From IMG/VR virus record IMGVR_UViG_3300021956_000063, positions 1 through 28,571 of that record: a stretch of 28,571 nt of DNA. One strand, written 5' to 3'. Below are positions 1-28,571 of the stretch, piece by piece. Position numbers and translations under genes: made by a program. How positions within the stretch are numbered: position 1 is the stretch's first letter; every line of letters starts with the position of its first letter. The notes beneath the pieces were generated by a model. The model saw only the letters and a list, made by a program, of their open reading frames with translations, was not told the DNA's origin and ran no database searches. The DNA comes from a virus.

Positions 1-126
1 AACTTTTGCTGCTTTCTTTTTATCTGTAACTCCCGTAGTTCTGTTAACGCGCTCCCCGAGGTAGACGCCTCTAATCGACCAGTTCGGGCTTTTGTCTTTT
101 CTCGGCGGGTAAAGTTTGAGTGACAT
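1..126 (-). CDS. int: Tyrosine recombinase (phage integrase), N-terminal part, cut by window edge
   Basis: Only the first 42 codons are inside the window. The start ATG is at 126 on the minus strand. The peptide opens MSLKLYPPRKDKSPNWSIRG, followed by a Gly-x-x-Val-x-Arg-Thr-Thr-Gly stretch. This K-L-Y-P-P-R-K...S-P-N-W pattern is what I know from the N-termini of phage tyrosine integrases of alphaproteobacterial prophages; the catalytic domain would lie to the left of position 1. The reading frame overlaps the upstream HTH gene in another frame, so the two are probably translated from one leftward transcript. It would integrate the phage into the host chromosome. The family call rests on the N-terminal pattern and on position at the end of the recombination operon. 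Confidence 0.7.
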   Translation of the reverse strand, partial: MSLKLYPPRKDKSPNWSIRGVYLGERVNRTTGVTDKKKAAKV

Positions 127-293
127 CTCGGTAAATCCTCAATCAAAAGCGCATAATCATGTTCGGTAAAAACTCGGGATCTGCCAAGCATCCTGCCATA
201 GGGTTTTCCCTTGAGAAAGTCCTGCAGCCAACGCACTGACTTCCCTAGCCTTTCAGCTACATCACCCATGTAGAGAAGATCAGTTTTAGCCAT
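1..293 (-). CDS. Small helix-turn-helix protein (excisionase-like candidate), partial
   Basis: The ATG at 293 sits inside the stop of the upstream HNH gene (TAATG), so translation is coupled. The 97 visible residues begin MAKTDLLYMGDVAERLGKSV, a winged-helix/HTH start (M-G-D-V-A-E-R-L-G-K-S-V-R-W-L), followed by a basic tail rich in Arg, Lys, Ser and Thr. The frame stays open to position 1 and overlaps the integrase start by at least 126 nt in a different frame. Small HTH proteins directly upstream of the integrase often act as excisionases or recombination directionality factors. That function is inferred from position and fold pattern, not shown. Confidence 0.55.
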   Translation of the reverse strand, partial: MAKTDLLYMGDVAERLGKSVRWLQDFLKGKPYGRMLGRSRVFTEHDYALLIEDLPRCHSNFTRREKTKARTGRLEASTSGSALTELRELQIKRKQQK

Positions 294-658
294 TATTTAT
301 CCTCATACAACGATCGTCTTGGCGGTAATTTTAAAGGCTCTTTCACCGCTTTTGCCTGTTTCGGAAATCCGCTGCCGCGCAAGCTCGGTTTTTTTCTGAC
401 GCCCAAATGTATCGCTTCTCGTCTCTTCGCCTGCGCAATTTGCTTAACGTCGCTTTTTGTTTTTTCGTCATGGCAAGGCGTGCAAAGTAACTTTGCATTT
501 TCAATAGTCGCTTCACCGAGAAGCCCATCTGGTCGAACATGATCAATTTCCCAACGCTTAGCTAATGCGCCGCATTCTTCACAAAAGACTTTGCCATCTA
601 CGGTGGCGCGCTTAATACACGCCACTTTCACTGCTTTGCTAAATTCTTTTCTAGCCAT
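293..658 (-). CDS. Small HNH nuclease domain protein
   Basis: This 121-aa protein has a compact HNH core. Cys26 and Cys29 form the first zinc knuckle (C-E-E-C), W-E-I-D-H gives the catalytic His, N-A-K-L-L-C-T-P-C-H completes the second knuckle and the metal site, and K-T-K-S-D follows. The C-terminal third is basic and looks disordered. It is coupled on both sides: its ATG overlaps the stop of the 53-aa gene (TGATG) and its stop overlaps the HTH gene start. Free-standing HNH proteins of this size in phages can nick or cut DNA during packaging or recombination. The location in the recombination operon argues for the latter, but the role is unproven. No intron is seen beside it, so a homing function is less likely. 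Confidence 0.75.
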   Translation of the reverse strand: MARKEFSKAVKVACIKRATVDGKVFCEECGALAKRWEIDHVRPDGLLGEATIENAKLLCTPCHDEKTKSDVKQIAQAKRREAIHLGVRKKPSLRGSGFPKQAKAVKEPLKLPPRRSLYEDK

Positions 659-819
659 CAGTCTTGCGGGATATCCTTAATGCGTAACCATTCAGCATCA
701 TCATTTGATACATCCAAAACCCACATTGAACTGTCGTCGCACAAAGCGTAAAGCGCCTGGCCACTTTCTCCATAACCGTCCTGGTATGATCCAGAAGTAA
801 TCATCAATACTTCTCTCAT
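658..819 (-). CDS. Small protein of unknown function, 53 aa
   Basis: This short gene is supported by its packing. Its ATG at 819 overlaps the stop of the upstream 107-aa gene (ATGA), and its own stop overlaps the start of the HNH gene (TGATG), filling an otherwise empty gap exactly. The peptide is acidic and starts MREVLMITSGSYQDGYGESG. No domain is recognised. It is probably expressed in the leftward recombination operon. Confidence 0.6.
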   Translation of the reverse strand: MREVLMITSGSYQDGYGESGQALYALCDDSSMWVLDVSNDDAEWLRIKDIPQD

Positions 820-1139
820 AGCTTCATCTCCGCACGATTGTTTGCCTCTTCACTCATTTGTTCACTGTGACGCATACGCAGCCAATCTGATTTAACTTTA
901 GCTATGTTTGCATCTTTACGAGCGGCAACCATTCCTTTGATATATGTTTGCCATTCCTCACTGCTCTTAGCGAGCATCTCTGCTTTGCTTACTGACGTAT
1001 CGCCATTTGATACATATTTCTGCATCATCTCGCTGAGCGTTGCCGACTTACATTCTTCTAAAAGATCGGCCACAGCATTCAGCTGAACCCATTCTTTTGC
1101 AGCTTCTTTCCAGCGAAAACTAATAGTCTCGTCTGCCAT
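816..1139 (-). CDS. Conserved coiled-coil-like protein of the recombination operon, 107 aa
   Basis: This is a helical, charged protein. The segment around residues 58-100 (S-S-E-E-W-Q-T-Y-I-K-G-M-V-A-A-R-K-D-A-N and onward) has heptad-like spacing and ends in a basic R-A-E-M-K-L tail. Similar small helical proteins occur beside Erf or SSB genes in many phages, but I know no established function. It lies downstream of the SSB-like gene across a 55-nt gap that contains a hairpin, the only non-coupled junction in this operon. The start is preceded by GGGGTGACTG, a plausible ribosome site. Confidence 0.65.
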   Translation of the reverse strand: MADETISFRWKEAAKEWVQLNAVADLLEECKSATLSEMMQKYVSNGDTSVSKAEMLAKSSEEWQTYIKGMVAARKDANIAKVKSDWLRMRHSEQMSEEANNRAEMKL

Positions 1140-1171
1140 CAGTCACCCCAATGAAACTTTCGTTTAGGAAT

Positions 1172-1192
1172 AAAGAGGGGCTTAGCCCTCTT
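1172..1192 (-). terminator. Hairpin, possible weak terminator or attenuator in the leftward operon
   Basis: Read on the minus strand, AAGAGGGC-TAA-GCCCCTCTT forms a stem with one bulged C, followed by a short, interrupted U tract (TTTATT). It lies in the only sizeable gap of the leftward operon, between the SSB-like gene and the 107-aa gene, so it could lower expression of the distal HNH/HTH/integrase genes. The U tract is weak, and the hairpin might instead affect RNA stability. Confidence 0.4.
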
Positions 1193-1194
1193 CA

Positions 1195-1434
1195 TTAAAA
1201 AGGGACATTATCATCCAAATGTGAGCTGACTTGTTTTGCCGGCGCAGCTTCGCCTTTACGTTTTACCTTGCCAGATAAAAACTCACCGTTTTTGCCTTGT
1301 CGAAGCTTGGCATCTAGGTAAAATTCATTGCCATCTTCGTCGATTAATGTGCCACGCCAATCAGCGTGCCAATCCTCGGTCTTGCGATCGTTTCTATTCA
1401 ATGTGAATGTGTTGCGTTTATCAAAGTCACTCAT
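1195..1434 (-). CDS. Small protein with SSB-like acidic C-terminal tip, 79 aa
   Basis: The 79 residues include a probable beta-rich core: D-W-R-G-T-L-I-D, then E-F-Y-L-D-A-K-L, then F-L-S-G-K-V-K-R-K. A short linker follows and the protein ends in D-D-N-V-P-F. That terminal hexapeptide closely resembles the D-D-D-I-P-F tip by which bacterial SSB proteins recruit partner enzymes. At 79 aa it is too short for a classical SSB, but it could be a reduced OB-like or annealing cofactor. It is coupled to the Erf gene by an ATGA overlap, which supports a role in ssDNA handling. Function is inferred from the tip and the context. Confidence 0.7.
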   Translation of the reverse strand: MSDFDKRNTFTLNRNDRKTEDWHADWRGTLIDEDGNEFYLDAKLRQGKNGEFLSGKVKRKGEAAPAKQVSSHLDDNVPF

Positions 1435-2057
1435 GCTGCATCCTTACCTTTGATTAAAGTTTGTTGATCAACGTATGCTTCTTTCATTGCTTCACGATCT
1501 GCTGGCTGCAGGCAGCTAAGCGTAATTGAATTTTCTACGGACCATTCACCAAGCTGCTTTGTCGAAAGGCATAGAGACAGCAAACCCATTAAGCGATCGC
1601 GTTCTTTAATCGACTTTTGAGTATCGAACATTTCTGCTTTTGCTGGTCGCTTTGGCGCAGATACTGCAGACACAGCTGCGTTTCCGTCATCATCTTCTTC
1701 GCCGGCAATACCGACCAGGCTAAACATGCTATAGCGACGGCTATAAGTAAGCGCTGATCCCATATCTTGCTGCTTAGCTGGGAAGGCACACACCGGATAC
1801 TCAGCCTCAATCCACTGGCCGGATTTATGCGTTAAACGCGTATCCAGCATCAGTATATTGCCCTCGACCCTAGTAGCTTGGACGACTGCAATATTGTGCT
1901 TTGATAAGCACTCACGCACGATGTTTAAGCCTGTATCGAGAGTGGCGTATTTGGATTTGAAATGCGGGTTGTTTCCATCCTTAGTTGGATTAGACAAAAC
2001 ACCCTGCGCTTTAGCGAGATCCAATGATATCTCGTTTGTTTGTTCTGACGTTTTCAT
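1431..2057 (-). CDS. erf: Erf-family single-strand annealing recombinase
   Basis: This 208-aa protein anneals complementary single strands during phage recombination, acting after the neighbouring exonuclease. The Erf pattern is clear. N-P-H-F-K-S-K-Y-A-T-L-D lies at residues 30-41. The strongly conserved Q-D-M-G-S-A-L-T-Y-S-R-R-Y-S block is at 97-110, followed by L-V-G-I-A-G-E-E-D-D-D-G-N at about 114-126. The remaining C-terminal part is variable and helical. It overlaps the YqaJ-like exonuclease upstream (ATGA) and the SSB-like gene downstream (ATGA), the usual exonuclease/annealase/SSB arrangement. Length fits the family. Confidence 0.92.
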   Translation of the reverse strand: MKTSEQTNEISLDLAKAQGVLSNPTKDGNNPHFKSKYATLDTGLNIVRECLSKHNIAVVQATRVEGNILMLDTRLTHKSGQWIEAEYPVCAFPAKQQDMGSALTYSRRYSMFSLVGIAGEEDDDGNAAVSAVSAPKRPAKAEMFDTQKSIKERDRLMGLLSLCLSTKQLGEWSVENSITLSCLQPADREAMKEAYVDQQTLIKGKDAA

Positions 2058-2836
2058 GATTTTTCCTTACGGATTGTTATTGCGCCGGTCTTAGACCTGG
2101 ATGCTTTAATGCCGTGGCCAAATGCTTCTTGGACATCTGGCTCAACAAGTTCTTTGATGCGTTTTGTTGCTGCATCGAATGCTTTTGCGGGGCCGTAATG
2201 CATGTGCCAATCGCCGGCAGCATCTGCCCAAGAATTATTTCCGGACATATCGACCTTGCGCACAGCTTCTATGGGCGCCGGAACATGAACAGCAATTGGC
2301 TCCTCACCAGATTGCACGCATTCCCAAAAATGACGTTCGGCGGCTATTAATTGATCCTGGTAAATTGGGTCAGCATCGACCTCAAATACCTTCCATTTCT
2401 GAGTGCCAAAAAATACGCTCAGAAACGCTTTCTGATGGCCGCAGACACGCATGTTGTGTTGTAGCTGTGGAAAGTAGCGCTCAAGTATAGCTTCCTCTGT
2501 TTGGAACGCTGATACATGCTTGGCTTCAAAGACAGCTATATTTTCTATTTCGCCGTCTAATGTGCAAAGCATAAAAGAAAACTCAGCGCTGATCTGTTGA
2601 TCGCCCTGGCGCGTTACAGTTTTTCCTGTTTCTTCCTCGAACCAGGTGACGTTGAGAGCCTCGGTGAAAGAACCCATACGAACCGGCAGAACGCGTGACA
2701 GATCTTCCGGCTCGATTTCACCGCGCTTTTCTTTCCAAAGGCGCAGGATTTTCTCTGCGTCACCAGACATGATGGTGTTAGCGTCTGATCCACCCAGACC
2801 TTGCTTGCGGAAAGCCTTTTGCTGTTCAGTTAGCAT
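2054..2836 (-). CDS. YqaJ/lambda-type viral recombinase exonuclease
   Basis: This is a 260-aa PD-(D/E)xK exonuclease that would resect dsDNA ends and make ssDNA for the Erf protein. Visible motifs are G-L-G-G-S-D-A at residues 13-19, E59, the catalytic D94 in T-L-D-G-E, E104-A-K106 and a following Q-L-Q-H helix. The first ATG of the frame is at 2851, but the ATG at 2836 is preceded at 7-nt spacing by GGGAGG, so I place the start there. This leaves only an 11-nt overlap with the upstream 72-aa gene. It is followed by erf with a 4-nt overlap. Confidence 0.88.
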   Translation of the reverse strand: MLTEQQKAFRKQGLGGSDANTIMSGDAEKILRLWKEKRGEIEPEDLSRVLPVRMGSFTEALNVTWFEEETGKTVTRQGDQQISAEFSFMLCTLDGEIENIAVFEAKHVSAFQTEEAILERYFPQLQHNMRVCGHQKAFLSVFFGTQKWKVFEVDADPIYQDQLIAAERHFWECVQSGEEPIAVHVPAPIEAVRKVDMSGNNSWADAAGDWHMHYGPAKAFDAATKRIKELVEPDVQEAFGHGIKASRSKTGAITIRKEKS

Positions 2837-3044
2837 CAGCTGGCCTCCCATATCCTGACATCACGTTGTTAAACGCTTCGACAGCCTCGAGAGCGCGAGC
2901 GTATGACCGCGCTGGGATGTGGATAGAAAGATCAGAGATGATCGTCTTGCGATCTCTAACTTCGATCCAGGTGGAGACATCTCCACGCTGAACCGAAAGA
3001 TGGATGTCGCCTTCTGCGTGAAATGCGATGGTGCCGCTTTTCAT
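2826..3044 (-). CDS. Small protein of unknown function, 72 aa
   Basis: This is a small mixed alpha/beta protein starting MKSGTIAFHAEGDIHLSVQR. Alternating hydrophobic residues in the first half suggest a beta hairpin, and a helix (S-Y-A-R-A-L-E-A-V-E-A-F-N-N-V-M) follows. It is not a family I recognise. Its ATG overlaps the stop of the upstream 55-aa gene (TAATG), and its 3' end contains the ribosome site of the exonuclease gene, so translation of the two is linked. Confidence 0.65.
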   Translation of the reverse strand: MKSGTIAFHAEGDIHLSVQRGDVSTWIEVRDRKTIISDLSIHIPARSYARALEAVEAFNNVMSGYGRPADAN

Positions 3045-3211
3045 TAGTGCACCCCATTAACTTTAGGATGCAAAATGTTTCTTTTTCCAGCTTCAAGAAT
3101 GAGATCTAAAATTGAAGCGGGGATGTTTATTTTTTCAATAATGTCTAACAGCGCATCATCGGGAATTTCATTCAAAGGGATCAGTTTAACCCCTGGCAAT
3201 TTGTCGATCAT
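3044..3211 (-). CDS. Small protein of unknown function, 55 aa
   Basis: The start at 3211 has a strong ribosome site (GGAGG, 6 nt upstream) and overlaps the stop of the 33-aa gene before it (ATGA). The stop overlaps the next gene start (TAATG). The peptide is helical, with an acidic middle (I-P-D-D-A-L-L-D-I-I-E-K-I) and a basic end. No domain is recognised. Support comes from the ribosome site and the exact coupling on both sides. Confidence 0.6.
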   Translation of the reverse strand: MIDKLPGVKLIPLNEIPDDALLDIIEKINIPASILDLILEAGKRNILHPKVNGVH

Positions 3212-3309
3212 TGCTGACCTCCAAAAACGTATGAGCCAACAACGAAAACTGCGCCGACGACAACGCTAGGAGCGGCGAACAAAGCGCACGCTATCTGTAG
3301 TTCCGACAT
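3208..3309 (-). CDS. Membrane microprotein, 33 aa, first gene of the leftward operon
   Basis: This 33-codon gene begins at 3309, a few nucleotides after GGCAGGAGG, the strongest ribosome site in the region. It ends in an ATGA overlap with the next gene. After a short polar start, residues 5-28 are almost wholly hydrophobic (A-C-A-L-F-A-A-P-S-V-V-V-G-A-V-F-V-V), one probable transmembrane helix. It is the first gene after the predicted leftward promoter, so it would be made early. The role is unknown; an early membrane effector or a simple leader ORF are both possible. Confidence 0.55.
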   Translation of the reverse strand: MSELQIACALFAAPSVVVGAVFVVGSYVFGGQQ

Positions 3310-3336
3310 GACAACCTCCTGCCTGGTATGACAAGA

Positions 3337-3364
3337 AGTATATCGAAATATTTTCGATTAGCAA
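3337..3364 (-). promoter_or_regulatory. Predicted leftward early promoter
   Basis: On the minus strand, a -35-like TTGCTA (3359-3364) and a -10 TATACT (3337-3342) are separated by 16 nt. The spacer is almost exactly the palindrome TCGAAA-N3-TTTCGA, so repressor binding would block polymerase. It lies 28 nt upstream of the first leftward start codon. Confidence 0.6.
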
Positions 3365-3387
3365 TAGTCAGTTCGAAATATTTTCGA
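3343..3387. promoter_or_regulatory. Left operator pair
   Basis: Two identical copies of TCGAAATATTTTCGA lie at 3343-3357 and 3373-3387, exactly 30 bp apart (about three helical turns). Each has perfect 6-bp arms TCGAAA/TTTCGA around a 3-bp centre. The first fills the spacer of the leftward promoter. Their recurrence near the rightward promoter marks them as binding sites for the repressor and/or Cro-like protein. Confidence 0.75.
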
Positions 3388-3475
3388 CTAAAAATATTAT
3401 AAGCGGCCCACTTGACCGTGACAGACAAGAGAACGAATATGGAACATCAAAACTGTAAAAGCATGGATTTATAAT

Positions 3476-3625
3476 ATGACTGATCAAGATTTGAGGTTTA
3501 TGGCATTGAATTTAGCTTCCCAATTCCCAGAAGATGTCAACGACGCCATTAGATTGCACGCAATCATTGGAGAGCTGATCACTCAATGGCTTTATGGAGC
3601 CAAACAAAACGAAATACAGAGCTAA
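3476..3625 (+). CDS. Small protein of unknown function, 49 aa, convergent with the repressor
   Basis: A 49-codon frame starts at 3476 (MTDQDLRFMALNLASQFPED) and overlaps the 3' end of the repressor gene by 4 nt in convergent orientation. It is predicted to be all helical, with amphipathic spacing through most of its length. An 11-codon frame (3439-3474) ends 1 nt before its ATG and could serve as a leader peptide. The ribosome site is weak. Position between left operators and repressor suggests a lysogeny-region accessory gene, but no function can be assigned. Confidence 0.45.
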   Translation: MTDQDLRFMALNLASQFPEDVNDAIRLHAIIGELITQWLYGAKQNEIQS

Positions 3626-3897
3626 TTTTGTTCTTCGGATGCAACTAACTGCTTTACAAGGCTTTGAGGTAAAGCGGCCATATCTCCTAGATAAATGTAA
3701 TCTAAGGACGCGCCTGTTAGTCGTCTTATTTCGCTAGCTTGCGGAACCGGAATAAGACCTCTTCCAGCTTCCCAAACATGATAACGCTTGTGGTCGATCT
3801 TCAAACATTTGCCCATTTCGACCTGGTTTTCGATACCCAAAACACCACGAAGAAGGGCTAAACGCCTGCCAACCGCCTTCAAGTAGGGGTCACTCAT
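3622..3897 (-). CDS. Short XRE/HTH repressor (CI-like)
   Basis: This 91-aa DNA-binding protein has an XRE-type helix-turn-helix at about residues 8-65 (R-R-L-A-L-L-R-G-V-L-G-I...M-G-K-C-L-K-I-D...Y-H-V-W-E-A-G-R-G). It is divergent from the Cro-like gene at 4049, with the TCGAAA palindromes between them, so it is the likely lysogeny repressor. It ends soon after the HTH domain and lacks the S24 peptidase domain used for RecA-stimulated self-cleavage, so induction would need another route (antirepressor, protein partner or dilution). The start is preceded by AGGCGG at about 9 nt. Confidence 0.8.
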   Translation of the reverse strand: MSDPYLKAVGRRLALLRGVLGIENQVEMGKCLKIDHKRYHVWEAGRGLIPVPQASEIRRLTGASLDYIYLGDMAALPQSLVKQLVASEEQN

Positions 3898-3920
3898 AAC
3901 ATTGCACCGCCTGTCAATGG

Positions 3921-3949
3921 TTAATAAATAGTTAAAAGCAAAATATCAA
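3921..3949 (-). promoter_or_regulatory. Predicted repressor promoter
   Basis: On the minus strand, TTGATA (3944-3949), a 17-nt spacer and TATTAA (3921-3926) lie 24 nt upstream of the repressor start. No TCGAAA palindrome overlaps it; the nearest is about 44 bp upstream, so direct autorepression from these elements is not obvious. Confidence 0.4.
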
Positions 3950-3992
3950 CAAAAAATTTTAGATCGACCGAAAACTTTTTCCTTAGTTAAGA

Positions 3993-4036
3993 TCGAAAAT
4001 AATTCGACACATATTGACGCATCGAAAAATTTTCGA
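3993..4036. promoter_or_regulatory. Right operator pair
   Basis: TCGAAAATAATTCGA at 3993-4007 has one mismatched arm position and TCGAAAAATTTTCGA at 4022-4036 has perfect 6-bp arms. Their starts are 29 bp apart, close to the 30-bp spacing of the left pair. The second fills the spacer of the rightward promoter; the first lies just upstream of its -35. Confidence 0.7.
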
Positions 4037-4042
4037 TAGCTT
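4014..4042 (+). promoter_or_regulatory. Predicted rightward early promoter, possibly giving a leaderless mRNA
   Basis: The -35 TTGACG (4014-4019) is followed by a 17-nt spacer that contains a TCGAAA palindrome, then a weak -10 TAGCTT (4037-4042). The expected transcription start, about 7 nt after the -10, coincides with the A of the ATG at 4049. This mirrors the leftward promoter, where an operator also fills the spacer. Confidence 0.5.
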
Positions 4043-4048
4043 CGGAAA

Positions 4049-4291
4049 ATGCTTACGTCACTAAAATCATCCGCTGAAGTCATTGATGCCCTAGGCGGGA
4101 CAAAACCATTAATTGAGCTTCTTCATGTTGGCAGCGCAGCTGTCAGCGTTTGGCGTGTTCGCAACCGTTTTCCGGCTCATACCTTCCCAAAAATTCAGCA
4201 AGAGCTGCTTGCTCGAGGCATGACTGCAGACGCTTCTCTTTGGTCGTTTGCTCGTAAAAAGTCAGAGCGTCGCTCGGAAGCGACACAATGA
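4049..4291 (+). CDS. Cro-like early DNA-binding protein
   Basis: This 80-aa protein has a Cro/YdaS-like HTH. A-E-V-I-D-A-L-G-G-T-K-P-L-I-E-L-L is the first helix pair, and A-A-V-S-V-W-R-V-R-N-R-F-P the recognition helix and turn. It starts immediately downstream of the right operators and is divergent from the repressor, the position of cro in lambdoid phages. It probably binds the same palindromes to switch off the repressor. No good Shine-Dalgarno sequence precedes the ATG, which fits a leaderless message. Its stop overlaps the next gene (ATGA). Confidence 0.75.
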   Translation: MLTSLKSSAEVIDALGGTKPLIELLHVGSAAVSVWRVRNRFPAHTFPKIQQELLARGMTADASLWSFARKKSERRSEATQ

Positions 4292-4749
4292 ATAACGATC
4301 CGCGCCACCCAGCTCCCAAGGGCGCGGTTACTGGCGGCTCGTTGAGCCAGAGTTCCGAGCCGCCTTTTTTATTTAACAATGACAAGAAGTTTGACATCCA
4401 GCTTTCTCAAGCATTGCAAGCTGAGAAAAGGCTTGCCGAGATATTCTCTGTCAAAAAGATCGAGAAGATCGAGTTAAAGACCGAGACTTGGCAGTGGGAG
4501 CAAACCGGCAACATTTGCATTGAATACAAGTTTAATGGTGAGCCATCCGGTATTGCCGCAACTCAAGCAGATTATTGGGTTCACGAATTACGCCGAGACA
4601 ATGAGACGCTTTGCTATCTCATGTTTCCTATTGAGCGTTTTAAAAAACTAGCTCGGCATTTTCATGACATTGGTAACAAGCGCGCCAAGTCAGGCGACGG
4701 CGGTAAATCTGAAGTTGTTCTGATACCTCTTGCCGAGGTGTTGAAATGA
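4288..4749 (+). CDS. Conserved phage protein, possible PD-(D/E)xK-like fold, 153 aa
   Basis: The N-terminal 30 residues are Pro/Ser-rich and coincide with the terminator-like hairpin. From about residue 43 the sequence resembles a phage family I know only as hypothetical: Q-A-E-K-R-L-A-E-I-F, then K-I-E-L-K-T-E-T-W-Q-W-E-Q-T-G-N-I-C-I-E-Y, then G-I-A-A-T-Q-A-D-Y-W-V-H-E-L and Y-L-M-F-P-I-E-R. The E-x-K followed by a beta strand and a later Q/E helix recalls PD-(D/E)xK nucleases, but the match is weak. It is coupled to the Cro-like gene (ATGA) and to the RusA gene (ATGA), which would fit a DNA-processing role. Confidence 0.7.
   Translation: MNNDPRHPAPKGAVTGGSLSQSSEPPFLFNNDKKFDIQLSQALQAEKRLAEIFSVKKIEKIELKTETWQWEQTGNICIEYKFNGEPSGIAATQADYWVHELRRDNETLCYLMFPIERFKKLARHFHDIGNKRAKSGDGGKSEVVLIPLAEVLK
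4333..4370 (+). terminator. Intrinsic terminator/attenuator at the start of the early operon
   Basis: A perfect 9-bp stem (GGCGGCTCG at 4333-4341 with CGAGCCGCC at 4356-4364) is followed at once by six T. The sequence between also allows an alternative 5-bp hairpin GGCTC/GAGCC (4336-4340 with 4344-4348) that uses part of the same 5' arm and so excludes the terminator. It lies inside the first codons of the gene after the Cro-like gene, comparable in place to tR1 of lambda. Confidence 0.6.
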
Positions 4750-5135
4750 CGCATTACACTCGCAAACCAACTCAAGTCGTTATGCTCGATCTGCCGCCAC
4801 CGATCTCGGTGAATGCATTGTATCGCGCAATAGTTCGGCCAGGTTCAAAGCACGCAATAAACATCAAGTCAGAGAAATATAGAGATTGGATCGTGGGCGC
4901 CGGAAAGATCCTAGAAGAGCAAGAACCAGGATCAGTTGAAGGCCATTACGGTTTAAGGATCTCGCTACCCGTCAACTGCAGGATGGATCTCGATAACTCC
5001 GTTAAATGCGTGAGCGATCTCCTGCAGAGCCACAAAGTCATTGAGAACGATCGTTTGATGCAACGCCTCGAGGTTTGGCGTGGCGCTGGCGACACGATGT
5101 CTGTTTGGGTGATTTCGACGCGGGAGGTTAAGTGA
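4746..5135 (+). CDS. rusA: RusA-family Holliday junction resolvase
   Basis: This 129-aa protein would cut Holliday junctions formed during replication and recombination. It carries the RusA pattern: P-P-P-I-S-V-N-A-L-Y near the start, the catalytic block R-M-D-L-D-N-S-V-K-C-V-S-D-L-L (D81, D83, K87, D91) and a further acidic N-D-R at 101-103. Length is close to the family norm of about 120 aa. It overlaps the preceding gene by 4 nt, and its stop overlaps the next start by 1 nt, so it belongs to the rightward early operon. Confidence 0.9.
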   Translation: MTHYTRKPTQVVMLDLPPPISVNALYRAIVRPGSKHAINIKSEKYRDWIVGAGKILEEQEPGSVEGHYGLRISLPVNCRMDLDNSVKCVSDLLQSHKVIENDRLMQRLEVWRGAGDTMSVWVISTREVK

Positions 5136-5575
5136 TGGCTTGGAATTTTAAACGATTTAAATGGACGCCGGCATCAATTGAAGCATTAGCAGCTGGCAAG
5201 CTCGAAGGGTTGAGCCACGCTAAAATTGCTGCACGAATTACTGTGCAATTTAATACACGCTGCACCGGATCAATGGTCCAGGCTTGTTGGTTAAAGCTTG
5301 TCGATAAGAATTATTTCGAAAAGCGTCCAGAGTTTGATGATCTTGTTTTAGCAACTCTCGAGATGCGACGGGATCAAAAGCCATTTAACGAGACGGCTGA
5401 GCAATGCCCGATCCGAGCCAGCATTTTGCATTTATTGGATCTTAAGCGCGCTGGTCATAGCCCACGTTTTACTGAGCTAAAGATCGACAGCGAATATTGG
5501 CCTAAAGCATATACGTCGCAAACTCCATATCATTCTTACAGCAGTTCTCCTGCAGCTTTATGCGTGGGGGAATAA
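5135..5575 (+). CDS. HTH-like early protein of unknown function, 146 aa
   Basis: The ATG at 5135 is chosen over a GTG at 5132 because GGGAGG lies 7 nt upstream of it. The first half (F-K-W-T-P-A-S-I-E-A-L-A-A-G-K-L-E-G-L-S-H-A-K-I-A-A-R-I) reads like a homeodomain-type HTH, with a W-T start reminiscent of GcrA or SANT-like domains. The C-terminal third is Ser/Tyr/Pro-rich. It directly precedes the GcrA-type gene and may be a divergent relative or partner; that is inference from position and the W-T-x(n)-L-A-x-G-L-S pattern. Confidence 0.65.
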   Translation: MAWNFKRFKWTPASIEALAAGKLEGLSHAKIAARITVQFNTRCTGSMVQACWLKLVDKNYFEKRPEFDDLVLATLEMRRDQKPFNETAEQCPIRASILHLLDLKRAGHSPRFTELKIDSEYWPKAYTSQTPYHSYSSSPAALCVGE

Positions 5576-5577
5576 GG

Positions 5578-6045
5578 ATGCATTACGTTAAACCTTGGAC
5601 GCAAGAAGATGATAAGGTATTGCGTGAGATCAGTGGATCTGGTCAGCCGGCTAGGATTGCTGCCGATATTTTGGGTCGATCCAGAAACGCAATTCTAGGT
5701 CGAGCTCATAGATTAAACATCAGCTTTGGCCGTGAGTTTTCATACAAGCAACCGGCTAATGATCACAAGATTGACAAGCCAATCAAGGTAAAAAAACCAC
5801 GCAATCGACCACCGGAAGAGACGTTAATTTATCCGCTGTTTGAGATGCCAGAGGCTGCGATAACGCCATATGGACAGCCTCGAGAGTTATTAGATCTCGA
5901 GCCTCACCACTGCCGCTGGGCATGTTTTGAGATCGAGGGAACACATCAGTTCTGTTGCGCTGACCGTATGCCTGGCAAGCCATACTGCGTCGAGCATCAG
6001 ATAATAGCTTACAGCAAAAGACGGCTCCGCGAGGTCACGCAATGA
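5578..6045 (+). CDS. GcrA-family transcription regulator
   Basis: GcrA is an alphaproteobacterial sigma70 cofactor that activates promoters carrying methylated GANTC sites. This 155-aa protein has the GcrA layout: an N-terminal W-T-Q-E-D-D-K-V-L-R-E-I HTH with I-A-A-D-I-L-G-R-S-R-N-A-I-L-G-R-A-H-R-L (residues 27-46), a Lys/Pro linker, and a C-terminal H-H-C-R-W...F-C-C-A-D...P-Y-C-V-E-H...A-Y zinc-like module that binds sigma. The start at 5578 is preferred to the in-frame ATG at 5560 because GGGGGA precedes it. The phage copy could redirect host transcription to late promoters. Confidence 0.85.
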   Translation: MHYVKPWTQEDDKVLREISGSGQPARIAADILGRSRNAILGRAHRLNISFGREFSYKQPANDHKIDKPIKVKKPRNRPPEETLIYPLFEMPEAAITPYGQPRELLDLEPHHCRWACFEIEGTHQFCCADRMPGKPYCVEHQIIAYSKRRLREVTQ

Positions 6046-6830
6046 GCCGAGCTTGGATGCCATTTTATGTTGCCGATTATTTGGCCGACACCAGGAGGTT
6101 AAGTCTCGCTGAGCATGGTGCCTATATGCTCCTTATCATGGAGTATTGGCGCAATGGTGGATTGCCAGATGATGATAAAAAGTTAGCTCGAATTGTTGGC
6201 GCTACGACAGAAGAATGGGCCGAGATACGGAATACCATAGCTGATTTTTTTGAAGATGGCTGGAAGCATAACCGAATTGATAGAGAGATTGCTGACGCCA
6301 ATGATGCTTATGAACGCCGCGCATCAGCTGGTCGAAAGGGTGGTTTGGCCAAGCAATGCTCAAGCAATGCTACTAGCAATGCTCAAGCAATGCTTAAGCA
6401 ATCACAACCACAATCAGATATATCTTCTAACGAAGATATAAATATTACTTCTACGTCAAAAGCTCCTGACGGCTGCGCCGTCGTCAGCCCATCAAAACGA
6501 TTTGATGATCAGCTACTCAGGACAACTGCAGAAGCCTGGAACGAGTTAGCTACCAGCCTTGGCCTAGCAACTGTTGCTAAGCTGACTGATGCTCGCAAGG
6601 TGGCCATTACCCGCCGAGCCAAGGAGCTAGTCGAGGATTTTGATTTCGAAAATCCGGCTGCAGGCTTCTCCGAGTTCTTTGCCAAAATCCGTGGATCTCC
6701 ATTTCTTCGCGGCAATGAAAGCAGCTGGCGCTGTGATTTCGATTGGTGTTTCGCGTTAAGCAATTTTACGAAGATCATGGAAGGCAAATATGAAAATCGG
6801 CCTCAAAAAGTCGTTTCCTTTAGACGATAA
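6042..6830 (+). CDS. DUF1376 replication initiation protein (lambda O-like role)
   Basis: This 262-aa protein opens with a DUF1376/YdaU domain (W-M-P-F-Y-V-A-D-Y-L-A-D-T-R-R-L-S, then H-G-A-Y-M-L-L-I-M-E-Y-W), about residues 4-85. A Ser/Asn/Gln-rich linker follows (about 104-150), and the C-terminal domain has W-N-E-L-A...R-R-A-K-E-L-V and F-S-E-F-F-A-K-I-R-G-S-P-F-L-R-G, like the C-terminal part of phage O-type replication proteins. The linker-coding DNA contains 11-bp-spaced direct repeats, as in lambda O where the origin lies inside the gene. It probably binds these iterons and loads a helicase. Confidence 0.82.
   Translation: MSRAWMPFYVADYLADTRRLSLAEHGAYMLLIMEYWRNGGLPDDDKKLARIVGATTEEWAEIRNTIADFFEDGWKHNRIDREIADANDAYERRASAGRKGGLAKQCSSNATSNAQAMLKQSQPQSDISSNEDINITSTSKAPDGCAVVSPSKRFDDQLLRTTAEAWNELATSLGLATVAKLTDARKVAITRRAKELVEDFDFENPAAGFSEFFAKIRGSPFLRGNESSWRCDFDWCFALSNFTKIMEGKYENRPQKVVSFRR
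6351..6440. other. Candidate replication origin: iterons plus AT-rich segment
   Basis: AGCAATGCT occurs four times in direct orientation (6352-6360, 6363-6371, 6375-6383, 6386-6394), with a partial fifth copy AGCAAT at 6397-6402. The period is 11-12 bp, about one helical turn, so all copies face one side of the helix. They are followed by an AT-rich segment that includes a perfect inverted repeat with 9-bp arms and a 4-nt loop at 6419-6440. Everything lies inside the DUF1376 replication gene, as the lambda origin lies inside gene O. It is inferred, not tested. Confidence 0.65.
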
Positions 6831-7395
6831 TCCATTTTCTGATGCAAAAAGCTATGAGGCAAAAGCTCGAGCTTATTGCTCACGATCTGGTCGGCAAGAC
6901 GGTAGCCATCCGATCATTGAGGCCAATACACCCGAATGGTCGAGGTGGATGGAATACTACCAACACATCGGCCATCCGCACGCCAAGCCAGACAGCTTTG
7001 CAAACAGACGCGGCAGATTAACTGTTCCAGCTAATACGCCGGATGCTTTCGAACCAGGCTGGCAAGCAAGCGATAGCTTTGATGAGAAAAATCCAGTTGT
7101 GTCTAAGCGGGCACAAACTCAGGCCTATGTTTCACCAGAGCAAAAAGCTGCATCACGTTTACGGATGGACGAGATGTATCAGTCTTTCCGCAAGGGCTGT
7201 CCTGGTGGGCTAAAATCTACAACTCGAGACGTTAGAGAAGCTGAAGCTGACAAGCGTGCAGCTATCAAATGGCTAGAGGAAAAGCGGCTCAGCAAACTGA
7301 ATGCTGAACGAGAGGCTATCCAGATGTCTGATCGTTTAACCACCAGGCTAGCGGAAATGTTTCCGAGCGATTTTGAATATCAGGCCGCAGAATGA
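6790..7395 (+). CDS. Early protein of unknown function, 201 aa
   Basis: The start at 6790 overlaps the end of the replication gene by 41 nt and has GAAGG 6 nt upstream. The protein is polar, with a central W-S-R-W-M-E-Y-Y-Q-H-I-G-H-P-H segment, and from about residue 115 a long charged helical region (A-S-R-L-R-M-D-E-M-Y-Q-S-F-R and K-R-A-A-I-K-W-L-E-E-K-R-L-S-K-L). I recognise no family. Its place right after the initiator suggests a replication partner, such as a loader, but no P-loop or zinc motif is visible. Confidence 0.65.
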   Translation: MKIGLKKSFPLDDNPFSDAKSYEAKARAYCSRSGRQDGSHPIIEANTPEWSRWMEYYQHIGHPHAKPDSFANRRGRLTVPANTPDAFEPGWQASDSFDEKNPVVSKRAQTQAYVSPEQKAASRLRMDEMYQSFRKGCPGGLKSTTRDVREAEADKRAAIKWLEEKRLSKLNAEREAIQMSDRLTTRLAEMFPSDFEYQAAE

Positions 7396-7937
7396 GACGC
7401 AAAAAGCCCGTCACCCTCGCTCAGCAATATCCGCAAGCATTGCTGTCACCAGCTGATGTTGATGATCCATACGAGCCAGGTGCAAAACTCCGCGTGATTA
7501 AAAACGTGCGTGAGCATGCAATTTCGCAGTTATACAACACAGGTGTGATTACCGACGACCAACGCAGAGCCGCTGAGCTATTCAGAGCTAAATACGAGAT
7601 GAGCGTTTTGGGTGCCAGCAAAGCAATTGATTACACCAAAGAGCGTGTAGATGGAGGTCGGCTTGCTGAACCACTTTCAGAACGCGTTCAGGAGGCTTTC
7701 CAGTGGCTCAATTCAGTTGCGCGCTACCCTGGTATAGGCAAGCAAGGTTTTAGCGTCCTTGTGGCTGTATGTGGCGAGGGTAAAGGATTAATCGAAACAG
7801 CTAAATCTTGGTCTGGTTGCCATGCAGATGGAACGAGAGGCCACATTTATATCAAAGGCAGATTGATTGAGGCTTTGGAAGAGCTGATCAAGCATTCTGG
7901 CATGATTGCGGTCGGCAGCAATCGGAGACGGCTATGA
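7392..7937 (+). CDS. DUF6456-like DNA-binding regulator, 181 aa
   Basis: The pattern R-A-A-E-L-F-R-A-K-Y-E (about residues 59-69), a variable centre, then S-V-L-V-A-V-C-G-E-G-K-G-L-I-E-T-A-K-S-W and a final helix I-K-G-R-L-I-E-A-L-E-E-L-I-K-H resembles the DUF6456 domain I know from alphaproteobacterial regulators and phage early regions. The last part would form a helix-turn-helix. It sits late in the early operon, where phages often encode the late-gene activator, so it is a candidate regulator of the 8893-9173 region. Start and stop overlap both neighbours by 4 nt. Confidence 0.6.
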   Translation: MRRKKPVTLAQQYPQALLSPADVDDPYEPGAKLRVIKNVREHAISQLYNTGVITDDQRRAAELFRAKYEMSVLGASKAIDYTKERVDGGRLAEPLSERVQEAFQWLNSVARYPGIGKQGFSVLVAVCGEGKGLIETAKSWSGCHADGTRGHIYIKGRLIEALEELIKHSGMIAVGSNRRRL

Positions 7938-8122
7938 ACGAAGTTCAAGAGTTCATGAATGAGATTGAAAGCTTGATTGAGGCTACCCGACGAGCTGAGC
8001 GAGAACGTTGCGCAAAGATTGTTGAGAACTGGCCGATTTACAACCCATACATCGTGAAGAAACAGCAGATCAAAGATCGGCGCGAAGCCATAGCAGCAGC
8101 CATACGAGGTGAAAATGATTAA
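7934..8122 (+). CDS. Small helical protein, 62 aa
   Basis: This is a short, charged, helical peptide with E-A-T-R-R-A-E-R-E-R-C-A-K-I-V-E in the middle and A-I-A-A-A-I-R-G at the end. The R-A-E-R-E-R-C-A pattern recurs in many small phage early proteins of unknown function. It overlaps the previous stop (ATGA) and runs 8 nt into the next gene, so it is cotranslated in the early operon. Confidence 0.6.
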   Translation: MNEVQEFMNEIESLIEATRRAERERCAKIVENWPIYNPYIVKKQQIKDRREAIAAAIRGEND

Positions 8123-8366
8123 TTGGAAGCCAGAGGCATTACAGGAAGCGGTAGACGCATGGTTTGGCTACCAGGTGAACCTATCGACCGAGATTGCTAA
8201 GCAGATCAGCAAAGCGCTGAATGCCGCTATAGAGGCGCAAGGTGATTTATATCAAAACGGATACAAGGCTGGTTTGGAAGAAGCTGCTAGGATCGCACAA
8301 GATCCTTGCTACACATACACCGGCGAGTTTATAGCCAAACGCATTAAGGAGTTAAAGGGTGACTGA
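8115..8366 (+). CDS. Small early protein, 83 aa
   Basis: I take the ATG at 8115, with GAGG at 8106-8109 as its ribosome site, rather than the GTG at 8109 that lies inside that site. The protein has W-K-P-E-A-L-Q-E-A-V-D-A-W-F at the start and G-Y-K-A-G-L-E-E-A-A-R-I-A near the end, the same E-A-A-R-I-A helix type as the 62-aa gene before it. No function is recognised. Confidence 0.6.
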   Translation: MINWKPEALQEAVDAWFGYQVNLSTEIAKQISKALNAAIEAQGDLYQNGYKAGLEEAARIAQDPCYTYTGEFIAKRIKELKGD

Positions 8367-8892
8367 CTATTCAGACCTTGTAAAGCGATTGCGTGGCAAA
8401 AAGTTAAACTGCACTTGCGCCGCTAAGTCAGCCAGCGAATGCTGTTGCGACACAGATTGGCCTGAGAGTTCTTGTGATGAAGCCGCCGACGCTATTGAGC
8501 TTTTACAGCGCGAACTAAAGTGCGCGAATGAACTATGGGAGCAGCAAAAGGAACTGGCTTTGGAATATTTGGCTGACATAGAAAAGGCTAATGAGCGGAT
8601 TGAGGAGCTAGAGAGGCAAGAAGCAGACGCTTTAAGAGAGGCAACAATACTTGCCGAAAGTCTCTCAAGACATTGGCCTGATAATACTTGCTGGCGTCCA
8701 TTAGAAGAAACTACTGGCGTGATTACGCAGATTAGTAATATGTGCGCTGGATTAAACGAACGCATCGCTGAACTAGAGGAAGCGTTAAAGCCGTTTGTTC
8801 CAGATACAGACATAAACGCAGAAGAATATACCAGCGTTTGGAACAACCATTTGATACAAGCTCGTAAGGCATTAGGCGAATGCGGTGAATAG
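8359..8892 (+). CDS. Ead/Ea22-like accessory protein with Cys-rich N-terminus, 177 aa
   Basis: The start is GTG at 8359, supported by AAGGAG 7 nt upstream and by the 8-nt overlap with the previous gene. The N-terminus contains nine Cys within about 45 residues (C-T-C, C-C-C and two single Cys), a possible metal site. It is followed by D-E-A-A-D-A-I-E-L-L-Q-R-E and a long coiled coil (about residues 48-100), then a second short coil. This resembles Ead/Ea22-type accessory genes found at the end of phage early operons. The role is unknown. Confidence 0.6.
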   Translation: MTDYSDLVKRLRGKKLNCTCAAKSASECCCDTDWPESSCDEAADAIELLQRELKCANELWEQQKELALEYLADIEKANERIEELERQEADALREATILAESLSRHWPDNTCWRPLEETTGVITQISNMCAGLNERIAELEEALKPFVPDTDINAEEYTSVWNNHLIQARKALGECGE

Positions 8893-9173
8893 AGCAACTA
8901 ATCTCCGCATATGTCCCTATCGGGAATAACAGAGGCGAAACTAGCCCATAAAAGTAATATCTTTACTGAGCGGGAAATATTACAAATCCAGCATAAACTT
9001 GGATTATGTCGCATTTAACATACGGCAAAATGCCATGTTCGTGATACAAAAGTATCAAATATGACCCACAAAGCTTACAAATGATCCAAATATGGTTTGG
9101 CATTTGGTATAAAAACATAGTGAGCTATGAAACGAAATTCTATAAATCAGATTAGACGTTGAGGGAGAGGCAG
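8893..9173 (+). promoter_or_regulatory. Early/late junction with several inverted repeats; candidate late control region
   Basis: This 281-nt gap separates early genes from the exported-protein and terminase genes. It contains AGTAA/TTACT around 8956-8970, GGCA-AAA-TGCC near 9024-9034, TGATAC-AAAA-GTATCA at 9042-9057 and CCAAAT-N10-ATTTGG at 9086-9107. The last touches a -10-like TATAAA at 9108-9113. No good -35 accompanies it, which suggests an activator-dependent promoter. A 35-codon frame at 8911-9018 is listed separately. Confidence 0.45.
8911..9018 (+). CDS. Possible 35-aa microprotein in the control region
   Basis: A 35-codon frame (starting MSLSGITEAKLAHKSNIFTE) runs from ATG at 8911 to TAA at 9018. 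Its end (T-E-R-E-I-L-Q-I-Q-H-K-L-G-L) looks helical and somewhat HTH-like. There is no convincing ribosome site, so it may be chance; it is reported because it fills a third of an otherwise empty gap. Confidence 0.25.
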   Translation: MSLSGITEAKLAHKSNIFTEREILQIQHKLGLCRI

Positions 9174-9416
9174 ATGCTTAAACTTGTTACTTTGTTGGCA
9201 CTGGTTGCTTTGCCAGCTCAGGCTGAGACGACCTACTTTTACGGCAACAACGGCCAGAACATTGGCACTGCGATGTCTGCCGGCAATGCCACGTTTTACT
9301 ACGATGCTCAGGGCAACAATGTAGGCACAGCTCTGCCAGCTGGTAACACGACCTATTTTTACGGGAACAATGGGGAGAGCTTTAGCGCTCAGACTGTCGG
9401 CGGTCGCCAGCGGTAA
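9174..9416 (+). CDS. Exported small repeat protein, 80 aa
   Basis: The ATG at 9174 follows a strong ribosome site (GAGGGAGAGG). Residues 1-17 (MLKLVTLLALVALPAQA) form a textbook signal peptide with an A-Q-A cleavage site. The mature 63 residues are three tandem copies of a roughly 20-aa unit: T-T-Y-F-Y-G-N-N-G-Q-N-I-G-T-A, then A-T-F-Y-Y-D-A-Q-G-N-N-V-G-T-A, then T-T-Y-F-Y-G-N-N-G-E-S. These Tyr/Gly/Asn repeats suggest a small beta hairpin array acting in the periplasm. It is flanked by its own control region and a terminator, as expected for a moron or lysogenic-conversion gene. Confidence 0.7.
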   Translation: MLKLVTLLALVALPAQAETTYFYGNNGQNIGTAMSAGNATFYYDAQGNNVGTALPAGNTTYFYGNNGESFSAQTVGGRQR

Positions 9417-9469
9417 GTTATTTAAACGACCCTATTGCAAGTGTCAGCGACTTGAGTTGTATTTGGTAT

Positions 9470-9545
9470 GTCGCGGAGCATGCGCGACGACTACCTCTTT
9501 GCTTCGAGAACCCGTTGGCAGAAATGCTGGCGGGTTTTTATTTTG
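9470..9545 (+). terminator. Hairpin followed by intrinsic terminator; possible small RNA 3' end
   Basis: A perfect 6-bp hairpin GTCGCG/CGCGAC (9470-9488) is followed by a second, longer stem with outer arms AACCCG (9509-9514) and CGGGTT (9531-9536). G-U pairs and an inner GCA/TGC with a GAAA loop continue that stem, then a T-rich run. The second element is a good rho-independent terminator for the exported-protein gene. The 9417-9545 stretch could also be a small structured RNA. Confidence 0.6.
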
Positions 9546-9558
9546 CGCTAAGGCCAAT

Positions 9559-9723
9559 ATGAACACCGAAGATCTTGAGCGTATCAGAGATGAAGGCCAA
9601 GAGATTATCGAGTATGTCATGGCGCAAAAAGACTGCAGCTTACCAGAGGCGATAGAAGAGGTCACAGCCTGGTTGATCGGTGAGATCCTGGGATTAGAAA
9701 TCGAGCGGGTGACGCTACACTGA
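9559..9723 (+). CDS. Small acidic protein upstream of the small terminase, 54 aa
   Basis: I place the start at the ATG at 9559 (AAGG 5 nt upstream) because the upstream part of the open frame crosses the terminator and has no coding character. The peptide is acidic and helical: D-L-E-R-I-R-D-E-G-Q-E-I-I-E-Y-V-M-A-Q and P-E-A-I-E-E-V-T-A-W-L-I-G-E. Its stop overlaps the terminase start (TGATG), so it is coupled to packaging genes. No family is recognised. Confidence 0.6.
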   Translation: MNTEDLERIRDEGQEIIEYVMAQKDCSLPEAIEEVTAWLIGEILGLEIERVTLH

Positions 9724-10334
9724 TGACGACTGAGAATTTTTCCGGCCCGAATAAATCTACCGCTAAGCCAAAGGCTAGTAAGGCGGCTTCGGGCAAGTCT
9801 GCCAGTAAGGGAACACCCCAAGAGATAACAAACATAGCTGCCAAGATAGCCAGTAAGCCAGAAAGAAAGATAACAGGTAGACCACCAATCTACACAGAGG
9901 ATCTAGCCAAAGAGTTCTGCAGACGGATAGCGATGGGACGATCGCTGAGATCAGTTTGCGAAGATGATGATATGCCAGATAGCTCGACGGTTTTTGAGTG
10001 GAAGAAAAAGCAACCTGGCTTCACGGAACAATACGCGCACGCGACGGAAGAACGCGGCCTGACGTATGGCGACTTCATCTCAGATCTAGTGTTTGAAGTG
10101 TTGGCTGGTGAGTATGAGGTAGATCGCGCAAGATTGGCGCTGGATGGCCTCAAGTGGACTGCGGCTAGGTTAGCACCCAAACAATACGGAGAGCGCACCA
10201 GCGTCGAAGTAACGGCTGATATAGGGCAAACTGCAGCGAATGTGTTGATGGAACTTACAGCTCGCGCAAAGCAAGCCAAACAGCTTGAGCATCAGGTAGT
10301 AGACATCACACCAAATAAGGATCTCCCTAGATAA
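9723..10334 (+). CDS. terS: Terminase small subunit
   Basis: This 203-aa protein would recognise phage DNA and recruit the large terminase. The N-terminal 45 residues are a Lys/Ala/Ser-rich tail. The core begins with T-G-R-P-P-I-Y-T-E-D-L-A-K-E-F-C-R-R-I-A-M-G-R-S-L-R-S-V-C (about 51-79), an HTH of the terminase-small type. S-S-T-V-F-E-W and Y-A-H-A-T-E-E-R-G follow, then a helical oligomerisation region. The family pattern is clear, and the large subunit follows after an inserted reverse gene. Confidence 0.88.
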   Translation: MTTENFSGPNKSTAKPKASKAASGKSASKGTPQEITNIAAKIASKPERKITGRPPIYTEDLAKEFCRRIAMGRSLRSVCEDDDMPDSSTVFEWKKKQPGFTEQYAHATEERGLTYGDFISDLVFEVLAGEYEVDRARLALDGLKWTAARLAPKQYGERTSVEVTADIGQTAANVLMELTARAKQAKQLEHQVVDITPNKDLPR

Positions 10335-10502
10335 GGGAATGCTTAGCTATATAAATCAATAGCTTACAAAACAGTCCACCGATACTCCTAGGAAAATGCG
10401 CTTTTCCAGGGCTTTCCGGTGCTTGAGACCCCCCCTATGGGCGACCACCCCGAGGGGCGGGTGTATAAACACACCCCCTCTCTCGCTAAAAAAATATAAA
10501 AA
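10335..10502. other. Non-coding GC-rich gap between terminase genes; cos or pac candidate
   Basis: No gene is seen here. The centre (10426-10490) is unusually GC-rich, with runs of C and G, a CCCC-GA-GGGG palindrome and GGGTGT/ACACCC arms around a 6-nt loop. No T tract follows in either direction, so it does not look like a terminator. A terminase binding or cutting site is possible by position. It also holds the 3' end of the reverse lipoprotein transcript. Confidence 0.35.
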
Positions 10503-10937
10503 TTAATAACTCCTACAATTGACCGTGTTCATAAACGAATTGCAGCTTGTATTCGTTTGCCTCGGCTTATTAGCGGCATCCATCATCATGAGCGCAGCGC
10601 CTGTGTTCATCATGGCGTTACTGGATGCTTGAGCATTAGCGTTGTTTATAGCTTTGGCCTCGTTACTTATTTTGGCTTGGTATTCTTGCATTAGGTAATC
10701 TGATTGAGCCTGTGTGATTTGCTTAGATGCAACTTGCTCGTTGAGCATGATGCGGTAAGTGATGGCTCTTTGATCGGCCTGTGGCAGTTTAGCAAAGCTT
10801 GGATGGTTTTTAGCGCATGCTGCGTTTGTTCCACCGGCTTTATCGGCGCAATCGGTCATAATGCTATTAGCTGCTTGCTGGGCGGCACAGGCTGATAAGA
10901 CATTGGCGGCAAATAAAAAAATAATAAAATTCCTCAT
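10503..10937 (-). CDS. Lipoprotein on the opposite strand (likely moron), 144 aa
   Basis: The start at 10937 follows GGAG at 6-nt spacing; a second ATG 12 nt upstream gives a less typical signal. Residues 1-16 are hydrophobic (MRNFIIFLFAANVLSA) and lead to L-S-A-C, a lipobox with Cys17 as the lipidated residue. The mature protein is helical, rich in Ala, Asn, Gln and Met, with four further Cys that could pair. It runs against the late genes and has its own -10 TATAAT, so it is probably expressed from the prophage. Envelope-located lysogenic-conversion or superinfection-exclusion roles are typical of such genes, but none is proven here. Confidence 0.72.
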   Translation of the reverse strand: MRNFIIFLFAANVLSACAAQQAANSIMTDCADKAGGTNAACAKNHPSFAKLPQADQRAITYRIMLNEQVASKQITQAQSDYLMQEYQAKISNEAKAINNANAQASSNAMMNTGAALMMMDAANKPRQTNTSCNSFMNTVNCRSY

Positions 10938-10966
10938 TTCCTGCTCCATTTTACATGGAACCTAGC

Positions 10967-10972
10967 ATTATA
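10967..10972 (-). promoter_or_regulatory. -10 element of the lipoprotein gene
   Basis: On the minus strand a perfect TATAAT lies about 30 nt upstream of the lipoprotein start. The -35 is poor (TTTCCA at 19-nt spacing is the best visible match). An independent promoter fits a moron gene. Confidence 0.5.
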
Positions 10973-11009
10973 GAATTGATTAGCAAAGCTCTGGAAAAAA
11001 TATAAAAAA

Positions 11010-12401
11010 ATGCAAGACCTCTCAACCATTTACGCTGAGTTTGTAGCGGCGTATCGTGATGAGCCGGTTTTGTTTGTCACTGAGGTTCTTGGCGCTGATC
11101 CATTACCCTGGCAGCGTGAGTTTTTAGCGTCGATTGCTAAGGGTGAACGGCGCATATCTGTGAGAGCTGGTCACGGTGTTGGCAAGTCTACTGCCTGTGC
11201 CTGGGCGCTTCTCTGGCACATGTTTACTCGCATGCCTCAGAAGGCTGTTTGCACTGCACCGACGGCTGGGCAGTTGTTTGATGCTTTGTTTAGTGAAGTA
11301 AAGCATTGGGCGCAGAAGCTGCCTAAGCCTTTGCGAGATACGATTGAGATATTCAGTGATCGAATTGTTCAAGTTGGTGCGCCAGAAAGTAGCTTTATTT
11401 CTGCTAGGACGAGTTCTGCCGAGCGGCCAGAAGCACTCGCTGGTGTCCACTCCGAGAATGTTTTGCTTATCTGCGACGAGGCCTCCGCTATACCCGAGGC
11501 AGTTTTCGAGAGTGCCGCCGGCTCGATGTCTGGGCATTCCGCGACGACCATTTTAATTGGAAACCCGACCAGGAATACGGGGCTATTTTTCAAAACTCAT
11601 CATCAGCTGAAGGGTGATTGGAAAACCATGCATGTTAGTTGCATGGATAATCGCCTTGTTAGCCAAGACTTCGTAAACCAGATTGCGGCGACGTATGGCG
11701 AGAACTCGAATGCTTATCGTGTTCGTGTCCTTGGTGAGTTTGCGCTTAAAGACGATGATAGTCTAATCCCTGCCGAGCTAGTTGATGCGGCAATGACGCG
11801 GGATGTTGTTTCTGACCCTCAAACGTCGATTGTGTATGGCGTTGACGTTGCCAGGTTCGGCTCTGACAGAACTGTGATTTGTAAGAGGCAGGGTAATATC
11901 GTTCTCAGTTTCAAGCACTGGTCTGGTGAAGACTTAATGGGAACGGTTGGCCGAATTGTTCATGAAGCTGGCATAGATCATCCCGAAGAAATCTGTGTTG
12001 ATAGTATAGGTCTCGGTGGCGGGGTGGCTGATAGGCTCCGCGAGCTTGGTTTTAACATCCGTGATGTGAATGTCTCGGAAAGCGTTGCGATGAACCAGAG
12101 CGCTGCTCGGTTACGTGATGAATTATGGTTGTCGGCTAAAGAATGGCTTGAGACCAGGGCTGTTCGATTGCCGAGGGATGATGATTTAAGGGCTGAATTA
12201 ATCGGCCCGACATATTCATTCACATCAAATGGCAAGATTAAAGTTGAAGGCAAATCCGAGATGAAGAAGCGCGGCATGCGCTCACCGGATATTGCGGATG
12301 CTTTGTGTTTAACATTCGCCGGCCAAGCAGCGCTAGTTGGCGGTAGAGCGTTGAAGTGGGTGCCTGGTAAGGCCATTCAGCGCCGTGTAGCAATTTGCTG
12401 A
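11010..12401 (+). CDS. terL: Terminase large subunit (ATPase and nuclease)
   Basis: This 463-aa motor drives DNA into the prohead and cuts the concatemer. The ATPase domain has Walker A A-G-H-G-V-G-K-S-T at residues 53-61, Walker B V-L-L-I-C-D-E at 151-157 and a coupling motif I-G-N-P-T at about 183-187. The RNase H-like nuclease has Y-G-V-D-V-A-R-F-G-S-D (D279), C-V-D-S-I-G-L-G-G-G-V (D331) and S-P-D-I-A-D-A-L near the C-terminus. Length and motif order fit the family. The ribosome site is weak. The portal gene follows after 10 nt that contain AGGAA. Confidence 0.95.
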   Translation: MQDLSTIYAEFVAAYRDEPVLFVTEVLGADPLPWQREFLASIAKGERRISVRAGHGVGKSTACAWALLWHMFTRMPQKAVCTAPTAGQLFDALFSEVKHWAQKLPKPLRDTIEIFSDRIVQVGAPESSFISARTSSAERPEALAGVHSENVLLICDEASAIPEAVFESAAGSMSGHSATTILIGNPTRNTGLFFKTHHQLKGDWKTMHVSCMDNRLVSQDFVNQIAATYGENSNAYRVRVLGEFALKDDDSLIPAELVDAAMTRDVVSDPQTSIVYGVDVARFGSDRTVICKRQGNIVLSFKHWSGEDLMGTVGRIVHEAGIDHPEEICVDSIGLGGGVADRLRELGFNIRDVNVSESVAMNQSAARLRDELWLSAKEWLETRAVRLPRDDDLRAELIGPTYSFTSNGKIKVEGKSEMKKRGMRSPDIADALCLTFAGQAALVGGRALKWVPGKAIQRRVAIC

Positions 12402-12411
12402 AGGAATAATA

Positions 12412-14775
12412 ATGGCTCGTCGTCGTCGCAGACGCACTCCATCACCGATGGATGCGAATGCATCATCATATCTAGAGACAGCTGATATGCCTACGGGAGA
12501 TGAGGACATCTCTGAGGATAATGGCGTCGAAGATGATAGCGATGAAGAGAATAATAATTCTTACGGGCCAGGAAATTCAGATGTTCGCCAGAAGCTAAAT
12601 CCACTTGATGAGACTGAGTTTCAAAATCGGATTGGTATCGCTGTCCAGGCGGCAGAGACTTATATTGATACGCTAATTACCCCTGCTCGAGTGCAAGCAG
12701 CTGAGTATTATCGTGCGGCTCCCTTTGGGGACGAGGAAGCTGGCCGATCTCAGGTTGTATTGTCGGAGGTTCGGGACACTATTCAATCTATTATGCCGAG
12801 CTTGATGCGTATATTCACATCTGGCCAGCGTATTGTTGAATATATGCCTCGAACGGCTGAAGACGTTAAGGTTGCCGAGCAAGCCTCGGATGCGATTAAT
12901 TTCGTATTCAACGACATGAACCCAGGATTTCAAATCCTCCATAGCGCGTTTAAAGATGCGTTGTTGAAAAAGGTCGGTGTCGTTACTTGGTGGGCTGAAA
13001 GCGACGACCGAGTAATTGAAAAGCATTTCTCAGGGTTATTGCAGGAAGAGATATTACTCTTTCAGCAGCAAAATCCATCGGCTGAATTTGTCTATGTTGA
13101 CCCCGAGCCTATGGTTGAGGGTTTCCCCCAGACTTATAAGGTTTGCATCCGCATAGTTGACCAGCAGAGGAAATACCGCGTTCGTGCGCTTCCTCCTGAG
13201 TGCTTTATCTGCGACCGCCGAGCAAGAGATACGGATAAATTCTTTGACCTAGTTGGATACCGTGACCTTGTAACCGTCTCAGAGCTAATTGAGATGGGTT
13301 ATAATGAAGAAGATATCCTAGAACACGGCTCACCTGGAGAGGATAATCTCTGGATAGCCCAGATGGAAGATTTCGAAAGAAATCGCGGAACTTATTTTCC
13401 AACAGATAATGACGACCCGACGCTTCGCCGTGTAAAGTTTATGAAGATTTACATGCGAATAGATAAGGACGGCGACGGAATTGCTGAATTACGTTGTATT
13501 CATGCCATTGGTCGGGATTGTTTCGTCTTAAAAGATGAAATTGTTGACCACGCTCCATTTGCGATATTCTGCCCAGACCCAGAGCCGCATGCTTTGTTTG
13601 GTCATTCGGTTGCAGACGTTACGATGGACTTGCAACGCATTAAGTCGCATGTTTTACGCGCTACGTTGGATAGCCTTGCACAGTCAATCTTCCCTCGCAC
13701 AGCTGTTGTAGAGGGTCAGGCTAATATTGACGATGTATTGAATAAAGAAGTCGGCGCAATTATTCGTATGCGCCAGATGGGTGCGGTTCAAGACTTGTCC
13801 ACTCCGTTTGTAGGACAGTCTGCTATGCCTATTCTAGGCTATCTAGATGAGATTAAGGCTCAGCGCACAGGTGTTACACCGGCTAGCCAAGGATTAGATG
13901 CAGAGTTATTGCAATCTACCACAAGAGCAGCTGTCACAGCCCAAATTTCGGCAGCACAAGAACGCACCGAGCTTATTGCACGCACGTTTGCAGAAAATGG
14001 CATGCGTCAGCTGTTCACTGGTTTGTTGAAGCTAATCACTCAACACCAAGATAAGCCGTTACTTATCCGCTTGCGTGGCGAGTGGGTGCCAGTAGACCCC
14101 ACCACCTGGGACGCTGATATGGACTGCACCGTATCAGTTGCACTGGGTCGCGGTGATGATGCTCAGCAGATGGCGTTCTTAACGACCGTCGCACAAAAAC
14201 AAGAGCAGATTATACAGACGATGGGAATAAATAACCCCCTCGTTAAGTTGAGCCAATATCAGAATACGCTTAGCCAGATTGTGCGTCATGCTGGATATAA
14301 AAATCCAGATAGTTTCTTTTCTCCGATTAGCCCAGAGCAAGAACAGCAACTTGCTCAAGCTCAAGCGGCTGCAGCATCGCAGAAAAAAGACCCTAACGAA
14401 TTGCTGGCTGAAGTTGAGATGGCAAAGGCGCAGGCCGAGACATATGCCAAACTACAGTCACTCGCTATTGACCGCGCTCAGTTGCAATTAGACGCTGACC
14501 TTAAGCGCGATGAACTGGAAAGCAATATCATTCTTAAAGCAGCAGAGATTGCTTCTAAGGGTGGCCAGCCAGTTGATTGGGCGGCAATCATTGAAATGAC
14601 GCGCAAGCCTCGTCCAGACATTCAGTCATTAGCACAAGCACTGATTGATAATGAGAAAATGGCTTCGGCACAGGTTTTATCACAAATCGGCATGCAGGCT
14701 TCGCAAGGTTCGCAGCAACAACCTCCGCAGCAACCTCAACAGATGCAAGCGCCAGGAACATCAGTTCCACAATAA
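12412..14775 (+). CDS. Portal protein
   Basis: This 787-aa protein would form the dodecameric ring through which DNA enters and leaves the head. It follows terL and precedes the scaffold, the usual order. The N-terminus is very basic (M-A-R-R-R-R-R-R-T) and then acidic and disordered. The core starts near residue 65 (N-R-I-G-I-A-V-Q-A-A-E-T-Y-I-D) and contains V-R-D-T-I-Q-S-I-M-P-S-L-M-R-I-F and W-W-A-E-S-D, a pattern I associate with portals of SU10/P22-type podoviruses. Helical A/Q-rich sequence from about 645 to 700 would form the barrel, and the tail is a Gln/Pro-rich repeat. Confidence 0.9.
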   Translation: MARRRRRRTPSPMDANASSYLETADMPTGDEDISEDNGVEDDSDEENNNSYGPGNSDVRQKLNPLDETEFQNRIGIAVQAAETYIDTLITPARVQAAEYYRAAPFGDEEAGRSQVVLSEVRDTIQSIMPSLMRIFTSGQRIVEYMPRTAEDVKVAEQASDAINFVFNDMNPGFQILHSAFKDALLKKVGVVTWWAESDDRVIEKHFSGLLQEEILLFQQQNPSAEFVYVDPEPMVEGFPQTYKVCIRIVDQQRKYRVRALPPECFICDRRARDTDKFFDLVGYRDLVTVSELIEMGYNEEDILEHGSPGEDNLWIAQMEDFERNRGTYFPTDNDDPTLRRVKFMKIYMRIDKDGDGIAELRCIHAIGRDCFVLKDEIVDHAPFAIFCPDPEPHALFGHSVADVTMDLQRIKSHVLRATLDSLAQSIFPRTAVVEGQANIDDVLNKEVGAIIRMRQMGAVQDLSTPFVGQSAMPILGYLDEIKAQRTGVTPASQGLDAELLQSTTRAAVTAQISAAQERTELIARTFAENGMRQLFTGLLKLITQHQDKPLLIRLRGEWVPVDPTTWDADMDCTVSVALGRGDDAQQMAFLTTVAQKQEQIIQTMGINNPLVKLSQYQNTLSQIVRHAGYKNPDSFFSPISPEQEQQLAQAQAAAASQKKDPNELLAEVEMAKAQAETYAKLQSLAIDRAQLQLDADLKRDELESNIILKAAEIASKGGQPVDWAAIIEMTRKPRPDIQSLAQALIDNEKMASAQVLSQIGMQASQGSQQQPPQQPQQMQAPGTSVPQ

Positions 14776-14784
14776 AGAGTTTCA

Positions 14785-15066
14785 ATGGAAGAAGATATTC
14801 ACCGTCTTGCTCGTCAAGCGGATAACATTCTTACGTCCGATGCATTCAAAATAGCGATGGACGAATTAGAAGCCCAAACGATTGAGATGTGGGCTAACGG
14901 CGTATTCAAAACACCCTCAGATAGGGAGGAGGCTTACGGCCTCGTGAGGGGTGCTCGAGTGTTCAAGATGCGGCTCACAGCCATCATCGAGAACATGAAA
15001 CTCACGAAGGCACAAGCGGAGGCGCGGGACAGACTTACCCGCTCACAAAGCACGCCTGCTCGTTGA
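14785..15066 (+). CDS. Small head-module protein, 93 aa
   Basis: This is a helical protein between portal and scaffold: M-E-E-D-I-H-R-L-A-R-Q-A-D-N-I-L, then P-S-D-R-E-E-A-Y-G-L-V-R-G-A-R-V-F-K. Small proteins of this kind often sit at this place in alphaproteobacterial podoviruses, but I know no function. The start follows AAAGAG, and the gene is cotranscribed with its neighbours. Confidence 0.7.
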   Translation: MEEDIHRLARQADNILTSDAFKIAMDELEAQTIEMWANGVFKTPSDREEAYGLVRGARVFKMRLTAIIENMKLTKAQAEARDRLTRSQSTPAR

Positions 15067-15084
15067 GCAACCCCAGGTAAATAA

Positions 15085-16113
15085 ATGTCTGAAGAAACTC
15101 AGACGGTATCAGCAAGCGAAAGCACTGGCACCGTAGAGGAAGCTGCGTCCAAAATTGAGGCTCTTCTTTCCGGCAAGAAGCCGACAAGAAAGCAAGAAGC
15201 CCCAGAACAAGAGGCAGCATCAGAGGCTGAACCAGCGCAAGCTGAAGAAGCCGAAATCGAGGATAATTCTGTAGAGACGGCACCGCCTTCTGAGGAAGAC
15301 AGTGACGCAGAAGAAGCCTCACCCGACGCGCAAGACGAAGAAGCTGAAAGCGACAACACCGCTAAGCCGATTATCACCCTCGAATTAGAGGGCAAGAAAG
15401 TCGATTTTACGCCGGAAGAGTTGCAAAAGAGCGTTCTCTTGCAAGCCGATTACACGCGTAAAACTCAAGCACTCGCTGCTGAAAGAAAGCAATTCGCGGA
15501 GACAGTCCAGAAAGCGGAAGAAGCAGAGAAAGTTTATTCTCAGCTTTTGCCGGTTATGGTTCAGAGAATGCAGGCAACTTTGCCGCAACCTCCTGACCCT
15601 TCGCTAATTGATATTAATCCTTCAGCCTATCTTCGTCAGAAGGAAGCATACGAGCAGGCGATGGGTGACATGCAGGCGGGCATTTCAGAAATGCAACGCC
15701 AGCAAGAAGAGAGCAAAGGGAAACAGACGAAGCAACTCCAAGCCTATTTGGCAGAGAATGCTGCGAAACTGCCCGAGCTTATCCCCGAGTGGAAAGACGA
15801 AAAGGTTTTTGAGCGCGACCGTCCCAAGGTTCGTGATTATCTAAAGACTAGGGGCTTCTCCGATGAGGAGATTAACCAGGCTTATGATGCACGCCTTGTT
15901 GCGATGGCTAATGACGCAAGACAGTGGAGAGAACTGCAATCAAAGAGTAGGCCTCGCCCTAATGCACCGCCGCTTGAAAAGGCTTTGAAACCTTCTCCAG
16001 CCCCTGCCCAGCCTCAGACAAGAAAAAATCGGGATGCTTTTGAAGCGCGCAAACGTCTCGCTTCATCTGGCCGCGTTGAAGATGCAGCTGCGGCCATCAA
16101 AGCACTCTTGTAA
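15085..16113 (+). CDS. Scaffold-like capsid assembly protein
   Basis: This 342-aa protein has the composition of a phage scaffold. Residues 1-95 are a highly acidic, disordered E/A/S/P segment. A short folded segment (I-T-L-E-L-E-G-K-K-V-D-F-T-P-E-E-L) follows, then a long coiled coil (about 125-240, many A/E/Q/R). The C-terminus is basic (from R-K-N-R-D-A-F-E-A-R-K-R-L), as scaffolds use to bind the capsid protein. It directly precedes the split capsid gene. There is no visible protease domain, so it is probably removed or cleaved by another factor. Confidence 0.8.
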   Translation: MSEETQTVSASESTGTVEEAASKIEALLSGKKPTRKQEAPEQEAASEAEPAQAEEAEIEDNSVETAPPSEEDSDAEEASPDAQDEEAESDNTAKPIITLELEGKKVDFTPEELQKSVLLQADYTRKTQALAAERKQFAETVQKAEEAEKVYSQLLPVMVQRMQATLPQPPDPSLIDINPSAYLRQKEAYEQAMGDMQAGISEMQRQQEESKGKQTKQLQAYLAENAAKLPELIPEWKDEKVFERDRPKVRDYLKTRGFSDEEINQAYDARLVAMANDARQWRELQSKSRPRPNAPPLEKALKPSPAPAQPQTRKNRDAFEARKRLASSGRVEDAAAAIKALL

Positions 16114-16127
16114 TAGGAACCAAGTTA

Positions 16128-18362
16128 ATGGCTACGGTAACACGTTATGACTACTCTTCGTCTATTCGCGAAGATTTAGAGGATTGACAATATATAGGCG
16201 AATTGTCTTATAATAGTCCTCGTGTTGTTTCGGACTATGGCAAATCGCAATGCTAGACGAATGGATGAGTATTTCCCGAGATAAACTCTGGAAATTATAT
16301 GCAAAATTACCAGCTACCGCGATTGCGGCTCAATATGAAGTTACTCCTGGCGCGGTATATCACCGACTAAGAGCTTTCGGCATAAAAGCTGGTGATGTTG
16401 GCAAGCATGCTGCTGGCCCTAAAAAAAGCTTTAACCCTCCAAAGGTTGAGTTAGAGCGCTTGTATAAAACAATGTCTATGGCAAAAATTGCCGCTCATTA
16501 TGGAGTTGGTGAGACTGTCATATTCATGCGTTTAAAACAGCATGGCATTGGCGGGATAAGCCGGTCTGACAGGCTGAAAGAATACAAGAGAACACCAGAG
16601 CACCAAGCAAATATAACTGCTGCGTTGCCTCACCGACCTGGGCCTAAAAACCCAAATTGGAAAGGCGGCGTATCTTCCGAAAATCTACGTGCTAGGTCTA
16701 GGAAAGAATACAGAATTTGGAAATTAGCTGTGCTTGAGAAACACAATTTTAAATGTTCCAAATGCGGTATTGAGCAAGGATATGTTTGCGAATGTTGTGG
16801 TGGCAGGGTTTTACTGCACGCTCATCACATCAAGTCTTTTTCAAATAATCCAAAAAAAAGATACGATGTAAAAAACGGCATAGCGTTGTGTAACAGGTGT
16901 CATTTTAAGGAACATCACTAGAAAACGGGGTGAATTGCTGGAAAAGCTGACCGGGTAAGCCGAAGCCAATCAGCAGCCAAGTCGCATATGTAACTCGCAA
17001 GAGCTAGGGATGCGGAAGGTTCAACGACTAGACAGTGACGAAAGAATAATCTGTCCACGAGCGCCCCGCCCGATAAAAGGGATGATATAGTCTGAGCTAC
17101 ATGGAAACATGTAGAAGTTAGCTATAAACAAGCTAACGATAACAAAACTGATTATCTACAATATCAGCCCAACTAAAACGGCTTTTATGAACAATGTTGG
17201 CCGCACATCTGCGGACAATACCTACCACGAATGGCAGACCGATATTCTTGCCGATGCTAACGGCTCGAATGCGGCTATCGAAGGCGCAGACGCTACTGAT
17301 ACTACGTTTGCTGCTCCTTCACGTTGCGGCAACTACACGCAGATTTCTACGAAGACGTTAAACGTCTCTGGAACGTCTGGCGCTGTAGATGCGGCTGGCA
17401 TGAAAACCATTGAGGCTTATCTCATTGCTAAACACGGCAAAGAGCTTAAGCGCGACATGGAAACCATCCTCCTGTCAAATCAGGCGGCGGTTGCTGGCGA
17501 TGCTTCAACGGCTCGTAAACTCGCTGGTTTCCCAACGTGGATTAAAACGACTGCTCAGACGCCTGCCGGTAACGGCATCGTTGTAGGCACCGTAACCGGC
17601 CCTGCGTATTCTGGTGGCGCTTCTACGGTAAGTGGAGCACCAACGACTGCGTGGACGCTTACGAGCGGTTCAGCTGCTTTTACGGAAACAAACCTAAAAG
17701 ACGCTATCCGCAATATGTATCAAAAGGGCGGTGAGCCTAAGATGATGCTTGTTTCGCCGGTCAATAAGACCCGCGTTTCTGGCTTCGCTGGCTTGTCTCA
17801 GACGCGCGTTAATACGGATGTTAAAAACGGTCAGGCTACCATTGTTGGCTCGGCTGATGTCTACCTTAATTTTGGGGTCGCTGCCTAGTAATAGGTAGTT
17901 GTAATCGGGTTAATTCGGTGAACCTCTCAAGTGTCAACCGAAGCATTTGAGACAATACCGAGCCAAGCCGTCGCAAGACGGAAGGTGTAACGACTAGAGG
18001 CGGGAGCCTCGTAGAGCCAAGTGGCTTGAAATGCCCGACCCCTGCAAACGCAGGGTGAAGAGATAGTCTGGTCTCTATGGTGACATAGAGCGTCGTAAGA
18101 CGGGTTAAGAGTAACGACCTTAGCCAAACATCAATGCAGTGATTTCGGCGCGTTAGACATTGTTCCTTCTCTATTCTGTAACGGTAACTTTGCATACTTT
18201 GTTGACCCAGATTATGCGAAGGTTGCGTATCTGCGTCCGTTCCAGCGCACTGAGTTGGCACGCACAGGCGACAGCAAGCGTTCGCAGCTTCTCTGCGAAT
18301 ACACGCTGGTAATCAACTCGCCTTACGCGCATGCGGTCGTAGCGAATATTACGAACAGCTAA
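16128..18362 (+). CDS. Major capsid protein (DUF5309/SU10 type), split into three exons by two group I introns
   Basis: Coding exons are 16128-16184, 17151-17866 and 18137-18362 (57 + 716 + 226 = 999 nt), giving a continuous 332-aa protein after splicing. Exon 1 encodes MATVTRYDYSSSIREDLED. Exon 2 continues in frame with I-I-Y-N-I-S-P-T-K-T-A-F-M-N and later H-E-W-Q-T-D. Exon 3 restores V-Y-L-S-D-F-G-A-L-D-I-V-P-S across the second junction (codon CT|C). These three blocks are the conserved landmarks of the DUF5309 capsid family as I know it. Without splicing, exon 1 meets TGA at once and exon 2 reads only seven intron codons before TAG. The ATG at 17187 is an internal Met codon, not the gene start. 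The gene ends in a strong terminator. Confidence 0.9.
16185..17150 (+). ncRNA. Group I intron 1 in the capsid gene, 966 nt, with an HNH gene
   Basis: The 5' exon ends GAGGAT, which pairs with GTCCTC at 16216-16221; the last exon U pairs with G16216, the U.G pair that marks group I 5' splice sites. Upstream bases ATAAT (16210-16214) can pair with the first bases of the 3' exon (ATTAT), a P10. The intron ends in G at 17150. Downstream of the HNH gene are P4-like TTGCTG/CAGCAG, the GACTA/TAGTC pairing of P7 within TTCAACGACTA and ATATAGTCTGA, a GAAA-capped P9 (CTACATG/CATGTAG) and a 7-bp hairpin before the 3' end. The HNH gene is inserted between P1 and the core. Confidence 0.88.
16250..16921 (+). 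CDS. Intron-encoded HNH homing endonuclease
   Basis: This 223-aa protein probably cuts intronless alleles at the insertion site so that the intron is copied in. It has two tandem homeodomain-like HTH units (about residues 11-46 and 66-102, each with A-A-x-Y-x-V and a basic recognition helix). These are followed by a NUMOD3-like P-N-W-K-G-G (135-140) and a C-terminal HNH: C169-x2-C172, H192-H193-I-K, N209 and C214-x2-C217-H218. An additional C-E-C-C (180-183) lies between the first knuckle and the catalytic His. The ribosome site is poor and the start lies close to the P1 helix, so translation may be kept low. Confidence 0.88.
   Translation: MLDEWMSISRDKLWKLYAKLPATAIAAQYEVTPGAVYHRLRAFGIKAGDVGKHAAGPKKSFNPPKVELERLYKTMSMAKIAAHYGVGETVIFMRLKQHGIGGISRSDRLKEYKRTPEHQANITAALPHRPGPKNPNWKGGVSSENLRARSRKEYRIWKLAVLEKHNFKCSKCGIEQGYVCECCGGRVLLHAHHIKSFSNNPKKRYDVKNGIALCNRCHFKEHH
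17867..18136 (+). ncRNA. Group I intron 2 in the capsid gene, 270 nt, ORF-less, td-like
   Basis: The 5' exon ends CTACCT and the intron starts TAATT. U17866 can pair with G17875 and the preceding ACC with GGT (17876-17878), a 4-bp P1 with an 8-nt loop. The intron ends AACATCAATG, then exon CAGTGATTTC. The core has AACCTCTCAAG, the P7 strands TAACGACTA and GATAGTCTGG, a GCAA-capped stem (CCGTC/GACGG), CCCTGC/GCAGGG, and a GTGA-capped P9 (CTCTATG/CATAGAG). From memory, the T4 td intron shares the TAATT start, AACCTCTC, TAACGACTA and the ACGACCTTA...AACATAATG end. It is probably subgroup IA2 and unlike intron 1. Confidence 0.88.
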
Positions 18363-18385
18363 GCGTAACATACATCAACAATCAG

Positions 18386-18414
18386 AAGGGTCGCTTCACA
18401 GCGGCCCTTTTTTT
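18386..18414 (+). terminator. Strong intrinsic terminator after the capsid gene
   Basis: A 10-bp stem (AAGGGTCGCT/AGCGGCCCTT, one G-U pair) with a TCAC loop is followed by a run of seven T counted from the last stem bases. It lies 24 nt after the capsid stop and would end the packaging/head transcript. Confidence 0.85.
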
Positions 18415-18426
18415 ATGGGCTAAACA

Positions 18427-18753
18427 ATGGCTGAGAAATACCGTCAATTAGACGACCCTAATTTTGATTACGACCCAGTAAATGGCGTTCGTCAGCGCCT
18501 CGTTATTGATAACGAAGGCGGTATGCATCTCGAAGCCACACAAGATGTTGACCACATTCTTAAAGCTGCTCACGACAGCAGAATGGAACACTCAAAGAAT
18601 GAGCGTCTTGGCGATGATGTGAAAATCGCGTCAATCCCAATGCTTATTCAATCTGATTTAGTCGCAAAAGGCATCTGGCAAGACAAGAAGCGCTTGTTTC
18701 AGTGGCTGATGAATGAAGGCCGACCGTTCCTCACTAGGGATATTTCGCTTTGA
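18427..18753 (+). CDS. Conserved phage structural-region protein, 108 aa
   Basis: This mostly helical protein lies between capsid and adaptor: D-D-P-N-F-D-Y-D-P at the start, E-A-T-Q-D-V-D-H-I-L-K-A-A-H-D in the middle and L-F-Q-W-L-M-N-E-G-R-P-F at the end. Genes of this kind are common at this place in related podoviruses without a known function. It starts just after the terminator and its stop overlaps the next start (TTGA). Confidence 0.7.
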   Translation: MAEKYRQLDDPNFDYDPVNGVRQRLVIDNEGGMHLEATQDVDHILKAAHDSRMEHSKNERLGDDVKIASIPMLIQSDLVAKGIWQDKKRLFQWLMNEGRPFLTRDISL

Positions 18754-19445
18754 CCGTCTTTGCTAACCCGACATTTACGGCTGACTACCAAGGTTTATGC
18801 AATAAAATTGCCGATACCTTGAATAGACAGGATATGACGGCTGTTATTCCCGATTTTGTCACGTTAGCAACTGCACGCATTCAACGAGATATGGCGCGGG
18901 TTAAACACCCATTTATGATTAATCGCGCTCAAGCAAGTGTGATTGATAATTATGTCCCGATGCCGCTTGATTTCGTATCTGTCTATCAGCTGATGGACCA
19001 AAATACGGCTAATGCATTAACATACATTACTCCTGACCAATCAATGACGGTTCAATCATTAGGATGGAACCCAGACCAATCGCCTCTACCAATTATTCCA
19101 CCTTATTATTCTCCTATTGGGAACCAAACCTATTACACAATTGTTGGTAATAGACTGAGAATTATTCCTGCTCCAGGTCAAGAAGCGCCAGAGCAATTAG
19201 ACCTTTGGTATTACGCCAGACTTAATCCATTAAATAATCAGACGACAACCAATTGGGCGTTATCACGCTATCCAGATTTATATCTTTACGGCGCGCTTGT
19301 TCATACGGCTCCGTATTTAAAAGACGATGCGCGTATTCCTGTTTGGGATGGCGCTTATCAGACAATCTTAAAAGACATTGAGGTTGAGGCAGACAGAGCC
19401 ACAAGGCCTCAATCAAAACTCGTCGCGGCCCGCCGCAGTTTTTAA
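18750..19445 (+). CDS. Head-tail adaptor protein
   Basis: The start is TTG at 18750, overlapping the previous stop and preceded by TAGGGA at about 8 nt; no ATG lies near. The 231-aa product has the phage adaptor pattern: F-V-T-L-A-T-A-R-I-Q-R-D-M, then V-P-M-P-L-D-F-V-S-V-Y, then Y-T-I-V-G-N-R-L-R-I-I-P-A-P and L-D-L-W-Y-Y-A-R-L, and finally a helix with R-Y-P-D-L-Y-L-Y-G-A-L. Proteins of this type form the ring below the portal that connects to the short tail. Confidence comes from pattern and position. Confidence 0.82.
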   Translation: MTVFANPTFTADYQGLCNKIADTLNRQDMTAVIPDFVTLATARIQRDMARVKHPFMINRAQASVIDNYVPMPLDFVSVYQLMDQNTANALTYITPDQSMTVQSLGWNPDQSPLPIIPPYYSPIGNQTYYTIVGNRLRIIPAPGQEAPEQLDLWYYARLNPLNNQTTTNWALSRYPDLYLYGALVHTAPYLKDDARIPVWDGAYQTILKDIEVEADRATRPQSKLVAARRSF

Positions 19446-19455
19446 GGAAAATACA

Positions 19456-19698
19456 ATGCCAGCAACTCAACTATCAGCCCGCGTGCCTGACACTGCGGCA
19501 GCTGTAACGACATCAGACACAGCACCTAATGTTTTTACGCGCTTGTATATTGGCGGCGCAGGAAACGTGTCTGTCGTAACTGAAAATGGAGACACAGTGA
19601 CGTTTACGGCAGTTCCTGTCGGAACGCAGCTAGATATTCGCGTCAAACAAGTGCGCGCGACGGGAACAACCGCCACAAATATTGTTGGCATGCTTTAA
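19456..19698 (+). CDS. Phage spike-base/decoration protein (Rcc01079-like), 80 aa
   Basis: The ATG at 19456 is preceded by AAGGAA. The second half (L-Y-I-G-G-A-G-N-V-S-V-V-T-E-N-G-D-T-V-T-F and G-T-Q-L-D-I-R-V-K-Q-V-R-A-T-G-T-T-A-T-N-I-V) is the pattern I recall for the small spike-base protein family first named from the Rhodobacter capsulatus gene transfer agent. It would be a beta-rich virion component. The next gene may be a related decoration protein. Confidence 0.7.
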   Translation: MPATQLSARVPDTAAAVTTSDTAPNVFTRLYIGGAGNVSVVTENGDTVTFTAVPVGTQLDIRVKQVRATGTTATNIVGML

Positions 19699-19710
19699 GG
19701 AATTAATGAA

Positions 19711-20118
19711 ATGGCTGTAACTTATAACGCTACACTTAAAACCAACCGTATGCAGTTAGTCGCAGACTTGATTGCGTCTAAAGTTGCTGCATCATCAACC
19801 GGCACTGCATCTGCTGGCACGCTGGTTATCGGCACATCAGCGCTTTCAGGCGCGACGGGTGTTTTGGCGACGTTCACGCTGTCATCAACGCCTGGCACTG
19901 TCGCCGGTTCTGTTCTCACAATTTCTGGAACGCCATTAACGGCGACTGCTTCTGGAACTGGAACGGCTGCACTTGCTGAAATCCGTAACAACGCCGGAAC
20001 GGTGATTGTTTCTGGTCTGACGGTTGGAACGAGCGGCGCTGACATCATCATCAATGCAACGGCTGTATCTACCGGCCAGACGGTTTCTTTAACGTCCGGC
20101 ACAATTACTCACGGCTAA
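19711..20118 (+). CDS. Beta-rich virion protein, possible decoration or tail protein, 135 aa
   Basis: This is a Thr/Ser/Ala/Gly-rich protein of alternating strands with a helical N-terminus (K-T-N-R-M-Q-L-V-A-D-L-I-A-S-K-V). Short T-L-V-I-G-T-S-A-L and F-T-L-S-S-T-P-G-T-V units point to an Ig-like or jelly-roll fold. The N-terminal start (M-A-V-T-Y-N-A-T-L-K-T-N-R-M) is typical of phage structural proteins that precede fibres. It follows the spike-base gene with AAGGAATT before its ATG. Exact role is unknown. Confidence 0.65.
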   Translation: MAVTYNATLKTNRMQLVADLIASKVAASSTGTASAGTLVIGTSALSGATGVLATFTLSSTPGTVAGSVLTISGTPLTATASGTGTAALAEIRNNAGTVIVSGLTVGTSGADIIINATAVSTGQTVSLTSGTITHG

Positions 20119-20137
20119 TTGAAGAGAGCGCCAAGCT

Positions 20138-21211
20138 ATGGTGAAATTATTAAACCGAGCTAAAATGACCACTGCCACAACTGGCACTGGCACTATTACG
20201 CTTGGCTCTGCGTCTTCTGGCTATCAGTCGTTTGCATCTGCTGGCATAGCTAATAGTGATACGGTTAGCTATGTGATTGAGGACGGCACCGCCTGGGAAT
20301 ATGGCACCGGCGTTTATACCTCGGCAGGAACCACATTAACCCGCGTATTAGGTCAGTCTAGCACTGGTTCGCTGTTAAATCTGTCTGGCTCGGCAACTGT
20401 ATTCTTAACGGCATTAGCTGCTGATATTGTCACGCCAGGCGGCGCGTTAGGCACACCATCCTCTGGCACTTTGACTAATGCCACTGGCTTGCCTCTTACA
20501 ACCGGCGTCACTGGCACATTGCCGGTAGGTAATGGCGGCACTGGCGCAACAACGCTAACTGGTGTTTTAAAAGGTAACGGCACATCTGCATTTACAGCTG
20601 CGACGGCTGGAACTGATTATCTTGCCCCGCCTTCTGGCACAGCAATATTAAAAGCAAATAGCGGCGGCGCTCTAGCTAACGCTACGGCTGGAACGGATTA
20701 CGTTGCACCAAGTGGCGCATTAGGAACTCCGTCAAGCGGCACTTTGACAAACTGCACCGGCTTGCCTGCTTCTGGTGTCACTGGGTTAGCCACGTCTGCG
20801 ACAACTGACACGACGAATGCCTCAAACATTACCTCTGGCACGTTGAGCAATACCCGTCTTTCCGGCGTCTTGCTTGCCTCAAACAATCTTTCAGACGTTA
20901 CGGCGGCAACGGCTAGAACGAATTTAGGGCTCGGTTCGGCTGCGACACTAACAGCTGGAACAAGTGCAAACAATCTTGTCCAGTTAGACGGCTCTGCAAA
21001 GCTGCCAGCTGTAGACGGTTCTCAATTAACGGGGATATCTGCTGGCGCAACTGGCGGCTCTACAGACAAAATATTCTGGAATAACGGTCAAACCATAACG
21101 GCGAATTACACTGTTCCTGCTTCAACAAATGCAGGCACGTTTGGGCCTGTTACAATTAATTCCAGCATAACAGTGGAAATTAGCTCTGGTTCCAACTGGA
21201 TAGTGATATAA
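20138..21211 (+). CDS. Tail fibre protein with G-x-P-S-S-G-T-L repeats, 357 aa
   Basis: The N-terminal half starts with L-L-N-R-A-K-M-T-T and forms a beta-rich attachment domain. The rest carries repeated units typical of phage fibre shafts: [12 protein letters not shown] appears twice, and P-V-G-N-G-G-T-G and A-T-A-G-T-D-Y (twice) occur between them. Low-complexity Thr/Gly/Ala and no Cys fit a trimeric fibre. Its stop overlaps the next gene's ATG (TAATG), so the fibre genes are cotranslated. Confidence 0.8.
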
Positions 21212-21795
21212 TGCCCTTAACAATTAAACCCTCATCCGGCTCTGGCTCGGTTACAATATCAGCCACAACCGGCACGACTACGAATGATACGCTGACGCTG
21301 CCAGCTAAGACAGGCAACATCATTACGTCTGCGGATAGCGGGACTGTTACGCAGACAATGCTATCAACGAATGTTGCGGGTAATGGGCCTGCTTTTAGTG
21401 CATACAGCACTGTATCTCCAAGTTTTAGTGCTGCTTCATATAACAAAATATTATTTCAAACAAAAGAATATGATACAGCCACATGTTACGATACTTCAAC
21501 TTCTAGGTTTACTCCAACTGTAGCCGGTTATTACTACTTAACATCAGGTGTGCTTGTTCAAAACGGCTCTAGGGGGGGAGAAATTCAAATATTTATATAC
21601 AAAAACGGATCAGTTTATAAAAGCGGTTTAGATATAATTGCCACCTCAACATTAGTATCTACGGTATGTGTTCAAGTATATGCTAATGGGACTGACTATT
21701 TTGAAGTTTATTTATACACTCAAAATGCAGGATCTGGATCAACAAATGGTTCAACAAATCAATATTTTCAAGGCTTTATGGCGAGGGCGGCATAA
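21211..21795 (+). CDS. Fibre tip protein with C1q-like domain, 194 aa
   Basis: Residues 1-50 are a Thr/Ser/Gly connector like those of fibres (L-T-L-P-A-K-T-G-N-I-I-T). From about residue 55 the sequence has A-F-S-A-Y...K-I-L-F-Q-T-K-E-Y-D...F-T-P-T-V-A-G-Y-Y-Y-L-T and V-Q-V-Y-A-N-G-T-D-Y-F-E-V-Y-L, the jelly-roll pattern of C1q/TNF-like domains. Phages use these as trimeric receptor-binding heads. The start and stop overlap both neighbours by a few bases. Confidence 0.75.
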   Translation: MPLTIKPSSGSGSVTISATTGTTTNDTLTLPAKTGNIITSADSGTVTQTMLSTNVAGNGPAFSAYSTVSPSFSAASYNKILFQTKEYDTATCYDTSTSRFTPTVAGYYYLTSGVLVQNGSRGGEIQIFIYKNGSVYKSGLDIIATSTLVSTVCVQVYANGTDYFEVYLYTQNAGSGSTNGSTNQYFQGFMARAA

Positions 21796-21971
21796 TGAAT
21801 TTATTTCAAAAGATAATTATAATTTATCCTAATCTTACCATAGAAGATTTTAGCTCACGCGGAACAATCGTTCTCCAAAACGACAGCGACGGACGCGGCG
21901 ATTACATAGCCAAGTGGGAACATCCAACATTTGAAAAGCCTACTGACGCACAGCTTGAGGCTATACAATGA
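21795..21971 (+). CDS. Small XkdW-like tail-module protein, 58 aa
   Basis: This short gene exactly fills the gap: its ATG overlaps the previous stop (TAATG) and its TGA overlaps the next start (ATGA). The peptide starts M-N-L-F-Q-K-I-I-I-I-Y-P-N-L-T, then F-S-S-R-G-T-I-V-L-Q-N-D-S-D-G-R-G-D-Y-I-A-K-W, and ends with P-T-D-A-Q-L-E-A. This resembles XkdW-type proteins found between fibre genes, perhaps assembly factors for the adhesin. It has a more AT-rich start than its neighbours. Confidence 0.65.
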   Translation: MNLFQKIIIIYPNLTIEDFSSRGTIVLQNDSDGRGDYIAKWEHPTFEKPTDAQLEAIQ

Positions 21972-22900
21972 CTGTAACAATTTCTGGCACGACAGGCATC
22001 TCTGGCGTAGATGGTTCTAACACGACGCCAGCCGTTCGCGGTGGCACATCATCAAGCAATGGCGTGTTCTACGGCACGAACACTGTGTCTATTGCTACTA
22101 ATGGAACGACTGCGGTAACGGTTGATAGTAGTCAGAATGTTGGGATTGGCGATAGTTCATTAGGCGCTTACGCGCGACTTTCTATTGAAAAGTCGGGCGG
22201 CGACGCTGCTATAAGATTGAAAAAAACAGGCGGCACTGCACTTGGATATTTAGCGGCAGACGGAACTAACTTTTGGGTTGGTTCAGATCAAGGATCAACA
22301 GGCAAAAAGTTTTTTGTAAACCTTTCTGCTCCTGATAGTTCAGCAACAATAGACAGCAGCGGAAACCTGCTGGTTGGGACGACGAGTTCTTCAGATAGTT
22401 CAGGCGTAGGCATAAAGTCAATTTACAGCGCAACACAACCCGGAATAACTGTAACTGGCTCTGGCTCTACTGGCAGCGGAACCGCTGGATATAATTTATA
22501 TTCTACAGGTGCGGGGGCATACAGATTTTATGTGACTTATGCTGGCGTTATTTCTGCCACAACGACAACTATTAGCGGCATTTCAGATCAGAGGCTAAAA
22601 GAGAATATTCGAGATTTAGATATTGGCCTTGACGCCATTCTTTCTTTAAAACCTCGTAAGTTTGATTGGAAAGCTGGCAAAGGAAAAGATATTAAAAACG
22701 ATAGAGGATTTATTGCTCAAGAGTTTGAGCAAATATTCCCAGATTTAATTGACGAATGGAAAGATGAGCCGCCAGAAGGCGAGGAGCCATATAAGTCAGT
22801 TCGTCAGGATTTGATACCCGTCCTCGTCAAAGCCATCCAAGAACTCTCTGCAAAGAACGACGCACTAGAAGCGCGCATAGCCGCTTTGGAGGCTAACTGA
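21968..22900 (+). CDS. Tail fibre/spike with C-terminal S74 autocleaving chaperone, 310 aa
   Basis: Residues 1-200 form a Thr/Ser/Gly fibre with N-G-T-T-A-V-T-V-D-S-S-Q-N-V-G-I-G type repeats. Residues 200-310 are an intramolecular chaperone of the endosialidase type (peptidase S74). S206-D-Q-R-L-K211 gives the Ser/Lys dyad at the expected spacing of five, G-F-I-A-Q-E and F-P-D-L follow, and a C-terminal coiled coil (K-N-D-A-L-E-A-R-I-A-A-L-E) holds the trimer. The chaperone would cut itself off after folding. It is the first of two S74 genes in the cassette. Confidence 0.87.
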   Translation: MTVTISGTTGISGVDGSNTTPAVRGGTSSSNGVFYGTNTVSIATNGTTAVTVDSSQNVGIGDSSLGAYARLSIEKSGGDAAIRLKKTGGTALGYLAADGTNFWVGSDQGSTGKKFFVNLSAPDSSATIDSSGNLLVGTTSSSDSSGVGIKSIYSATQPGITVTGSGSTGSGTAGYNLYSTGAGAYRFYVTYAGVISATTTTISGISDQRLKENIRDLDIGLDAILSLKPRKFDWKAGKGKDIKNDRGFIAQEFEQIFPDLIDEWKDEPPEGEEPYKSVRQDLIPVLVKAIQELSAKNDALEARIAALEAN

Positions 22901-23940
22901 TGTCCACACTCCGCGTCACGACGCTTAATAACGCTTCTAACACTGGAACCGCTAACCTCACGCTAGATGCTTCTGGCAACGCTACCGTTGGCAATACGCT
23001 TGTTATGGGCAGCAGCTTCAAGCGCAATCGCGTTATTAATGGTAATATGGCTGTTTGGCAAAGGGGAACGGGTTCTTCTGGTAACTTAACGGCTTCTCCT
23101 ACATATGTTTCCGCAGATAGATGGGCGGCAGAAGGCGTTACTAGTTCTACATTTATTCAATCAACAAGTGTTCCAACTGCAATAGCGCAATATAGTGGTA
23201 AATTACAGCGCAATAGTGGTGTCACAAATACAGGAAACCTTATCTTATCCCAAGCTTTTGAAACTGTAAATTCATATGATATGGCAGGCCAATCTGCTAC
23301 TTTGTCTTTTTATGCAAAAGCTGGGGCGAATTTTTCTGCATCTGGCAATACATTAAATTTTAATGTTTTTTTTGGGCAAGGAACCGATCAATCTGTTTCT
23401 TCAATGAGAAGCAATTCTTGGACAAACCAAACTAACTCAGGCTCTAGCGTTAGCCTGACGACAACGTGGACAAGATATACATTTGTTGTTTCTGTTCCAG
23501 CCGGAACAACTCAGGTTGGAATGCAGTTTTATTTTACCGCAACAGGCACCGCTGGCGCAGACGACAGTTTTTACATCACAGGCGTCCAACTAGAAGTCGG
23601 CTCAGTCGCCACTCCGTATGAGCGGCAGATTTACTCCGAGCAGTTGGCGCAGTGTCAGAGGTATTATTACAAAGTAGCTAACTATGCGTTTGGTATTCTA
23701 GGTTTTGTAGATGTTCCATATAGAGGCAGTATATCTTTCCCTGTTACAATGCGATCCGCCCCAACTATTGATAGCGGAGCAACATTTTCTGTATCTGGAG
23801 GAAGTGCTGGAACAGTCGGCGCTTTTAATATTACAGGAGCTACAACGACAGTAGATCAAATACCATTGAAAAACACAGCGGCAAACTGGACTACGGGTAA
23901 TGCTGGCGCTGTAAACGCTGGATTTAACGCGGAGTTATAA
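22900..23940 (+). CDS. Tail fibre with carbohydrate-binding-like domain, 346 aa
   Basis: The start carries the fibre connector ([16 protein letters not shown]). It is followed by [17 protein letters not shown] and Y-V-S-A-D-R-W, which I know as the entry of a jelly-roll domain common in phage fibres. [16 protein letters not shown] and [10 protein letters not shown] complete a CBM-like sandwich (about 45-240). The Q-C-Q-R-Y-Y-Y-K motif and a C-terminal beta domain follow. It probably binds surface glycan. Confidence 0.82.
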
Positions 23941-23942
23941 TT

Positions 23943-24206
23943 GTGTTTTCATATACACTTGATTATCTAAAATTAGCTGATGGATCGAACGTCTATAACA
24001 ATGCGGTTATTAGATCCGACGGTGCTTGGATACCAGCCGACGAAGCCAACACAGACTATCAAGCCTATCTCGCTTGGGTAGCTGAAGGCAACACGCCTAA
24101 CCCATACGTCCCACCACCAGAACCAGCGCCACTAACGCCACAAGAGAAACTCGCGGCGGCGGGGTTGAGCGTGGATGAATTGAAAACCTTACTTGGCATA
24201 TCCTAG
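23943..24206 (+). CDS. Small tail-module protein, 87 aa
   Basis: It starts with GTG at 23943, just after the previous stop. The N-terminal half ([21 protein letters not shown]) and [14 protein letters not shown] resemble small proteins next to phage fibres, perhaps fibre assembly or linker proteins. A Pro-rich hinge and a helical [10 protein letters not shown] end follow. The ribosome site is weak, so translation may be reinitiated from the previous gene. Confidence 0.6.
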
Positions 24207-24223
24207 TAGACAGGGCTGAATAG

Positions 24224-24805
24224 ATGCTTGGATTTTCGCCAGTAGCAGTAGCTCCGCTTGCCTCCACCGGCGTCGGAGCATTGACTGCTTACCTAGCATC
24301 TACAGAAGCTCTGGATAACGCCGCTTTCAACGCTTCAATATCGTCTACGCTTTCGTTTGCGCTAACTGAAGCTAAAGATGTTGTTGCATTTACAGCCGTT
24401 ACCGGCGACGTTGTTACATATTTAGCCGCGACAGAAGCACAAGACACAGCATCCTTTGCAGCGATTGCCAGCAATAGGATGGTTCTGGCTGCTACGGAAG
24501 CGCTAGACACAGCCGCATTCGATACGTCAATTGTTGGCTTTGCTTATCTGCAGGCAACTGAAGCTCTAGATACAGCAGCATTCACTGCAAACAATCAAAA
24601 TATCTATTTCAATGTAACTGAAGCTCCAGACGTTGCGGCATTCGCAATCAATATGTCTGGCACGCTTTATATGTCTGCTACTGAAGCGCCAGATAACTAT
24701 GCACAAAACGCATATATTTTATGGCTGACGCCAACACAACCAGACGACCCAACAATCTGGGTGCCTAAAAACGACCCTGCGCCTTACCTTACGACGGTGA
24801 TATAA
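24224..24805 (+). CDS. Repeat protein with seven T-E-A-x-D units, 193 aa
   Basis: About 21-aa units repeat from residue 27 to 165, each starting T-E-A-[L/K/Q/P]-D-x-A-A-F and ending in short beta strands. Copies are spaced 20-22 residues, as in beta-solenoid or repeat-adhesin stalks. The first 25 residues are hydrophobic and Ala/Pro/Val-rich, and the C-terminus is Pro/Asp-rich. I have seen similar A-T-E-A-x-D repeats in alphaproteobacterial phages without an assigned function. It is flanked by fibre genes, so a virion-surface role is likely. Its stop is directly followed by the next ATG. Confidence 0.65.
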   Translation: MLGFSPVAVAPLASTGVGALTAYLASTEALDNAAFNASISSTLSFALTEAKDVVAFTAVTGDVVTYLAATEAQDTASFAAIASNRMVLAATEALDTAAFDTSIVGFAYLQATEALDTAAFTANNQNIYFNVTEAPDVAAFAINMSGTLYMSATEAPDNYAQNAYILWLTPTQPDDPTIWVPKNDPAPYLTTVI

Positions 24806-25738
24806 ATGGCCAATACATACACCCCGACATATAACCTCATTCAGCCAGAGGTTGGCGCTGATACAAATGCCTGGGGGACGCATCTCAATACTGACCTTAC
24901 AACCATCGACACGCATATGTTGTCTCGCGCTTTGACAACATCACAAACTGCTGCTGGCCCTATGGTATTTGGTCAGACGCTAAGAGTGAACGGCGCTGTT
25001 ACATTTGATAGCACTGCGCTTGTAACAGGTAACACAACTTTATCTGGCACATTAACGACATCTGGCGCGGCGTCATTTAGCTCTACGATGGCTATAACCG
25101 GCGCTACAACAATTACCGGCGCAGCTACATTAAATAGCACTCTTGCTGTGACGGGCGCGGCAACATTTTCTAGCACAGGCGCATTTACTGGAGTTGTGAC
25201 TGTAGCAACACCGACTGCATCTGGACACGCTACAACTAAATCATATGTTGATACTGCTGATGCTTTAAAATTAAATTTAACTGGCGGCACACTTACCGGC
25301 AATCTGTCTATAGTAAATAGCACCACTGAGATGACGCTAACCCTTGGCTCATCAGCTGGTTATTATTTCGGTAATGCTACAACTGCTGGCTGGAAAAACT
25401 CTGGCGGCACTGCTCGGGTGTCTTGGAATATTTCATCGGGTGATTTTACTGCAGCCGGTAACGTAACAGCTTATTCAGATGCTAAACTAAAGAAAGATGT
25501 TGAGCCAATAGATGGCGCTCTAGGCTTAGTCAATTTGCTTAGAGGCGTTAGATACACACGTATTGATACTGAGGAAAAAGGTATTGGCGTTATTGCTCAA
25601 GAATTGCAAAAAGTATTTCCAGAGCTTGTTCACGAAAACGACGGAACCTTATCTGTCGCATATGCTAATTTAACCGGCGTATTAATTGAGGCGGTTAAAG
25701 AACTAACACAGCGCGTTCGGAAGCTGGAGAACCGTTAA
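24806..25738 (+). CDS. Tail fibre with C-terminal S74 autocleaving chaperone, 310 aa (second copy)
   Basis: Residues 1-45 (Y-T-P-T-Y-N-L-I-Q-P-E-V-G-A-D-T-N-A-W-G) form the virion-anchoring part common in phage fibres. Residues 50-215 are beta-repeat shaft with A-T-F-S-S-T, G-A-A-T-L-N-S-T and similar units. The end carries an S74 chaperone with S224-D-A-K-L-K229 (spacing five), G-V-I-A-Q-E-L, F-P-E-L and a terminal coil (V-K-E-L-T-Q-R-V-R-K-L-E). Unlike the earlier S74 gene, it has its own anchoring domain, so it could be an independent fibre. Confidence 0.87.
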   Translation: MANTYTPTYNLIQPEVGADTNAWGTHLNTDLTTIDTHMLSRALTTSQTAAGPMVFGQTLRVNGAVTFDSTALVTGNTTLSGTLTTSGAASFSSTMAITGATTITGAATLNSTLAVTGAATFSSTGAFTGVVTVATPTASGHATTKSYVDTADALKLNLTGGTLTGNLSIVNSTTEMTLTLGSSAGYYFGNATTAGWKNSGGTARVSWNISSGDFTAAGNVTAYSDAKLKKDVEPIDGALGLVNLLRGVRYTRIDTEEKGIGVIAQELQKVFPELVHENDGTLSVAYANLTGVLIEAVKELTQRVRKLENR

Positions 25739-26595
25739 TGACGATACCGATAAATGGTGGAAATTTCCCGCCAATTTCGATGTCAGATATTAATAGCGAC
25801 ATTACAGATGGGTTTAGTCTTGGGAACAATCTAAGCGCTTATAGAGGGCAAATATATCATCAAAAATCTGACGGTTCTGTTGGGTTATTTTCAACAGGCT
25901 CAATAAGCATTGGTGATTTTTACGGCAGACGGCGGGTCGATGCCGGTTCATTGAATGACACGACAGCCAAAGTTGGCACATACACTGTTCCTCCATACCG
26001 AACGATATCTTTTGTATTACGCGCCGGAAGCGGTGGAGGTGGTGGTGGTGGCGGTGGGACAAACGACGTAAATAACTGCGCTGGTGTTGGGGGTAATAAC
26101 GGTTCAGCCGGAGGCCGTTCTTTATTGGGAACATCTGGTCAAAATTGGTATTTATATTGTGATGGTGGCGGGAACGGAACCGGCGGTACCGGTGCAAATG
26201 CGAGTGTTTCGCCAGCTAATGGCACAAACGGCTCTGACGCAGCTAACTACGATACATCTTTATCGAGAGCTTCTGCAGGCTCATTAGGTTCCGGCCCAGG
26301 CGGGTCTGGAAGGGCTGGCGGCTCTGGTGGAAGAGGCGGCAAACTCTCTACAGTAACATTTACTAATCCAGTTTTAGGCGGCTCTGGGCCAACATCTGGT
26401 TCAAGTTTATCACTTGAAATAGGTGCGGCTGGTGGCGGCGGTGGTGGCGGCGCAGGCGGTAACTGGCAAGTAAGTGGAAACACTGGCTATCCTGCATGGC
26501 AACCAATTTATTCGTGCGCTAGAAATACGCCAGACAGAAATGGCGGTAATGGCGGCGACGGCGCTGGTGGTTATTTAACCGCAAACTGGACTTAA
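25738..26595 (+). CDS. Glycine-rich adhesin/tail tip protein, 285 aa
   Basis: The N-terminus has P-P-I-S-M-S-D-I-N-S-D and I-S-I-G-D-F-Y-G-R, a pattern common in phage adhesins. Residues 90-285 are very Gly-rich (nine consecutive Gly near 98, then S-G-G-R-G-G, G-A-A-G-G-G-G-G-G-G and similar), resembling the polyglycine-helix adhesins at the tips of T-even-like fibres. Several Gly runs are separated by variable loops that could bind receptor. Two Cys pairs in the variable parts may stabilise it. It is the last gene of the fibre cassette. Confidence 0.78.
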   Translation: MTIPINGGNFPPISMSDINSDITDGFSLGNNLSAYRGQIYHQKSDGSVGLFSTGSISIGDFYGRRRVDAGSLNDTTAKVGTYTVPPYRTISFVLRAGSGGGGGGGGGTNDVNNCAGVGGNNGSAGGRSLLGTSGQNWYLYCDGGGNGTGGTGANASVSPANGTNGSDAANYDTSLSRASAGSLGSGPGGSGRAGGSGGRGGKLSTVTFTNPVLGGSGPTSGSSLSLEIGAAGGGGGGGAGGNWQVSGNTGYPAWQPIYSCARNTPDRNGGNGGDGAGGYLTANWT

Positions 26596-26598
26596 TCA

Positions 26599-26952
26599 AT
26601 GATTGAAGAATTAATCTCGCGCGTATTTGCTACGCGCAACGCCGTTCATATTGCTCACTGGAAAGAAACCTCTGGCTGGCGTCATAAGGTTTTGGGTAAA
26701 TTCTACGGTAGCTTAATTGATAAAGTAGATACGCTGACAGAAGCCCATATGGGGGCATATGGCATCATCGGTATTGTGAAGCCTTTAGATGTATCTGAAA
26801 AAGACATCGCCAAACATATCGCTGAAGAAGCAAAGTGGATTGATAAGAACCGCGATAATATCGCCCAAGGCGTCAGAGCTATTGAGAACCTAGTTGATGA
26901 CTTGGTGGATGAATATCTAACCACTCACTACAAAATAACGCAGCTTTCTTAG
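26599..26952 (+). CDS. Dps/ferritin-like phage protein, 117 aa
   Basis: This is a four-helix-bundle-like protein that recalls the DUF5856-type phage family. Residues 17-50 align with Dps: H-W at 20-21, H29, then L-I-D-K-V-D-T-L-T-E with D44 and E48. In E. coli Dps (from memory) H63, D78 and E82 sit at the same 15 and 4 residue spacing, within L-I-D-H-L-D-T-M-A-E-R. The Dps D67 position is Gly33 here. At 117 aa it is shorter than Dps (about 167). Iron or peroxide handling in or around the virion is possible; so is a purely structural helix bundle. Confidence 0.65.
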   Translation: MIEELISRVFATRNAVHIAHWKETSGWRHKVLGKFYGSLIDKVDTLTEAHMGAYGIIGIVKPLDVSEKDIAKHIAEEAKWIDKNRDNIAQGVRAIENLVDDLVDEYLTTHYKITQLS

Positions 26953-26961
26953 GAGCAAAAA

Positions 26962-28571
26962 TTGACCTTTGTTCCGATTAAGATACCGCCTGGTGTAGTT
27001 CGTCAGGCGACACCATATGACGCGAATAATGTCTGGTGGGATACATCAAATGTGCGCTGGGTTTCTGGCGCTCTTATGCCGATTGGCGGAAATACCCGTA
27101 TTACATCTGACGCTCTGCCATCGCCTATTAGAACGCTATTCCAATGGCGCGATAATACATCAAAGGAATGGACGGCAATCGGCCACGAAAGTGGCGTTAG
27201 TGTTCTATTTGGTTCATTAACTGACGTTACGCCATCTGGCTTCCAGGGTATGTCTGGCGTTGCTGGTGGTGGTTACGGCTCCCTTAAATGGGGAACAGAC
27301 GTTAGCCCGATAGCAGACCCGTCAGGAACCACGATTGCCTCATCTGCTACGGTTACGATAACGAATGCTTCTCCGGCAGTTATCACCTGGACAAACCACG
27401 GTTTAACGTCTGACGATGTTGTAAGGTTTACCACTACTGGCACCTTGCCAACTGGTTTGGTTGTTGGCACGTCGTATTATGTAATTCCTCTTACTGTAAA
27501 TACATTTAAAGTCTGCCTAGCCTCTGGCGGCAAAAATGGAACAGCTGTTAATACATCATCAGCTGGCTCTGGAACGCACACCGCAAACTGGATTGTTGGA
27601 CAAGACGAATACGGAAGACAGCGCTCTTCCAATCCACCAATTTTTCGCAAACCAGACCATTGGAGCTTTGCGTCTTTCGGCTCTGACTTATTAGGCCTTT
27701 GCTCATCCGATGGACGTTTATTACATCTAACGCCAACTACTGGCGTTGTTCCAGATATGGACATCCCGTCGAATGCCCCGACAGGCAATTACGCTATGGC
27801 GGTAACAGCCGAGCGTGCAGTTATGTTGATGGGCGCTGGCGGTAATCCACGCCGAGTAGCTTGGTCTGATTTTGAAAACTATAACGGCTGGACGTTTAAC
27901 GTAAGCACAGGTCAGGCTGGTTATATTGACCTAGAAGCCTCGTCACCGATTATTACAGGAGTTCGCGTTAAGGAAGGCGTTCTGGTTTTAACGCAGCACG
28001 AATGTTTTCTAGTGCGCTATGTGGGTGCGCCGTATTTCTATGGCGTTGAGAAACTCGGCTCAACCACGTTCTCTGCTCCTTGTGCAATTGCATCCGGCGG
28101 CTCTTACACTGTTTGGTTTGGTGAAGAAGGTTTCTGGGTTTACTCAGGTGGCGCTATTCGCCTTCTTGATTGCCCGATGTTTGGCGACATCAAACAGAAC
28201 TATGACCCGCTTTATGGAAACTATCGCGCTCATATGCACGAAAATGGTGCGTTCCCTGAGTTTTGGTTTGATTACCCAGACATACATTCAACAGATGGTG
28301 AGCCAAATAACTACGTTATCTGGAACTATGCAGATAATTTGTGGATACGCGGAGAAAGAAGCGTAACCGCTGCAGTTGGTGCGGTAACGGCTAATTTTCC
28401 GATATTGGCTAAGATAGATAACAACGTCTATCAGTCAGAAGATGGCTGGACGGATGACGGCACATCTAGAGTTGGCAGCGTCTGGGCTGAAACATCTGTT
28501 TTAGATTTTGGCCAAGGCGACAATTACATAGAAATAAACCAAGCTCTCGTAGCCAGTGACCCAGATAGCGA
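26962..28571 (+). CDS. Long tail protein, nozzle/gp10-like, cut by window edge
   Basis: It starts with TTG at 26962, with AGGAG 6-7 nt upstream, and stays open to the window end (536 codons visible). It begins M-T-F-V-P-I-K-I-P-P-G-V-V-R-Q-A-T-P-Y-D and N-V-W-W-D-T-S-N-V-R-W, typical of the large tail-tube protein of P22/SU10-like podoviruses. Later parts have F-G-S-D-L-L-G-L-C-S-S-D-G-R, V-A-W-S-D-F-E-N-Y-N-G-W and Q-H-E-C-F-L-V-R-Y-V-G, a beta-propeller-like layout. An inserted segment (about 120-205) has an Ig-like appearance. It would form the tail nozzle below the adaptor. Confidence 0.8.
   Translation, partial: MTFVPIKIPPGVVRQATPYDANNVWWDTSNVRWVSGALMPIGGNTRITSDALPSPIRTLFQWRDNTSKEWTAIGHESGVSVLFGSLTDVTPSGFQGMSGVAGGGYGSLKWGTDVSPIADPSGTTIASSATVTITNASPAVITWTNHGLTSDDVVRFTTTGTLPTGLVVGTSYYVIPLTVNTFKVCLASGGKNGTAVNTSSAGSGTHTANWIVGQDEYGRQRSSNPPIFRKPDHWSFASFGSDLLGLCSSDGRLLHLTPTTGVVPDMDIPSNAPTGNYAMAVTAERAVMLMGAGGNPRRVAWSDFENYNGWTFNVSTGQAGYIDLEASSPIITGVRVKEGVLVLTQHECFLVRYVGAPYFYGVEKLGSTTFSAPCAIASGGSYTVWFGEEGFWVYSGGAIRLLDCPMFGDIKQNYDPLYGNYRAHMHENGAFPEFWFDYPDIHSTDGEPNNYVIWNYADNLWIRGERSVTAAVGAVTANFPILAKIDNNVYQSEDGWTDDGTSRVGSVWAETSVLDFGQGDNYIEINQALVASDPDS

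Follow-up and report, generated by a model that had tools for sequence, protein, structure and literature searches.

The window, a linear IMG/VR virus record of 28,571 bases analysed over its whole length, is one contig of an uncultured phage, and sequence comparison identifies its gene at 16128-18362 as a major capsid protein (MCP) gene of the SU10 type interrupted by two group I introns, as a first-pass annotation had proposed (Table 1). Deletion of the two stretches that this annotation took for introns, 16185-17150 and 17867-18136, leaves 57 + 716 + 226 = 999 nt in a single frame that encodes 332 residues and a stop codon. The alignment that it put forward as a check, of the spliced protein to PF17236 (SU10_MCP, DUF5309), gave a match of 291.6 bits against a cut-off of 24.1 over profile positions 7-292 of 292, compared with just 170 bits for the unspliced exon 2 ORF alone, and the spliced MCP also matches PHROG 1328, major head protein. 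The surrounding genes follow the SU10-type head order of terminase, SU10 portal, scaffold, MCP and SU10 adaptor. A search of GenBank phages for near-identity to the window gave no match, and the nearest isolate is phiM5 of Sinorhizobium. A GcrA-like cell-cycle regulator is encoded at 5560-6045, and this homologue, together with phiM5 and the binning of a related contig (L233) in a Methylocystaceae genome, points to an alphaproteobacterial host. Two ORFs further along, at 21968-22900 and 24806-25738, have similar tail-fibre chaperone-like ends, with an LKE/LKK motif recognised by eye.

Table 1. Features of the interrupted capsid gene, and insertion sites in SU10-type capsid genes (residues in window numbering; a slash marks the insertion point)
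Feature	Position	Strand	Evidence or sequence at the site
MCP exon 1, codons 1-19, 3' end GAGGAU	16128..16184	+	Spliced product against intronless L003, gap-free
Group I intron 1, site A, 966 nt, last base G	16185..17150	+	Rfam RF00028, 69.8 bits; recurrence in L084/L085
Intron 1 internal guide GUCCUC, partner exon GAGGAU, splice-site U.G	16216..16221	+	Complementarity, 6 bp
Intron 1-encoded putative HNH endonuclease ORF, 223 aa	16250..16921	+	PF01844, PHROG 8446
Intron 1 conserved catalytic core, 3' of ORF	16922..17114	+	Rfam match; intron 1 family alignment
MCP exon 2, 3' end UACCU	17151..17866	+	Alignment to L003; junction mapping
Group I intron 2, site E, 270 nt, no ORF, last base G	17867..18136	+	RF00028, 73.2 bits; family covariation
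Intron 2 internal guide GGGU, partner exon ACCU, splice-site wobble U17866.G17875	17875..17878	+	100% paired; C-G/G-C covariation over the exon-intron border
Intron 2 P7 5' strand GACUA	17992..17996	+	Invariant helix
Intron 2 P7 3' strand UAGUC	18064..18068	+	Invariant helix
MCP exon 3 including stop codon	18137..18362	+	Frame; spliced product against L003
Site A	After residue 19		GAGGAU/AUC
Site B	Residues ~26-27		ISP/T or PT/E; two positions, one codon apart
Site C	Residue 46/47		GAGU/GG
Sites D1 and D2	Residues ~108-110		UUACCU/CAUCGCC (D1) and GCNU/AC (D2), 4 nt apart
Single site in L206	HMM position 176
Site E	Residue 258		UACCU or UACGU/CAGUGA

The two introns are the only Rfam matches in the window, and in the model search that the first-pass annotation had recommended both exceed the RF00028 gathering score of 50 (E 5.2e-16 for intron 1 and 5e-17 for intron 2). 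The fold of intron 2 was examined in an alignment of 14 relatives from several insertion sites, each with 8 nt of exon on either side, in which 50 of the 73 pairs from P1 to P9.2, with the P7 pseudoknot, have changes on both sides. Pairing held in 96.4% of cells, compared with 79.0% after shuffling and 34-45% when slid, and no shuffle equalled it, although the structure was derived from the very alignment tested, which biases the figure in its favour; the Rfam match is independent of it. Covariation in P1 extends over the exon border, UACCU occurring with GGGGU and UACGU with GGCGU, while the U.G pair is invariant in the 14 sequences. In the intron 1 family (11 sequences), 21 of 43 pairs are compensated and the core resembles that of the intron 2 family; the Rfam alignment misplaces the 5' part of intron 1 because of its ORF, and P1 and P2 were therefore taken from complementarity and from ORF-less relatives. 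Extra hairpins between P7 and P3', of which P7.1 and P7.2 are both conserved in the intron 2 family and one is clear in intron 1, hint at subgroup IA for both introns. They are separate lineages of similar, IA-like appearance, and the earlier description of two introns of different type is not supported.

The junctions are exact at the protein level, since the 332-residue product of L003 aligns through both of them without a gap, and at the base level the cuts after U16184 and U17866 are fixed by P1, with its U.G pair, and by the final G of each intron. G17150 and G18136 are the terminal intron bases, and the mapped junctions of relatives likewise end in G, a base that the junction search required. 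The earlier observation that both insertions follow a U, end in G and carry core pairings is thus borne out by the P1 wobble, the terminal bases and the compensated helices. An in-frame UGA opens intron 1 immediately 3' of exon 1, and all site A introns with a readable 5' end start with UGA, UAA or UAG; in intron 2 an in-frame UAG comes after eight codons, counting from the split one. Because of these stops both splicing events would be needed for full-length capsid protein, and from unspliced RNA nothing longer than a truncated product, in one case of 19 residues, could be translated. Exon skipping was considered as a source of a usable product and rejected, exons 1 and 3 being out of frame (57 + 226 = 283 nt). 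The stops near the intron starts thus support the proposal that head production depends on two splicing events, the splicing itself being something that we infer.

The ORF of intron 1 matches PF01844 with 25.5 bits (cut-off 21.4) and PHROG 8446 with an E of 1.6e-20, and its HNH domain thus sits within an intron that is present in some phages and absent from others. ORF-less site A versions of 232-238 nt occur in L096, L100, L105, L106 and L107. Outside the introns, a free-standing HNH endonuclease gene (PF01844, 36 bits) lies on the minus strand of the window at 293-658. Near site E MCP genes, none of 10 neighbouring proteins examined with Pfam was a free-standing endonuclease that might mobilise the intron in trans.

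Relatives of the window phage carry the same introns or lack them at the same points. The MCP gene of L003 (IMGVR_UViG_3300010354_002287) is uninterrupted and its 332-residue product is 95% identical to the spliced product; a scan of this record with RF00028 gave no match, and L003 and L237 both represent empty target alleles for site A. L084, from a different sample, has both introns at the same positions as the window, and L085 has intron 1 on a contig that stops inside exon 2; these two contigs are 96-97% identical to the window across kilobases, and the L084 MCP differs from that of the window at 20 of 999 nt, with 99.7% amino acid identity. The intron 1 motif was found in 22 IMG/VR stretches, most of which contain an SU10-type MCP gene interrupted at the same codon, and site A introns recur in MCPs as low as 43% identical to that of the window. 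In L090, L091 and L095 the intron 1 core was placed in another or an undetermined gene. At least 119 IMG/VR stretches contain the intron 2 motif, with SU10-type MCP exons in over half of the matches listed. Bacterial genomes searched with the intron 1 core pattern gave none. An intron-level search of GenBank phages gave no more than partial matches to introns or intergenic stretches, none of them in an SU10 MCP gene among the matches listed; one of these separates the two parts of the thymidylate synthase of Alteromonas AD45, and another those of the primase/helicase of Erwinia VL73. In L110, an Anp1-like glycosyltransferase domain is encoded at 3495-4154, immediately 3' of the capsid gene.

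The window gene is not an isolated case, as SU10-type MCP genes of many phages contain insertions at many sites. Junctions were mapped in IMG/VR stretches with an HMM built from 24 MCPs. The 96 interruptions that this gave, of which 43 remain when redundancy is removed at 95%, are spread over seven or more sites; the h47 junctions (L127, L160) and the B junctions of L113, L117, L156, L164 and L171 are poorly determined. A further site is possible at HMM 234, without Rfam confirmation. L162 and L164 were rejected as confirmed cases, giving no RF00028 match at the gathering threshold though their exons are split at several points; their MCP inserts of ~740-940 nt at HMM 234 and B are possibly ORF-bearing or other introns. 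Three Rfam-confirmed introns per MCP gene are found in L158, L197 and L206, with complete spliced frames of ~320 residues. When positions were compared with locus coordinates, the MCP gene accounted for every one of the 16 group I matches of the window and of 11 further records (two of these matches, from site C introns that contain a long ORF, score below the family cut-off), but the census searches began from MCP introns and do not gauge the frequency of such introns in other genes. The five site groups lie in protein segments that are more conserved than random positions (mean 3.39 against 2.82 bits, p 0.002). Site C introns carry a LAGLIDADG ORF in L247, L244 and L252 (the L244 protein matches PF14528) and are represented by an ORF-less version in L241. 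Site E introns mapped at HMM 237-239 measure 259-276 nt, none of them long enough for an endonuclease.

For a sample drawn without regard to introns, exon 3 alone was used as query, and the close clade of the window was defined by exon 3 at least 92% identical. Introns are present in 8 of its 15 assessable genes (A in three, C in two, and A+C, A+D1 and A+E in one each) and absent from 7, whereas the same exon 3 test on the clade of L033 found them in 0 of ~75 assessable genes, and intron load is therefore clade-specific. Among phages with 95-99% identical MCPs the combinations comprise none, A, C, A+C, A+D1, A+E and D1+E, the last of these in L233, in which site A is empty.

The exons beside the introns are locally divergent. 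Between the window and the intronless L237, whose spliced exons are 93% identical with 4 amino acid changes in all, 15.6% of positions within 60 nt of A or E differ, compared with 3.8% elsewhere (Fisher p 1e-8), in a count that left out positions beyond 920. In these comparisons the flank size and the pairs were chosen by the analyst. Most of the signal is due to site E (20.8%, p 3e-8); taken by itself, site A is not significant in this pair (10.3% against 6.4%, p 0.12) but is so in the comparison with the A-empty L233 (12.8% against 3.7%, p 2e-4). In L241, which has only a site C intron, divergence peaks at C (15% against 4%, p 2e-5). Between L105 and L106 a divergent tract of ~100-190 nt lies just upstream of D1, not symmetrically around it, and causes no amino acid change. 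Ordinary phage recombination unrelated to introns can also produce local divergence, and in the window clade MCP nt 930-996 (spliced numbering) diverge sharply at the 3' end of the gene with no adjoining intron. The divergent and mostly synonymous tracts beside introns look like co-conversion tracts left by homing.

The introns themselves are more alike than the genes that hold them. Between the window and L084 they differ at 3 of 966 and 2 of 270 positions, compared with 20 of 999 in the exons. The D1 introns (L105:1285-1552 and L233:5413-5678) are 75-80% identical to E introns over their full length and belong to the intron 2 lineage; this full-length identity and the shared UACCU/CA argue for a move between E and D1 within one gene, for which reverse splicing is possibly the route.

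Taken together, these data are very probably explained by two group I introns that splice from the capsid mRNA, the first of which is probably mobile by means of its HNH endonuclease. In the late mRNA each intron would fold as a P3-P9 ribozyme and pair its guide with the last bases of the exon before it (GUCCUC with GAGGAU in intron 1, GGGU with ACCU in intron 2), guanosine would attack directly 3' of the U in the U.G pair, and ligation would link that exon to the one that follows the final G of the intron; translation of unspliced RNA would be halted by the stops just inside each intron. Intron 1 probably spreads when its predicted endonuclease cuts the empty capsid genes of co-infecting relatives, whereupon recombination would copy the intron into them and co-convert exon sequence beside it. 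Intron 2 encodes no endonuclease, yet a footprint of this kind is seen beside it too. The ERF and YqaJ recombination proteins encoded by adjacent genes on the minus strand of the window (1431-2851) could serve such homing.

The introns might instead be real and splicing but vertically inherited and no longer mobile, as the recurrence of sites A and E in deeply divergent MCPs could also result from old inheritance with losses. This is improbable, since phages with nearly identical MCPs differ in their intron combinations, the exons show footprints beside the introns, and intron 2 is identical (0 of 270 differences) between the window and L233, whose exons are 94.9% identical. It is still harder to accept that the capsid gene is decayed or misassembled and its insertions dead relics: the gene is known here only as sequence, on a single contig, but both introns recur in L084 and intron 1 in L085, the spliced frame is free of gaps, nearly all exon differences from phage to phage are synonymous and the ribozyme helices are maintained through compensatory change. 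Equally implausible is that polypeptides made from unspliced mRNA are functional capsid proteins, for which an internal ATG in exon 2, opening a 233-residue ORF from 17187, offers a candidate, as that product lacks both a conserved motif at the N terminus and the last 74 residues of the MCP, intact relatives are single chains of ~300-330 residues, and the MCP gene of phiM5 is single and intact, with its product detected in particles according to its record.

Capsid introns as a kind are already known, and the window is a further member. Mycobacteriophage LittleE has a group I-like intron in its major capsid gene, proven to splice by RT-PCR and N-terminal sequencing (PMC3706429), which likewise contains an endonuclease ORF and has intronless relatives; there, however, a single intron with an ORF on the opposite strand interrupts an HK97-related gene, whereas the window has two introns in an SU10-type gene and a sense-strand HNH ORF. 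The same paper cites a capsid intron in Tuc2009. In the Delta and Zeta groups of crAss-like phages MCP genes also contain several group I insertions, one MCP being in five fragments (PMC7886860), but these genomes are large and have introns in many genes, unlike the 35-41 kb contigs of the window relatives, in which all RF00028 matches found are in the MCP. Phage Twort and the Bastillevirinae have single genes interrupted by two or three group I introns (PMC11878797 and references there), these being DNA polymerase, terminase or other genes and not capsid genes. The intron HNH endonuclease of PhiPA3 gp210 acts against a co-infecting relative (PMC11620839) and offers a model for the persistence of such introns, its activity being proven and that of the window HNH predicted. 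These capsid precedents qualify the first-pass view that two introns in one capsid gene are unusual. A literature search that covered mainly papers outside subscription turned up no account of DUF5309/SU10-type capsid genes with introns, and the recurrent, multi-site and polymorphic invasion of this MCP family appears to be undescribed. New are SU10-head phages as carriers, the number of sites, the presence of three introns per capsid gene in small genomes, and a polymorphism that is combinatorial and accompanied by footprints.

Few phage genes are usually expressed as highly as the capsid gene or are as hard to dispense with, and two or three serial ribozymes within it therefore probe the efficiency that group I splicing has to reach. 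Because the close clade has near-matched genes that hold none, one or two introns in different combinations, it is a natural experiment on the cost of introns, on homing and on co-conversion. Annotators should expect the MCP genes of such phages to appear in pieces or to escape detection, with distortion of proteomics and of MCP-based taxonomy as the result. A broader and still doubtful proposal makes the SU10-type capsid gene a genuine hot spot for introns in small phages, in which lineages with an HNH endonuclease, a LAGLIDADG endonuclease or none insert again and again at seven or more conserved sites, one of these lineages occupying both E and D1, possibly through intragenic reverse splicing. 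Competition between rival phages may explain the accumulation of introns in this gene rather than elsewhere in these genomes and, if this were true, an intron endonuclease that cuts the capsid gene of a rival would deny that rival its virions.
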